From: Pseudomonas putida
Lineage (GTDB): Bacteria; Pseudomonadota; Gammaproteobacteria; Pseudomonadales; Pseudomonadaceae
Assembly: GCF_016406145.1 (NCBI RefSeq)
Contig: NZ_CP066306.1
Span: 5,270,001 to 5,334,000 of the forward strand
Length of the DNA: 64,000 nucleotides
Direction of reading: 5' to 3'
A program made the translations under genes and the position numbers. The first letter of the stretch is position 1; each line of letters opens with the position of its first letter. The notes beneath the pieces are model-generated. The model ran no database searches. It saw only the letters and a program-made list of their open reading frames with translations, and had not been told where the DNA came from. Shown one piece after another: positions 1 through 64,000 of the stretch.

Positions 1-766
1 CAAGGTCTTCAGGCTCGACCCAGTATTCGCTGATCTGGTCGTTCTTCAGTTCGGCGACAAAGGTAGGCGCGGCCAGGCTGAACTCATCCAGGCCATCCTT
101 GGAATGCACGACCAGCACATGCTTGCTGCCCAGGCGTTGCAGCACTTCCGCCAGCGGGCGGCACAAGGCCTGGCTAAATACACCGACCACCTGGTGTTTT
201 ACTCCAGCCGGATTCGTAAGCGGGCCGAGCATGTTGAACAGGGTACGCAGGCCCAGGTCGCGGCGCGGGCCTGCGGCATGTTTCATGGCGGAGTGATGGC
301 TTTGGGCGAACATGAAGCCGATGCCGAGGCTGTCAATGCAACGCCCCACTTGCGTGGGCGTCAGGTTCAGGTAGATGCCCGCAGCTTCCAGCAGGTCCGC
401 ACTGCCGCTCTTGCCGGAAACCGCGCGATTGCCATGTTTGGCCACGGTGCAACCCGCCGCCGCAAGGACGAAAGAAGAAGCGGTGGAAACGTTGAAGATG
501 TTGGCGCCATCACCGCCCGTGCCGACGATATCGACTACGCCATCAAGGCTTTTCAGCTCGACCTTGTCAGCCAGCTCACGCATGACCGAAACCGCGCCAA
601 CGATCTCGTCGATGCTCTCGCTCTTCATGCGCATGCCCATCAGGAAGGCGCCGATCTGCGCCTCGCTGCACTGGCCGGTCATGATCTGGCGCATCACATC
701 GCGCATTTCTTCGGTGGAAAGGTCCAGGTGGCCGACAATACGGCTCAACGCGCTCTTGATATCCAT
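1..766 (-). CDS. trpD: Anthranilate phosphoribosyltransferase TrpD, 3' end cut by window edge
   Basis: Transfers a phosphoribosyl group from PRPP to anthranilate, the second dedicated step of tryptophan synthesis. The first 255 or so codons are visible on the minus strand; the stop lies left of the window. The ATG is at 764-766 (protein begins [10 protein letters not shown]), 9 bp after the trpG stop. The glycine-rich PRPP-binding stretch ([10 protein letters not shown]) lies near residue 80, followed by the typical NVSTASSF and [18 protein letters not shown] segments. It follows trpG closely on the same strand, the usual trpGD(C) arrangement of pseudomonads, so it should be co-transcribed and share the upstream leader control. 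Family assignment is secure; the C-terminus cannot be assessed. Confidence 0.95.
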
Positions 767-775
767 GCTCGGTCC

Positions 776-1369
776 TTAGCGGCGGCCGCCGGTCTGCTTG
801 AGGAAGTTGGCGAACAGCTCGTGGCCCTGCTCGGTCAGGATGGACTCAGGGTGGAACTGCACCCCTTCTATATTCAGTGTCTTGTGGCGCAGGCCCATGA
901 TCTCGTCGACCGAACCATCGTCATGTGCAGTCCAGGCAGTCACTTCCAGGCACTCTGGCAGGGTCTCGCGCTTGACCACCAGGGAATGGTAGCGGGTTAC
1001 GGTGAGCGGATTGTTGAGGCCGGCGAAGACGCCCAGGTCGCGGTGATATACCGGGCTGGTCTTGCCGTGCATGACCTGGCGGGCACGCACTACATCGCCA
1101 CCAAACGCCTGGCCGATTGATTGGTGGCCCAGGCAAACTCCAAGGATCGGCAGCTTGCCGGCAAAATGCAAAATGGCCTCGATGGACACACCGGCTTCGC
1201 TCGGCGTGCAAGGGCCAGGGGAGACGACGATGCGCTCAGGGTTGAGGGCTTCTATCTGGGCAACGGTGATTTCGTCGTTGCGAATGACTTTGACCTCGGC
1301 ACCCAACTCGCCAAGGTACTGAACGACGTTGTAAGTGAATGAGTCGTAATTGTCGATCATCAGTAACAT
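776..1369 (-). CDS. trpG: Anthranilate synthase component II (glutamine amidotransferase)
   Basis: Supplies ammonia from glutamine to TrpE for anthranilate synthesis. The 197-residue protein is a class I amidotransferase of normal length. The nucleophile is Cys79 in [16 protein letters not shown], and the His/Glu of the triad are in QFHPESI at about residues 172-177. An N-terminal DNYDSFTYN motif is present. It lies 9 bp before trpD and well apart from trpE (about 2.3 kb), so the two synthase subunits are in separate transcription units, as is typical of Pseudomonas. A Trp-codon-rich leader ORF lies about 140 bp upstream on the same strand. A pabA-type dual role cannot be excluded from sequence alone. 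Confidence 0.95.
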
Positions 1370-1485
1370 CGGGCTAAACCTCTAGAATCTACTGACTTTA
1401 AAAGTCGAACCTTCCTACACCAAAAACAGACACGGCGTTGCCACTAGGGGCGCTCGGAAACGGACAGGAAGGCAAACGGGGGCGG

Positions 1486-1500
1486 GCCGGACAGGCCGGC
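1486..1500 (-). promoter_or_regulatory. GC-rich leader hairpin upstream of trpG (attenuator candidate)
   Basis: Inverted repeat GCCGG-ACAGG-CCGGC, 11 bp past the leader peptide stop. It is followed on the minus strand by a conserved CGTTTGCC that also occurs after the equivalent hairpin ahead of trpE. There is no long U-run directly after it, so simple intrinsic termination is not obvious. Confidence 0.5.
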
Positions 1501-1511
1501 AAGAGATAAAG

Positions 1512-1556
1512 TCAGGCGCGCCAACGCCAACGGGCGTGGGCCTTGATAACGCGCAT
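1512..1556 (-). CDS. trpL: trpG leader peptide (Trp-rich, 14 aa or longer)
   Basis: A short ORF on the minus strand encodes MRVIKAHARWRWRA, with two Trp codons separated by one Arg codon, then TGA. The same frame stays open to an earlier ATG at 1596-1598, giving 28 residues. Both possible starts have weak ribosome sites. The peptide is almost identical to the tail of gph just ahead of trpE ([14 protein letters not shown]). Tandem Trp codons followed by a GC-rich hairpin (1486-1500) ahead of trpG are what ribosome-mediated attenuation needs. Attenuation of trpE and trpGDC has, as I recall, been reported for P. putida. The peptide call is from sequence; its regulatory role is inferred. Confidence 0.75.
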   Translation of the reverse strand: MRVIKAHARWRWRA

Positions 1557-1608
1557 CAAGAGTTTGCTGACGATCAACACGGGATAGGTCTCGCTCATAC
1601 TTGCAGGC

Positions 1609-1637
1609 ACAGTAGCCTACCGGCGCGGCGGGCGCAA
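1609..1637 (-). promoter_or_regulatory. Candidate promoter for the trpG leader transcript
   Basis: On the minus strand, TTGCGC (1632-1637) and TACTGT (1609-1614) are separated by 17 bp and lie about 55 bp before the 14-aa leader ATG. A 14-bp palindrome CCCGTAAATACGGG (1642-1655) sits just upstream of the -35. The matches to consensus are moderate. The rest of the trpG-estA gap (1370-1742) holds the leader region and a 13-bp palindrome GACTTTAAAAGTC at 1394-1406; I see no further gene. Confidence 0.35.
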
Positions 1638-1742
1638 TATGCCCGTAAATACGGGAAACGAATGGACTTGGAAGGCATGCCCTGCGATTTGCTAAGGTCG
1701 ATCGGGTTGTCCTCATAAAAACAATGAAAAGGATGTTCCCAG

Positions 1743-3632
1743 ATGCGAAAAGCACCTTTGCTACGTTTTACCTTGGCTACGTTGGCGCTCGCCTGCAGCC
1801 AGGCTTTCGCAGCCCCCTCGCCTTACTCGACAATGATCGTCTTCGGCGACAGCCTCAGCGATGCCGGGCAATTTCCTGACCTGACCGGCGGTACTGCCGG
1901 TATGCGCTTTACCAACCGTGATGAGAATGGCAACTTTGCACCTGTCTCGCCGATGATCCTCGGCGCACGCCTGGGTGTGAATCCGGATGAGCTCAACCCA
2001 TCCACATCATTCGGAATACGCCCCGACGGCAACAACTGGGCCGTTGGCGGCTACACCACGCAGCAGATCCTGGATTCGATCACCACCACTTCCGAGACAG
2101 TCATTCCGCCAGGCCAACCTTTTGCCGGCCTGGTACTACGCGACAAGCCCGGCTATCTGGCCAATGGCTTGCGCGCAGACCCCAATGCCCTCTACTACCT
2201 GACCGGTGGCGGCAACGACTTCCTGCAAGGCCTGGTGAGCAGCCCTGCCGATGCCGCCGCTGCGGGATCGCGCCTGGCAGCCAGCGCCCAGGCCCTGCAA
2301 CAAGGTGGCGCCCGCTACATCATGGTCTGGCTGCTACCCGACCTCGGCCAGACGCCGAACTTCAGTGGCACCCCGCAGCAAAACGCCCTGTCGCAACTGT
2401 CCAGCGTGTTCAACCAGTCACTGGTCAGCCAACTGGGCCAGATCGATGCCGAAATCATTCCACTGAACATTCCCGTACTGCTGAACGAAGCACTGGCCAG
2501 CCCGACGCAATTCGGCCTGGCCAGCGGGCAGAATCTGGTCGGCACCTGCTACAGCGGCAACAGTTGCGTGGAAAACCCACTGTACGGCATCAATGGCACC
2601 ACACCCGACCCCACCAAGCTGCTGTTCAACGACTCGGTACACCCGACCATCGCCGGCCAGCAACTGATTGCCGACTACGGCTACTCGATCCTTTCCGCAC
2701 CCTGGGAGCTGACGCTGCTGCCGGAAATGGCCCACGCCAGCCTGCGTGCGCATCAGGACGAACTACGTAATCAATGGCAGGCACCCTGGCAAGCGGCTGG
2801 CCAATGGCAGGCCTTCGTTGCCACCGGTGCGCAAGATCTGGACCTCGACGGGGGGCGTACTTCTGCCGACGCTGACGGGCGCGGCTACAACCTCACGCTG
2901 GGTGGCAGCTACCGGCTCAACGACACCTGGCGCGTAGGGCTTGCCGGCGGTATCTATCGCCAGAAACTGGAGGCAGGAGAACAAGACTCGGACTACAAGC
3001 TGGACAGCTACCTGGCCAGTGCCTTCGCCCAGTTTCGTAAGGACCGCTGGTGGGCCGACGCAGCGCTGAGTGCTGGGCACCTGGATTACCAGGACCTCAA
3101 GCGCACCTTCGCCCTGGGCGTGAATGACCGAAGTGAGAAAGGTGATACTGACGGCGAAGCCTGGGCTGTGACCGGCCGACTGGGATACAACCTGGCAGCC
3201 GATAGCAGTCGCTGGCAGCTGGCGCCGTTCATCAGCGCCGACTACGCGCGGGTGAAGGTGGACGGTTATGACGAGAAGAGCGGACGTTCGACGGCACTGG
3301 GCTTCGATGACCAGGAACGCACTTCGCGTCGTTTGGGTCTAGGGTTGCAGGGCAGCGTGCAGGTACTGGCCAACACCAGGCTGTTTGCCGAGGTGGCGCA
3401 GGAGCATGAGTTCGAGGATGACCAACAGGATGTGACGATGCACCTGACGACACTGCCAGCCAATGACTTCACGCTAACCGGGTACACACCGCAGAGCAAT
3501 CTGACACGCGCCAGCCTTGGGCTGAGCCATGAGCTCGCAGCGGGGGTGCAACTGCGCGGGAACTACAACTGGCGCAAGAGCGATGAGTTGACCCAGCAAG
3601 GCATAAGCCTGGGCGTCAGCGTCGACTTTTAA
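1743..3632 (+). CDS. estA: GDSL esterase autotransporter (EstA/EstP type)
   Basis: A 629-residue outer-membrane esterase that hydrolyses short- to medium-chain esters at the cell surface. In P. aeruginosa the homologue affects rhamnolipid and motility phenotypes. There is a signal peptide at residues 1-23 (cut near QAFA-A). The GDSL nucleophile is Ser37 in FGDSLSDAG, the GGGNDF block with its Asn is near residue 158, and the catalytic Asp/His pair is in NDSVHPT (Asp297, His300). The C-terminal 300 or so residues form the autotransporter beta-barrel and end in Phe (GVSVDF), the barrel-assembly signature. It is a lone gene, convergent with trpE across a shared hairpin. The ATG follows a purine-rich AAAAGGATG stretch. 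Confidence 0.93.
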
Positions 3633-3638
3633 CAGAAC

Positions 3639-3657
3639 GGGGCCGCCATGCGGCCCC
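3639..3657. terminator. Bidirectional terminator between estA and trpE
   Basis: Perfect 8-bp stem GGGGCCGC / GCGGCCCC with loop CAT, between the convergent stops at 3632 and 3669. No strong T-run on either side. Confidence 0.7.
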
Positions 3658-3668
3658 ACGCCTGTGAA

Positions 3669-5150
3669 TCACTCGGCAGGACGTTGCTCAGCCAACGCCA
3701 CCGCACGGAACATCGCCCGGCGCTTGTTGATGGTTTCTTCCCACTCCAGCGCCGGCACCGAGTCGGCGACGATGCCGCCACCGGCCTGCACATGCAGCTC
3801 GCCGTCCTTGATCACTGCCGTGCGAATGGCAATCGCGGTATCCATGTTGCCATTCCAGGCAAAGTAGCCCACTGCACCACCGTAGACGCCACGCTTGACC
3901 GGCTCCAGTTCGTCGATGATCTCCATCGCGCGGATCTTCGGTGCACCCGATAAGGTACCCGCCGGCAGAATCGCCCGCAGTGCATCCATCGCGGTCAAGC
4001 CCTCGGCCAGTTGCCCGGTAACGTTGGAAACGATGTGCATTACATTGGAGTAGCGCTCGATCACCATCTTTTCGGTCAGGCGCACGCTACCGGTGCAGGA
4101 CACACGCCCCACATCGTTGCGGCCCAGGTCGATGAGCATCAGGTGCTCGGCGATTTCCTTGTCGTCCGACAGCAGGTCATCTTCCAGCGCCCGGTCGGCC
4201 TCCTCGTTGGCCCCCCTTGGACGGGTACCGGCAATCGGGCGTACGGTGACCAGGTTGTCTTCCACCCGCACCAGTACTTCCGGCGAGCTGCCGACAACGT
4301 GGAAGTCCCCGAAGTTAAAGAAGTACATGTACGGCGTCGGGTTGAAGCAGCGCAGCGCACGGTACAAGTCTATGGGCGCTGCCTGGAAGTCGATCGACAT
4401 GCGTTGGGACGGCACCACTTGCATGCAGTCACCGGCCAGGATGTACTCCTTCACGGTGTCCACAGCGCGCTCGTAATCCTCCTGGGTAAAGGAGGAGCGG
4501 AACGCCGGCTCTGCCGCCATGGGGCCGCTCAGGTCCAGGCCGCGTCGCGGCGTGATGGGTTCGCGCAGCTTGGCCAGCAGGCCTTGCAGGCGCGCCTGGC
4601 CTTGCTCGAAAGCCTGCTCCTCGGACGGGTCGACCAGTACGATCGCATGCATCTTGCCGGCCAGGTTGTCGAACACCACCACGGCATCCGAAACCATCAG
4701 CAGGATGTCCGGCACGCCCAACGGGTCAGGATTGGGGCAAGCGCCCAGGCGCTTTTCCACGTAGCGCACACAGTCATAGCCAAAGTAGCCGACCAGGCCA
4801 CCGTTGAAACGCGGCAGACCGGCAATGTCAGCAACCTTGTAGCGGTCCTTGAAGGTTTCGACGAATGCCAGCGGGTCTTCGACATCATGGCTTTCGACCT
4901 GCACGCCATCGTGCAGGATGCTCACGTGATAGCCATGCACACGCATCACCGTGCGCGACGGCAGTCCGATCATCGAATAACGCCCCCACTTCTCACCGCC
5001 CTGCACCGACTCGAGCAGGTACGAGTTGGCCTGGTCGGCCAGCTTCAGGTAGATAGAAAGCGGGGTATCGAAGTCGGCCAGGGTTTCACAGGCCAAGGGG
5101 ATGCGGTTGTAGCCGGCAGCGGCCAGGCGCAGGAATTCTTCGCGGGTCAT
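3669..5150 (-). CDS. trpE: Anthranilate synthase component I
   Basis: Converts chorismate plus ammonia (from TrpG) to anthranilate. The 493-residue length is normal. The N-terminal [15 protein letters not shown] segment belongs to the tryptophan feedback site (the LLES motif). The chorismate-binding half shows the usual run [21 protein letters not shown], and [20 protein letters not shown], ending in [10 protein letters not shown]. It lies 67 bp after gph on the same strand, so it is the third gene of an rpe-gph-trpE unit. It is preceded by a Trp-rich leader and hairpin that probably make it separately controllable. The ATG at 5148-5150 has CGAGG about 6 nt upstream. Confidence 0.96.
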
Positions 5151-5192
5151 GAGTAGCCTCGGAGCAACAATGAGAGTCGGGCAAACGGACGG

Positions 5193-5208
5193 GCCGGCAA
5201 AGGCCGGC
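5193..5208 (-). promoter_or_regulatory. Leader hairpin upstream of trpE (attenuator candidate)
   Basis: GCCGGC-AAAG-GCCGGC inverted repeat in the 67-bp gph-trpE gap, 9 bp past the leader stop. The leader AAGGCC (5243-5250 region, minus strand) is complementary to GGCCTT in the hairpin arm, giving a possible alternative pairing. The CGTTTGCC that follows is shared with the trpG leader. Confidence 0.5.
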
Positions 5209-5217
5209 GGGCAGAAG

Positions 5218-5262
5218 TCAGGCGCGCCAACGCCAACGGGCCAGGGCCTTGATGACTTTCAT
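5218..5262 (-). CDS. trpL: trpE leader peptide nested in frame at the 3' end of gph
   Basis: ATG at 5260-5262 begins [14 protein letters not shown], ending at the same TGA as gph. The sequence matches the trpG leader peptide at 12 of 14 residues and has the same W-R-W codon pattern. It can be read either as the last 14 residues of Gph or as an independent leader peptide. Whether the ATG is used separately is unknown; its ribosome site is poor, and ribosomes translating gph would cover the Trp codons anyway. The attenuation role is inferred from the tandem Trp codons, the downstream hairpin and the matching trpG leader. Confidence 0.65.
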
Positions 5263-6036
5263 CCAGAATTTGCCGGTAACCACCACGGTGGGCTCTCTGT
5301 CTTGTGAGGCTTGAAGGTCCGCCAACGTTATCCCAGTGTCGGTGACTACGCAACCAGGCAGCAGCAGGCGCAGGTCGCCTATGACCAGGCTGGGCGCTTC
5401 CTCATCGATCGGCCGGCCGTGGTTATAGCCATAGCTCAGCCCAACGCACTGCACGCCGGCAGCCTTGGCCGCCAGCACATCACTGCGCGAGTCCCCCACA
5501 AACAGCGCCTGGCCGGGCTTCACGCCGGCCATTTTCATGACGAACAGCAACGCAGCAGGATCGGGCTTCTTCTGTGGCAGGGTATCGCCGCCGATGATCC
5601 AGCGGAAATAACGGCCGATCTTCATCTGGTCGAGCAACGGTGCGACGAAGCGTTCAGGCTTGTTGGTGATCAGCGCCATCTCCACGCCCTGCTTGCGCAG
5701 CCAGCGCAAGGTGTCGTGCACACCAGGGTATACAACCGTTAGATCATGGCTTTCGGCGTACGCCTCCATGAACAGTGCAAGGCCGCGCTCGGCCAGCTCA
5801 TCGTCTACGGTCGCGTGGTCCAGGCCGCCGGCAAGTGCGCGGCGCACCAGCACCGGTGCGCCGTTGCCGACCCAGTGCCGCACGGCGTCAAGGCCGGCGG
5901 CCGGACGGCCAAGTTCGAGCAGCATGCGGTCAACGGCTGCGGCCAGGTCGGGGACTGAATCGATCAGGGTACCGTCCAGATCGAACATCACCAGCCTGGG
6001 CAGCGTCCCGGGGAACAGCTGCTCGAAGCCGCTCAT
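5218..6036 (-). CDS. gph: Phosphoglycolate phosphatase
   Basis: A HAD-superfamily hydrolase that removes phosphate from 2-phosphoglycolate, a product of DNA end repair and oxidative damage. It has 272 residues. HAD motif I is [10 protein letters not shown] (Asp19/Asp21), motif II is around [10 protein letters not shown], and motifs III/IV are [11 protein letters not shown] and [16 protein letters not shown]. The ATG overlaps the rpe stop by 4 bp (ATGA at 6033-6036), showing translational coupling. The last 30 or so residues, after the normal HAD fold, look like an added tail. They resemble the trpG leader ORF, and the final 14 residues can serve as the trpE leader peptide. A true shorter Gph with a separate leader is possible, but no in-frame stop separates them. 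Confidence 0.92.
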
Positions 6037-6707
6037 GGGCGGGCCTGAGCCAGTTCGGCGCGCATCTTGGCGATCACTTCCTGATAATCCGGCGCGTTGA
6101 AGATCGCCGAGCCGGCGACAAAGGTGTCAGCGCCAGCGGCAGCGATCTCACGGATATTGTTGACGTTGACCCCACCGTCGATTTCCAGGCGGATATCACG
6201 GCCACTGGCGTCGATCAGCGCACGGGCTTCGCGCAGTTTGTCCAAGGTGCCAGGGATGAACTTCTGTCCGCCAAAGCCTGGGTTGACGCTCATCAGCAGC
6301 ACCATGTCGACCTTGTCCATCACGTACTTCAGCGCGTCCAGGCTGGTAGCCGGGTTGAACACCAAGCCGGCCTTGCAGCCACCGTCACGGATCAGCTGCA
6401 GCGAGCGGTCGATGTGCTGCGATGCCTCCGGGTGGAAGGTGATGTAGCTGGCACCGGCTTCGATGAAGTCACCGATGATGCGGTCTACAGGGCTGACCAT
6501 CAGATGCACATCGATCGGCGCGGTCACACCATACTTGCGCAAGGCGGTGCAGACCATCGGGCCAATGGTCAGGTTGGGTACGTAGTGGTTGTCCATCACG
6601 TCGAAGTGGACGATGTCGGCACCAGCGGCCAGCACCTTGTCGACGTCCTCGCCCAAACGGGCGAAATCGGCGGAGAGAATGGAGGGGGCAATAGCGTAGG
6701 GCTGCAT
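6033..6707 (-). CDS. rpe: Ribulose-phosphate 3-epimerase
   Basis: Interconverts ribulose 5-phosphate and xylulose 5-phosphate in the pentose phosphate pathway. I chose the ATG at 6705-6707 ([20 protein letters not shown]), giving 224 residues, the family norm. A longer frame upstream runs through an intergenic hairpin and is not credible. Family landmarks are the metal-binding [23 protein letters not shown]-like [19 protein letters not shown] and EIDGGVN. First gene of rpe-gph-trpE, with 4-bp overlap to gph. Confidence 0.95.
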
Positions 6708-6810
6708 GGCGCACCTGTTGGCAGAATCTAGGTGGCGCGCATTGTAACTCAGGGAACCGGATAGGGGCTGATTGGCATCAATCCGTGGCGACGGGGTGTC
6801 GCCCCCCTCC

Positions 6811-6858
6811 CCGGTATCGGCCTTTTCGCGGGCTTGCCTGTGAAAAGGCCAATACCGG
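6811..6858. repeat. Long intergenic hairpin, REP-like, downstream of agtD
   Basis: Arms CCGGTATCGGCCTTTTC and GAAAAGGCCAATACCGG match at 16 of 17 positions around a 14-nt centre that can also partly pair. It lies 9 bp after the agtD stop and ahead of rpe. It resembles the short palindromic intergenic elements common in P. putida, and could also end agt transcription. Confidence 0.6.
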
Positions 6859-6867
6859 CGACATGAC

Positions 6868-7698
6868 TCAGGCAGGCTGCTGAGTCCTAAGCTTCTCACT
6901 GCGCCCGCGCAGCCACTCCAGGGTCAGCAGCAGCACCACCGAAAAACCGATCAGCAAGGTCGCTGCCGCTGCAATCGTCGGGCTCAGGTTCTCGCGAATG
7001 CCGCTGAACATCTGCCGCGGCAGAGTGGCCTGTTCTGGCCCGGCGAGGAACAGCGTCACCACCACCTCATCGAAAGAGGTCGCGAAGGCGAACAGCGCCC
7101 CCGAGATCACCCCGGGGGCGATCAGCGGCAAGGTGACCCTGCGAAACGCAACCACCGGTGAGGCCCCCAGGCTGGCAGCCGCACGCACCAGGTTGTAATT
7201 GAAGCCTTGCAAGGTCGCCGAAACGGTGATGATGACGAACGGCACACCCAGCACCGCGTGCACCAGGATCAGCGAAATGAAGCTGTTACCCATCCCCAAC
7301 GGGGCAAAGAACAGGTAGCTGGCTACACCAATGATCACCACCGGCACCACCATCGGCGAAATCACCAGCGCCATGACCAGCGACTTGCCCGGAAAGTCGG
7401 CGCGGGTAAGCCCGATCGCTGCCAGCGTACCGAACACCATGGCCAGCAGCGTGGCCGCCGGGGCGACGATGACGCTGTTCCTCAGGGCGCGCATCCACTC
7501 GGCCGAGGCGAAGAAATCGTGGTACCACTGCAGTGAGAAGCCTTGCAGTGGGTACACCAGGAAGCTGCCACTGTTGAACGACAGCGGCACGATCACCAGT
7601 ACCGGCAACACCAGAAACAGCAATATCAGGCCGCAAAGGATACGCAGGCTGTAGAACCACACCCGCTCCACGGGCGACATGTATGGGCTAAGCATCAC
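6868..7698 (-). CDS. agtD: ABC transporter inner-membrane permease, PotC/PotI type (AgtD-like)
   Basis: A 276-residue MetI-type permease with about six hydrophobic segments, beginning at residues 12-35 ([24 protein letters not shown]). The EAA-loop region reads [29 protein letters not shown]. It is the last gene of a four-gene importer operon (ATPase, binding protein, two permeases), 8 bp after the larger permease. Order and neighbours (rpe, trpE on one side, sensor/regulator pair on the other) match the P. aeruginosa agtABCD locus, reported to take up GABA and 5-aminovalerate. Polyamine uptake is the alternative from family alone. Confidence 0.85.
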
Positions 7699-7706
7699 TA
7701 GGCTCC

Positions 7707-8954
7707 TCAGCTCAGGCGCAGGCGGCTGGCACCGACCAGCCAGCTATAGATCAGGTACAGCAGCACGGTCGCCAGCAGCAACAGCCCGCCCAGCGCGGTA
7801 GCCATGCCCCAGTTGATGCTGGTGTTGGTATAGAAGGCCACGAAGTAGCTGACCATCTGGTCGTTCGGGCTGCCGAGCAGTGCCGGGGTGATGTAGTAAC
7901 CGATGGCCAGGATGAACACCAGCAGGCAACCGGCGCCTACTCCCGCATAGGTCTGCGGGAAGTACACCCGCCAGAAGCTGGCGAACGGGTGGCAACCCAA
8001 GGAGATCGCTGCACGCATGTAGCTCGGCGAAATGCCTTTCATCACGCTGTATAGCGGCAGGATCATGAACGGCAGGAGGATGTGAACCATCGAGATGTAA
8101 ACGCCAGTGCGGTTGAACACCAGCTCCAGCGGCTGATCGATGATGCCTATTGCCATAAGGGCGCTGTTGATCAAGCCGCCTGACTGCAGCAGCACGATCC
8201 ACGCCGCCACCCGAACCAGTATCGAGGTCCAGAATGGCAGCAACACCAGGATCATCAACAAGTTGCTCTGGCGAGTTGGCAGGTTGGCCAGCAGGTAAGC
8301 CAGCGGATACGCCAGCACCAGGCAGATTGCCGTGATCACCACACCCATCCACAGGGTGCGGGCAAAGATATCCAGGTAGATAGCCTGGTCGGGGGTGGCC
8401 TTGGCCACCTCGCCAAGGTCATCAATACGGTGGTCGACCGATGCCAGCAGGTAATAGGAAGTCACGCTGCTGGTGTTGCGGCGGATAGCCTGCCAGTACG
8501 CCGGGTCCCCCCAACGTTCATCTAGGGCCTGCAATGCCTCTTTGTAAGAAGCAGGTTCGGCCTTGAACGGCAGCGCCCGAGCGGTTTTGGAGAGCAGGCT
8601 GCGGTAGCCGGCCAGCTCCATGTTCAGGCGTTTAGACAGGTCGCCCAGGGTCTGGTTCTTGCGCGATTCGGCCAGGTCCTGGCTCAGGGCCTTGTAAACC
8701 TCCTCGCCGGGCAGGCTCTTGCCGTCCCACTGCGACACAGCCTGGACCGTGCGCGGCAGGCCGCCGACCACTTCCGGGTTGTCAACGCTCTTGAACAACA
8801 GCGCCGCGATGGGCACCAGGAACACCAGCAGGAGAAACAGCGCCAGCGGCGCGATGAGCGCCTGCGCCTTCCAGCGGTTGACCCGCTCGGCGTGCTTGAG
8901 GCGCTGCTTGAGACTTGGACCTGCGCCTTCGGTGAGGGGCACTGCGATGGCCAT
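7707..8954 (-). CDS. agtC: ABC transporter inner-membrane permease, PotB/PotH type with long N-terminal insert (AgtC-like)
   Basis: A 415-residue MetI-type permease. The first membrane segment is at about residues 30-55 (ALIAPLALFLLLVFLVPIAALLF). A roughly 130-residue soluble, probably periplasmic stretch follows before the main membrane core, so it is longer than classical PotB (about 280). The EAA-type loop reads RAAISLGCHPFASFWRVYFPQTYAGVGAG. I placed the start at 8952-8954 (MAIAVPLTEG); the longer frame would run back into the binding-protein gene. It should pair with the downstream permease to form the channel. Confidence 0.85.
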   Translation of the reverse strand: MAIAVPLTEGAGPSLKQRLKHAERVNRWKAQALIAPLALFLLLVFLVPIAALLFKSVDNPEVVGGLPRTVQAVSQWDGKSLPGEEVYKALSQDLAESRKNQTLGDLSKRLNMELAGYRSLLSKTARALPFKAEPASYKEALQALDERWGDPAYWQAIRRNTSSVTSYYLLASVDHRIDDLGEVAKATPDQAIYLDIFARTLWMGVVITAICLVLAYPLAYLLANLPTRQSNLLMILVLLPFWTSILVRVAAWIVLLQSGGLINSALMAIGIIDQPLELVFNRTGVYISMVHILLPFMILPLYSVMKGISPSYMRAAISLGCHPFASFWRVYFPQTYAGVGAGCLLVFILAIGYYITPALLGSPNDQMVSYFVAFYTNTSINWGMATALGGLLLLATVLLYLIYSWLVGASRLRLS

Positions 8955-9021
8955 GGCGAACTCCGCAAAAACAGGGGAACAGGGAGCGCCAGCCAGCGGG
9001 CCGGCGCTCCTTCGAGGCGTC

Positions 9022-10056
9022 TTACTTCTTCGCCGCCCAGGCGTTGAAGCGTTGCTCCAGTTGCTCGCTGTTGTCAGCCCAGAAGGCCACATCGATCTGC
9101 ACCTGGTTGGCGATGTTTTCAGGCGTGGTCGGCATGTCCTTCTTCACCGCGTCCGCCAGCAGCGGTACGGCCTTGGAGTTGGCCGGGCCGTAGGCGATGT
9201 TCTCGGAGTAGGTCTTCTGCTGCTCAGGCTGAACGGTATAAGCGATGAATTTCTTCGCTTCCTCGACATTCTTGGCCCCTTTCGGGATGGCCCAAGCGTC
9301 GAAGTCGTAGATGCCACCGTTCCACACCACCTTGAGGTTGCTCTCTTTCTGTACCGCAGCGATGCGCCCGTTGTAGGCCGAGCTCATGACCACATCACCC
9401 GAGGCCAGGTACTGCGGCGGCTGGGCGCCCGCTTCCCACCACTGGATGCTCGGCTTGAGTTCGTCGAGTTTCTTGAAGGCGCGGTCCACGCCTTCCTTGG
9501 TGGCCAGCACCTGGTACACATCCTTGGGCGCAACGCCGTCGGCCATCAGGGCGAACTCCAGGGTGTACTTCGCGCCCTTGCGCAGGCCGCGCTTGCCCGG
9601 GAATTTCTTCGTGTCCCAGAAATCGGCCCAGCTGGTCGGGGCTGTCTTGAGCTTGTCAGCGTTGTAGGCCAGCACCGTGGACCAAACGAAGAAGCCCACG
9701 CCGCACGGTTGGATGGCGCCCTTCACATAATCGCTTTCGTTGCCGAACAGAGCCGGGTCGAGCTCCTCGAACATGCCTTCATCGCAACCACGGGCCAGCT
9801 CTGGCGACTCCACCTCCACCAGGTTCCAGGACACGCTGTTGGTGTCGACCATGGCTTTGATCTTGGCCATTTCACCGTTGTACTCGCCAGCGACGATCTT
9901 ACCCTTGCCGGCCTTCTCCCATGGCTCGTAGAACGCTTTGACCTGGGCCGCCTTGTTGGCGCCGCCGAAGGACACTACGGTCAGGTCTGCCGCCATGGCC
10001 TGGCCGGCGGCGAACAGGCCAAGGGCCAGGGCGGTCAGTTTCAGCTGCTTGCGCAT
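9022..10056 (-). CDS. agtB: Periplasmic substrate-binding protein of the importer (AgtB-like)
   Basis: A 344-residue binding protein of the PotD/PotF-like family. A typical signal peptide covers residues 1-24 (MRKQLKLTALALGLFAAGQAMAA), so the mature protein starts at ADLTVVSFGG. No lipobox Cys is seen, so it should be soluble in the periplasm. The start at 10054-10056 is preceded by GGAGAGAATAATA. It sits between the ATPase and permease genes, an order that supports the agtABCD assignment. The ligand is inferred (GABA, 5-aminovalerate or a related omega-amino acid); sequence alone does not exclude a polyamine. Confidence 0.87.
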   Translation of the reverse strand: MRKQLKLTALALGLFAAGQAMAADLTVVSFGGANKAAQVKAFYEPWEKAGKGKIVAGEYNGEMAKIKAMVDTNSVSWNLVEVESPELARGCDEGMFEELDPALFGNESDYVKGAIQPCGVGFFVWSTVLAYNADKLKTAPTSWADFWDTKKFPGKRGLRKGAKYTLEFALMADGVAPKDVYQVLATKEGVDRAFKKLDELKPSIQWWEAGAQPPQYLASGDVVMSSAYNGRIAAVQKESNLKVVWNGGIYDFDAWAIPKGAKNVEEAKKFIAYTVQPEQQKTYSENIAYGPANSKAVPLLADAVKKDMPTTPENIANQVQIDVAFWADNSEQLEQRFNAWAAKK

Positions 10057-10096
10057 TATTATTCTCTCCACAGTACAGGGTTGGTGCAGCAATCCA

Positions 10097-11221
10097 TCAG
10101 TGGGCCTCGGCAATCGGATCGAGCGCGCGCGCGTGCTCCACCTCCCAGCCCAGCGGTACCACATCGCCCACGGCCAAGGCCGGGTCGAGCTCGGCAATCG
10201 GCTGCTTCACGAAAAAGTCAGCCTTGCCACAGACTTCCAGACGCACCCGTACATGGTCGCCCAGGTAGATGAACTCGGCCACGCGGCCGGAGAAGCGATT
10301 GACGCAGCTTTGGCTGTGGCCATTGAGGCGCACGCGCTCCGGGCGGACCGACAGGGTCACCGGCTCCCCAGCCTGGCCGACGTTCACCGCCAGCGCCTCG
10401 ACCCGCTCGCCGCGGGCCAGCTGCACCTGGCAACGGTTACCGTCACTGGCCAGCAGCGTGCCGTTGATGCGGTTGTTCTCGCCGATGAAGTTGGCGACGA
10501 AGGTATTGCGCGGCTCCTCATAAAGAGTGCGCGGGTCGGCGATCTGCTGGATCTCGCCCTCATGGAACACGGCCACGCGGTCGGACATGGTCAACGCCTC
10601 GCCCTGGTCGTGGGTTACGTAGACCACTGTTACACCCAGGCGCTGGTGAATATGCTTGATCTCCATCTGCATGTGTTCACGCAGCTGCTTGTCCAGCGCG
10701 CCGAGCGGCTCGTCCATTAGTACCAGCTGCGGCTCGAACACCAACGCCCTGGCCAAGGCCACGCGCTGCTGCTGGCCACCGGAAAGCTGGCCAGGGTAGC
10801 GTTTGGCGAAGGCATCGAGCTGCACCATGTTGAGTACCCGCTTGACCCGCTCACTGATGTCGGTCTTGCTCAGGTTGCGCACGCTCAGCGGAAAAGCGAG
10901 GTTCTCCGCCACGGTCATGTGGGGGAACAGTGCGTAGTTCTGGAACACCATGCCAATGTCACGTTTGTGTGGCGGCACGTTGTTGATGGAGCGCCCGGCC
11001 AACTGGATTTCACCTGCGGTCGGGGTCTCGAAACCGGCCAGCATCATCAGGCTGGTGGTCTTGCCCGAGCCGGAAGGGCCGAGCAAGGTGAGGAACTCAC
11101 CCTTGCGAATGTCCAGGTTGAGGTCTTTGACGATCAGCGATTCGCCGTCGTAGCTCTTCTGCACACCACGGAAACTGACCAGCGTCTCACCGGTGGTCGC
11201 GTTCGAATTCGCCTCGCTCAT
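10097..11221 (-). CDS. agtA: ABC transporter ATP-binding subunit, PotA type (AgtA-like)
   Basis: A 374-residue ATPase energising the importer. Walker A is [11 protein letters not shown], the signature [15 protein letters not shown], Walker [14 protein letters not shown], and the switch His [11 protein letters not shown]-terminal TOBE-type domain runs from about residue 290 onward (RPERVRLNG). I chose the ATG at 11219-11221 ([11 protein letters not shown]) because AAGAAGG lies about 7 nt upstream. A start 12 codons earlier is possible but lacks a ribosome site. First gene of the agt operon; a perfect NarL-type palindrome lies about 110 bp upstream. Confidence 0.9.
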
Positions 11222-11330
11222 GCCTGCACCTTCTTGTTGGAATGACTGCGTAGGCAAAGACTAAAGAAGACGCAAGCGCCCGGAAATCGGGGGCGCTGAG
11301 AGAATGCCATCATCCGGCTGGAAGAGTTTG

Positions 11331-11348
11331 TGTAGGGATTGCCCTACA
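11331..11348. promoter_or_regulatory. Palindromic operator candidate for AgtR
   Basis: Perfect inverted repeat TGTAGG-N6-CCTACA (extends to 20 bp, 11330-11349) in the 211-bp gap between agtR and agtA, centred about 118 bp before the agtA start. The architecture is like that of NarL/FixJ-type sites such as the GacA box (TGTAAG-N6-CTTACA). A second hairpin, AGCGCCC / GGGCGCT (11275-11297), lies between it and agtA. Confidence 0.6.
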
Positions 11349-11432
11349 CCGATGGCGGGATTGGAATGCAAGTATCAGCCAGCCAGCGGGAAAGTGGTGC
11401 CTGGCAGATAACCTATGTCGCAAACAGAACGG

Positions 11433-12062
11433 TCATACCAGCTTGTGCTCCATGGCGTACTTCACCAGTTCAGCCAGCGAGTTGACCTTGAGCTTCTGCA
11501 TCAGCCTCGCCTTGTGGGTGCTGATGGTCTTGCTGGAGAGCGCCAGCTGCTGAGCTATATCGTTGACGTTGGCACCTTGAGCCAAACGTTCGAACACCGA
11601 GAACTCGCGCTCCGACAGCAGAGTATGCAGCGGCCGAGTTTCGGTCAGGCCAACCTCGAAGACCATGCGGTCGGCCAACGCCGGATCGATGTAGCGCCCA
11701 CCGCCGGCCACCCGCCGGATTGCGGTCAGCAGCAAGGCAGGGTCACTGTCCTTGGTGGCATAGCCGGCAGCGCCGGCCTTGAGCGCGCGCGCGGCCATCT
11801 GCGCTTCGTCGTGCATCGACAGCATCAGGATCGCCGGCGGGTTGTGCAGCGCGCGGATCCGAGCAATTGCCTCCAACCCACTGACACCGGGCATCGAGAT
11901 ATCCAGCAACACCACTTCGCAGGGGGTGTGGCGCAGGGTTTCCAGCAACTGTTCACCATTACCAGCCTCCCCCACCACCTGCATATCCTTGGCCAGGCCG
12001 ATCAACTGCTTGATGCCTTCGCGGACAATGGTGTGGTCTTCGGCCACCAGCACTCGAATCAC
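11433..12062 (-). CDS. agtR: NarL/FixJ-family response regulator (AgtR-like)
   Basis: A 209-residue DNA-binding response regulator. The receiver domain (residues 1-120) has the acidic pair in VAEDH, phospho-acceptor Asp54 in VLLDISMPG, and the conserved Lys in ATKDSD. The C-terminal LuxR-type HTH (about 145-205) reads LSEREFSVFERLAQGANVND, then SSKTISTHKARLMQKL. It lies 10 bp after the histidine-kinase gene and directly upstream of the importer operon, as agtSR does in P. aeruginosa. It most likely activates agt transcription in response to the transported amino acids. Confidence 0.88.
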   Translation of the reverse strand: MIRVLVAEDHTIVREGIKQLIGLAKDMQVVGEAGNGEQLLETLRHTPCEVVLLDISMPGVSGLEAIARIRALHNPPAILMLSMHDEAQMAARALKAGAAGYATKDSDPALLLTAIRRVAGGGRYIDPALADRMVFEVGLTETRPLHTLLSEREFSVFERLAQGANVNDIAQQLALSSKTISTHKARLMQKLKVNSLAELVKYAMEHKLV

Positions 12063-12072
12063 GATCGTTCTC

Positions 12073-14460
12073 CTAATCCAACGCTATGGTCACGCTCAGG
12101 CTGGTGCCTTCACCTGGCTCGCTATTCAAAACCATGCTGCCACCGAGCATCAGTACCCGCTCACGCACCCCCACCAGGCCGAAAGAGGTTGGCCGTGCCT
12201 GGTCCAGGCAGAACCCGCTACCGTCATCACTGACCGTCATACGCAGTTTTTCGCCCTCGCGCACCAGCTCTACCTCCACACTGTGCGCCTGGGCGTGGCG
12301 CATGACGTTGGTCAGAGCCTCCTGCAGGATACGGAACAAGCCGATGGCTTTTGCATCGCTCAATGCTGGCAGATTATCCGGTACCTGCACCAGGCAGGGG
12401 ATCTGTGTGCGCGCTTCGAAGCGCCGTGCCTGCCATTCGATGGCCGAAGCGATACCGGCGTCCAGGATCGGCGGGCGCAACGCCGTTGCCACATCGCGCA
12501 CCAGCTGGAACAGCTGAGCGATCAGGCGCTTCATGCTGGCCAGGCGCTCGTTCAGCGCAGGGTCGAGCTCGGCAAAAGCCAATTCGCACATCGACACCTC
12601 AAGCTTGAGCACGGTCAGCATCTGGCCCAGTTCATCGTGCACTTCGCGGGCGATACGGGCCTTTTCTTCCTCGCGCACGCTTTCCAGGTGTGCCGACAGT
12701 TCGCGCAGTTGCTCCTGGGACCTTGCAAGTGCCAGCTCCGCGCGTTTGCTTTGGGTAATGTCCCAGACAACACCGTCCCAGACCACCCGGCCGTCGGCCA
12801 GGCGGCGGGTACTGGCCTTGATGTCGGCCCACCGCTGCTCACCTTCGCGGGTGAGGATGCGTCCTTGCCAGGACCAGTCCTGATCACTGGCAATGGCCAG
12901 GTCCTGAACCTGGTGATAGTCCGCACGATCATCCGGGTGGACCAGATTGCGCAAGCCCATCTTCGGGTGCTGGATCTGCGCGGGCGTATAGCCCACCAAC
13001 GCCTCACTGCCCTCGCTGATATAGGGAAACTCCGGGTCCCCTTCCGCTGGCGCGGGCTCCAGGCGGAACACCAGCCCCGGCACATTGCCAGCAATACCCT
13101 TGAGCCGCGCCTCGCTTTCACGCAGCGCCGCCAGAGCACGGTGGCGTTCGGTGACATCGGCAAGGTACACCACCAGATACTCGGCATCGCGAAAGCGCAG
13201 GAAGCTCAACGACAACTCCACCGGCAACAGGCTGCCATCGGCGCACAGGCATTGGGTCTCGAACTGCCTAGCCCCGGCCTCCCCGGCTCGCGCGGCCCGC
13301 CACAACTGCAGCCAGCGGTCCATGCTCAGGTTCGGCTCGAAGTCGCTCAGCGGACGCTCCAGCAACGCCGCCTCGGCATAACCGAGCATGCGCCCCACAG
13401 CGTGGTTGGCGTAACGCACGTGGCTGTCCCAGTTGACCCAGAGGATGCCGACCGTGCTCTGGTCGATGGCGAACTGGCTCAGGCGCAGTGCCTCCTCGCG
13501 CACCTGCCGCTCTGCCAGGTGCTCCCGCGCCGCCAGCAGGCTGCGCTCTAGCTGGCGTTGCTGGCGGCGCTGCCACATCAGGGTGGCCCCGGCACATAAC
13601 AGCAACATGCCGAACAGCAACGCAAGGTTTTGCCAGAAACCGGTGGATTCGCTCAGGCGCGCGTATTTGGGCTGCAACCAACGCTGATGCAGTTGCTCCA
13701 GCTCTTTGGCGGGCATGGCCTGCAGGCCCCGTTCAAGCACGTCGGCCAGCAACGGCCAGTCACGCCGCGAACCCACCCGCAATAATTGTGGCAGGCCGAT
13801 GTCACCGAGCACCGCCAGCTCACCGAACTCGCTTTCACGGGACAATCGGCTGAGCTGGGCTTCATCCAGCACCGCGTAGCTGGCCTGGCCCCCTACCACC
13901 AGTTGCAAGGCCTCGCGCTCGTTGGGCACACCTTGCAGGTTGAGATTGGCGTAATTGCCCCGCAGGTATTCGGCCAGCACGCTGGGCATGCGTACCGCCA
14001 CGCGCTCGTTGGCTTCAAGTTTTTCCAGCTCGACGGCCAACGCACCGGTGCGCGGCCCGACCAACAGCTGCGGCACACGCATGTAGGGGTCGCTGAACAA
14101 CCACAGACGCAAGCTGGCCGGTGTTTGCGTAAGGCCCGGGGCAAAGTCGATTTCACCCGCTTGCAGGGCGTGTTCGAGACTGGCCTGGTCAGTGAAGTTG
14201 CGCCAGGTGAGGTCCAGCTTCAGCGCCTGCGCCAGCCAGTTCACCAGCTCGACATTGGCCCCGTAGAGTTGCTGCAGACGGCGGTCGAACTGGGCATAGG
14301 GCGCCTGCAGCACCAGGCCGACCCGCAGACTGCGATGGGTGTCCAGCCATTGCTGCTGGGCAGGTTCGAGTACCACCGCAGGTGCTGCCTCAGGCCTTGC
14401 CAAAGCAATCAAGGGTAGCCACAAGCAGCCGATAACCAACAGGCGACGCAATCGCTTCAT
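12073..14460 (-). CDS. agtS: Hybrid-input sensor histidine kinase with periplasmic binding-protein domain (AgtS-like)
   Basis: A 795-residue membrane kinase. Signal/anchor residues 1-21 are followed by a periplasmic SBP_bac_3-like ligand domain (about 30-270) and a membrane helix (about 280-300, LALLFGMLLLCAGATLMW). Two PAS domains follow (about 340-450 and 465-585), then a HisKA_3 dimerisation domain with phospho-acceptor His608 (AREVHDELGQ), and a HATPase with DDGSGF and GLVGVRERV. It pairs with the adjacent NarL-type regulator. A binding-protein-like sensor next to an ABC importer suggests that the ligand is sensed directly in the periplasm. By synteny the ligand is GABA/5-aminovalerate; this is inference. 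Confidence 0.88.
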   Translation of the reverse strand: MKRLRRLLVIGCLWLPLIALARPEAAPAVVLEPAQQQWLDTHRSLRVGLVLQAPYAQFDRRLQQLYGANVELVNWLAQALKLDLTWRNFTDQASLEHALQAGEIDFAPGLTQTPASLRLWLFSDPYMRVPQLLVGPRTGALAVELEKLEANERVAVRMPSVLAEYLRGNYANLNLQGVPNEREALQLVVGGQASYAVLDEAQLSRLSRESEFGELAVLGDIGLPQLLRVGSRRDWPLLADVLERGLQAMPAKELEQLHQRWLQPKYARLSESTGFWQNLALLFGMLLLCAGATLMWQRRQQRQLERSLLAAREHLAERQVREEALRLSQFAIDQSTVGILWVNWDSHVRYANHAVGRMLGYAEAALLERPLSDFEPNLSMDRWLQLWRAARAGEAGARQFETQCLCADGSLLPVELSLSFLRFRDAEYLVVYLADVTERHRALAALRESEARLKGIAGNVPGLVFRLEPAPAEGDPEFPYISEGSEALVGYTPAQIQHPKMGLRNLVHPDDRADYHQVQDLAIASDQDWSWQGRILTREGEQRWADIKASTRRLADGRVVWDGVVWDITQSKRAELALARSQEQLRELSAHLESVREEEKARIAREVHDELGQMLTVLKLEVSMCELAFAELDPALNERLASMKRLIAQLFQLVRDVATALRPPILDAGIASAIEWQARRFEARTQIPCLVQVPDNLPALSDAKAIGLFRILQEALTNVMRHAQAHSVEVELVREGEKLRMTVSDDGSGFCLDQARPTSFGLVGVRERVLMLGGSMVLNSEPGEGTSLSVTIALD

Positions 14461-14483
14461 CTACACGCTCGTCTTGGCAAGGG

Positions 14484-14502
14484 CGGCCATGCAGCATGGC
14501 CG
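14484..14502. promoter_or_regulatory. Hairpin in the divergent agtS / DUF3530 promoter region
   Basis: CGGCCATG-CAG-CATGGCCG, a perfect 8-bp inverted repeat in the 95-bp gap between two divergent starts (14460 minus, 14556 plus). It could be an operator; there is no T-run. Confidence 0.4.
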
Positions 14503-14555
14503 TCGCGGGCAAATACTATTAGGCTGCCGGTATCATTCTGGCCTTGGGTTGATTC

Positions 14556-15551
14556 ATGTTCACACTTTATCGCACGACGCTGGCAATGTGCTGCCTTGCC
14601 TCGCTCCTACCACTTGGTGCCCTGGCCGCCGACGCCGAAAAACCAGCAACCGAAGAGGCTGCCGCCGCACCTGCGCCACGCCCACCGCTGCTGGAGCGTA
14701 GCCAGGAAGATGCGCAGGCCCTCGAACGCCTGTTGCCCAAAGCCGAGCAGCAAACTCTGGACGCCGGCTCCGACAGCTTCCTGGCCCTGTGGAAACCAGC
14801 CAACGACAGCGACCCGCAAGGCACGGTGATCATCGTTCCTGGCGCCGGAGAAACCGCCGACTGGCCCAATGCGGTCGGCCCATTGCGACGCAAGTTCCCT
14901 GACGCCGGCTGGCACAGCCTGAGCGTGAGCCTGCCCGACCTGCTCGCCGATAGCCCACAAGCACGGGTCGAGGCCACGCCAGCTACCGCACCGCAGCCAG
15001 ACCAGGGCGAGAGCGCACCGGCAAAGGAAACCCCCGCCGATGCCAACGCCAATGTAGCCCAGGCTACCGCGGCGGATGCCGACACGGCAGAAAGCACCGA
15101 TGCCGAACAGGCCAGCGAACAGAACGATCAGGCTGATGCCGAACGCATCTTCGCGCGTCTGGATGCTGCGGTTGCGTACGCTCAACAACAAAACTCACGC
15201 AGCATCGTGTTGATCGGCCATGGCAGCGGCGCCTACTGGGCAGCGCGCTACCTGAGCGAGAAGCAACCACCGCAGGTACAGAAGCTGGTGATGATCGCCG
15301 CGCAGACCCCGGCAAGGGTCGAGCACGATCTGGAAAGCCTGGCACCGACGCTCAAAGTGCCGACTGCCGATCTTTATTACGCAACCCGCACAGGCGACCG
15401 CAATGCCGCCATGCAACGCCTGCAGGCCAGCAAGCGTCAGAAGGACAGCCAGTACAAGCAGCTGTCGCTGATTGCGATGCCGGGGAACAAGAGCGCGGAA
15501 CAGGAACAGTTGTTCCGCCGGGCCAGGGGGTGGATGAGCCCGCAGGAATGA
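14556..15551 (+). CDS. Secreted alpha/beta-hydrolase-like protein, DUF3530 family
   Basis: A 331-residue protein with signal peptide residues 1-24 (ends GALA-A). It has an alpha/beta-hydrolase look: strand VIIVPGAGET near residue 92, and a nucleophile-elbow-like GHGSGAYWAARYL with Ser224. Between them, residues 137-195 form a low-complexity Ala/Glu/Asp/Thr/Pro stretch. A catalytic acid and His are not clear from reading, so enzymatic activity is unproven. It is divergent from agtS and convergent with the TerB/DnaJ-like gene. I do not recognise a specific function; the family is conserved in pseudomonads. Confidence 0.75.
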   Translation: MFTLYRTTLAMCCLASLLPLGALAADAEKPATEEAAAAPAPRPPLLERSQEDAQALERLLPKAEQQTLDAGSDSFLALWKPANDSDPQGTVIIVPGAGETADWPNAVGPLRRKFPDAGWHSLSVSLPDLLADSPQARVEATPATAPQPDQGESAPAKETPADANANVAQATAADADTAESTDAEQASEQNDQADAERIFARLDAAVAYAQQQNSRSIVLIGHGSGAYWAARYLSEKQPPQVQKLVMIAAQTPARVEHDLESLAPTLKVPTADLYYATRTGDRNAAMQRLQASKRQKDSQYKQLSLIAMPGNKSAEQEQLFRRARGWMSPQE

Positions 15552-15576
15552 AGTGACGGGCCCGCTCCAGCCGTTT

Positions 15577-15618
15577 ACCGGCAGGCAGGCTGCCAAAGGT
15601 ATAGAGCCGCTTGCCGGT
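15577..15618. repeat. Intergenic inverted repeat between convergent genes
   Basis: ACCGGCAGGC (15577-15586) and GCTTGCCGGT (15609-15618) pair with one wobble around a 22-nt loop. It probably serves as a shared transcription end or a degenerate REP unit. Confidence 0.4.
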
Positions 15619-15628
15619 GACAGGGGTC

Positions 15629-16393
15629 TTAGAGCCCCCGCCTTTTACGGATCAACGCATAGGCCTGGTGCAGCTCTCGAGTGCGTTCGGTGGCCTCCCT
15701 GACCTGCGCTTCACTGGCACCGCTCCCGGCCAGCTTGTCCGGATGGTGCCGGCTGACCAGCCGGCGATAAGCCTGCTTGACCCGGTCGCCTTCCGTATCG
15801 GCATCTATCCCCAGCAAGCGCAGCGCAGCCGGATAGGTCATGACGCTACTGGCCGTGCTCATTTTGCGTGGCTCATATTCCAGCGACATGGCCTGCACCT
15901 GTCGCCGGCTGAGCCCCAGCTTCTGTCCCCAGTCCAGCAGCAGTTCCCGCTCATGATCCCCGGCCTTGCCGTCAGCCCAAGCCATACGCCAACACGCCCG
16001 CAACGTGCCTTCGGCCGCATGTGGCTGCAAGCGAATGCGACGCAGGTGGTGGGTCAAGCGGTCCTTGCCCGCCTTGCCACGGTTGAAGGCAGCAATCGCA
16101 CGCATCCTCGCGGCCTCGGCCAGCCCCAGCCGGACCATCTCCTGGCGCGCCTGCTGAATATGCTGTTCGCCCACTCGCCCATCGCTTTTGGCCAGCCGCC
16201 CAAGCAGGACGAACAACAACTCCTCGTCACGCAGGGCCGGCCTACCTCCCAACCGTTCGCGCATGTCTTCCCAGCCCTGCACACGCAGGCGCCGATCCAT
16301 GGCTTGGCCAAGCAATGCCCCCAGCAGCGCGCCAGGGATGCTGGCGACAGCGAAACCCGCGCCTAGCCCGATCACCGTGCCTGGCCACCACAT
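15629..16393 (-). CDS. TerB-like / DnaJ-domain co-chaperone, DjlA-type
   Basis: A 254-residue protein with an N-terminal hydrophobic anchor (residues 5-27, TVIGLGAGFAVASIPGALLGALLG) and a TerB-like helical domain (about 50-170). A C-terminal J domain (about 185-254) has the HPD motif in SRHHPDKLAG. It resembles E. coli DjlA, a membrane-anchored partner of DnaK. The start at 16391-16393 (MWWPGTVIG) was chosen because the longer frame overlaps murU heavily. The gene begins 1 bp after the murU stop, so all three minus-strand genes (amgK, murU, this one) may be co-transcribed. Confidence 0.82.
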   Translation of the reverse strand: MWWPGTVIGLGAGFAVASIPGALLGALLGQAMDRRLRVQGWEDMRERLGGRPALRDEELLFVLLGRLAKSDGRVGEQHIQQARQEMVRLGLAEAARMRAIAAFNRGKAGKDRLTHHLRRIRLQPHAAEGTLRACWRMAWADGKAGDHERELLLDWGQKLGLSRRQVQAMSLEYEPRKMSTASSVMTYPAALRLLGIDADTEGDRVKQAYRRLVSRHHPDKLAGSGASEAQVREATERTRELHQAYALIRKRRGL

Positions 16394-16394
16394 C

Positions 16395-18082
<1,688 letters not shown>

Positions 18083-18212
18083 TACAAGGGTCTCCGACGG
18101 CCCTAGCCGTCAAGCGGGTCATGCTTTATTATCCAGCATCTTTTTCAGACCATCGAGAGGCGTGCGGCCCCACACGCGGGCAGATGGCACGCAGGAAGCC
18201 CGGACTAATAAG

Positions 18213-21017
18213 ATGGCATTGAAATCCCCCGCGTTTCGTAGAAAGTTTCCGTTGCTGGTCACCGGCGGTCTGCTGGCCCTGCAACCTTTTGCCACCTCGT
18301 ACGTGGTAGCAGCCGAGCAGTTCGACTGCCAAGTGTCCGCCTCCGGTGGTTGGGACTGCAAGCCCAAGAGCCCAGTCAACAACTTGCCACCGCGCCCAGT
18401 GCATGACGGCGCTGCGCTCACTTCCGGCACCGAGGCCCCATCGGCCGAGGCCGAAAGTGCTGACAAGCCGGTGCTGGTTACCGAGAGCAAAGGCCGTGGC
18501 CTGAAGTCGCGCAGCGAGGATTACAGCCATCTCGATTGGGTCCCGCGCGAAAAGCTCACCGCTGCCCAGCTGGCCGAAACCGGTCCGTACTGTGGTGGCG
18601 CGTACATCGAGCCGACTCGCCCTGGCATGGCCGACACCACGCCCAAGGACGAATCGCCGACCTACATCAACGCCAAGGTCTCCAAGTACCAGCAGGAGCA
18701 GCAGATCGCTACCCTCGCCGGTGACGTGGTCATGCGCCAAGGCAGCATGCAGGCCGAAGCCGATGAGGCCAACCTGTACCAGGCCGAGAACCGTGGCGAG
18801 CTCAAGGGCAACGTCAGGATTCGCGACAACGGCTCGCTGGTCGTGGGCGACGAGGCGCAGATCCAGCTCGACACGGGCGAAGCCCAGGTCGACAACGCCG
18901 AGTACGTGATGCACAAGTCGCACATCCGCGGCAACGCGCTGTACGCCAAGCGTAGCGAGAACGCCATCATCCGCCTCAAGGATGGTACCTACACCACGTG
19001 TGAACCGGGCAGCAACGCCTGGCAGCTCAAGGGCAACAACATCACCCTGAACCCGGCCACCGGCTTCGGTACCGCGACCAACGTCACTCTGCGGGTCAAG
19101 GATTTCCCGGTGTTCTACACACCGTACATCTACTTCCCGATCGACGACCGTCGCCAATCCGGCTTCCTGCCACCGTCGTTCAGCAGCACCAGCGACACCG
19201 GCTTCATGCTGGTTACGCCGTACTACTTCAACCTGGCGCCCAACTACGACGCCACGTTGTACCCGCGCTACATGACCAAGCGTGGCTTGCTGATGGAAGG
19301 CGAATTCCGCTACCTGACCAAGTCCAGCGAAGGCCAGCTCGGCGGCGCGTACCTGAATGACAAGAACGACGATCGCAAAGAGCAGACTGATTACGAAGAT
19401 CAGCGCTGGATGATCAACTGGCAGCATAAAGGTGGCCTGGACGAGCGCCTGATGACTGAAGTCGATTACACCGACATCAGCGATCCGTTCTACTTCCAGG
19501 ACCTGGAGAGCGATCAGATCGGCGTCGAGAGCAATGATGTGGTCAACCAGCAAGGTGCACTGACCTGGCGTGGCGACACCTATACCGCTCGACTGAATGC
19601 GCAAGCGTACGAGATGGCGACCCTGTCGCAGATCACCCCGTACAACAAGCTGCCGCAGATCACTGTAGACGGGATGCTGCCGTATCACCCGGGTGGTTTT
19701 GATTTCAGCTACCAGACCGAGGCCGTGCGCTTCGATCGTGACCTGAAGGATGACTTTGTCACTGACGAAGATGGCAACCCGGACTTCACCGCCGGCGCAG
19801 CAGGCCGACGTCTCGATGAAAACGTCAGCGGCATCGCGCGCGCCAACGGCAACCGCCTGAATTTTGCCCCGGCAATCAGCCTGCCTATGCAAGCCAGTTA
19901 CGGTTACGTTACGCCAAAGCTGAAGTATGTTTACACCAACTATGACCTTGATCTTGATGGTCAAGGCAAGCAAGAAGCGCTGGCGCAAGCGTCACAACCA
20001 GGATACGGCAGCTACAGCAGCTCCATCAGCCGTGACGTTCCTGTCTTCAGTGTTGACAGCGGGTTGTACTTCGACCGCAACACCTCGATGTTCGGCACCA
20101 ACTATCGCCAGACACTCGAACCGCGCATGTTCTACCTCTACGTTCCTTACAAGGATCAGACGGACATTCCGCTGTTCGATACCAGCGAAACGCTGTTCAA
20201 CTTCGATTCGCTGTTCCGCGACAACCGCTTCAGCGGCACCGACCGTATCGGTGACGAGAACAAGCTGTCGCTGGGCGTGACCACCCGCTGGATTCAGGAC
20301 GACGGTTTCGAACGTCAGAACTTCAGCATCGGTCAAGCACTGTACTTCAAGGATCGCAAGGCCCAGCTGCCAGGCATCAACTACCGTGATCGCAGTGACG
20401 CGCAGTCTGACGTTTCGCCATACGCGCTGGTGTACAACTACTACTTCAACCGCGACTGGCGCTTCAATTCGGACTTCAACTGGGACCCGGACAGCCGCAG
20501 CACCCGCTCGGGCAGCGCGATGTTCCACTACCAGCCTGAAGACAACCCGAACAAGGTGGTCAACCTCGGCTATCGCTACCGCAACGACACTATCGCCTAC
20601 GACTCCACGACCGGTACCTGGAAAGTGGGTGGCGGTGACTATGGCAACCCAGGCGACCCGAACTACATCAAGGACTACTACAAGATCCAGCAGCACGACT
20701 TCTCGGTGATCTGGCCGATCGTGCCGCAATGGAACGTGATCGCCCGCTGGCAGCACGATTACAACCGCAACCGCACCCTGGAAGCCATGGGCGGTTTCGA
20801 ATACGACAACTGCTGCTGGAAACTACGTCTGATCAACCGTTACTGGATCGACTATGACGACTTCAGCCAGGCCGCCCCGCAAAACGAAAAAGGCGACCAT
20901 GGCATCTTCCTGCAGATCGTGCTGAAAGGCCTCGGTGGCGTGGTAGGCAACAAGGTCGAATCTTTCCTCGACCAAGGCATTGAAGGTTACCGTGAACGTG
21001 AAGACCAAGCTTATTGA
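18213..21017 (+). CDS. lptD: LPS-assembly outer-membrane protein LptD
   Basis: A 934-residue outer-membrane barrel that inserts lipopolysaccharide into the outer leaflet with LptE. The signal region is residues 1-31 ([15 protein letters not shown]...SYVVAAEQ), with Cys residues soon after (about 35 and 44). An OstA/LptA-like beta-jellyroll covers about residues 150-270, followed by the long barrel, rich in aromatic and Asp/Asn turns. A late Cys pair (DNCCWKL, about residue 866) is the conserved disulfide partner. I set the start at 18213 because the preceding frame runs antisense through amgK. The stop lies inside the surA start region. Confidence 0.95.
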
Positions 21018-22317
21018 TCGTCTGCGCCCAGTGTTGCTGGGCGCTGTATTGCTGAGTGGCGCGGTGCATGCCGCGGTGCAACCCCTGGATCGTGTGGTGG
21101 CCATCGTCGACAACGACGTGGTCATGCAAAGCCAACTGGACCAGCGTGTCCAGGAGGTTCAGCAAACCATCGCCAAGCGCGGCGGCGGCGTACCGCCGAC
21201 CAGCGCTCTGGAGCAGCAGGTACTGGAGCGCCTGATCGTCGAGAATCTGCAGTTGCAGATCGGTGAACGTTCGGGCATCCGCATCACCGACGAGGAACTG
21301 AACCAGGCCATCGGCACCATTGCCCAGCGCAATGGCATGTCGCTGGACCAGTTCCGTGCCGCGCTGGCCCGCGACGGCCTGTCGTTCGATGACGCCCGCG
21401 AACAGGTCAAACGCGAGATGATCATCAGCCGCGTGCGCCAGCGCCGTGTGGCCGAGCGCATCCAGGTTTCCGAGCAGGAAGTGAAAAACTTCCTCGCCTC
21501 GGACATGGGCAAGATGCAGATGTCGGAAGACTACCGTCTGGCCAACATCCTCATCCCAACCCCGGAAGGCGCCAACTCAGACGACATCCAGAAGGCTGCG
21601 CGCAAGGTCGGTGACGTGTACCAGCAACTGCGCCAGGGCGCTGACTTTGGCCAGATGGCGATTGCCAACTCGGCCAGCGAGAACGCCCTTGAAGGTGGCG
21701 AGATGGGCTGGCGCAAAGCCGCCCAGTTGCCACCTGAGTTTGCCAAGCTGCTCAGCAGCATGGCCACAGGCGACATCACCCAGCCACTGCGCATCCCTAG
21801 CGGCTTCATCATCATCAAGCTCGAAGAGAAGCGTGGCGGCAGCGAAAACGTGCTGCGTGACGAAGTGCATGTACGCCACATCCTGATCAAGCCGAGCGAA
21901 ATCCGCAGCGAAGCAGCCACCGAGCAGCTGGCTGAGCGCCTGTACGAACGGATCAAGGGTGGCGAAGACTTCGCAGAGCTGGCGAAAAGCTTCTCGGAAG
22001 ACCCGGGCTCAGCGCTCAACGGCGGTGACCTCAACTGGGTCGACCCGAACAGCCTGGTACCGGAGTTCCGCGAGCAGATGGCCAACGCCCAGCAGGGTGT
22101 CGTGACCAAACCGTTCAAGACTCAGTACGGCTGGCATGTGCTGGAAGTACTGGGCCGTCGTGCCACCGACAGCACCGAACAGGCACGTGAGCAGCAGGCA
22201 ATGAACGTACTGCGTAACCGCAAGTACGATGAAGAGCTGCAGACTTGGCTGCGCCAGATCCGCGACGAAGCCTACGTTGAAATCAAGCTGCCTGGCGCTG
22301 ACCAGGCCGCACAGTGA
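20992..22317 (+). CDS. surA: Periplasmic chaperone / peptidyl-prolyl isomerase SurA
   Basis: Escorts outer-membrane proteins, LptD among them, through the periplasm. The start is the GTG at 20992 ([11 protein letters not shown]), which has GAAGG 5 nt upstream; a TTG at 20980 is the alternative. This gives 441 residues, with a signal peptide ending HAA near residue 25, a SurA N-domain, and two parvulin domains (about 180-285 and 290-390; [13 protein letters not shown] opens the second). The gene starts inside lptD (26-bp overlap), so it is likely translationally coupled to its client. Its stop overlaps the pdxA start. Confidence 0.93.
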
Positions 22318-23303
22318 AGCCACTGCGCTTCGCCGTCACTCCCGGCGAACCGGCCGGCATAGGCCCCGACCTATGCCTGCTGCTCGCCGCCGAGGCCCAG
22401 CCTCACCCCCTGATCGCCATCACCAGCCGTGACCTGCTCGCCGAGCGGGCCACGCGACTGGGGCTGGCCGTCAACCTGCTCGCGGTAGCGCCGGGCCACT
22501 GGCCTGACCAGCCGGCGCCGGCTGGTAGCCTCTACGTCTGGGACACTCCCCTGGCCGCCCCGGTGGTACCGGGCATGCTGGACAAGGCCAACGCGGCTTT
22601 TGTCCTGCAGACCCTGACGCGGGCCGGGCAAGGCTGCCTTGAAGGGCATTTCGCCGGGATGATCACGGCCCCAGTGCACAAGGGCGTGATCAACGAAAGC
22701 GGTATTGCCTTTTCTGGCCATACCGAATTCCTGGCAGAGCTGACCCACACCGCCCAGGTCGTGATGATGCTAGCGACCCATGGCCTGCGGGTGGCGCTGG
22801 TAACCACACACCTGCCACTGCGGGAAATTGCGGACGCTATCACCCCTGAGCGCCTGGAGCGGGTTACCCGCATCCTGCATGCCGATATGCGCGACAAGTT
22901 CGGCATCGCCAACCCACGAATCCTGGTCTGCGGTCTCAACCCGCATGCCGGCGAAGGCGGCCATCTAGGCCGCGAAGAAATCGACATCATCGAACCGGCA
23001 CTGGCCCGTCTGCGTACCGAAGGCATGGACCTACGCGGCCCGCTGCCGGCCGATACCCTGTTTACCCCCAAATATCTGGAGCACTGCGACGCGGTGCTGG
23101 CGATGTACCACGACCAAGGCCTGCCTGTACTCAAGTACAAAGGTTTCGGCGCTGCAGTCAACGTGACCCTGGGCCTGCCGATCATCCGCACGTCGGTCGA
23201 TCACGGCACCGCCCTGGACCTTGCCGGTACCGGCAACGTCGACACCGGCAGCCTGCGCGTCGCCCTGGAAACCGCCTACCAGATGGCCGAGAACCGACCA
23301 TGA
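22314..23303 (+). CDS. pdxA: 4-hydroxythreonine-4-phosphate dehydrogenase PdxA
   Basis: An NAD-dependent oxidation in pyridoxal 5'-phosphate synthesis. It has 329 residues, starting at a GTG (22314-22316) that overlaps the surA TGA. The N-terminal [13 protein letters not shown], metal ligands in [11 protein letters not shown] and [15 protein letters not shown], and C-terminal [16 protein letters not shown] are all present. The 4-bp overlaps on both sides place it firmly in the lptD-surA-pdxA-ksgA run. Confidence 0.95.
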
Positions 23304-24100
23304 ACGAGCACTATCAACACCGGGCGCGCAAGCGCTTCGGCCAGAATTTCCTGCATGACGCCGGCATCATCGACCGCATCCTGCGCGCCATCAATGCCAA
23401 AGCAGGCGAACACCTGCTGGAGATCGGCCCGGGCCAGGGCGCCCTGACCGAGGGCCTGCTGGGCAGCGGCGCACAGCTGGACGTCGTGGAGCTGGACAAA
23501 GACCTGGTGCCGATCCTGCAGCACAAGTTTGCCGGGCGCGACAACTTCCGCCTGCACCAGGGCGATGCCCTGAAGTTCGACTTCAACCAGCTGGGCGTGC
23601 CGGCACGCAGCCTCAAAGTCGTAGGTAACCTGCCCTACAACATCTCCACCCCGCTGATTTTCCACCTGCTCAGCCACGCCGGCCTGATTCGCGACATGCA
23701 CTTCATGCTGCAGAAGGAAGTGGTCGAGCGCATGGCCGCAGGGCCGGGCGGCGGTGACTGGGGCCGGCTGTCGATCATGGTGCAGTACCACTGCCGGGTC
23801 GAGCACCTGTTCAACGTAGGCCCAGGTGCGTTCAACCCGCCGCCGAAGGTGGACTCGGCAATCGTACGCCTGGTACCGCATGAGGTGCTGCCGCACCCGG
23901 CCAAGGACCACCTGCTGCTGGAACGCGTCGTGCGCGAAGCGTTCAACCAGCGCCGCAAAACGCTGCGCAACACCCTCAAAGGCCTGCTTGACAGCCAGGC
24001 TATCGAGGCCGCTGGCGTTGATGGCAGCCTGCGCCCCGAGCAGCTGGACCTGGCCGCATTCGTGCGCCTGGCAGACCAGTTGGCCAACCAGCAAGCCTGA
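23300..24100 (+). CDS. ksgA: 16S rRNA dimethyladenosine transferase KsgA/RsmA
   Basis: Dimethylates the two adjacent adenosines near the 3' end of 16S rRNA during 30S maturation. It has 266 residues. It opens [14 protein letters not shown]-binding motif I is [14 protein letters not shown], and the catalytic motif IV is NLPYNIST. The ATG overlaps the pdxA stop (ATGA, 23300-23303). A strong hairpin follows it, so part of the transcription probably stops before apaG. Confidence 0.95.
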
Positions 24101-24110
24101 CAGCTACAGC

Positions 24111-24146
24111 GCAGCGTCTTCGCGGGAAACCCTGCGAAGACGCTGC
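24111..24146 (+). terminator. Strong hairpin after ksgA
   Basis: Perfect 13-bp stem GCAGCGTCTTCGC / GCGAAGACGCTGC around GGGAAACCCT, which can extend the stem. No clear T-run follows, so it may be a terminator, an RNA-stabilising element or a REP-type unit. Confidence 0.6.
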
Positions 24147-24257
24147 CCCCCGAAGACTTTAAAGCCCCCTCCCTCCCCGACACCACTGGCCCTCCCCCCC
24201 GCCAATGGCCTAGACTGCATGTATCGCCGTATTCGCTTGTTTGCCCAAGGCCCATGC

Positions 24258-24638
24258 ATGTCCGATCCCCGTTACCAGATCGACGTCAGCGTCGTGACCC
24301 GCTATCTGAAAGACCAATCCGACCCCGAAAGCGATCGCTTTGCATTCGCATACACCATAACCGTGCAGAACAATGGCTCGATCAAAGCCAAGCTGATGTC
24401 TCGACACTGGCTGATCACCAACGGTGATGGCGAAGTGGAGGAGGTACGCGGCGCAGGTGTGATCGGCCAACAACCGACCATCGAGCCGGGTCAGAGCCAC
24501 ACCTACAGCAGCGGTGCAGTGATCAGCACCCGCGTGGGCACCATGCAGGGCAGCTACCAGATGTTCGCCGAGGACGGCAAACGCTTCGAGGCCGACATTG
24601 CACCCTTCCGCCTGGCGGTGCCGGGGGCCCTGCACTGA
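24258..24638 (+). CDS. apaG: ApaG (DUF525) protein
   Basis: A 126-residue all-beta protein of the ApaG family, named for its linkage to apaH and of unsettled biochemical role. The start at 24258 ([13 protein letters not shown]) gives the standard length; a long frame reading back through ksgA is spurious. Family landmarks are [25 protein letters not shown], and [20 protein letters not shown]. The stop overlaps the apaH ATG by one base (TGATG). Confidence 0.93.
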
Positions 24639-25504
24639 TGGCTACCTACGCCGTCGGTGACCTGCAAGGCTGCCTGCAACCCCTCAAGTGCCTGCTGGAG
24701 CGCGTCAAGTTCGACCCGGCTGTCGATCGCCTGTGGCTGGTCGGAGACCTGGTCAACCGCGGGCCTGAATCGCTGCAGACCCTGCGCTACCTCTACTCGA
24801 TCCGCCACTCGCTGACCTGCGTGCTGGGCAACCATGACCTGCACCTGCTGGCTGCATGGCAAAATGTCGAACGCCTGAAGAAAAGCGATACCCTGCGCGA
24901 AATCATCGAGGCGCCAGATGCCGATCAACTGCTCGACTGGCTGCGCCAACAAAAGCTGCTCCACTACGACGAGCCGCGCGGCATTGCCTTGGTGCACGCT
25001 GGCATCCCCCCCCAGTGGACACTGGGCAAAGCCCTGGAACTGGCAGGCGAAGTCGAGGAGGTGCTGCGCGATGACGAGCGCCTGAAGCTGTACCTCGATG
25101 GCATGTACGGCAACGAACCGAACAAGTGGAGCAAGAACCTCGGTGGCGTCGAGCGCCTTCGGGTGATCACCAACTACCTGACTCGCATGCGCTTCTGCAC
25201 CGGCACAGGCAAGCTCGACCTCAAGAGCAAGGAAGGGTTGGGCACGGCACCAAAAGGTTACAAGCCCTGGTTCGCGCACAAGGACCGCCGCTCACGGCAT
25301 GTGAAGATCATCTTTGGCCACTGGGCAGCCCTCGAAGGGCGCGTTGACGAGCCCGGCATCATCGCCCTCGATACAGGCTGTGTATGGGGTGGCACCATGA
25401 CCCTCTACAATGTCGACAGCGGTGAATACCTGCGCTGCGACTGCGCCGACGACGGCACCCTGCGCCCGCCGGCACAACCGACTAAACTTATCGATCAGCC
25501 CTGA
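24638..25504 (+). CDS. apaH: Symmetrical bis(5'-nucleosyl)-tetraphosphatase ApaH
   Basis: Hydrolyses Ap4A to two ADP and, in other bacteria, removes Np4 caps from RNA. It has 288 residues with the metallophosphatase motifs [29 protein letters not shown], and a downstream GHWAALEGR. It is coupled to apaG by a 1-bp overlap and followed 15 bp later by glpE. Confidence 0.94.
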
Positions 25505-25519
25505 AGGAAAGCCTTACCC

Positions 25520-25849
25520 ATGAGCGAATTCAAACGCATCCCTCCCGAGCAGGCCCTGGCCTTGCGCGCGCAAGGTGCGGTCGTCGTCGACATTCGCGAC
25601 CCGCAGGCCTATGCCGCCGGCCACATCGCCGGCGCCCGGCACCTGGACAATCATTCGGTTGCCGACTTCATCCGCAATGCCGACTTGGATGCCCCGACCC
25701 TGGTGGTGTGTTACCACGGCAACTCCAGCCAGAGCGCGGCCGCGTACCTGGTCGGCCAAGGTTTTTCCGACGTTTACAGTGTCGATGGCGGCTTCGAGCT
25801 GTGGCGCTCCACTTACCCGGACGAGACTGCGCAAGGCACCCCTGAATAA
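25520..25849 (+). CDS. glpE: Thiosulfate sulfurtransferase GlpE
   Basis: A single-domain rhodanese of 109 residues that transfers sulfur from thiosulfate to cyanide or thioredoxin. Catalytic Cys68 is in [13 protein letters not shown], and the N-terminal [15 protein letters not shown] is typical. It is the last gene of the run, closed by a GC hairpin. Confidence 0.9.
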
Positions 25850-25867
25850 TTTTTTAATTCCACTCCA

Positions 25868-25886
25868 GCCCGCGCCCCACGCGGGC
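25868..25886 (+). terminator. Terminator after glpE
   Basis: GCCCGCG-CCCCA-CGCGGGC, perfect 7-bp stem 18 bp past the glpE stop, preceded by an A/T tract (AATTTTTTAATT). Confidence 0.6.
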
Positions 25887-25936
25887 TTGCGCCTCACCTG
25901 ACGAACGGTCGCCGACAACTTCTGCGCCGCTTGCCC

Positions 25937-25966
25937 TTGACCTTGCGGATAACCAACTATTCTTAA
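25937..25966 (+). promoter_or_regulatory. Candidate sigma-S-type promoter for prkA-yeaH-spoVR
   Basis: CTATTCTTAA (25957-25966) matches the extended -10 (CTATACTTAA) favoured by RpoS at nine of ten positions. TTGACC (25937-25942) lies 15 bp upstream of TATTCT. It implies a leader of about 160 nt with a GC-rich hairpin segment (25985-26015). RpoS control of this operon is known in enterics; here it is inferred. Confidence 0.5.
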
Positions 25967-26130
25967 GCGCAGGCCATCCAAAAAAGGGGAGAGCCGGTAC
26001 ACCGGCGTGCGGGTCATCGGTAGCGTTACAGGGTGTTCTGGGGGGTATACAGCAATCGGCAAGCCCGGTTGCATGCCAGCATCAGCTGACTGATCCGGCG
26101 TCGTCTCCACGTATCGAGCGAGGTGACGTC

Positions 26131-28053
26131 ATGAGTATTTTTAGCCACTTCCAACAACGTTTCGAGTCTACGCGCCAGGAAGAACTCTCGCTGCAGGAGT
26201 ACCTCGAGCTGTGCAAAGAGGATCGCAGCGCCTACGCATCGGCGGCTGAACGGCTGTTGCTGGCCATCGGCGAGCCGGAACTGATCGACACCTCAAGCAA
26301 CTCCAGACTGTCGCGCATATTCTCCAACAAGGTGATCCGCCGGTATCCGGCCTTTGCCGACTTCCATGGCATGGAAGAGTGCATCGACCAGATCGTTTCC
26401 TACTTCCGCCACGCCGCCCAAGGTCTTGAAGAGAAGAAACAGATCCTCTATCTGCTGGGCCCGGTGGGGGGCGGTAAATCGTCGCTGGCCGAAAAGCTCA
26501 AGCAGCTGATGGAAAAGGTCCCTTTCTACGCGATCAAGGACTCACCGGTTTTCGAGTCGCCCCTGGGCTTGTTCAACGCCACTGAAGATGGCGCCATTCT
26601 CGAAGAGGAGTACGGCATCTCGCGGCGCTACCTGAACACCATCATGTCGCCATGGGCTACCAAGCGCTTGCAGGAGTTCGGTGGCGACATCAGCAAGTTC
26701 AGGGTGGTCAAGCTTTACCCCTCGATCCTCAACCAGATCGCTATCGCCAAGACCGAACCAGGCGACGAAAACAACCAGGACATCTCTGCCCTGGTCGGCA
26801 AGGTGGATATCCGCAAGCTCGAGGAATTCCCGCAGAACGATGCCGACGCCTACAGCTACTCGGGCGCTCTTTGCCGGGCCAACCAGGGCCTGATGGAATT
26901 CGTCGAGATGTTCAAGGCGCCCATCAAAGTCCTGCACCCGCTGCTGACCGCCACCCAGGAAGGCAACTACAACAGTACCGAAGGCCTGGGCGCGATCCCT
27001 TATTCCGGGATCCTGCTGGCCCACTCCAACGAATCGGAATGGCACACCTTCCGGAACAACAAGAACAACGAGGCGTTCATCGACCGGATCTACATCGTCA
27101 AGGTGCCGTACTGCCTGCGCGTCAGCGACGAGATCAAGATCTACGACAAACTGCTGGTCAACAGTTCGCTGGCCAAGGCCCATTGCGCACCCGATACGCT
27201 CAAGATGCTCGCCCAGTTCACGGTGCTCTCACGCCTGAAGGAGCCGGAAAACTCCAACATCTACTCCAAGATGCGTGTCTACGATGGAGAAAACCTCAAG
27301 GACACCGACCCGAAAGCCAAGTCGATCCAGGAGTACCGCGATTCTGCGGGTGTCGATGAAGGCATGAATGGCCTGTCCACGCGTTTCGCCTTCAAGATCC
27401 TCTCCAAGGTGTTCAACTTCGACCCACATGAAGTAGCGGCCAACCCCGTGCACCTGCTGTATGTGCTGGAACAGCAGATCGAACAGGAGCAATTCCCCGC
27501 TGAAGTGCGCGAACGCTACCTGCGCTACCTGAAGGAATACCTGGCGCCCCGGTACATCGAGTTCATCGGCAAGGAAATCCAGACCGCCTACCTCGAGTCC
27601 TACAGCGAATACGGTCAGAACATCTTCGACCGCTACGTGCTGTACGCCGACTTCTGGATCCAGGATCAGGAATACCGCGACCCGGAAACTGGCGAGATCC
27701 TCAACCGCATTGCCCTGAACGAAGAGCTGGAAAAGATCGAAAAACCGGCTGGCATCAGCAATCCGAAGGATTTCCGCAACGAGATCGTCAACTTCGTGCT
27801 GCGCGCCCGTGCCAACAACAACGGCAAGAACCCAAGCTGGCTCAGCTACGAGAAGCTGCGGGTGGTGATAGAGAAGAAAATGTTCTCCAACACCGAAGAC
27901 TTGCTGCCAGTCATCAGCTTCAACGCCAAGGCCAGCAAAGAAGATCAACAGAAACACAACGACTTCGTCACGCGGATGGTGGAGCGTGGCTACACCGATA
28001 AACAGGTGCGCCTGCTGTCGGAATGGTACCTGCGGGTCAGGAAATCGCAATAA
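26131..28053 (+). CDS. prkA: PrkA-type AAA+ serine protein kinase (YeaG)
   Basis: A 640-residue protein with an AAA+ core and a C-terminal kinase-like domain. Walker A is LLGPVGGGKSS (residues 109-118), and the charged KLRVVIEKKM region lies near the end. Members of the family are induced under starvation and stress and act with YeaH and SpoVR/YcgB. The ATG follows GAGGTGACGTC. It is the first gene of the three-gene unit. A 176-bp repeat-bearing gap separates it from yeaH, so expression of the later genes may be tuned by that segment. Confidence 0.9.
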   Translation: MSIFSHFQQRFESTRQEELSLQEYLELCKEDRSAYASAAERLLLAIGEPELIDTSSNSRLSRIFSNKVIRRYPAFADFHGMEECIDQIVSYFRHAAQGLEEKKQILYLLGPVGGGKSSLAEKLKQLMEKVPFYAIKDSPVFESPLGLFNATEDGAILEEEYGISRRYLNTIMSPWATKRLQEFGGDISKFRVVKLYPSILNQIAIAKTEPGDENNQDISALVGKVDIRKLEEFPQNDADAYSYSGALCRANQGLMEFVEMFKAPIKVLHPLLTATQEGNYNSTEGLGAIPYSGILLAHSNESEWHTFRNNKNNEAFIDRIYIVKVPYCLRVSDEIKIYDKLLVNSSLAKAHCAPDTLKMLAQFTVLSRLKEPENSNIYSKMRVYDGENLKDTDPKAKSIQEYRDSAGVDEGMNGLSTRFAFKILSKVFNFDPHEVAANPVHLLYVLEQQIEQEQFPAEVRERYLRYLKEYLAPRYIEFIGKEIQTAYLESYSEYGQNIFDRYVLYADFWIQDQEYRDPETGEILNRIALNEELEKIEKPAGISNPKDFRNEIVNFVLRARANNNGKNPSWLSYEKLRVVIEKKMFSNTEDLLPVISFNAKASKEDQQKHNDFVTRMVERGYTDKQVRLLSEWYLRVRKSQ

Positions 28054-28074
28054 AGCGGCAAGCTGCCCCTGCAG

Positions 28075-28205
28075 CAAGCTCCAAGCCGCCAGCGGCAAGC
28101 TGCAAGCTGTGCGTGCTCGGTTAACACCCGACGCGACAGTTTGCGGCAGCGCTGGCTGCTCTTTCTTGAAGCTTGTGGCTTGAAGCTTGTGGCTTGCAGT
28201 TGCAG
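28075..28205. repeat. AAGCTTG-rich repeats between prkA and yeaH
   Basis: Two direct copies of CTTGAAGCTTGTGG (28165-28178, 28179-28192) plus a third partial copy face a GCAAGCT-rich inverted arm (28075-28110: GCAAGCTCCAAGC, GGCAAGCTGCAAGCT). The two sides can form a large imperfect hairpin. They resemble the degenerate intergenic repeats seen between genes in several pseudomonads. Confidence 0.6.
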
Positions 28206-28229
28206 CTGCATCCAGTCACCGGAGGGACC

Positions 28230-29501
28230 ATGAGCTACGTTATCGACCGACGCCTGAACGGCAAGAACAAAAGCACGGTCAATCGCCAGCGTTTCTTGCG
28301 GCGCTACCGTGAACACATCAAGAAAGCCGTCGAAGAAGCCGTAAGCCGTCGCTCCATCATGGACATGGAGCACGGCGAGCAGATCAGCATCCCGGGACGC
28401 GACATCGACGAACCGGTGTTGCACCATGGCCGCGGCGGCAAGCAGACCATCGTACATCCGGGCAACAAGGAGTTCACCGCTGGCGAACACATCGCCCGGC
28501 CTCAGGGCGGTGGCGGCGGTGGTGGCCGCGGCAAGGCAGGCAACTCCGGCGAGGGCATGGACGACTTCGTCTTCCAGATCACCCAGGAAGAGTTCCTCGA
28601 GTTCATGTTCGAAGACCTCGAACTGCCCAACCTGGTCAAACGCCACCTGACCGGTGCCGACACCTTCAAGACCGTGCGCGCCGGTATCGCCAACGAAGGC
28701 AACCCGTCACGCATCAATATCGTGCGCACCCTTCGCTCGGCCCATGCCCGGCGTATCGCCTTGACCGGCAGCAGCCGTGCACTGCTTCGCGAGGCGCAGA
28801 AGGAACTGGCCCGGTTGAAAGTCGAGGAACCCGACAACTTCACCGACATCCAGGAGGTCGAGCAAGAGATCGAGCGGCTCAAGGCCCGTATCAACCGCCT
28901 TCCGTTCCTGGACACCTTCGACCTTAAGTACAACCTGCTGGTCAAGCAGCCCAACCCCAGTTCCAAGGCAGTGATGTTCTGCCTGATGGACGTGTCCGGC
29001 TCGATGACCCAGGCTACCAAGGACATCGCCAAGCGGTTCTTCATCCTGTTGTACCTGTTCCTCAAGCGCAACTACGACCGCATCGAGGTGGTGTTCATAC
29101 GCCACCACACCAGTGCCCGCGAAGTGGACGAAGAAGAGTTCTTCTATTCCCGCGAGACCGGCGGCACCATCGTTTCCAGTGCACTCAAGATGATGCAGGA
29201 GATCATGGCCGAACGTTACCCGGCCAGCGACTGGAACATTTATGCCGCCCAGGCTTCCGACGGCGACAACTGGAACGACGACTCGCCCATCTGCCGGGAG
29301 ATCCTTTCCAAACAAATCATGCCGCACGTGCAGTACTACACTTACGTGGAGATCACCCCCCGCGAGCATCAGGCGCTGTGGTACGAATACGAGCGTATCG
29401 GCGAGGCTTTCCCCGACACGTTCGCCCAGCAGCAGTTGGTTTCGGCCGGTGACATTTACCCGGTCTTCCGTGAACTCTTCCAGCGCAGGTTAGCCACATG
29501 A
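28230..29501 (+). CDS. yeaH: YeaH/YhbH family protein (DUF444, von Willebrand A-like)
   Basis: A 423-residue DUF444 protein. A MIDAS-like motif, [12 protein letters not shown], sits near residue 255. A seven-glycine tract at about residues 93-99 is followed by a flexible [10 protein letters not shown] linker. The ATG at 28230 has GGAGGG 5 nt upstream. It is placed between prkA and spoVR, the conserved trio, and its stop overlaps the spoVR ATG by 4 bp. The molecular function is not established for the family; it is thought to assist the PrkA kinase system. Confidence 0.9.
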
Positions 29502-31066
29502 CCGCCAGAGCACAGAGACGCCAACCCATTTCCACCGGGTCCGAGTGGACGTTCGAGCTGATCCAGACCTACGATCGTGAAATCGGCCGTCTGGCCGAAC
29601 GTTATGCCCTGGACACCTACCCCAATCAGATCGAAGTGATCACTGCCGAGCAGATGATGGACGCGTATGCTTCCGTCGGCATGCCGCTGGGCTATCACCA
29701 CTGGTCCTACGGTAAACAGTTCCTCAGCACCGAGAAGTCTTACAGCCGCGGCCAGATGGGCCTGGCATACGAAATCGTGATCAACTCCGATCCGTGCATC
29801 GCCTACCTGATGGAAGAAAACACCATGTGCATGCAGGCACTGGTGATTGCCCACGCCTGCTATGGTCACAACAGTTTCTTCAAAGGCAATTACCTGTTCC
29901 GCACATGGACCGACGCCAGTTCGATCATCGACTATCTGGTGTTCGCCAAGCAGTACATTGCCCAGTGCGAAGAGCGCCACGGCATCGATGCAGTCGAAGA
30001 CCTGATCGACTCCTGCCACGCCTTGATGAACTACGGCGTAGACCGCTACAAACGCCCCTACCCGATCTCCGCCGAAGAGGAGCGGCGCCGCCAGAAGGAG
30101 CGAGAGGAGCACCTGCAACGCCAGATCAACGACCTGTGGCGCACCATTCCCAAAGGCGCGGAGAAAGGCGGCGACCGCGATGATGCGCGCTTCCCCGCCG
30201 AACCGCAGGAAAACATCCTATATTTCATCGAAAAACACGCCCCGCTGCTCGAGCCTTGGCAGCGCGAAGTGGTGCGTATCGTGCGCAAGATCGCGCAGTA
30301 CTTCTACCCTCAACGCCAGACACAGGTCATGAACGAAGGGTGGGCGACCTTCTGGCACTACACCTTGATGAACGACCTTTACGACGAGGGTCTGGTCACC
30401 GACGGTTTCATCATGGAATTTCTTCAGTCGCACACCAGCGTGGTGTTCCAGCCCGGCTTCGACAGCCCTTACTACAGCGGCATCAACCCCTATGCCCTGG
30501 GTTTCGCCATGTACACCGACATCCGCCGCATGTGCGAAAACCCTACCGAGGAAGATCGCCGCTGGTTCCCGGACATTGCCGGCAGTGACTGGCTGTCGAC
30601 CATCAAGTTCGCCATGAGCAGCTTCAAGGATGAGAGCTTCATCCTGCAGTACCTGTCTCCCAAGGTGATCCGCGATCTCAAGCTGTTCAGCATCCTCGAT
30701 GACGACCAGCGCGACGACCTGCTGGTGCCGGCGATCCATGACGAAGCTGGCTACCGGGCGATACGCGAGCAACTCGCGGCCCAGTACAACCTGGGCAACC
30801 GCGAACCCAACGTACAGATCTGGAGCATAGACCGCCGCGGCGACCGGTCCCTGACCTTGCGTCACCAGCAACACAACCGCAAACCGCTGGGTGACTCCAC
30901 TGAAGAGGTGCTCAAGCACCTGCACCGCTTGTGGGGCTTCGACATCCACCTGGAAACCGTGCAAGGCGATCAAGTGGTCAAGACCCATCACATGCCACCG
31001 CGTGGCGAGCATGGCGAAGCCGGCGACTATGGCCGTATGGACCTGGCCGTCATCCATCACCTCTAG
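29498..31066 (+). CDS. spoVR: SpoVR family protein (YcgB)
   Basis: A 522-residue protein named after the Bacillus sporulation gene; in non-sporulating bacteria it belongs to the PrkA/YeaH stress group. Conserved features are WSYGKQF near residue 68, [30 protein letters not shown] at about 108-137 (His and Cys rich), and [11 protein letters not shown] near 283. It is translationally coupled to yeaH. The biochemical role is unknown. Confidence 0.9.
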
Positions 31067-31124
31067 CCTACACACCACCATTGCTGCCGACAGGGTATCC
31101 TGTGGGCAGTAATGGAGGCTGTAC

Positions 31125-32237
31125 ATGCAAATCTACAAAGTCGGCGGCGCCGTGCGCGACCGCCTGCTCGGGCGCCCGGTCAGTGATATCGATTGGCTGG
31201 TGGTGGGTGCTAGCGTCGAAGAAATGCACGCCAAGGGCTTTCGCCCGGTCGGCGCTGACTTCCCGGTTTTCCTGCACCCCAAGACGGGCGAGGAATATGC
31301 CTTGGCGCGTACCGAGCGCAAGAGTGGGCGCGGCTATGGCGGTTTTACCTTCCACGCCAGCCCCGAGGTGACTCTCGAAGAAGACCTGATCCGTCGCGAC
31401 CTCACCATCAATGCCATGGCAGAGGATGATCAGGGTAACGTTCTGGACCCCTTTCACGGTCGGGCTGATCTTGAGCAACGCCTTCTGCGCCATGTTTCCC
31501 CGGCATTCGCCGAAGACCCCTTGCGCGTACTGCGGGTTGCCCGCTTTGCCGCGCGCTATGCCCCGCTAGGGTTCAGGGTCGCCGATGAAACACTGGAGCT
31601 GATGAAGCAGATCGCGGCTTCTGGCGAACTGCAGGCGCTGACGGCTGAACGCAGCTGGAAAGAGATCGAGCGCGCACTGATGGAAGACGAGCCACAGGTG
31701 TTCATCAACGTGCTGAGCGACTGCGCAGCACTAAAACAATTGATGCCTGAGCTTGAGGGAGATGCGGCTGCGCTGGCTGCACTGACGCAAGCAGCCGAAC
31801 ATCATCAGCCACTGCACATTCGCTGGGCCTGCCTGCTGCATAACCTGAAGCCAGCCTCAATCAAGGCGCTCAACCAGCGCTTCAAGGCGCCGCGTGAATG
31901 CCAGGAACTGGCCATGCTGGTGGGTGAATGCGCCAGCAACGGCCACAGGGCCTTGCAGCTGGAGCCTGAAGACATGCTGGCATTGCTTCAGAAGTTCGAT
32001 GTGTATCGGCGACCACAACGCTTCGAGGATTTCATTTCCGTGTGCCAGATGGTTGCCCGAGGAAGCGGACAGGCTTATCCACAGGCGGATTACCTGCGCG
32101 CAGCGGCAGCGGCCGCCAGGGCGGTAGAGGCAAAGCCCCTGGTGGAAGCAGGGCTGACCGGGCAGGCATTGGGGGAGGCGCTGAGGCATCAGCGCCTGGA
32201 GGCACTGAAGGCCTACAAGGCCAATGCAGAAAACTGA
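31125..32237 (+). CDS. cca: CCA-adding tRNA nucleotidyltransferase, short form
   Basis: Adds or repairs the 3' CCA of tRNAs. It has 370 residues. The catalytic head is intact: [21 protein letters not shown] (nucleotidyltransferase Asp pair), [10 protein letters not shown], and [13 protein letters not shown]. It is about 40 residues shorter than the E. coli enzyme. In the C-terminal half, the place of the HD phosphohydrolase motif reads CLLHNLKP instead of HD, so phosphatase/phosphodiesterase activity is probably lost while CCA addition remains. GGAGG lies 6 nt before the ATG. It stands alone between spoVR and the convergent folK. Confidence 0.93.
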
Positions 32238-32250
32238 TCGCTCAACTGCT

Positions 32251-32278
32251 CGTACCTGCCCGCGAAGGGGCCGGTACG
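32251..32278. terminator. Hairpin between convergent cca and folK
   Basis: CGTACC (32251-32256) pairs with GGTACG (32273-32278), with CCC/GGG pairing inside. REP-like composition; no T-run. Confidence 0.4.
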
Positions 32279-32296
32279 TGCAGCGCTGCCCCCGGC

Positions 32297-32806
32297 TCAG
32301 ACGCTGGTAAGCTGCAACCCGCGCCATTCAAACGCAACCGGCGCCAGCACCTGGTCGATATTTGCCTCCTGCCACAACCGGGCCATGCTCTTACCCTCTC
32401 CCGGGTGCACCAGCTCAGGCGCCAGCAATGCCAACGGCCATAGCACGAACGCGTTCTTCAGAATCTCGGCCCTGGGCAGCGCCAGCCCATCGAACGTGCC
32501 ATGCAGATCGTCATACATCAGCACATCGATATCCAGCGGCAGGCCCTTGCGGTCAGGCGCATAGCGGCCATTGTCGGCCTCGATGAACTTGAGCCGGCGG
32601 TCCAGCTCCATCAACCCAAGGTCCGTCTTGCCCGTCACCACGAAATTGATGAATGGACCGCTCTTGATCCCCACAGCCTGGCTTTCGAACGCCGGAGAAC
32701 AACGCATGTCGCAGAGGATCGCCGCCAATGCATCGAGCCCGGCGCACAGGTGCGCATGGCGATCGATGTTGCTGCCCAGGCCCAGGTAAACCGTGCTCAG
32801 AGACAT
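32297..32806 (-). CDS. folK: 2-amino-4-hydroxy-6-hydroxymethyldihydropteridine pyrophosphokinase (FolK)
   Basis: Transfers pyrophosphate from ATP to the pterin alcohol in folate synthesis. It has 169 residues: YLGLGSNIDRHAHL at the N-terminus, and the signature region APDRKGLPLDIDVLMYDD near residue 90. It overlaps folB by 10 bp and is read after it, so the two successive folate steps are coupled. Cca is convergent downstream. Confidence 0.92.
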   Translation of the reverse strand: MSLSTVYLGLGSNIDRHAHLCAGLDALAAILCDMRCSPAFESQAVGIKSGPFINFVVTGKTDLGLMELDRRLKFIEADNGRYAPDRKGLPLDIDVLMYDDLHGTFDGLALPRAEILKNAFVLWPLALLAPELVHPGEGKSMARLWQEANIDQVLAPVAFEWRGLQLTSV

Positions 32807-33153
32807 CCGCGCTCGATCTCCACACCAACACCGCCACGGGCCGCTGGGACCGCGCCCGGCTTGGTCAGCTTGAGCCGCACCCAGGGGATGTGGAACTCTT
32901 CCATCAGGGCCGCGACCAGCCGCTCGGCGAACGTCTCAACCAGCTCGAAACGCGCCTGCTCGGCAAAGGCCTGGATACGCGCCGAAACACTGGCATAGTC
33001 CAGAGCCAGGTTCAGATCATCGCCGGCCGCTGCCGGGCGATTGTCCCAGGCGAAACTCAGGTCCAGGCGCAGGCACTGGCGAATATCCCGTTCCCAGTCA
33101 TAGGCACCGATGACGGTATCGACTTCCAGGCCTTCGATGAACACTCTGTCCAA
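32797..33153 (-). CDS. folB: Dihydroneopterin aldolase (FolB)
   Basis: Cleaves dihydroneopterin to the substrate of FolK. I take the TTG at 33151-33153 as start ([22 protein letters not shown]), because GGAG lies 8 nt upstream and the length (118 residues) fits the family. Another TTG eight codons earlier is possible. The active-site region has the conserved Glu in IGAYDWER and a Lys in [10 protein letters not shown]. Confidence 0.9.
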
Positions 33154-33227
33154 GCACTTCTCTCCACAGCACGACAAGGGCGACTGGCGCCGTTAGAATC
33201 AGGGCGTCCTCGCCCGGAATAGTTAGC

Positions 33228-33797
33228 ATGTTTTGGTTACTGGCGCTGCTCGCCTACCTGCTCGGCTCGCTGTCCTTCGCCATCGTCCTCAGCCGCCTCT
33301 CGGGCAGCCCGGACCCGCGCTCCTGCGGTTCGGGCAATGCCGGCGCCACCAACATGCTACGCCTGGCGGGCCGCAAAATGGCGATCCTGACCCTGCTTGG
33401 CGACCTGTGCAAGGGCTTGCTGCCCGTAATGCTGGCACGCCTGGCCGGGCTAGACCTGCAAGAGCAGGCCTGGGTAGGCGTCTGCGCGGTGCTCGGCCAC
33501 CTGTTCCCAGTGTACTTCCGCTTCCAGGGCGGCAAGGGCGTGGCCACGGCGGCCGGCATGCTCATGGGCCTGTACTTCCCCGCCGCGCTACTGGCCATCG
33601 CCGCCTGGCTGCTGACGTTCTACCTCACCCGCACCAGCTCGCTGGCCGCGCTGATTGCCACACCGCTGACCCTGCCACTGCTGGCCTGGCGTGAGCCAGC
33701 GGCCCTGCTGCCGATCAGCGTGCTGACCGTGATGATCGTCTGGCGCCACCGCAATAACCTGCGCGATCTGTTCGCCGGGCGCGAACGCCACTTCTGA
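33228..33797 (+). CDS. plsY: Acyl-phosphate glycerol-3-phosphate acyltransferase PlsY
   Basis: A 189-residue inner-membrane enzyme that makes lysophosphatidic acid from acyl-phosphate, the first step of phospholipid synthesis. About five membrane segments are visible. The three family motifs are clear: [14 protein letters not shown] (residues 36-50), [12 protein letters not shown] (about 94-105), and the third loop at about 145-150. It is divergent from folB and convergent with tsaD, with only 16 bp between stops. Confidence 0.93.
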
Positions 33798-33813
33798 CGC
33801 ACACGCAGGCAGC

Positions 33814-34839
33814 TTACAACGGTGGCAACTGCTCCATCGGCCAGCGCGCCTGCACGCTGATCGCCAGGTCCTGCTGCTGCCCGGCCAACAACCGCTGGCA
33901 ACCGGCATAGGCGATCATCGCGCCATTGTCGGTACAGAACTGGGGACGGGCGTAGTACACATTGCCTTTGATACTGCCGAGCATGTCCTCGAGGGACGCA
34001 CGCAATGCCTTGTTGGCGCTCACGCCACCGGCAATCACCAGACGCTTGAGGCCGGTCTGCTTCAGTGCGCGCTTGCACTTGATGGTCAGAGTCTCCACCA
34101 CAGCCTGCTGGAACGCCAGGGACACGTCGCAACGGGTTTGCTCGTTGTCGTCGCCAGCATCGCGGCACTGCTGCCAGGTGTTCAGGGCAAAGGTCTTGAG
34201 GCCACTGAAGCTGAACGCCAGGCCCGGACGGTCGGTCATCGGCCGCGGGAACACAAAGCGCCCCGGTACGCCCCGTTCGGCCAGACGAGCGATTTCCGGG
34301 CCACCCGGGTAATTGAGGCCGATCAGCTTGGCAGTCTTGTCGAACGCTTCGCCAGCAGCGTCATCCAGGCTCTCGCCCAACAACTCGTACTGGCCGATGC
34401 CATCGACGCGAACCAGTTGGGTATGCCCCCCTGACACCAACAAAGCGACGAACGGAAACTGCGGTGGATTTTCCTCAAGCATGGGCGCCAACAGATGGCC
34501 TTCCATATGATGCACGCCGATCGCCGGAATATCCCATGCGAAAGCCAGAGCCTGGGCGCAGGAAGCCCCCACCAGCAGCGCTCCGACCAGGCCAGGGCCT
34601 GCGGTGTAGGCAATGGCGTCGATCTCGGTGGCCACGCAGCCCGCCTCGTCCAGCACCTGGCGGATCAGGGGCAGCATGCGCTTGACGTGGTCCCGCGAGG
34701 CAAGCTCGGGTACCACCCCGCCAAACACGCGGTGCAGGTCGATCTGGCTGAACAGCGCGTCGGCCAACAAACCGCGTTCGCTGTCGTATAATGCGACGCC
34801 GGTTTCGTCGCAGGATGTTTCCAATCCCAGTACTAGCAT
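33814..34839 (-). CDS. tsaD: tRNA N6-threonylcarbamoyladenosine transferase TsaD
   Basis: Transfers threonylcarbamoyl to A37 of ANN-decoding tRNAs with TsaB/TsaE. It has 341 residues. The metal-binding HMEGH is in [13 protein letters not shown] (about 110-118), ATP-site motifs SGGHTQLV and [10 protein letters not shown] are present, and [13 protein letters not shown] is near the C-terminus. It is divergent from rpsU, the classical tsaD/rpsU-dnaG-rpoD arrangement. Confidence 0.95.
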
Positions 34840-34926
34840 GGGCTCGTCCCTTGTGGGGGCTGATTTCGAAGCCGCGCATGATAGTCCCCGTGCCGGGTGC
34901 CGACCAGCGGTTTTCGATCAGAGGCT

Positions 34927-34955
34927 TTGCATTCCGGCTTGCTAAGGGTTAACAT
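34927..34955 (+). promoter_or_regulatory. Weak candidate promoter for rpsU
   Basis: TTGCAT (34927-34932), 17-bp spacer, TAACAT (34950-34955), about 90 bp before the rpsU ATG in the 204-bp tsaD-rpsU gap. Matches are modest; I see no gene in the gap. Confidence 0.3.
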
Positions 34956-35043
34956 CCGCAACCCTTGAAAACCGACGTTCTCCAGCACACCTTTGTTTTG
35001 CCAGGAGCACGTCTACCCCGGTAATGAATTAAGGTAGCCCTGG

Positions 35044-35259
35044 ATGCCAGCCGTCAAAGTTAAAGAGAACGAACCCTTCGACGTAGCTCTGCGTCGTTTC
35101 AAGCGCTCCTGCGAAAAAGCCGGTGTACTGGCTGAAGTTCGTAGCCGCGAGTTTTACGAGAAGCCGACCGCCGAGCGTAAGCGTAAAGCAGCTGCTGCTG
35201 TTAAGCGTCACGCCAAGAAAGTTCAGCGCGAACAGCGCCGCGCCGTTCGTCTGTACTAA
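35044..35259 (+). CDS. rpsU: 30S ribosomal protein S21
   Basis: A 71-residue basic protein ([20 protein letters not shown]...) of normal length for S21, needed for initiation on natural mRNAs. First gene of the rpsU-dnaG-rpoD macromolecular-synthesis group. Two hairpins separate it from dnaG, so S21 can be made in excess of primase. Confidence 0.96.
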
Positions 35260-35294
35260 TACAGTACAGCCGTTCTACGCAAAGCTTCTGCCCT

Positions 35295-35313
35295 GCCCGG
35301 CTCACCGCCGGGC
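35295..35313 (+). terminator. Hairpin 1 after rpsU
   Basis: GCCCGGC-TCACC-GCCGGGC, perfect 7-bp stem 36 bp past the rpsU stop. The 300-bp rpsU-dnaG gap (35260-35559) holds this and a second hairpin; I see no gene in it. Confidence 0.5.
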
Positions 35314-35335
35314 CGATGGCAGCGGTTTGTTTCAA

Positions 35336-35356
35336 CCTTGAGCAGCTAGCTCAAGG
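35336..35356 (+). terminator. Hairpin 2 after rpsU
   Basis: CCTTGAGC-AGCTA-GCTCAAGG, perfect 8-bp stem without a T-run. It may act as a processing or partial termination site between rpsU and dnaG. Confidence 0.45.
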
Positions 35357-35559
35357 CGTCCATCGCAACTTGCAATGGGCAAAGCGCATCAAAACGTCAG
35401 AGCTGGTTTCGACCAGTCGTGCACGTCCTCACTGACGAGCCCCTGGTTAACCTGGAGGCTACCGACGAGCACACATTCCCTCGCACATCCCCTAGCAGCT
35501 CTTGCCCCTAACGGCGCGCTAGCGATTAGACTTGCCAGTTGCCAGATGACGAGACTGCC

Positions 35560-37542
35560 ATGGCCGGGCTGATTCCCCAAAGCTTCATTGACGACCTGAT
35601 CAACCGCCTCGACATCGTCGACGTGGTAAGTTCGCGTGTCCAGCTGAAAAAGGCCGGCAAGAATTACTCCGCCTGCTGCCCGTTCCACAAAGAGAAAACC
35701 CCGTCCTTCACGGTCAGCCCGGACAAGCAGTTCTACTACTGCTTCGGTTGCGGCGCAGGCGGCAACGCCCTGGGTTTCGTCATGGACCACGACAACCTGG
35801 ACTTTCCCCAGGCCGTCGAGGAACTGGCCCGCGCCGCAGGCATGGAAGTACCACGCGAGGAAGGCCGGCGCGGCCAGAAGCCGCGACAACCTACAGACTC
35901 GCCGCTTTACCCGCTGCTGGATGCAGCCTCGGAATTCTACCGCCAGGCCCTGCGCAGCCACCCCACCCGCAAGGCAGCGGTGGATTACCTCAAGGGCCGC
36001 GGCCTGTCGGGCGAGATTGCCCGCGACTTCGGCCTGGGGTTCGCACCACCTGGCTGGGACAACCTGCTCAAGCACCTCGGCGCGGACACCCTGCAACAGA
36101 AGGTGATGATCGACGCCGGCCTGCTGATCGAAAACGCCGAAAGCGGCAAGCGCTACGACCGCTTCCGCGACCGGGTGATGTTCCCGATACGCGACAGCCG
36201 CGGGCGCATCATCGCCTTCGGCGGCCGCGTTCTGGGCGACGACAAGCCCAAGTACCTCAACTCCCCGGAGACCCCGGTATTCCATAAGGGCCAGGAACTT
36301 TACGGGCTGTATGAGGCGCGCAAGCACAACCGCAACCTCGACGAGATCATCGTCGTCGAGGGCTACATGGATGTCATCGCCCTGGCCCAGCAAGGCCTGC
36401 GCAACGCCGTAGCCACACTCGGCACCGCCACCAGCGAAGAACACCTCAAGCGCTTGTTTCGCGTGGTGCCCAGCGTACTGTTCTGCTTCGACGGCGACCA
36501 GGCCGGGCGCAAGGCCGCCTGGCGCGCCCTGGAGTCGACCCTCTCGGCACTGCAGGACGGGCGCCGCGCGCGCTTCCTGTTCCTGCCCGAAGGCGAGGAC
36601 CCGGACAGCCTGGTGCGCGCAGAAGGCACCGATGCCTTCATGGCGCGCATCAACCAGCACGCCCAGCCGCTGGCCGACTATTTCTTCGAGCAACTGAGCG
36701 TCGAGGCCGACCCGCGCTCGCTTGAAGGCAAGGCGCACATGGCGACCCTCGCTGCACCGTTGATCGAAAAAATTCCCGGCGCCAACCTGCGTCAGTTGAT
36801 GCGCAACCGCCTGAAGGAAATTACCGGCCTCGATCCACAGCAGGTCGAGCAGTTGGCCCAGCAGGCACCTGCCGCCAACAGCGTGCCGGACTATGATCCT
36901 GGCTACGACTACGACGCCATGGCTAGCTACACCCCCGACTATGGCGACATGCCGCAACACGACTACGCCCCGGCGCAGCAGGAGCAGCAGTGGAAGCCGA
37001 ACAAGGGGGGCGGCAAGAAGCCGTGGAGCGACAAGCCCTGGGACAAGAACCGCAAAGCAGGCAAGCCGTGGCAGCAGCGTGATGAAGCGCCACCACGCAC
37101 GCCAGCACCGGTGGAACCCCCGACCCTGGCGGCCTTGCGCACGCTGCTGCACCACCCGCTGCTGGCCGGCAAAGTCGAGGACGCCAGCCACTTTGCCGAC
37201 GAAGAGCACCTCTACAGCCAGTTGCTGGTGGCGCTGATCGAGGCCGCGCAGAAAAATCCTGGGCTAAGCTCAATGCAGCTGATCGCACGCTGGCACGGGA
37301 CTGAACAGGGCCGCTTGCTGCGAGCCCTGGCAGAAAAGGAATGGCTGATCGTGGCCGACAACCTTGAACAACAGTTTTTCGACACTATAACTAGCTTGTC
37401 CGCCCGCCAACGCGAGCGCAGCCTGGAACATCTGCTCAGGAAAGCACGTCAAAGCGAGTTGAGCAGTGAGGAAAAATCTCAGCTTCTCGCCCTGCTGAGC
37501 CGGAATGTTCCCGCACAAACGCCGACCTCATCTGGCGCGTGA
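35560..37542 (+). CDS. dnaG: DNA primase DnaG
   Basis: Makes RNA primers for replication. It has 660 residues from the ATG at 35560 (MAGLIPQSFIDDL). The zinc-binding domain is CCPFHKEKTPSFTVSPD...FGCGAGG (about 40-65). The RNA polymerase/TOPRIM core has EGYMDVIALAQ (about 267) and FDGDQAGRKA (about 308). The C-terminal DnaB-binding domain starts near residue 520. Between core and C-terminus (about 440-520) lies an unusual linker rich in Tyr/Asp and then in Lys/Trp/Pro/Gly, longer than in E. coli DnaG (581 residues). Confidence 0.96.
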   Translation: MAGLIPQSFIDDLINRLDIVDVVSSRVQLKKAGKNYSACCPFHKEKTPSFTVSPDKQFYYCFGCGAGGNALGFVMDHDNLDFPQAVEELARAAGMEVPREEGRRGQKPRQPTDSPLYPLLDAASEFYRQALRSHPTRKAAVDYLKGRGLSGEIARDFGLGFAPPGWDNLLKHLGADTLQQKVMIDAGLLIENAESGKRYDRFRDRVMFPIRDSRGRIIAFGGRVLGDDKPKYLNSPETPVFHKGQELYGLYEARKHNRNLDEIIVVEGYMDVIALAQQGLRNAVATLGTATSEEHLKRLFRVVPSVLFCFDGDQAGRKAAWRALESTLSALQDGRRARFLFLPEGEDPDSLVRAEGTDAFMARINQHAQPLADYFFEQLSVEADPRSLEGKAHMATLAAPLIEKIPGANLRQLMRNRLKEITGLDPQQVEQLAQQAPAANSVPDYDPGYDYDAMASYTPDYGDMPQHDYAPAQQEQQWKPNKGGGKKPWSDKPWDKNRKAGKPWQQRDEAPPRTPAPVEPPTLAALRTLLHHPLLAGKVEDASHFADEEHLYSQLLVALIEAAQKNPGLSSMQLIARWHGTEQGRLLRALAEKEWLIVADNLEQQFFDTITSLSARQRERSLEHLLRKARQSELSSEEKSQLLALLSRNVPAQTPTSSGA

Positions 37543-37556
37543 GGCCCATGCTCGGG

Positions 37557-37562
37557 TATAAT
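37557..37562 (+). promoter_or_regulatory. Candidate -10 element for an rpoD promoter
   Basis: Perfect TATAAT in the 67-bp dnaG-rpoD gap, about 48 bp before the rpoD ATG. No good -35 is seen at 16-18 bp, so it is a weak call on its own. Confidence 0.35.
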
Positions 37563-37609
37563 CCTCGGCTTGTTTTTTGCCCGCCAAGACCTTCAGTGGA
37601 TAGGGTGTT

Positions 37610-39460
<1,851 letters not shown>

Positions 39461-39467
39461 TGACGAA

Positions 39468-39490
39468 CCCCGGCCCAGGCCGGGGTTTTT
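39468..39490 (+). terminator. Intrinsic terminator after rpoD
   Basis: CCCCGGCC-CA-GGCCGGGG followed by TTTTT, 7 bp past the rpoD stop. Textbook form. Confidence 0.88.
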
Positions 39491-39581
39491 CTTATGTGAC
39501 AAAAGGTCGTGGCAAGTAGCTACCCTTAGCGGCGATTGCCCGTCTACACTCGAGTTCAGACCACCTGAATGCGAGGCTGCC

Positions 39582-42500
39582 ATGCCGCCAATGCCGGCCA
39601 TTCTGTTGCTGCTCCTGATCCTGTGGAACACAACGGCCGGCGCCCTGACCCTGACAGACGAGGAAAAAACCTGGCTCACTGCCCACCCGCAGTTGAAGCT
39701 GGGCGTCGACGCCTCCTGGCCACCGTTCGAATTTCGTGACCAGGAAGGCCGGTACCAGGGATTGGCCGCCGATTACATCGCCATGCTCCAGGACCGTCTG
39801 GGCGTGGCATTCAAGCCGGTCGAACCCAGCACCTGGACCGAGGTACTTGAACAGGCGCGCGAAAGCCGCATCGACCTTTTACCCGGCGTCATGTCAACCC
39901 CCGAACGCCAAGGCTACCTGGCTTTCACGCGCCCTTATCTGGACTTCCCCATCGTCATCCTGGCCCATGAAGGCGGCCAGCAACCCCGCACACTGAAGGA
40001 CCTGTACGGCCTGAAAATCGCTGTGGTGGAGAATTACGCTCCACACGAACTGCTGCGTACCCACCATCCAGATCTCAACCTGGTCGCCATGCCCAATGTC
40101 AGCTCGACCTTGCAGGCACTGGCCACCGATGAGGTGGATGCCGTAGTCGGTGATCTCGCCTCGAGCATCTGGAGCCTGCGCCAGCTCAAGCTGGACGGCC
40201 TTTATGTCAGCGGCGAAACGCCCTATCGCTATCAGCTGGCCATGGCCGCACCGCGCGACAAGAAGGTTCTGGTCGGCATCCTCGACAAGGTCATGGCCGA
40301 CATGTCGACTGACGAGATCAGGCAGATCCAGCAACGCTGGGTCGGCAATGTGGTCGATCAACGCACCTTCTGGCACGACATGCTCATGTACGGCCTGCCC
40401 GGCGTCCTTTTGCTGATCGCCATCCTGGCCGTGGTGATCCGCATCAACCGCCGCCTCAGCTCGGAAATATCCAGGCGCATCGCACTGGAACAGGAACTGC
40501 GCAGCAGCGAGTACCACTATCGTGGGCTGATCGAAAGCCTCTCAGCCATCGCCTGGGAAGCTGACGCCAATGATTTCACCTATAGCTACGTCTCACCCCA
40601 TGCCGAAGACCTGCTTGGCTACCCCTTGCACGAATGGCTCAAACCAGGCTTCTGGCGCACCATTTTGCACCCGGAGGATGCACTCTGGGCCCAAGCCTAC
40701 TGCGAAAGCGAAACAGCAGCCGGGCGCGACCATAGCCTCGATTACAGGGTGATGCGTGCCGATGGCCATTCACTCTGGGTACGTAATATCGTCAGCATGA
40801 TCGAGCATGGCCACCGCCCGGTGATGCGCGGCCTGATGATCGACATCAGCGAAACCAAGCGTACCGAAGACGCCTTGCGCCTGTCGGAGCAGAAGTTCGC
40901 TTCGGTATTCCAGCAATGCCCCGACATCCTGTTGATTGCACGCCACAGTGATGGGTGCCTGCTAGAGGTCAACGAAGCTTTCGAGGAGCAGATCGGTCTG
41001 ACCCCGGGTCAAGTAGTGGGCCGCACCGCCACAGAGCTGAACCTGTGGGGCGCCCAAGGCGCCGGGCCCTTGTTGCTCGAGCGCCTGCACCAAGGAGGTA
41101 TCCGCAACCTGGAAATGAGCTTCCGGCGCAGCAATGGCGAATTATTCACAGGCCTGACCTCTGCCGAAACCTTCGAGCTGGATGGAACGCTGGCCTTCGT
41201 AGTCGCGGTTCGCGACATCAGCCAGCTGAAAGAAACCCAGCAGCAACTGCAAACCTCCGAAGAGAAATTTGCCAAAGCCTTCCACGCGTCTCCGGACGGC
41301 CTGCTGCTGTCGCGCCAGAGCGATGGCTTGCTAATCGAGGTCAACGAGGGTTTCTGCAGACTGACCGGCTACGACCTCGACCCTGCCCTGGACCAGACGT
41401 CTTTCGACCTGGGTATCTGGGTCGACCTCAATGAACGTAAACGCCTGATCGCTCAACTCGCCCGCGATGGTTTCGTGCGTGATTTCAGCTGCCATATCCG
41501 CCGCAGCGACGGGCAGATTCGCCTTTGCGAGCTGTCCGCACGGCCACTGCCGATTGCCGGCGTCGACTGCATGCTGACCATCGCCCGCGACATCACCGAG
41601 CGCCATCTGATGCAGGAAAAACTGCAACTGGCCGCCACCGTGTTCGAAAACACCGCCGAAGGCGTTCTGATCACCGATATCGACCAGCGCATCAGCGCGG
41701 TAAACCGTGCGTTCAGCGAAATCACCGGCTACAACGAGACCGAAGCCCTGGGCCAGACCCCGCGCCTGCTTGCCTCCGGCCAGCATGACAGCGCCTTCTA
41801 CGCCGCCATGTGGCATCAGCTAACAGCCGAAGGCCATTGGCAGGGCGAGATCTACAACAAACGCAAAAATGGCGAACTTTACCCGGGCTGGCTGACTATC
41901 AGCGCTGTGCGCAATAGCGACCGCGAGATCACCCACTTTGTCGCCGTGTTCGCCGACATTTCCAGCCTCAAGCACGCTCAGGCCAAACTCGACTACCAGG
42001 CTCACCACGACCCGCTCACCGGCCTGCCCAACCGGGCGCTGTTCGAGAACCGCCTGCAGGCCGCGCTCATCTGCCCGCAAGCCTCCAACCGCCAAGGCGC
42101 GGTGCTGTTCCTTGACCTTGATCGCTTCAAGCACATCAACGACAGCCTTGGCCATCCGGTCGGCGACCTGCTACTCAAGGGCATCGCCCAGCGTCTCAAG
42201 GAGCAAGTGCGCGACGTCGATACCGTGGCGCGCCTGGGTGGCGACGAGTTCATCATCCTGCTGCCCGGCCTGCACAAACCCAGTGACGCCAGCGCCATCG
42301 CCAACAAACTGCTGTCATGCTTCAGCGCCCCCTTCCAGGCAGGCGAACACGAGTTTTTCACCAGCGCGAGTATCGGCATCAGTCTCTATCCCCAGGACGG
42401 TACCGACGTCGCCACGCTGATCCGCAACGCCGACGCCGCCATGTACCGCTCCAAGGCCAAAGGCCGCAACCGGGTCGAAGCCTACACCCGTGACCTCACC

Positions 42501-43325
42501 GCCCAGGCCAGCGAACGTATTGCCCTGGAGCACGAGCTGCGCCGCGCCATAGAACGCAACGAAATGAGCCTGTGCTACCAGCCCAAGTTCAGTCTCAAGA
42601 CCCAGACCCTGGTTGGCGCCGAAGCACTGATACGTTGGAGCCACCCCGCCTTCGGCGAGGTGCCGCCAGAGCACTTCATCCACCTTGCCGAAGAGAATGG
42701 CACCATCCTGCAGCTCGGCGACTGGGTACTGGAGCAGGCCTGCCGGCAGATGCACCACTGGAAGAAGCACTACCAGGCCTTCGGCCCGCTGTCGATAAAC
42801 CTCGCCGGTGCGCAGCTGCGCCATCATGGCCTGGCCAAGCGCATCGAGCAGTTGCTCAAGACCTACCAACTGAAGGCGGGCGACCTGCAGCTGGAAATTA
42901 CCGAAAACTTCATCATGAGCCAGGCCGAAGAAGCCTTGGCCGTGCTGCACCAGCTAAAGCAACTGGGTGTGCAATTGGCGATCGATGATTTCGGCACCGG
43001 ATACTCATCCCTGAGCTACCTCAAGCGCCTGCCACTGGACATCCTCAAGATCGACAAGTCGTTCATCCGCGGTTTGCCGGACGACCCGCACGATGCAGCC
43101 ATCGCCCGCGCCATCATCGCGCTGGGGCGCAGCATGCAGTTGACCATCATTGCCGAAGGGGTGGAGAACCAGGCGCAGCAGCGGTTCCTGGCTGCCGAAG
43201 GTTGTGAACAGATCCAGGGCTATATCGTCAGCCTGCCGCTGCCACCAGATGATTTTGCAGCGGCGTTTCTTCGCATAGCACTAACCGATCTTTCGGATGG
43301 CACGCTTTCGAAACCCTCGTTATAA
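39582..43325 (+). CDS. rmcA: Bifunctional c-di-GMP protein: periplasmic binding domain, PAS repeats, GGDEF and EAL (RmcA-like)
   Basis: A 1247-residue protein at the locus of P. aeruginosa PA0575 (RmcA, a redox-linked c-di-GMP modulator). Start at 39582 (MPPMPAILLLL). Order: signal segment 1-20, SBP_bac_3-like periplasmic domain about 25-260, membrane helix 268-288, four PAS-type repeats (about 305-430, 435-555, 560-680, 685-800), GGDEF domain with intact GGDEF at 886-890 and an upstream RDVD inhibitory site, then EAL domain with EAL at 1014-1016 and DDFGTGYSSLSYL. Both catalytic motifs look intact, so it could make or break c-di-GMP; in RmcA phosphodiesterase activity dominates. It stands alone after the rpoD terminator. 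Confidence 0.9.
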   Translation: MPPMPAILLLLLILWNTTAGALTLTDEEKTWLTAHPQLKLGVDASWPPFEFRDQEGRYQGLAADYIAMLQDRLGVAFKPVEPSTWTEVLEQARESRIDLLPGVMSTPERQGYLAFTRPYLDFPIVILAHEGGQQPRTLKDLYGLKIAVVENYAPHELLRTHHPDLNLVAMPNVSSTLQALATDEVDAVVGDLASSIWSLRQLKLDGLYVSGETPYRYQLAMAAPRDKKVLVGILDKVMADMSTDEIRQIQQRWVGNVVDQRTFWHDMLMYGLPGVLLLIAILAVVIRINRRLSSEISRRIALEQELRSSEYHYRGLIESLSAIAWEADANDFTYSYVSPHAEDLLGYPLHEWLKPGFWRTILHPEDALWAQAYCESETAAGRDHSLDYRVMRADGHSLWVRNIVSMIEHGHRPVMRGLMIDISETKRTEDALRLSEQKFASVFQQCPDILLIARHSDGCLLEVNEAFEEQIGLTPGQVVGRTATELNLWGAQGAGPLLLERLHQGGIRNLEMSFRRSNGELFTGLTSAETFELDGTLAFVVAVRDISQLKETQQQLQTSEEKFAKAFHASPDGLLLSRQSDGLLIEVNEGFCRLTGYDLDPALDQTSFDLGIWVDLNERKRLIAQLARDGFVRDFSCHIRRSDGQIRLCELSARPLPIAGVDCMLTIARDITERHLMQEKLQLAATVFENTAEGVLITDIDQRISAVNRAFSEITGYNETEALGQTPRLLASGQHDSAFYAAMWHQLTAEGHWQGEIYNKRKNGELYPGWLTISAVRNSDREITHFVAVFADISSLKHAQAKLDYQAHHDPLTGLPNRALFENRLQAALICPQASNRQGAVLFLDLDRFKHINDSLGHPVGDLLLKGIAQRLKEQVRDVDTVARLGGDEFIILLPGLHKPSDASAIANKLLSCFSAPFQAGEHEFFTSASIGISLYPQDGTDVATLIRNADAAMYRSKAKGRNRVEAYTRDLTAQASERIALEHELRRAIERNEMSLCYQPKFSLKTQTLVGAEALIRWSHPAFGEVPPEHFIHLAEENGTILQLGDWVLEQACRQMHHWKKHYQAFGPLSINLAGAQLRHHGLAKRIEQLLKTYQLKAGDLQLEITENFIMSQAEEALAVLHQLKQLGVQLAIDDFGTGYSSLSYLKRLPLDILKIDKSFIRGLPDDPHDAAIARAIIALGRSMQLTIIAEGVENQAQQRFLAAEGCEQIQGYIVSLPLPPDDFAAAFLRIALTDLSDGTLSKPSL

Positions 43326-43326
43326 T
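43297..43326 (+). promoter_or_regulatory. Candidate promoter of the CAU tRNA gene, inside the end of the upstream CDS
   Basis: ATGGCA (43297-43302), 18-bp spacer, perfect TATAAT (43321-43326) overlapping the rmcA stop codon, then a GC-rich CCGGGCAC discriminator 16 bp before the tRNA. Confidence 0.6.
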
Positions 43327-43341
43327 CCGGGCACTTACTGA

Positions 43342-43418
43342 GGGCCTATAGCTCAGTTGGTTAGAGCAGAGGACTCATAATCCTTTGGTCCACGGTTCGA
43401 GTCCGTGTGGGCCCACCA
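43342..43418 (+). tRNA. tRNA with CAU anticodon (elongator Met, or Ile2 read after lysidine modification)
   Basis: A 77-nt cloverleaf with encoded CCA: acceptor GGGCCTA / TGGGCCC (one T-G pair), D-stem GCTC/GAGC, anticodon stem GAGGA/TCCTT around CTCATAA, T-arm CACGG-TTCGAGT-CCGTG, discriminator A. The anticodon is CAT. The homologous locus in P. aeruginosa is annotated Met. However, C4-G69 and C5-G68 in the acceptor stem are the TilS-favoured pairs of tRNA-Ile2, so Ile(CAU) is a real alternative. Confidence 0.93.
43395..43410 (+). repeat. Left copy of 16-bp direct repeat (attL-like) in the tRNA 3' half
   Basis: GTTCGAGTCCGTGTGG within the T-arm and acceptor of the tRNA, repeated exactly at 44873-44888. 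The two copies bracket a 1.48-kb segment with the fic gene. Confidence 0.7.
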
Positions 43419-43423
43419 CCTTC

Positions 43424-43448
43424 AAAACCGCGCATTGCGCGGTTTTTT
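43424..43448 (+). terminator. Intrinsic terminator after the tRNA
   Basis: AAAACCGCGC-ATT-GCGCGGTTTT plus further T residues, 5 bp past the tRNA CCA end. Perfect 10-bp stem. The remaining gap to the Fic operators (43449-43594) shows no gene; it is AT-richer than its surroundings. Confidence 0.85.
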
Positions 43449-43594
43449 CATGTCTGCAGGAAAACAACCGACCCTGCGGCCTAAAAGTAAAAATCCCCAA
43501 GATCGTCGCTTGCCTGCAGAGGAAGAACGCCTCCCGCCGCTGACAACACCACCACAAAAGATGCTTATATTCTGAGTTCCTGACACTAGTGGAG

Positions 43595-43625
43595 TTGGAC
43601 AGGGAGCCGAATAGCCGGCATTATC
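43595..43625 (+). promoter_or_regulatory. Candidate fic promoter
   Basis: TTGGAC (43595-43600), 18-bp spacer, CATTAT (43619-43624). The -10 overlaps the first operator palindrome, so a bound repressor would block it. Moderate consensus match. Confidence 0.4.
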
Positions 43626-43665
43626 GGCTCACCAAATGAGCCGAATAAGCTCGTTAATCGGCTCA
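43603..43665. promoter_or_regulatory. Two 29-bp palindromic operators upstream of fic
   Basis: Four copies of TGAGCCGA(A/T)TAA in alternating orientation: pair 1 GGAGCCGAATAG / TTATCGGCTCA (43603-43631), pair 2 TGAGCCGAATAA / TTAATCGGCTCA (43637-43665). Centre-to-centre spacing is 34 bp. The second pair ends 17 bp before the fic ATG. The arrangement suggests cooperative binding by a dimeric regulator, possibly Fic's own winged-helix domain. Confidence 0.7.
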
Positions 43666-43682
43666 AAAAAGAGCACCCCTCC

Positions 43683-44822
43683 ATGAATGAACCGCTCTGG
43701 ATCTGGCAGCACCCCAACTGGGCGCACTTTAGCTGGCAAGCCGATGCACTTGCCCCGCTGCTGCGCGCTTGCAGCCAGGCTCAGGGTCGCTTGCTCGGGA
43801 TGCTGGGAGCTGTAAGTAGTGACACGCAAGTGCAGAGCAGCCTGGATGCCCTACTGCAGAATATCGTCACTTCATCCGCCATCGAGTGTGAGCAGCTGAA
43901 TGTCGGCTCGGTGCGCTCGTCGCTGGCGCGGCGCCTGGGGCTGAACGAGGAAGGTCGCACCACCTCTCGATCCGAAGGCCTGGCGCAACTGCTGCTCGAT
44001 GCCACCCGCGCCTATCAGCAGCCGCTCGTTCTGCAGCGGCTGTTCGCCTGGCATGCTTGGCTGTTCCCCAGCGATGACCACTTGATGGCCCGCCCGCTAC
44101 GCGTCGGCATGCTGCGCGGCGAAGAGCCCATGCAGGTAGTTTCCGGTCGTCTCGAGCGCCCTACCGTACATTTCGAGGCCCCACCTCGCGCCGGGCTGGA
44201 AGCGCAACTGGACGACTTCTTTGCCTGGTTCCAGAGCAGCCGCAGCGATGCGAGCCTCGACCCATTCTTGCGTGCCGGCATTGCGCACTTCTGGTTCGTT
44301 ACCCTGCACCCATTCGATGACGGCAATGGTCGTCTTACACGCGCCATCACCGACCTGGCTTTGGCTCAGGGCGAACAGCACGCTATCCGCTTTTACGCCA
44401 TGTCGGCTAGCATCCTCGACGATCGTGCCGGCTATTACCGCATCCTGGAGGCCAGCCAGAAGGGCACGCTGGATATCACCGCCTGGCTGCAATGGTTCCT
44501 CGCAACGCTGCTCAAGAGTCTGGAGCAAGCCCTTGCTCGTATAGACCGCGTGCTGGCCAAGGCGCGCTTCTGGCAGGCTCACCGCAGCCAAGCTTTATCT
44601 GCCGAGCAGATCAAAGTGCTTAACCGCCTGCTCGATGGCGGCGAGAGAGGTTTCGAGAACGGCATCAGCGCCGCGCAATACCAGGCCGTGGCCAAGGTCT
44701 CGAAAGCCACCGCCACGCGCCACCTGAGCGATCTTGTCGAGAAGGGCTGCCTTGCCCGACTGCCCGGCGGCGGGCGCAGCACGCGCTACCAGCTACAGCA
44801 CCCGGAAAACGCTCAAGGCTGA
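43683..44822 (+). CDS. Fic-domain protein with N-terminal DUF4172 and C-terminal winged helix
   Basis: A 379-residue, probably cytoplasmic AMP-transferase-type Fic protein. The DUF4172 region opens WIWQHPNWAHFSWQ (about 6-90). The Fic core has the complete motif HPFDDGNGRLTR (209-220) with catalytic His209. The self-inhibitory motif, (S/T)xxxE(G/N) in the family, reads SSAIEC (64-69): Glu68 is kept but the last position is Cys. A winged-helix-like tail (about 310-375, ISAAQYQAVAKVSKATATRHLSDLVEKG) suggests DNA binding. No good ribosome site precedes the ATG. There is no cognate antitoxin or target next to it. It sits alone between a tRNA and a repeat of its 3' end, which indicates horizontal acquisition. 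The target is unknown. Confidence 0.85.
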   Translation: MNEPLWIWQHPNWAHFSWQADALAPLLRACSQAQGRLLGMLGAVSSDTQVQSSLDALLQNIVTSSAIECEQLNVGSVRSSLARRLGLNEEGRTTSRSEGLAQLLLDATRAYQQPLVLQRLFAWHAWLFPSDDHLMARPLRVGMLRGEEPMQVVSGRLERPTVHFEAPPRAGLEAQLDDFFAWFQSSRSDASLDPFLRAGIAHFWFVTLHPFDDGNGRLTRAITDLALAQGEQHAIRFYAMSASILDDRAGYYRILEASQKGTLDITAWLQWFLATLLKSLEQALARIDRVLAKARFWQAHRSQALSAEQIKVLNRLLDGGERGFENGISAAQYQAVAKVSKATATRHLSDLVEKGCLARLPGGGRSTRYQLQHPENAQG

Positions 44823-44872
44823 CCTCGCAGCGACAAAACAGCGCAACGCGACACGATCCTGCCATTACGCCA

Positions 44873-44888
44873 GTTCGAGTCCGTGTGG
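44873..44888 (+). repeat. Right copy of 16-bp direct repeat (attR-like)
   Basis: GTTCGAGTCCGTGTGG identical to 43395-43410 in the tRNA. The surrounding bases do not form a tRNA, so this is a fragment copy. A terminator follows 12 bp later, as one follows the intact tRNA. Confidence 0.7.
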
Positions 44889-44900
44889 ACATCCGATACA

Positions 44901-44928
44901 AGAAAGCCGCGCGATTGCGCGGCTTTCT
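44901..44928. terminator. Terminator after the right repeat
   Basis: AGAAAGCCGCGC-GATT-GCGCGGCTTTCT, perfect 12-bp stem. It could end fic transcription, or serve the convergent acetyltransferase gene on the other strand. Confidence 0.8.
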
Positions 44929-44960
44929 TCATTTTCAGGCTCTCAAGAATCCTGCCGTGT

Positions 44961-45500
44961 CTACATGTTCCGCTGGCGCGGGTTGTAGAAGGTGCTATCG
45001 GGAGGAATGTCCCGGGTCACAAGAGACATGGCCCCAATGACCACGTTGTTGCCGATGCTGATATGGTCAGCAACGATGCAGCTATTGGCACCGAGGCTGA
45101 CGTTCTCGCCTATGCACAGCGAGTAATGGTCCAGGCCAAGGGTCTTGATCCCGACCGAGCAATTCTGCCGTATGAAAAAGTTACGCCCGATGCTTGCGTG
45201 GCGGGTGATCACCACACCTGGCAGATGGGCGATACGAAGGCCGGGAGCTATTTGCGCGCCGATGTCGATGTCCACGGCGTACTTGAGGTTGAGCCGCTGC
45301 TGCATGCCGCGGGCATATCGCCTGCTCAGGCCGCCGCGACCATCGAGGTACTGCGCCAGGCGATAGGCGAAAAGAAAGCGCAGCTTGTTGTCCTTGCGCG
45401 CTCGACGCAGCACGTTGAAGAACAAGCTGATACGGCGTCCGGGCTTTTTCTTGTTGGAGACCTCCTGTCGCCAGCATTCCAGCAAGGTTTCGAAATTCAC
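44961..45500 (-). CDS. Serine acetyltransferase-like hexapeptide-repeat acyltransferase
   Basis: A 179-residue protein. A short helical N-terminus is followed by left-handed beta-helix repeats from about residue 75 (IDIGAQIAPGLRIAHLPGVVITRHASIGRNFFIRQNCSVG). It resembles the C-terminal half of CysE but lacks the full N-terminal domain of the 270-residue E. coli enzyme. The conserved His in IAHLPGVVI corresponds to the catalytic His of the family. Substrate is uncertain: serine, or a sugar or surface-polysaccharide acceptor. It stands alone, convergent with fic and divergent from the Lrp-type gene. Confidence 0.75.
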   Translation of the reverse strand: MNFETLLECWRQEVSNKKKPGRRISLFFNVLRRARKDNKLRFLFAYRLAQYLDGRGGLSRRYARGMQQRLNLKYAVDIDIGAQIAPGLRIAHLPGVVITRHASIGRNFFIRQNCSVGIKTLGLDHYSLCIGENVSLGANSCIVADHISIGNNVVIGAMSLVTRDIPPDSTFYNPRQRNM

Positions 45501-45624
45501 GACGTGGGCCCACTTGGATCAGCCACCCATGATGCCGCAATCAAGTCAGCCACGCATCAGCACTTTGTCTTGCCCTGGTCGCTGCAGCCTGGCTAGGCTT
45601 GCAAGCCCACTGTAGAGACTCGCC

Positions 45625-46086
45625 ATGTCGAATCCCCGCCAGATCGCCCTCGATGACATCGATCACCAACTGATCGCCCTGCTGCAGATCAATGCCCGCG
45701 AAAGCGTTGCCACCCTTGCCCGCCACCTGGGTATCGCTCGCACTACCGTCAACTCGCGCCTGGCGCGCCTGGAGAAGGGAAAAGTCATCACCGGATATGG
45801 CGTACGCCTGGGCCAGCGCCTGGCCGATGGTGGCTTGCAAGCCTATGTCGGGATCAAGGTGCAACCGCGCTCTGGCAAGGAGGTCGTGCGGCGCCTGGCT
45901 GCCATGGGGCAAGTGCAGCAATTGTGCGCGGTCAGCGGCGAGTTCGATTACGTAGCATGGCTGCGCAGCGATTCGCCAGAACAACTGGACCAGTTGCTGG
46001 ACCAGATTGGCAGCGTAGAAGGCGTGGAGAAGACCACCACCTCGATCATCCTCAGCAGCAAAGTGGACCGCGGCCAGCCCGTCTAA
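45625..46086 (+). CDS. Lrp/AsnC-family transcriptional regulator
   Basis: A 153-residue regulator with an N-terminal HTH (residues 7-60: DIDHQLIALLQINARESVATLARHLGIARTTVNSRLARLE) and a C-terminal ligand-binding RAM domain (about 70-145). It is in the same orientation as davBA and 190 bp upstream, so it is the obvious candidate to sense lysine or a related amino acid and control davBA. That link is inferred from position. Confidence 0.88.
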   Translation: MSNPRQIALDDIDHQLIALLQINARESVATLARHLGIARTTVNSRLARLEKGKVITGYGVRLGQRLADGGLQAYVGIKVQPRSGKEVVRRLAAMGQVQQLCAVSGEFDYVAWLRSDSPEQLDQLLDQIGSVEGVEKTTTSIILSSKVDRGQPV

Positions 46087-46107
46087 ATGGCAGCGGTGCA
46101 GCTGCCA

Positions 46108-46276
46108 AGCATCCATCGTCAAAAGTATTGATATACATGTCGTTATGACAAATAAAACGCCAATACGACGACGCTTTGCATCTTAATTACGAACACCCGT
46201 CGCCCTAAAATGACCACCAGGCATCTCCTATACTCAGGCTCCGCCCCTGCGCAGCCGCTCTGGCAAGGTCACTGCA
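46108..46276 (+). promoter_or_regulatory. davBA promoter region
   Basis: The 190-bp gap before davB contains an AT-rich block (46120-46195) unlike the flanking genes, with GTATTG (46124-46129 region) and CCAATAC (46158-46164 region) facing each other. A TATACT -10 candidate lies at 46229-46234. No clear -35 is visible, which fits an activator such as the neighbouring Lrp-type protein. Confidence 0.4.
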
Positions 46277-47959
46277 ATGAACAAGAAAAACCGCCACCCG
46301 GCCGACGGCAAGAAACCCATCACCATCTTCGGCCCGGACTTCCCGTTCGGCTTCGACGACTGGCTGGAACACCCAGCTGGTCTGGGCAGCATTCCGGCTG
46401 ATCGCCACGGTGAGGAAGTCGCTATCGTCGGTGCCGGCATCGCAGGCCTGGTGGCGGCCTACGAGCTGATGAAGCTGGGGCTCAAGCCTGTGGTGTATGA
46501 GGCCTCGAAAATGGGAGGCCGACTGCGCTCCCAGGCCTTCAATGGCACCGACGGGGTCATCGCCGAGCTCGGTGGCATGCGCTTTCCGGTGTCCTCCACC
46601 GCCTTCTACCACTATGTGGACAAGCTGGGCCTGGAAACCAAGCCCTTCCCCAACCCGCTGACACCGGCATCCGGCAGCACGGTGATCGACCTGGAAGGCC
46701 AGACCTACTACGCCGAAAAAGTCAGCGATTTGCCCAAACTGTTCCACGAGGTGGCCGATGCCTGGGCCGACGCGCTGGAAAGCGGCGCGCAGTTCGCCGA
46801 TATCCAGCAGGCGATCCGCGATCGCGATGTTCCGCGCCTCAAAGCGCTGTGGAACAAGCTGGTGCCGCTGTGGGACGACCGCACCTTCTACGACTTCGTC
46901 GCAACCTCGCGCTCGTTCGCCCAACTGAGCTTCCAGCACCGTGAGGTGTTCGGCCAGGTCGGCTTCGGCACAGGCGGCTGGGACTCGGACTTCCCCAACT
47001 CGATGCTGGAAATCTTCCGTGTGGTGATGACCAACTGCGACGACCACCAGCACCTGATCGTCGGCGGCGTGGAGCAGGTACCGCAAGGCATCTGGCGCCA
47101 TGTACCGGAGCGCTGCGCCCACTGGCCCGAGGGCACCAGCCTGAGCGCGCTGCATGGCGGCGCACCGCGCACCGGGGTAAAGCGCATCGCCCGCGCAGCC
47201 GACGGGCGCCTGGCCGTCACCGACAACTGGGGCGACACTCGCCACTACGGCGCCGTGCTCGCCACCTGCCAGAGCTGGTTGCTGACCACCCAGATCGACT
47301 GTGAAGAGTCACTGTTCTCGCAAAAGATGTGGATGGCCCTGGACCGCACCCGCTACATGCAGTCGTCGAAGACTTTCGTCATGGTCGATCGGCCGTTCTG
47401 GAAGGACAAAGACCCGCAAACCGGCCGCGACCTGATGAGCATGACCCTCACTGATCGGCTGACGCGCGGCACCTACCTGTTCGACAACGGCGACGACAAG
47501 CCAGGCGTGATCTGCCTGTCCTACGCCTGGATGAGCGACGCCCTGAAGATGCTCCCGCACCCAGTGGAAAAACGCGTGCAACTGGCCCTGGATGCACTGA
47601 AGAAGATCTACCCCAAGACCGATATCGCCGGGCATATCATCGGCGATCCGATCACCATTTCCTGGGAGGCCGACCCGCACTTCCTCGGTGCCTTCAAGGG
47701 CGCACTGCCTGGCCACTATCGCTACAACCAACGGATGTACGCGCACTTCATGCAGCAGGACATGCCAATGGAGCAGCGCGGGATGTTCATTGCCGGCGAT
47801 GACGTGTCCTGGACCCCGGCCTGGGTCGAGGGGGCAGTGCAGACTTCGCTGAATGCGGTGTGGGGTATCATGAACCACTTCGGTGGCCAGACCCATCCGG
47901 ACAACCCAGGCCCAGGCGACGTGTTCGACGAGATCGGGCCAATCGCCCTGGCAGACTGA
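46277..47959 (+). CDS. davB: L-lysine 2-monooxygenase DavB (flavin amine-oxidase family)
   Basis: Oxidatively decarboxylates L-lysine to 5-aminopentanamide, the first step of the aminovalerate route. It has 560 residues. The FAD-binding Rossmann motif is VAIVGAGIAGLVAAYELMKLG (about 50-70), followed by YEASKMGGRLRS, and the C-terminal FAD/substrate region reads FIAGDDVSWTPAWVEGAVQTSLNA. This family is often labelled tryptophan 2-monooxygenase; pairing with an amidase of the DavA type 14 bp downstream argues for lysine. The ATG follows GGCAAGGTCACTGCA. Confidence 0.9.
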   Translation: MNKKNRHPADGKKPITIFGPDFPFGFDDWLEHPAGLGSIPADRHGEEVAIVGAGIAGLVAAYELMKLGLKPVVYEASKMGGRLRSQAFNGTDGVIAELGGMRFPVSSTAFYHYVDKLGLETKPFPNPLTPASGSTVIDLEGQTYYAEKVSDLPKLFHEVADAWADALESGAQFADIQQAIRDRDVPRLKALWNKLVPLWDDRTFYDFVATSRSFAQLSFQHREVFGQVGFGTGGWDSDFPNSMLEIFRVVMTNCDDHQHLIVGGVEQVPQGIWRHVPERCAHWPEGTSLSALHGGAPRTGVKRIARAADGRLAVTDNWGDTRHYGAVLATCQSWLLTTQIDCEESLFSQKMWMALDRTRYMQSSKTFVMVDRPFWKDKDPQTGRDLMSMTLTDRLTRGTYLFDNGDDKPGVICLSYAWMSDALKMLPHPVEKRVQLALDALKKIYPKTDIAGHIIGDPITISWEADPHFLGAFKGALPGHYRYNQRMYAHFMQQDMPMEQRGMFIAGDDVSWTPAWVEGAVQTSLNAVWGIMNHFGGQTHPDNPGPGDVFDEIGPIALAD

Positions 47960-47973
47960 GACAAGGAGGCAGC

Positions 47974-48768
47974 ATGCGCATCGCTCTGTTCCAGGGCAAA
48001 CCCAACCCGCTGGACGTGCCCGGCAACCTGCAACGGCTGCGCCACCAGGCGCAGTTGGCGGCCGAGCGCGGCGCGCAGTTGCTGGTGTGTCCGGAGATGT
48101 TCCTGAGCGGCTACAACATCGGATTGGCACAGGTAGAACGCCTGGCAGAGGCCGATGATGGCCCGTCGGCCATGGAGGTGGTGGAAATCGCCCAAGCGCA
48201 TCGCATCGCCATCGTCTACGGCTACCCCGAGCGCACTGACGATGGCGCGATCTACAACAGCGTGCAACTGATCGACGCCCATGGCCGCAGCCTGTGCAAT
48301 TACCGCAAGACGCACCTGTTTGGTGAGCTGGACCGCTCCATGTTCAGCCCCGGTGCCGATCACTTTCCGGTGGTCGAGCTGGAGGGCTGGAAGGTGGGGT
48401 TGCTGATCTGCTACGACATCGAGTTTCCGGAGAATGCCCGGCGCCTGGCGCTGGACGGCGCTGAGCTGATCCTGGTGCCGACCGCAAACATGACACCGTA
48501 TGATTTTGTCTGCCAGGTGACGGTGCGCTCCCGGGCCCAGGAAAACCAGTGTTACCTGGTGTATGCCAACTATTGCGGGGCCGAGGGCGATATCCAGTAC
48601 TGCGGTCAGAGCAGCATCATCGGGCCGGATGGCAGCCTGCTGGCCATGGCCGGTCGGGATGAGTGCCAGTTGCTGGCGGAACTGCAGCATGAACAGGTGG
48701 TGCAGGGGCGCCAAGCGTTTCCTTACCTCGTAGATCTGCGCCAAGAATTGCATCTGCGGCGGGGCTGA
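47974..48768 (+). CDS. davA: 5-aminopentanamidase DavA (nitrilase superfamily)
   Basis: Hydrolyses 5-aminopentanamide to 5-aminovalerate. It has 264 residues, with the nitrilase Glu in VCPEMFLSGY, Lys in NYRKTHLFGELD, and nucleophile Cys in GLLICYDIEFPENARRLAL. The ATG at 47974 has AAGGAGG upstream; a longer frame inside davB is spurious. It forms a two-gene operon with davB. The product is a likely substrate of the agt importer about 35 kb away. Confidence 0.92.
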   Translation: MRIALFQGKPNPLDVPGNLQRLRHQAQLAAERGAQLLVCPEMFLSGYNIGLAQVERLAEADDGPSAMEVVEIAQAHRIAIVYGYPERTDDGAIYNSVQLIDAHGRSLCNYRKTHLFGELDRSMFSPGADHFPVVELEGWKVGLLICYDIEFPENARRLALDGAELILVPTANMTPYDFVCQVTVRSRAQENQCYLVYANYCGAEGDIQYCGQSSIIGPDGSLLAMAGRDECQLLAELQHEQVVQGRQAFPYLVDLRQELHLRRG

Positions 48769-48833
48769 GAGGGGCCTGAGTCGGTGCTCAGGCCAACTAA
48801 TTTGTTAGCATGAGTGCTTACCCCGGAGCCCCC

Positions 48834-51116
48834 ATGCCTGATGCCACTCGCCACCTCAGATTAGCCAACGGCCTGCAGCTCACCCTGCGCCACGCCCCGC
48901 GGCTCAAGCGCTCGGCTGCGGCGCTGAGGGTCCACGCGGGCAGCCACGATGCCCCGGCAAAATGGCCAGGGCTCGCGCACTTTCTCGAGCATCTGTTCTT
49001 CCTGGGCACCCCTCGATTTGCCCTGGATGACGGCCTGATGCGCTACGTCCAGACCCTCGGCGGGCAGGTCAACGCCAGCACCCGCGAACGCACCACCGAT
49101 TTCTTCTTTGAAGTCCCGCCCGCAGCCTTGGCCGGCGGGCTGGAGCGCCTTTGCCAGATGCTCGCCGAACCCGACCTGGGTAGCGAACGCCAGCGCCGCG
49201 AGCGTGAAGTGATCCATGCCGAATTCATCGCCTGGTCGCGCAACCCTAAGGCCCAGAAAGATTTTGCCCTGCTGCAATCAGTGTCGGCTGGCCATCCGCT
49301 AGGCGGTTTTCATGCTGGCAACCGGTATACCCTGGCGTTGCAGGATCCTGCCTTTCAGCGGGCTCTCACAGATTTCCATCAACGCTACTACCACGGTGGC
49401 CAGATCACCTTGAGCCTGTGTGGGCCGCAGCCACTGGATGAGCTCGAACAGCTTGGCAGGCAATACGCTGGTTTGTTTGCCTTCGGCGAACGCACGCCCC
49501 AAACGCCGCCACCTGCCCTGTCGAACACGAACACAGCCCTGGTATTCACCCATGAAAACCTGCCCCCTGGTGGCGAACGAGCATTGGAGTTGCTGATTGC
49601 CGGCTTGAACGACAGCAGGCCGGGCACCTGGCTGGATGCACTGCGCCAGCGCAGCTGGCTGCAATCTTTCAAGGCTGAAATGCTGTATGCCTTCGCCGGG
49701 CAGATGCTCTGGCACATCGAGCTCGAACTCAGCGCAGACGCCTGTGCAGAGGAAGTACACGCCCTGCTGCACGGATGGTTCGGCTTCATCCGGCAATCCG
49801 ATCCGGCGCACCTGAACGCCGAATTCGACCTTCTGCAACAGAGCCGCGAACGCAACGCCAGCCCCCTCGAGTTGGCCCGCCGTGACAGCGCAGGCCAGCC
49901 ATTGGCGGCACTTGATGCACAAGCACTCTGCGCACTTCAGGCACTGCTCGAAGGCCTGCCATCGCGCAAGCATGGGCAATGGCAGTTGCCAGCACCCGAG
50001 CCTTTGCTGTTTACCGGCTTGCCCCCCACGCAGGCGCCTCAATTGCCTGCAGCGCTGACGGTCAGTGACCAACTGCCGGCGGCACGCCAATACGGGGCAG
50101 TTCACCTGCGCTGGCAAGTGCCTTCGGCCCTGCGCCAGGGCTTGCACGCCGTGCTCGAACGCGCCCTGCAGCCGCTACAGGCGCGATGCGAGCGTGCCGC
50201 GTTGCAACTGCAGTTCAGTGCCGCAGGCGACTATTGGCAGCTGCGTTGCACTGGCCTGCCCGCAGCGGTCACGAGGGCCGTCGAACTCGCGATGGCGTGC
50301 TTGCGTTCGCCCGCTGACTGGGAGCCTGCGACACAACAGCCCCCCTTGCTGATCCCGATCAGGGCCCTGCTCAACCAACTGCCAGATGCACTCACCGGCG
50401 CAGCACCAAAGCCCGAACCAACCCGCGCGCTCAATCAACAGGCGCTCGACGATGCATGGCAGCACAGCCGATGGCATGGCCTGGCTGTGGGGTTCGACGC
50501 AACCGCCCTGCAAGCCCTGAGCGCAGCATTGCAAGGCTGCCCCGGGCAGTTCGGCATGCCGGTACCGCCGCCCGACTGGCAGGGCCGCCGCTGGCATCAC
50601 GCCAAAGTGCCGGGCAGCGAACCCGCACTGTTGCTTTTTTGCCCCATGCCTGCCCATCAGCAAGCCTGCGGCCGGCTTCTCGCCCAGTTGCTGCAAGGGC
50701 CCGTGTACCAAAGGCTACGGGTGGAATTGCAGCTGGGTTACGCCGTGTTCAGTACCTTTCGTCAGGTCGAGGGCATCGGCGGGCTGCTGTTCGGCGTGCA
50801 ATCGCCCCATGCCACCCACGCCGAGATCCTCGGTCACCTGCTCGCCCTCCTGCGCCAAGGTGTACGTCTCGACGCTGCTGCACGCCAAGGGTTGGCGGAG
50901 CAGTTCGACGAACGAGCCATGGCCAACGCGGAGCTTGCCGATTGGGCATGGCAGACACACTTGGCTACACTACCCGACGATCTGCCCGCGTTACGCGTGG
51001 CTATCCTGAAGACGCAACAGGCGCATCTGGACGATTTGCTGGGCCGCTTGCTCGCAGCCGATTCACCCTTGCTCTGCCTGGCCAATGGGCCTGCGACAGA
51101 GGGGGCCTGGCACTGA
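48834..51116 (+). CDS. pqqF: PqqF, M16-family zinc peptidase
   Basis: A 760-residue insulinase-type protease that processes the modified PqqA peptide in PQQ synthesis. The inverted zinc motif is HFLEHLFFLGT near residue 50, with the distal Glu in the EREVIHAEF segment. The start at 48834 (MPDATRHLRLANGL) has GGAG 6 nt upstream; the earlier ATG at 48810 lacks a ribosome site. The C-terminal half is degenerate M16, as in the family. It precedes pqqA by 169 bp with promoter-like DNA between, so pqqA-E can be expressed apart from pqqF. Confidence 0.92.
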   Translation: MPDATRHLRLANGLQLTLRHAPRLKRSAAALRVHAGSHDAPAKWPGLAHFLEHLFFLGTPRFALDDGLMRYVQTLGGQVNASTRERTTDFFFEVPPAALAGGLERLCQMLAEPDLGSERQRREREVIHAEFIAWSRNPKAQKDFALLQSVSAGHPLGGFHAGNRYTLALQDPAFQRALTDFHQRYYHGGQITLSLCGPQPLDELEQLGRQYAGLFAFGERTPQTPPPALSNTNTALVFTHENLPPGGERALELLIAGLNDSRPGTWLDALRQRSWLQSFKAEMLYAFAGQMLWHIELELSADACAEEVHALLHGWFGFIRQSDPAHLNAEFDLLQQSRERNASPLELARRDSAGQPLAALDAQALCALQALLEGLPSRKHGQWQLPAPEPLLFTGLPPTQAPQLPAALTVSDQLPAARQYGAVHLRWQVPSALRQGLHAVLERALQPLQARCERAALQLQFSAAGDYWQLRCTGLPAAVTRAVELAMACLRSPADWEPATQQPPLLIPIRALLNQLPDALTGAAPKPEPTRALNQQALDDAWQHSRWHGLAVGFDATALQALSAALQGCPGQFGMPVPPPDWQGRRWHHAKVPGSEPALLLFCPMPAHQQACGRLLAQLLQGPVYQRLRVELQLGYAVFSTFRQVEGIGGLLFGVQSPHATHAEILGHLLALLRQGVRLDAAARQGLAEQFDERAMANAELADWAWQTHLATLPDDLPALRVAILKTQQAHLDDLLGRLLAADSPLLCLANGPATEGAWH

Positions 51117-51174
51117 TCCGGCGTCAATTGTTACGTATACCGCAAGGGCGCTTTTCGAAGAATTAACCTTTCGG

Positions 51175-51205
51175 TACAAGATTTTCTTGTAAGATAACGC
51201 TATCT
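51175..51205. promoter_or_regulatory. Palindromes upstream of pqqA
   Basis: TACAAGA-TTT-TCTTGTA (51175-51191) directly abuts AGATA-ACGC-TATCT (51192-51205), in an AT-rich patch about 80 bp before pqqA. They could be operator and promoter elements; the regulator is unknown. Confidence 0.45.
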
Positions 51206-51285
51206 CAGCCGCCGGAACCTTCGGCGCGAGGCGACGCCAAACAAATAGCTGAACCCTCTACCCTAACCCGGAAGGAGCAAAAACC

Positions 51286-51357
51286 ATGTGGACCAAACCT
51301 GCATACACTGACCTGCGTATCGGCTTCGAAGTGACCATGTACTTCGCCAGCCGCTAA
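51286..51357 (+). CDS. pqqA: PQQ precursor peptide PqqA (23 aa)
   Basis: A 23-residue ribosomally made precursor of the redox cofactor pyrroloquinoline quinone. It begins [13 protein letters not shown] and carries the diagnostic FEVTMYF, whose Glu15 and Tyr19 are cross-linked by PqqE and become the cofactor. GGAAGGAG lies upstream. A terminator-like hairpin follows before pqqB. Confidence 0.97.
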
Positions 51358-51372
51358 GCATTGCCTGCGTTT

Positions 51373-51407
51373 CAACGCCTCGGCCAGCCGGGGCGTTGTC
51401 GTTTTTT
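51373..51407 (+). terminator. Intrinsic terminator between pqqA and pqqB
   Basis: CAACGCCTCGG-CCAG-CCGGGGCGTTG (11-bp stem with one T-G pair) followed by TCGTTTTTT, 16 bp past the pqqA stop. It probably gives partial termination, so the precursor is made in excess of the enzymes. Confidence 0.75.
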
Positions 51408-51446
51408 CGGCTACGGTTCTTCGGACAGTTCGGATAGAGAGCAACC

Positions 51447-52358
51447 ATGTACATCCAGATTCTCGGTTCCGCCGCCGGCGGTGGCTTCCCGCAGTGGAAC
51501 TGCAACTGCGCCAACTGCAAGGGCTATCGCGATGGCAGCCTGCGCGCCACCGCACGCACCCAGTCGTCGATAGCCTTGTCCGATGACGGTGTGCACTGGA
51601 TCCTGTGCAACGCCTCACCCGACATCCGTGCCCAACTGCAGGCCTTCGCGCCAATGCAGCCGGCCCGCGCCCTGCGCGACACCGGCATCAACGCAATCGT
51701 CCTGCTCGACAGTCAGATCGACCACACCACCGGCCTGCTCAGCCTGCGCGAAGGCTGCCCGCATCAGGTCTGGTGTACCGACATGGTCCATCAGGACCTC
51801 ACCACCGGCTTCCCGCTGTTCAACATGCTCAGCCACTGGAACGGTGGCCTGCAGTGGAACCTCATCGAGCTCGAGGGCAGCTTTGTCATCCCGGCCTGCC
51901 CCAACCTCAGGTTCACTCCGTTCCCACTGCGCAGCGCCGCACCGCCTTACTCCCCGCACCGCTTCGACCCACATCCGGGCGACAATCTGGGGCTGCTGGT
52001 GGAAGACATCCGCACCGGCGGCAAACTGTTCTACGCGCCCGGGCTGGGCCAGGTCGACGACAAGCTGCTGGCAATGATGCACGGCGCTGACTGCCTGCTG
52101 GTCGACGGCACGCTGTGGGAGGATGATGAAATGCAGCGCCGCGGGGTCGGTACCCGTACTGGCCGCGAAATGGGTCACCTGGCGCAGAACGGCCCCGGCG
52201 GCATGCTCGAAGTGCTGGACGGTTTCCCACGCCAGCGCAAGGTACTTATCCACATCAACAACACCAACCCGATTCTGGACGAAGACTCCCCCGAACGCGC
52301 CGAGGTCCAGCGCCGAGGGGTGGAAGTCGCCTTCGACGGCATGAGCATCGAGTTGTAA
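51447..52358 (+). CDS. pqqB: PqqB, metallo-beta-lactamase-fold oxygenase
   Basis: A 303-residue metallo-beta-lactamase-fold protein of the PQQ pathway, reported to act as an iron-dependent hydroxylase on the tyrosine-derived part of the precursor. The N-terminal [19 protein letters not shown] is characteristic (paired Cys). The metal site region is [19 protein letters not shown], with further ligands in [16 protein letters not shown] and [10 protein letters not shown]. It is 9 bp upstream of pqqC. Confidence 0.95.
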
Positions 52359-52367
52359 GGAGGCCCG

Positions 52368-53123
52368 ATGAGCGAGGCACTGCCACTGTCGCCTGCCGAA
52401 TTCGAGCAGGCCCTGCGCGCCAAGGGCGCCTACTACCACATTCATCACCCCTACCACGTGGCGATGTACGAAGGGCGCGCCACCCGCGAACAGATTCAGG
52501 GCTGGGTGGCCAACCGCTTCTATTACCAGGTGAACATCCCGATGAAGGATGCCGCGATCCTGGCCAACTGCCCGGACCGCGAAGTGCGCCGTGAGTGGAT
52601 CCAGCGCCTGCTCGACCACGACGGAGCCCCGGGCGAAGACGGTGGTATCGAAGCCTGGCTGCGCCTGGGCCAGGCCGTGGGGCTCGACCCGGACCAGCTG
52701 CGTTCCCAGGAGCTGGTGCTGCCAGGTGTACGCTTCGCCGTCGATGCCTACGTGAACTTCGCCCGCCGTGCCAGCTGGCAGGAAGCGGCCAGCAGCTCGC
52801 TGACCGAACTGTTCGCCCCGCAGATCCACCAGTCGCGCCTGGACAGCTGGCCGCAACACTATCCGTGGATCGATCCTGCCGGCTACGAGTACTTCCGCAC
52901 CCGCCTGGGCCAGGCCCGGCGCGATGTCGAACACGGTCTGACGATCACATTGCAGCACTACACCACCCGGGCGGCCCAGGAGCGTATGCTGGAAATCCTG
53001 CAGTTCAAGCTGGATATCCTCTGGAGCATGCTCGATGCCATGAGCATGGCCTACGAGCTGCACCGCCCGCCGTATCACACCGTCACCCAGCAACGGGTAT
53101 GGCACAAGGGGATTGCCCTATGA
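52368..53123 (+). CDS. pqqC: PqqC, pyrroloquinoline-quinone synthase
   Basis: A cofactorless oxidase that performs the final ring closure and eight-electron oxidation to PQQ. It has 251 residues, an all-helical TenA-like fold. Conserved active-site segments are [37 protein letters not shown], and the C-terminal [13 protein letters not shown]. The stop overlaps the pqqD ATG by 4 bp. Confidence 0.96.
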
Positions 53124-53395
53124 GTTTCGACCGCAAGCAAGTGCCGAACTGGCGCCCCGGTTACCGTTTCCAGTACGAACCGGCGCAGAAAGGCCATGTG
53201 CTGCTCTACCCTGAGGGCATGATCAAGCTCAACGACAGCGCGTCCCTCATAGGCGGCCTGATCGACGGAAAACGTGATGTGAACGCGATCATCACCGAGC
53301 TCGAACAGCAATTCCCTGGTGTGCCCGAAGTCGCTGATGACATCGAGCAATTCATGGAGGTGGCCCGTGGCGAACACTGGATCACTCTCGCCTGA
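53120..53395 (+). CDS. pqqD: PqqD, PqqA-binding chaperone
   Basis: A 91-residue RiPP recognition element that binds PqqA and presents it to PqqE. It begins [43 protein letters not shown] is the typical core. The start at 53120 overlaps the pqqC stop (ATGA), and its end overlaps pqqE by 29 bp. Confidence 0.95.
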
Positions 53396-54515
53396 GGTAC
53401 CGGTCGGCCTGCCGCTGTGGCTGCTGGCCGAACTGACCTATCGCTGCCCGCTGCAGTGCCCTTACTGCTCCAACCCCCTCGACTTCGCCGAACAGGGCAA
53501 GGAGCTGTCGACCGCGCAGTGGTTCAAGGTGATGGCCGAAGCCCGTGAAATGGGTGCCGCGCAGATCGGTTTTTCCGGCGGTGAGCCGCTGGTGCGCCAG
53601 GACCTCGCCGAGCTGATCGGCGAGGCGCGCCGCTTGGGTTACTACACCAACCTGATTACCTCCGGCATCGGCCTGACCGAGGCACGTATCGCCAACTTCA
53701 AGGAAGCCGGCCTGGACCACATCCAGATCAGTTTCCAGGCCAGCGACGAGCAGGTGAACAACCTGCTGGCGGGGTCGAAAAAGGCCTTCGCACAAAAGCT
53801 GGAGATGGCTCGGGCAGTGAAAGCCCATGGCTACCCGATGGTGCTCAACTTCGTCACCCACCGGCACAACATCGACAAGATCGACCGCATCATCGAGCTG
53901 TGCGTGGCACTGGAGGCCGACTTCGTCGAACTCGCCACCTGCCAGTTCTATGGCTGGGCACACCTCAACCGCCTGGGCCTGTTGCCGACCCGTGCGCAGC
54001 TTGAACGCGCTGAACGCATCACCAACGAGTACCGTGCAAAGCTCAAGGCCGAAGGCAACCCGTGCAAGCTGATCTTCGTCACGCCGGACTACTACGAGGA
54101 GCGCCCCAAGGCCTGCATGAATGGCTGGGGCAGCCTGTTTTTGACCATCACGCCGGACGGCACTGCCCTGCCCTGTCATGGCGCACGTCAGCTGCCGGTG
54201 CAGTTCCCGAATGTTCGCGATCACGACCTCAAGCACATCTGGTACGACTCGTTCGGCTTCAACCGTTTCCGTGGTTATGACTGGATGCCCGAGCCCTGCC
54301 GCTCGTGCGACGAGAAAGAAAAGGACTTCGGCGGCTGCCGCTGCCAGGCCTTCATGCTCACCGGCGATGCCAGCAACGCCGACCCGGTGTGCGCCAAGTC
54401 GAGCGACCACGGCATCATCCTCAAGGCCCGCGAGGAGGCAGAAACGGCCGACCTCGCCATTGAACAGATGACCTTCCGTAATGAGCGCAACTCACGTGTC
54501 ATTGCCCGCGGGTGA
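53367..54515 (+). CDS. pqqE: PqqE, radical-SAM PqqA peptide cyclase
   Basis: Forms the carbon-carbon bond between Glu and Tyr of PqqA. It has 382 residues from a GTG at 53367 with GGAGG 6 nt upstream. The radical-SAM cluster motif is [14 protein letters not shown] (CxxxCxxC), followed by [10 protein letters not shown]. The C-terminal SPASM-type auxiliary cluster has Cys residues in LPCHGARQ and [20 protein letters not shown]. It overlaps the next peptidase gene by 35 bp. Confidence 0.95.
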
Positions 54516-56304
54516 ATTCAGTGCCGCGCAGGCCGTCGCCGCCGGCACCGATTTCGCCGAACTCAAAGCCAGCCCCAAAGGCCTGTTCTGGAATGAATTT
54601 CGCCCGGCCGACGGTGCCTGCCGCATCTGGTGCTGGCGTGACCAGCAGGCACGCTGCCTCACGCCTGACGGCTTCAGCGTGCGCAGCCGGGTCTATGAAT
54701 ACGGTGGAGGCAGTTTCTGCCTGAGCGATGACGCAGTGGTGTTCGTCAACGAGAAGGACCAGCAGATCTATCACCAGGGACTTGATGGCGCGCCACCGCA
54801 TGCGTTGACCCAGAATGCCCAATGCCGCTACGGCGACCTGCAATGGCACGACGGCCAAGTGCTGGCGGTCGAGGAGTGCCATGGCGAGAGTGTGGAACAT
54901 CGCCTGGTGGCATTGGGTGAGGGCACCGTTGAAGTGCTCGCCGCAGGCGCTGATTTCTATGCATCCCCTACGATCAGCGCCGATGGCACACGTCTGGCCT
55001 GGATCGAATGGGACCGACCGGCGCAGCCATGGACAGTCACACGGCTGATGTGTCGCGAACGGCAAAGTGACGGTAGCTGGGGCGCGCCGCGCTGCATCGC
55101 GGCGAATGACGAATCCCTCCAGCAACCGCGCTTCGACGCTGAAGGGCGCTTGTACTGCCTGTCCGACCGTAATGGTTTCTGGCAGCCCTGGGGCGAGCTC
55201 GACGGGCTATGGCAAGCCTTGCCGGCCGAGCCTGCGGACCACGCTGCCGCCCCCTGGCAACTGGGCACCAGTACCTGGCTGGCACTCGGACCACAAAGCT
55301 ACCTGGCCAGTTGGTTCGAAGGTGGCGTAGGGCAACTCGGGCTACGCACAGCCGACGGTCAGATGGAGCGTTTCGCCAGTGCCTATAGTCGTTTTCGTAG
55401 CCTGGCCATCGACGCCGGGCATCTCTACGCAATCGCTGCCTCGCCGATCAGCCCGCCAGCCGTCATTGCCATTGACCGGGCAAGCCACGAAGTACGGGTT
55501 CTGGCAGGCGGCGCCGAGTTACTGCCAGCCGATTGCATCAGCCTGCCGCAATCCATCCTCTACGACAGTGGCGGTGAGGTTGCCCATGGTTTCTTTTATC
55601 CGGCAGCCGGCGCCAAAGGGCCTTCCCCACTGGTGGTGTTCATCCATGGTGGGCCAACCTCAGCCTGCTATCCGGTCCTGGACCCACGGGTTCAGTACTG
55701 GACCCAGCGTGGCTTTGCCGTTGCCGACCTGAACTATCGGGGCAGTACTGGTTATGGTCGCGAATATCGCCAGGCCCTGCACTTGCGCTGGGGCCAGAGC
55801 GATGTTCAGGATGCCTGCGCGGCGGTCGAACACTTGGCCGAACGCGGTTTGATAGACCCCCGCAAAGCCTTCATACGTGGTGGCAGTGCCGGCGGTTATA
55901 CCACCCTGTGCGCCCTGGCGTTCCATGACGTCTTCCGTGCCGGTGCCAGCCTCTACGGGGTGAGTGACCCGGTTGCGCTTGGCCGCGCCACGCACAAGTT
56001 CGAAGGCGATTACCTCGACTGGCTGATCGGTGACCCGCAACAGGATGCCGAGCGCTATCGCCAACGTACTCCACTGCTGCACGCCGAGCAGATCAACGTA
56101 CCGGTGATTTTCTTTCAGGGTGAACTGGATGCTGTGGTGGTGCCGGAGCAGACGCGCTCGATGCTTGAAGCGTTAACGGCCAATGGCATCGAGGCCGAGG
56201 GGCACTTCTATGCGGGCGAACGGCATGGCTTTCGAAAGGCCGAAAACCTTGCACATGCCCTTGAGGAGGAATGGAAATTCTATTGCCGGGTGCTGGCCCT
56301 GTGA
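54481..56304 (+). CDS. S9-family prolyl oligopeptidase-like serine peptidase linked to the PQQ cluster
   Basis: A 607-residue protein with an N-terminal beta-propeller-like part (about 1-340) and a C-terminal alpha/beta-hydrolase. The nucleophile Ser is in [16 protein letters not shown] (about residue 465), Asp in [13 protein letters not shown], and His in [13 protein letters not shown]. No signal peptide is seen, so it should be cytoplasmic. The 35-bp overlap with pqqE means it is part of the pqq operon. A role in degrading or trimming PqqA-derived peptide is plausible but inferred. A hairpin ends the operon. Confidence 0.85.
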
Positions 56305-56307
56305 AAC

Positions 56308-56330
56308 CTGGGGCCGCGCTGCGGCCCCAG
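56308..56330. terminator. Bidirectional terminator at the end of the pqq operon
   Basis: CTGGGGCCGC-GCT-GCGGCCCCAG, perfect 10-bp stem between the convergent stops at 56304 and 56336. Confidence 0.75.
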
Positions 56331-56335
56331 CAGAT

Positions 56336-56494
56336 TCAGCGCTTGGCGATGATATACACCGCATGCACGATACCCGGAATGTAGCCCAGCAAGGTCAGCA
56401 GGATATTCAGCCAGAACGCCCCGCCGAACCCGACCTGCAGAAACACACCCAGCGGCGGCAGGATGATGGCGATGATGATGCGAATGATGTCCAT
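56336..56494 (-). CDS. Pmp3/UPF0057 (YqaE-type) small membrane protein, 52 aa
   Basis: A 52-residue very hydrophobic peptide: MDIIRIIIAIILPPLGVFLQ, then GFGGAFWLNILLTLLGYIPG and a short VHAVYIIAKR tail. It has two membrane helices with the family PPLGVF and LGYIPGIVHA motifs. GAGGAGA lies upstream of the ATG (56492-56494). Family members are linked to membrane potential and stress tolerance; the precise role is unknown. The gene is a monocistron, convergent with the pqq peptidase. Confidence 0.92.
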   Translation of the reverse strand: MDIIRIIIAIILPPLGVFLQVGFGGAFWLNILLTLLGYIPGIVHAVYIIAKR

Positions 56495-56614
56495 GCAAGT
56501 TTCTCCTCAAAGGGTCTAAACAGAGACTAGCTGGGCATCACAGAGGTTCCAATGGTGCACGTCGTGGTTTTTTTTGCAGGGCCCAGCCGCCTCGCCAAAG
56601 GCCTGCCCCACCAC

Positions 56615-56654
56615 AAAAAAAACGCCCCGGGCCAAATGAATCAGGCCAGGGGCG
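56615..56654 (-). terminator. Intrinsic terminator of the aminotransferase gene
   Basis: Read on the minus strand: CGCCCCTGGCC, 10-nt loop, GGCCCGGGGCG, then eight T. It lies 36 bp past the stop at 56691. Nothing else is evident in the 56495-56690 gap. Confidence 0.85.
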
Positions 56655-56690
56655 ATGCGCAGGAACGCCAGACGGTTCGTAGAATTCTTA

Positions 56691-57971
56691 TCAGGCCGAG
56701 ACTTCACGGCGGGCATGCTGCTGCGCGTGCAGGCGTGCGAAGGCCCGGGCCAGGCGCAGGAGCATTTCATCGATGTTGCCTTTGCTCACCGTCAGCGCCG
56801 GTGTAAAACGCACCACATCGGCCTGCGGCGCATTCAATAGCAGGCCCTCGTGCAAGGCTGCCTGCACCAGGTCCTTGGCCAGATGTTCCTGCAACTGAAG
56901 CGCCCAGAGCAGCCCTTGGCCGCGCACTTCGCCCTGGCCATAGCGGCCGGCCAGGCGGCTCAGGCCATCGCGCAGATGGCGGCCACTGTCCTGGACATGC
57001 TCGAAAAAGCCCGGCTCCAGTACGGTATCCAGTACCGCGAGGCCCGCAGCGCACATCAGCGCATTACCGTGGTGGCTGCCCTCCAGCTCGCCGGGGGCCG
57101 CACAACAGGCGGTACCACGAGCGAGCAAGGCCGCCAGCGGCACGCCGGCTCCCAGGCCTTTGCCCAAGGTAATGATGTCAGCGCGCACCCCGTAGGTTTC
57201 CTCGGCCAGCAATGCTCCGCAGCGGCCAATGCCGGTCTGCACCTCGTCAAGGATCAGCAGGATGCCCAGCTCACGGCACAACCGCTCGACGCCTGTGAGG
57301 TATTCCCTTGTCGCGGGAATCACACCTGCCTCGCCCTGGACCGGTTCAAGCATGATTGCCACAGTTCGCGAGTCGACTTCTGCATGCAGCGCCGCCAGGT
57401 CGTTGAATGGCACTTTGCTGAAGCCAGGCAGGCCGGGTTCACAGCGGTTGCACGGCAGCGGATCGGACGCCGACAAGGCCCCCAGGCTGCGGCCATGGCA
57501 GCCCTGGCTGGCAGTGATGATGTGATAGGCGCCGTTGCGGTGTAGTTGGCCCCATTTGCGCGCCAGCTTGATAGCCCCCTCACAGGCCTCGGCGCCACTG
57601 TTGAGCAGGTACACCTGATCGCTACCGGTGCTCTGGCACAAGCGGTTGGCCAGCGCCAGCAGACCACGACTATGGAAACCAGCCCCCGGGTTGATCAACG
57701 CCTGGGCCTGGTTTCCCAGCGCCTTGACCACCACGCTGGGGCTGTGGCCGAGGCTATTTACTGCGCCGCCCTGGGTAAAATCCAGGTAGGCATGCCCTTC
57801 GTTGTCCCACAACCAGGAACCCTGGCCACGCACGAACACTTGTGGCGCACGTTCGGCGCTGGGCATCAGGCGCTCGCGGGACAACGCCGATGCGTCTGGC
57901 ACGATTACCGGCACACGCTTTGGCTCGACGGCCGCGGCGGGGGCCGATCGGCGCAGGTTGAACAGGTTCAT
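56691..57971 (-). CDS. Class III PLP-dependent aminotransferase, acetylornithine aminotransferase-like
   Basis: A 426-residue fold-type I aminotransferase. The family motif LLNSGAEACEGAIKLARKW binds the PLP phosphate, Asp in ILDEVQTGIGRCG, and the Schiff-base Lys in ITLGKGLGAGVPLAALL. It is ArgD/omega-aminotransferase-like, but has a roughly 35-residue N-terminal extension and a CNRCEPG segment (about residue 175) not expected in ArgD. It is divergent from a LysR gene that may control it. Given the lysine/aminovalerate genes nearby, an omega-amino-acid substrate is conceivable, but sequence alone does not decide. Confidence 0.8.
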   Translation of the reverse strand: MNLFNLRRSAPAAAVEPKRVPVIVPDASALSRERLMPSAERAPQVFVRGQGSWLWDNEGHAYLDFTQGGAVNSLGHSPSVVVKALGNQAQALINPGAGFHSRGLLALANRLCQSTGSDQVYLLNSGAEACEGAIKLARKWGQLHRNGAYHIITASQGCHGRSLGALSASDPLPCNRCEPGLPGFSKVPFNDLAALHAEVDSRTVAIMLEPVQGEAGVIPATREYLTGVERLCRELGILLILDEVQTGIGRCGALLAEETYGVRADIITLGKGLGAGVPLAALLARGTACCAAPGELEGSHHGNALMCAAGLAVLDTVLEPGFFEHVQDSGRHLRDGLSRLAGRYGQGEVRGQGLLWALQLQEHLAKDLVQAALHEGLLLNAPQADVVRFTPALTVSKGNIDEMLLRLARAFARLHAQQHARREVSA

Positions 57972-58167
57972 CGGGGGCTCCGGCCAGTCACGGCAAAGGG
58001 CAACGTCCGGTCTTGACGCCGGCGTGTGATAATTTTGCCTTTCCTATCAAAAGTGTTTTTCAAACGGGGTAACAATGCGCGAATTGATCGCTGTAACCCG
58101 CTGGAATACGGCGATAGACTAGGCCTCGGCGGCGCTTGCGGCCATTCCGTTTTTTCAGCTTTTTCAA

Positions 58168-58180
58168 TAAGTAATACTTA
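58168..58180. promoter_or_regulatory. LysR-type T-N11-A box overlapping the lysR start
   Basis: TAAGT-AAT-ACTTA (palindrome extends to ATAAGTAATACTTAT, 58167-58181) sits on the ATG of the LysR gene, about 200 bp upstream of the divergent aminotransferase. It fits the classic LTTR motif. The rest of the 208-bp gap shows no gene. Confidence 0.55.
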
Positions 58181-59103
58181 TGGATTTTCGCCAACTGCGT
58201 TATTTCGTCGCGGTGTATGAAGAAGGCCATGTCGGCCGCGCCGCTGAACGCCTGTCACTGTCCCAGCCGGCCCTCTCGCAGCAGATCCGCCAGCTTGAGC
58301 ACAGCCTTGACCTGAGCCTTTTCGAGCGCAGCAACAAGCGCCTGCTGCCGACCTTGGCGGCCCACACCCTTTACAACCACGCCCTGCCCCTGCTCGATGG
58401 GCTGCAGCGCGCCCACGAAGCGATGCGCAACTTCAAGGGCCAGTCCTTGCGCACGCTGGCCATCGGCGTACTACAGACGGTTCGGCCGAGCCTGGTACCG
58501 CAGTTGCTTGAGCGGTTGCGCAAGGCCCAACCGCATCTTGTGGTACAGATCTATGAGCTGTCAGGGCAGGAAATCGAACGTCGCCTGCTCAACGGCAACC
58601 TGGATATCGGTATCAGCTACCTGCCGCCGCGCCAACCTGGGCTGCACGGCTTGCTGCTGTACGAAGATGAACTGCAGCTGGTGATCCCTGATACTCATCC
58701 GTTGAAGGACTTCAAGAAGGTCTCTATCAGACAAGCTGCAGAACTGCCGATGCTGATGCTTGGCGAGGAGTTCCAGATCCGCCAGATCTGGAAGCAGCAG
58801 TTGGCCAGCCTGGGGCGCAGGCCGCAGGTTCAGGCAGAGATGAACAACATGGGCGGCATTCTCGACAGCTTGGCTCATACCGCGCTGGCCACTATCTTGC
58901 CTGGCCGTGCCAGGGATGCTGCGGAAGATGACCAGGGGTTGCTGTGGAAACCACTGAGCGAGCCGCGGGTGCCTTTGAAGGTTGGCCTGGTATTTCGCGA
59001 TGCGCAGCGCCAGCAGGCATCGGTCGAGTTGCTGCGCACGCTGCTTGAGGAAGAGGCCGACGCACGGCAGCTGGGGGCATCACCGCTGGATGTGCTTGGC
59101 TGA
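58180..59103 (+). CDS. LysR-family transcriptional regulator
   Basis: A 307-residue LTTR: N-terminal winged HTH (residues 1-60, MDFRQLRYFVAVYEEGHVGRAAERLSLSQPALSQQIRQLE) and a substrate-binding domain (about 90-295, LRTLAIGVLQTVRPSL start). No ribosome site is visible before the ATG, which lies inside a perfect palindrome. It is divergent from the aminotransferase, the usual layout for an LTTR and its target. The effector is unknown. Confidence 0.88.
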   Translation: MDFRQLRYFVAVYEEGHVGRAAERLSLSQPALSQQIRQLEHSLDLSLFERSNKRLLPTLAAHTLYNHALPLLDGLQRAHEAMRNFKGQSLRTLAIGVLQTVRPSLVPQLLERLRKAQPHLVVQIYELSGQEIERRLLNGNLDIGISYLPPRQPGLHGLLLYEDELQLVIPDTHPLKDFKKVSIRQAAELPMLMLGEEFQIRQIWKQQLASLGRRPQVQAEMNNMGGILDSLAHTALATILPGRARDAAEDDQGLLWKPLSEPRVPLKVGLVFRDAQRQQASVELLRTLLEEEADARQLGASPLDVLG

Positions 59104-59120
59104 AATACACGCGCGCAAAG

Positions 59121-59144
59121 AAAACCCCGCCGAAGCGGGGTTTT
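59121..59144. terminator. Terminator after the LysR gene
   Basis: AAAACCCCGC-CGAA-GCGGGGTTTT, perfect 10-bp stem with A- and T-tracts at the ends, so it can work on both strands. The 220 bp that follow before the convergent dehydrogenase show nothing else. Confidence 0.85.
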
Positions 59145-59364
59145 CCCAGACTTTTTCCCTGTGACATCCCTATCGCCCCACCGTCCTGGCAGGAAATCCT
59201 TCGTTTGTCCCTGTTCTGTCCTTTGCGCTTCCTGCGCAACGTCCATGTAGCAAGATTAGCCGTGGATCCAATCTGACACCAGTGGCGAAAAGTCACCGCG
59301 TGGCGTAGGAGAATGCTTACAAACAACGTTCATCAACAAACACGGCGAGCGTATATGCCACGCG

Positions 59365-61143
59365 TCAGAACTGCTCGGCATCCAGCAAATACATCGACTC
59401 ACTCCCCGCCTTGACGCAAGCCACCAGCGAATCCACCCGCGGCAACAGCCTGGCGAAGTAGAACCGCGCCGTCCCCAGCTTGGCCGAGTAGAACGCCTCA
59501 TCGCCCTCACCCGCCTTGGCCGCACGCGCCATCAACGCCCACATGTAGGCATAGGCGACGTAGCCAAAGGCATGCAGGTACTCGACCGACGCAGCGCCAA
59601 TTTCATTCGGGTTGCCCTTGGCTTGCTCCAGTACCCATTCGGTCAGCCCGTCGAGTTGATCAAGGTAGGCACCCAGCGGCTTGACGAACTCATCCAGGTC
59701 GCCCCCCGCACTGGCAATGAACTGGCGGATTTCCTCAGAGAACAGCTTGTAGTAGGCACCACCACTGGCCACCACCTTCCGGCCCATCAGGTCGAGTGCC
59801 TGAATACCGTTGGTGCCTTCATAGATCTGGGTAATGCGCACATCGCGTACCAGTTGCTCCTGGCCCCACTCGCGAATGTAGCCATGGCCACCGAACACCT
59901 GCTGGCCATGCACCGCACACTCCAGGCCCAGATCGGTGAGGAACGCCTTGGCTACCGGGGTCAACAGCGCCACCAGCTCTTCACTGCGTTTGCGCGTACC
60001 CGGCTCTTCGCTGTACTTGGCGCTGTCCAGTTGCATTGCCACGTACGTGGAGAAGGCGCGACCACCTTCGATCAGCGCTTTCATGGTCAGCAGCATGCGG
60101 CGCACATCCGGGTGGACGATGATCGGGTCGGCCGCTTTTTCCTTGGCCTGCGGGCCGGTAGGGGCGCGGCTCTGCAATCGGTCGCGAGCATACTCGACGG
60201 CGTTCTGGTAGGAACGTTCGGCCGTGGCCAACCCCTGAATGCCCACGCCCAGGCGCTCGTAGTTCATCATGGTGAACATCGCGGCCAAGCCCTTGTTCGG
60301 CTCGCCGACGATGTAACCTACTGCTTCATCGAAGTTCATTACGCACGTGGCCGAGGCCTGGATACCCATCTTGTGCTCGATAGAGCCACAGGTAGCCGGG
60401 TTGCGTGCCCCAAGGCTGCCGTCATCGTTGACCAGGAACTTGGGCACCAGGAACAGCGAGATGCCCTTTGGCCCGGCCGGTGCGTCCGGCAGCTTGGCCA
60501 GCACCAGGTGGATGATGTTTTCGGTCAGGTCGTGTTCGCCGCCAGTGATGAAAATCTTGGTGCCGCTGACCTTGTAGCTGCCATCGGCCTGGGGCTCGGC
60601 CTTGGTACGGATGATGCCAAGGTCGGTACCGGCATGCGGCTCGGTCAGGCACATGGAGCCTGCCCACACACCGGAGTACATGTTCGGCAGGTACTTTTCC
60701 CTGAGCGTTTCGCTGGCGTGGGCGTTGATCGACAGGCAGGCACCAGCGGTCAGCATCGGATACAGCCCGAATGCCAGGCTCGACGCGTTGACCATTTCTT
60801 CAACCTGGGCCGAAATCGCCTTGGGCATGCCCATGCCACCGTACTGGGGATCGCCGCCCACACCGACCCAGCCGCCCTCGGCGTAGGTGTTGTAGGCCTC
60901 GATGAAGCCAACCGGGGTGCTTACCGCACCGTTGTCCCAGTGACAGCCCTCTTCGTCAGCCGCGCGGCTGAGCGGGGCGATGGACTTGCTGGTGACCTTG
61001 CCTGCTTCTTCCAATACGGCGAGTGCGGTTTGCGCATCGACCGTTTCGGCCAGCTCAGGCAATTGCGCCCACAGCTCTGCCACGTTGAAGACTTCATTCA
61101 AAACGAAGCGCATGTCGCGCAGCGGCGCTTTATATTCAGCCAT
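59365..61143 (-). CDS. Acyl-CoA dehydrogenase, long C-terminally extended type
   Basis: A 592-residue flavoprotein, about 200 residues longer than classical acyl-CoA dehydrogenases and close to the DmdC-like group. FAD/substrate motifs are MCLTEPHAGTDLG, KVSGTKIFITGGEHD and YEGTNGIQALDLMGRKV, with the C-terminal extension after it. The start at 61141-61143 (MAEYKAPLRDMRF) has AGAGGTTGTC upstream. It is a paralogue of the gene at the right window edge. The substrate acyl-CoA is unknown. Confidence 0.9.
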   Translation of the reverse strand: MAEYKAPLRDMRFVLNEVFNVAELWAQLPELAETVDAQTALAVLEEAGKVTSKSIAPLSRAADEEGCHWDNGAVSTPVGFIEAYNTYAEGGWVGVGGDPQYGGMGMPKAISAQVEEMVNASSLAFGLYPMLTAGACLSINAHASETLREKYLPNMYSGVWAGSMCLTEPHAGTDLGIIRTKAEPQADGSYKVSGTKIFITGGEHDLTENIIHLVLAKLPDAPAGPKGISLFLVPKFLVNDDGSLGARNPATCGSIEHKMGIQASATCVMNFDEAVGYIVGEPNKGLAAMFTMMNYERLGVGIQGLATAERSYQNAVEYARDRLQSRAPTGPQAKEKAADPIIVHPDVRRMLLTMKALIEGGRAFSTYVAMQLDSAKYSEEPGTRKRSEELVALLTPVAKAFLTDLGLECAVHGQQVFGGHGYIREWGQEQLVRDVRITQIYEGTNGIQALDLMGRKVVASGGAYYKLFSEEIRQFIASAGGDLDEFVKPLGAYLDQLDGLTEWVLEQAKGNPNEIGAASVEYLHAFGYVAYAYMWALMARAAKAGEGDEAFYSAKLGTARFYFARLLPRVDSLVACVKAGSESMYLLDAEQF

Positions 61144-61266
61144 GACAACCTCTCGCTGGTGGGGTCGGGGCGGTCTCGAAGGACCGCAGCACGGAGTTGA
61201 ATCCAGTGTAACCGAACAACTTTTGCGAGACATAGGGTCATCACGCGACCATATAGTCAATAATGG

Positions 61267-62550
61267 TCACGCAGTTCGAACGGCCCCGCGCCGTGATTGT
61301 TGGCCGTAAACCATGACACAGTTGCGGCCGGCACCTTTGGCGCTGTACAGCGCCTGGTCGGCAGATTTGAGCACCTCTTCGGGGTTGCGGTGCTCGATAA
61401 GGCGTTCAGCGACGCCGATACTGATGGTCACCGATACTGTGCCTGCCCCACTGCCGCTGCGGCGCTGACGGCCGGCGGAATCGTCCTGTGGCCGATTGTT
61501 CTGGTCACGCAGCTGCATCGTGTAATTGGCGATCATCTCCCGCACGGCTTCCACATGCGGCACGCACTCATCGGCGGTCTTACCGGCGAACACCAGAGCA
61601 AACTCCTCGCCACCGTAGCGGTAGGCGCGCCCACCACCGGTGACCTTCGACAGCCGGCTGGCGACCAGGCGCAATACCTGGTCACCGACATCGTGGCCGT
61701 GGGTGTCGTTGAATTTCTTGAAATGATCGACGTCGGTCATGGCAATCACGTAGTTGCGCCCCAGGCGCTGCATGCGTTCGTTCAGTGCGCGCCGCCCAGG
61801 CAGGCCGGTCAGTTCGTCACGGAAGGCCATCTGGTAGGCCTCGTGGGAGACCGCCGCAGCGATCATCAACATCACTTGGCTGCACATGATGTTCAGCGTG
61901 AACGGCAGGATGAACGTTTTGGGCAGCATCCAGAAGATACCGATCAGCCCGATGATCTGGGCTGCATGCAGGGGCCTTGGCTCACGCAGGTATTGCACCA
62001 CCAGCAGCATGAAGACACCGATGAACAACGGGTAGACCATCTGTATCAGGCTCATCCACTGCCCATGCAGCGACGGCCAACGGATTTCCGCCAACCAGGC
62101 CAGCAGTGCCTGGGGAAAACTTTGCTCCAGCGCCACTGCCACGCTACCCACCGCGAACAGCACAGCAAACCGGGCAAGCAGGTCCTGGGCCAGGTGGGTG
62201 CGCTCCTGCCAGGCGCCAAACAGGCCGAACAATGCAGGCAGCAACAGGCACACCAGATGGAAGATCACCGCTGCGTCCTCGCGCACGCGGCCGTTGTCAC
62301 GGTAGTAGTCAGTCTGGGTATCGAGCAGGAAATAGGCGATGTACACCGTGACCATCAAGAACAGCTCGCGCTGGCGACGGTATACCGCGCAGTAGGCGCC
62401 GCCCAGCAGCAGGACCAAGGTGGGCAGGACGTTGAACAGTGATGTGAAGAAGACGCTGAGGTCTCTCACGTATGCCGCCGCAAGCCCTGCCAGCAAGAGG
62501 ATCAGTGAAGGCAGGAAGTGGCTTGCGCGTACAGCGTTTAAACGAAACAA
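61267..62550 (-). CDS. Membrane-bound GGDEF diguanylate cyclase
   Basis: A 427-residue protein with about seven membrane helices in the first 235 residues, and a C-terminal GGDEF domain (about 240-415) with active-site YGGEEF and substrate loop TDVDHFKKFNDTHGHDVGD. No RxxD inhibitory site precedes GGEEF (the sequence there is GGGRAYRY), so product feedback is probably absent. A Ser/Gly/Arg/Gln-rich insert lies within the domain (about residues 355-375). It stands between two acyl-CoA dehydrogenase genes on the same strand. Confidence 0.9.
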   Translation of the reverse strand: MFRLNAVRASHFLPSLILLLAGLAAAYVRDLSVFFTSLFNVLPTLVLLLGGAYCAVYRRQRELFLMVTVYIAYFLLDTQTDYYRDNGRVREDAAVIFHLVCLLLPALFGLFGAWQERTHLAQDLLARFAVLFAVGSVAVALEQSFPQALLAWLAEIRWPSLHGQWMSLIQMVYPLFIGVFMLLVVQYLREPRPLHAAQIIGLIGIFWMLPKTFILPFTLNIMCSQVMLMIAAAVSHEAYQMAFRDELTGLPGRRALNERMQRLGRNYVIAMTDVDHFKKFNDTHGHDVGDQVLRLVASRLSKVTGGGRAYRYGGEEFALVFAGKTADECVPHVEAVREMIANYTMQLRDQNNRPQDDSAGRQRRSGSGAGTVSVTISIGVAERLIEHRNPEEVLKSADQALYSAKGAGRNCVMVYGQQSRRGAVRTA

Positions 62551-62712
62551 GGGTAATCTCCGACCCGGCAGATCAATAATGGCATTGTGCCTTTACTTCA
62601 TCGGCAGCGCACATGAATAGATGAATGCACGGGGGGTTAACGGCAGCAGGGGCGGAGGGCTTGAGCTTTTCTTGTAACCGGATCTTGAGGCGTAGCGGCC
62701 CCAAAAATACGA

Positions 62713-62744
62713 AAACCCGCCTGCCGGTGAAGGCAAGCGGGTTT
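62713..62744. terminator. Terminator downstream of the right-edge acyl-CoA dehydrogenase
   Basis: AAACCCGC, mismatch, TGCC / GGCA, mismatch, GCGGGTTT around GGTGAA. It is 17 bp past the stop at 62762. The gap up to the GGDEF gene (62551-62761) holds no other feature I can see. Confidence 0.7.
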
Positions 62745-62761
62745 CAGTGACGCCTTGCGGC

Positions 62762-64000
62762 TTAGTAGGACAGGCCGAAGTGCTCTTCGTCCATCGCCAT
62801 CAGGTTGTTGGCACCGGACAGCATGGTCGCGACGTGCGTGCGGGTACGCGGCAGGATACGCTGGAAGTAGAAGCGCGCCGTCTGCAGCTTGGCGGTGTAG
62901 AAGGCCTCTTCCGAAGTGCCGGCAGCCAGCTTCTCAGCAGCCAGGCGTGCCATGTCGGCCCAGAAGTACGCCAGGCACGCATAACCGGAATACATCACGT
63001 AATCCACCGATGCAGCGCCTACTTCTTCGCGATCCTTCATGGCGGCCATACCTACTTTCATGGTCAGCTCACCCCATTCCTTGTTGATCGCAGCCAGCGG
63101 CTCGACGAACTCCTTGACCGCCTCATTGCCTTCCTGCGCCTGGCAGAACTTGTGCACGATCTTGGTGAAGCCCTTGAGCGCTTCGCCCTGGGTCATCAGC
63201 ACTTTGCGGCCCAGCAGGTCTAGGGCCTGAATGCCGGTGGTGCCTTCGTACAGCATGGAGATTCGGCTGTCGCGCACGTTCTGCTCCATGCCCCACTCGG
63301 CGATGAAGCCGTGGCCGCCGTAGATCTGCACGCCGTGGTTGGCCGCCTCGAAGCCGACTTCGGTCATGAAAGCCTTGGCGATCGGGGTCAGGAAGGCAAG
63401 CAGGGCGTCGGCCTTCTTGCGCTCTTCCTCGTCCTGGCTGTATTTGACGATGTCCACCTGCTTGGCGGTGAAGTAGACCATGGCGCGGTTGCCTTCGGCG
63501 AAGGCCTTCATGGTCAGCAACATGCGGCGAACGTCCGGGTGCACGATGATCGGGTCAGCAGCCTTGTCAGGCGCTTTGGGGCCGGTCAGCGAACGCATCT
63601 GCAGGCGGTCACGGGCGTACTTCAGGCCACCCTGGAAGGCCACTTCGGCATGTGCCAGGCCTTGCAGCGCAGTGCCCAAGCGTGCGGTGTTCATGAACGT
63701 GAACATGCAGTTCAGGCCCTTGTTGGCTGGGCCAATCAGGTAGCCGGTGGCGCTGTCGAAGTTCATCACGCAGGTAGCGTTGCCGTGGATGCCCATCTTG
63801 TGCTCGATCGAGCCGCAGGTCACGCCGTTGCGCTCACCCACTCCGCCTTCGGCATTGGGCAAGAACTTCGGCACGATGAACAGCGAGATACCTTTGGTGC
63901 CGGCTGGCGCATCCGGCAGGCGGGCCAGCACGATGTGGACGATGTTGTCGGCCATGTCGTGTTCGCCGGCAGAAATGAAGATCTTGGTGCCAGAAATGCG
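62762..64000 (-). CDS. Acyl-CoA dehydrogenase, 5' end beyond the window
   Basis: The C-terminal 412 or so residues of an acyl-CoA dehydrogenase closely resembling the one at 59365-61143. The frame is open to position 64000 (reading RISGTKIFISAGEHDM at the edge). Shared landmarks are the FISAGEHD segment, NKGLNCMFTFMN, HPDVRRMLLTMKAFAEG, and YEGTTGIQALDLLGRKVL. The real start lies to the right. The terminator on its 3' side shows it is separate from the GGDEF gene. Confidence 0.92.
   Translation of the reverse strand, partial: RISGTKIFISAGEHDMADNIVHIVLARLPDAPAGTKGISLFIVPKFLPNAEGGVGERNGVTCGSIEHKMGIHGNATCVMNFDSATGYLIGPANKGLNCMFTFMNTARLGTALQGLAHAEVAFQGGLKYARDRLQMRSLTGPKAPDKAADPIIVHPDVRRMLLTMKAFAEGNRAMVYFTAKQVDIVKYSQDEEERKKADALLAFLTPIAKAFMTEVGFEAANHGVQIYGGHGFIAEWGMEQNVRDSRISMLYEGTTGIQALDLLGRKVLMTQGEALKGFTKIVHKFCQAQEGNEAVKEFVEPLAAINKEWGELTMKVGMAAMKDREEVGAASVDYVMYSGYACLAYFWADMARLAAEKLAAGTSEEAFYTAKLQTARFYFQRILPRTRTHVATMLSGANNLMAMDEEHFGLSY

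Follow-up and report, generated by a model that had tools for sequence, protein, structure and literature searches.

How did a single fic gene come to stand between two copies of the end of a tRNA gene, without an integrase beside it? We addressed this for a locus in the window (the whole stretch of Pseudomonas putida DNA that was analysed, 64,000 nucleotides). A preliminary description had read the locus as the footprint of site-specific integration at a tRNA, being either what remains of an element or a minimal one that another integrase moves in trans. The footprint is supported by fic-less relatives, a partially copied tRNA end and a native-type terminator at the distal end. From sequence comparison, we consider it likely that the islet is what is left, in degenerate form and without an integrase, of a larger genomic island that targeted the tRNA, and that it belongs with the CIMEs (cis-mobilizable elements).

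The features are, in order:

43342..43418, + strand: tRNA, anticodon CAT (CAU), apparent integration target (ARAGORN: Met; Rfam tRNA, 72 bits)
43395..43410, + strand: proximal 16-bp repeat, within the tRNA T-arm and acceptor (exact match, genome count)
43424..43446, + strand: terminator-like hairpin behind the tRNA, of a type seen beside relatives' islands, putative incoming end (folding, comparison)
43604..43665, + strand: tandem pair of palindromes upstream of fic, candidate auto-operator, overlapping a promoter-like site at 43596-43624
43683..44822, + strand: fic, intact, 379 aa, DUF4172, Fic (HPFDDGNGR) and winged-helix-like C-terminus (Pfam, motif, 8CIL alignment)
44823..44872, + strand: spacer remnant, part of the sequence that separates fic and NERD in relatives, cut short by the distal repeat (comparison)
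44873..44888, + strand: distal 16-bp repeat, putative displaced native tRNA end (exact match, flank alignment)
44889..44894, + strand: decayed counterpart of GCCCACCA (alignment with fic-less sites)
44900..44929, + strand: native-type hairpin, similar to terminators at fic-less sites (folding, comparison)
44961..45500, - strand: hexapeptide acyltransferase gene, on the chromosomal side of the junction (Pfam, comparison)
45625..46086, + strand: AsnC-family regulator gene, anchoring the hotspot on its right (Pfam, comparison)

The repeat pair and its two sides

The CAU-anticodon tRNA at 43342-43418 presumably resembles tRNA-Ile2. Within it, GTTCGAGTCCGTGTGG at 43395-43410 recurs exactly and on the same strand at 44873-44888, and the two 16-mers bracket a segment of 1,478 bp. 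Identity between the copies stops at GTGTGG, and the distal one is a partial copy of the tRNA 3' end. The 16-bp duplication first described is exact at 44873-44888 as far as it goes; in place of the tRNA's final 8 bases (GCCCACCA), the distal side has ACATCC when aligned with a gap of 2 bp. The 16-bp core is exact at both ends and the distal CCA end is decayed.

A repeat of only 16 bp could be a chance match, and we rejected this reading as exceedingly improbable. No further match to GTTCGAGTCCGTGTGG was found within the window at up to two mismatches, compared to a mean of 0.09 matches in shuffled controls, in which two matches were reached in 0 of 100 shuffles. The 5.85-Mb genome has exactly two copies, both at the islet (the reversed-pattern control gave none), and the window's flanks can be aligned with fic-less sites. 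The terminator, the fic-less sites and the relationships of fic (below) all agree with insertion.

The only convincing gene between the repeats encodes the 379-aa Fic protein, in agreement with the preliminary description. There is no integrase between the repeats either, and none of the 19 matches to the tyrosine-integrase family in the genome (18 over the cut-off) is in the window.

A terminator had also been placed behind each repeat copy. A simple terminator scan listed neither hairpin, and both were revealed by folding: a strong hairpin with a T-rich stretch lies behind each repeat (-14.5 and -23.6 kcal/mol; for each, 0 of 200 shuffles were equally stable). The distal hairpin is like the terminators of relatives L087, L176, L179 and L184, and the hairpin behind the tRNA is like those at islands in L032, L065, L077 and L082. 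We infer that the distal end is native and the proximal end incoming, because integration at the 3' end of a tRNA leaves such a pattern; terminators do vary among fic-less sites.

Occupied and fic-less sites in relatives

Sites with and without fic were found in other genomes, the fic-less ones all outside the window's own species. We searched 398 genomes with the window's hexapeptide gene plus the start of the AsnC gene and found matches in 46, many of them only short pieces. Among the best 18 places outside the window and L174, three (L175, L176, L182) have a complete tRNA, a native-type terminator and the hexapeptide gene, and fic and the second repeat are absent from the stretches examined. 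The gap between tRNA and hexapeptide gene is ~65 bp in L175, the best fic-less relative, and 520-650 bp in L176 and L182. In L180, L181 and L189, too, the tRNA and hexapeptide gene are present and fic is absent, the terminators being different or the gaps longer, and L179 and L184 have partial tRNA copies followed by the native-type terminator. The joined flanks of the window align with fic-less sites across the repeat and the terminator, with the CCA end altered. The hexapeptide gene was considered as a member of the islet and ruled out, since it adjoins the tRNA in fic-less relatives too.

The tRNA lies between a GGDEF-EAL gene and AsnC-pqqF genes. We sampled the stretch downstream of it (5 to 20 kb each) in 34 other genomes of the genus (L031-L064). 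AsnC was present in 23 stretches and fic in four (L031, L032, L033, L049); fic is thus not universal at this place, whereas universal presence would have spoken against insertion. In L034 and L037, the tRNA and a terminator are followed by AsnC 132 and 337 bp on, with no fic, such that fic-less sites are known both with the window's downstream gene (the three above) and without it. A second same-strand copy of the tRNA end was present in seven of the 34 stretches, 1.85 to 16.3 kb off and mostly with other cargo; the one in L045 is decayed. As a separate observation, similarity to the window's tRNA ends in the T-arm in L054, L055 and L059, with an integrase-like open reading frame (ORF) next to it, perhaps another type of insertion.

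In many species, similar fic genes lie close to this tRNA end. We compiled 104 distinct fic genes (the best 80 of 333 confirmed loci, 32 further genome stretches, the four hotspot stretches and the window, with identical genes removed); these were picked by likeness to the window's fic and say nothing about fic-free islands. A copy of the tRNA end, mismatches allowed, was in the examined stretch at 61 of the 103 other loci, three fic loci having <1 kb of upstream sequence. The copy was upstream on the same strand at 55 of the 61, and within 600 bp at 33 of those 55. With the window included, linkage was found for 55 of 64 genes whose product was at least 76.5% identical to the window's Fic and for seven of 40 below that. 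The linkage label changed 11 times on the Fic tree, compared to 32.5 times in shuffles (0 of 500 as low), a measure of clustering only.

The relationships of fic conflict with those of the chromosome. The window's Fic shares 93% identity with its counterpart in L066 (Pseudomonas sp. 8AS), a distant species, compared to 86% for RpoD and 67% for the GGDEF-EAL protein. The nearest chromosome fetched was that of L097 (P. putida HAI-2), with 99% identity for AsnC and the amine oxidase, 91% for PqqF and 92% for the hexapeptide protein, and only 82% for Fic. When 102 Fic proteins were placed on a tree, the window's was one of 11 rows that form a set supported at 100/99, and L097 was outside it. No phage or plasmid carrier of the window's Fic clade was found in the two collections searched, because all 10 matching phage records (of 50,697) were <60% identical and, among the 915 matching plasmid records (of 72,556), 73 were at 60-80% and none above.

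The window and its relatives diverge just behind fic. In L066-L069 and L071, fic is followed by TGCCATTACGCCAGGTTTCGGTAC, which runs into a NERD gene. In the window, fic is followed by TGCCATTACGCCA and then the distal repeat, and similarity to these relatives stops just before the NERD gene. Other relatives, e.g., L070, L073, L074 and L077, have unrelated sequence after fic. A NERD gene is close behind fic at 29 of the 104 loci, 25 of which are tRNA-linked; those that follow fic are of a 256-aa class with NERD and topoisomerase zinc-ribbon domains (e.g., L066, L067, L068, L075 and L084). L196 (G085) has two differing fic-NERD copies ~8.8 kb apart, which would fit two separate acquisitions of the island.

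Origin and mobility of the islet

We favor the remnant model for several reasons: fic-less sites have the same downstream gene and the joined flanks align through repeat and terminator; the 16-mer occurs only twice genome-wide, and in L066-L069 and L071 the sequence reads on beyond the junction point to a NERD gene; the relationships of fic conflict with the chromosome (L066 versus L097); fic loci cluster at the tRNA end, and the window's gene has a dN/dS of 0.09-0.13; and the distal and proximal terminators are each like those of a different set of relatives. By comparison with relatives, a fic-NERD island, probably with more defence genes, would first have integrated site-specifically at the CAU tRNA's 3' end, bringing with it the tRNA end and terminator seen there today and pushing the native end downstream. 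A loss from the fic-NERD spacer rightward to the distal repeat would have followed; an integrase using a pseudo-att site or illegitimate joining could have made the junction, at which there is a 1-bp overlap at best. The distal end, then outside any tRNA, lost its CCA end, as comparison shows. What remains is a lone Fic enzyme, predicted to be an auto-repressing AMP-transferase.

Not every arrangement is explained by this model. At 11 loci, fic is directly before AsnC without a second repeat, and the repeat layout of L097 also counts against the model: a copy of the tRNA end and a terminator precede fic, no repeat lies behind it, and the hexapeptide gene follows. These loci speak for fic as a resident of the hotspot, swapped by homologous recombination between the flanks, with the distal repeat left over from another, vanished island. 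We regard this as distinctly unlikely for the window, where the native-type terminator is behind fic and not before it, the fic-type spacer reaches right up to the distal repeat, and the downstream gene is shared with fic-less sites.

We also considered that fic between att ends might be a minimal unit that still moves, with an integrase acting in trans or in cis with a neighboring element. Repeats flank fic on both sides at 14 loci including the window, spaced 1.5 to 15.7 kb. One of these, L084, is a second small unit without an integrase (att-fic-NERD-att, 2,460 bp), and integrases lie beside the same tRNA in two others, L111 and L080. The 18 over-cut-off tyrosine-integrase matches in the window's genome could, in principle, provide the function. 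However, this genome's closest homolog of the L111 integrase is only 42% identical and has one internal stop, the next being 28%; the distal end is decayed past the 16 bp; and the repeat has no further exact copy in the genome. Such a unit is therefore unlikely, and the islet is probably non-mobile here, its mobility being doubtful. Of the two origins first proposed, movement in trans is thus the less favored, and a remnant is favored because of the break-off before NERD, the decayed distal repeat and the internal stop in the kin of the L111 integrase. Separately, on contig C2 of G000, 80 kb long, four integrase-like matches score alike and have equally long ORFs (339 aa); a single mobile gene has probably been copied there.

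Island cargo, the Fic enzyme and known systems

Several islands with repeats on both sides of fic carry known defence systems. We surveyed 12 of the 14 double-repeat loci, with 69 ORFs of at least 110 aa. Forty were scanned with Pfam; the other 29 were 12 fic genes, eight NERD genes or pieces, seven further L080 ORFs and two others. Among the 40, integrases were confirmed by Pfam only in L111 (975-2066) and L080 (2295-3386). A home-made integrase motif was weak, missing both, and was set aside, and ORF clustering, blurred by shadow ORFs, served only for spotting the NERD cluster. PADLOC was applied to 18 proteins of the cargo and, besides these, to the window's Fic and a NERD protein. It identified the defence systems DRT3 (L067), SIR2-HerA (L075), Lamassu (L093) and retron I-C (L109), an Mrr-type type IV restriction protein in L066 (with Mrr also in L067 and L075 by Pfam), a weak methylase match in L111, and the candidate systems PDC-M60 (L085) and PDC-S60 (L098). 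Six of the 18 had no hit at 1e-5: the L066 PAAR protein, two L068 proteins, the L102 ATPase, the L109 RES protein and the L111 CHAT protein. Between tRNA and fic in L066 (8092-9336) and L068 (8032-9357), a gene for a PAAR-motif protein and then a small Ig-like-domain gene have a type VI secretion flavour.

Based on these comparisons, the CAU tRNA appears as a hotspot at which Pseudomonas species repeatedly carry similar fic genes with anti-virus genes. A broader reading is possible, if on the unlikely side: a genus-wide defence hotspot in which fic, often with NERD, stands as the first gene, a portable, auto-repressed AMP-transferase guardian that would outlive its island and integrase and be exchanged between species as an att-flanked cassette. 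In the openly licensed literature, we found neither the fic-NERD pair described nor this tRNA reported as a defence hotspot.

The window's Fic protein has the DUF4172 and Fic domains over the Pfam cut-offs and the motif HPFx(D/E)GNGR. The winged-helix model PF22168 scored 23.4 bits, below its cut-off of 27; the alignment to 8CIL (CbFic2; residues 6-372, 344.5 bits) spans the same C-terminal part. Class II Fic proteins have an N-terminal inhibitory motif of the form (S/T)xxxE(G/N). In the window it is SSAIEC (within TSSAIECE), with the E kept and the G replaced by C; TSSAIEGE was present in 98 of 104 Fic proteins and the C in the window alone. The dN/dS of the window's fic was measured against five relatives (0.04-0.10 among those relatives), and as judged from the sequences the enzyme is under purifying selection. 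Both palindrome half-motifs precede all 103 fic genes tested, tRNA-linked or unlinked, compared to 21 of 2080 random stretches, indicating that the palindromes go with the gene rather than with the island. Judged by its family and its company, the protein probably transfers AMP, uses the palindromes to shut down its own promoter and serves as an anti-phage or toxin-type effector.

SoFic, an anti-phage Fic protein (PMC12249575, excerpts), has the same class II architecture. The PADLOC SoFic model matched the window's Fic at 126.8 bits. The NCBIfam model (NF046030) gave 54.4 bits compared to a cut-off of 550, and the solved SoFic chains match the window's Fic at ~43 bits; because this cut-off was missed, SoFic-like defence is an analogy only. 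The window's Fic has the domain order and Fic motif of CbFic2, whose activity is DNA-stimulated, and its palindromes recall the related CccR, which binds a palindrome and represses itself (PMC10628234, excerpts). It differs from the CbFic2 type in the SSAIEC motif, and its DNA binding and AMPylation are predicted activities.

The site is like the P. aeruginosa core defence hotspots cDHS1 (tRNA-Pro, with ihfA and merR) and cDHS2 (ssrA), places between core genes, flanked by non-coding RNA, that collect changing defence systems (excerpts of PMC10250203). It differs in its CAU tRNA and its GGDEF-EAL and AsnC-pqqF flanks, which are not the cDHS placement. The comparison points to a defence hotspot at the CAU tRNA, with the fic-NERD pair recurring in front of known defence systems.

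CIMEs are cis-mobilizable elements that decay and accrete in tandem at tRNA genes (PMC5704250, excerpts). The islet differs from them in being one gene, in the decay of its distal end outside the 16 bp and in that its conjugative parent is putative; longer fic islands are at the same tRNA, two with an integrase (L111, L080), and none was identified as an ICE or IME. The islet is like CIMEs in having att-like repeats at the 3' end of a tRNA where other islands insert, and in containing no integrase or transfer genes, fic being the only convincing ORF between its repeats. Dissected with fic-less sites and longer relatives, it suggests that decay can reduce a defence island targeted to a tRNA to a single gene.
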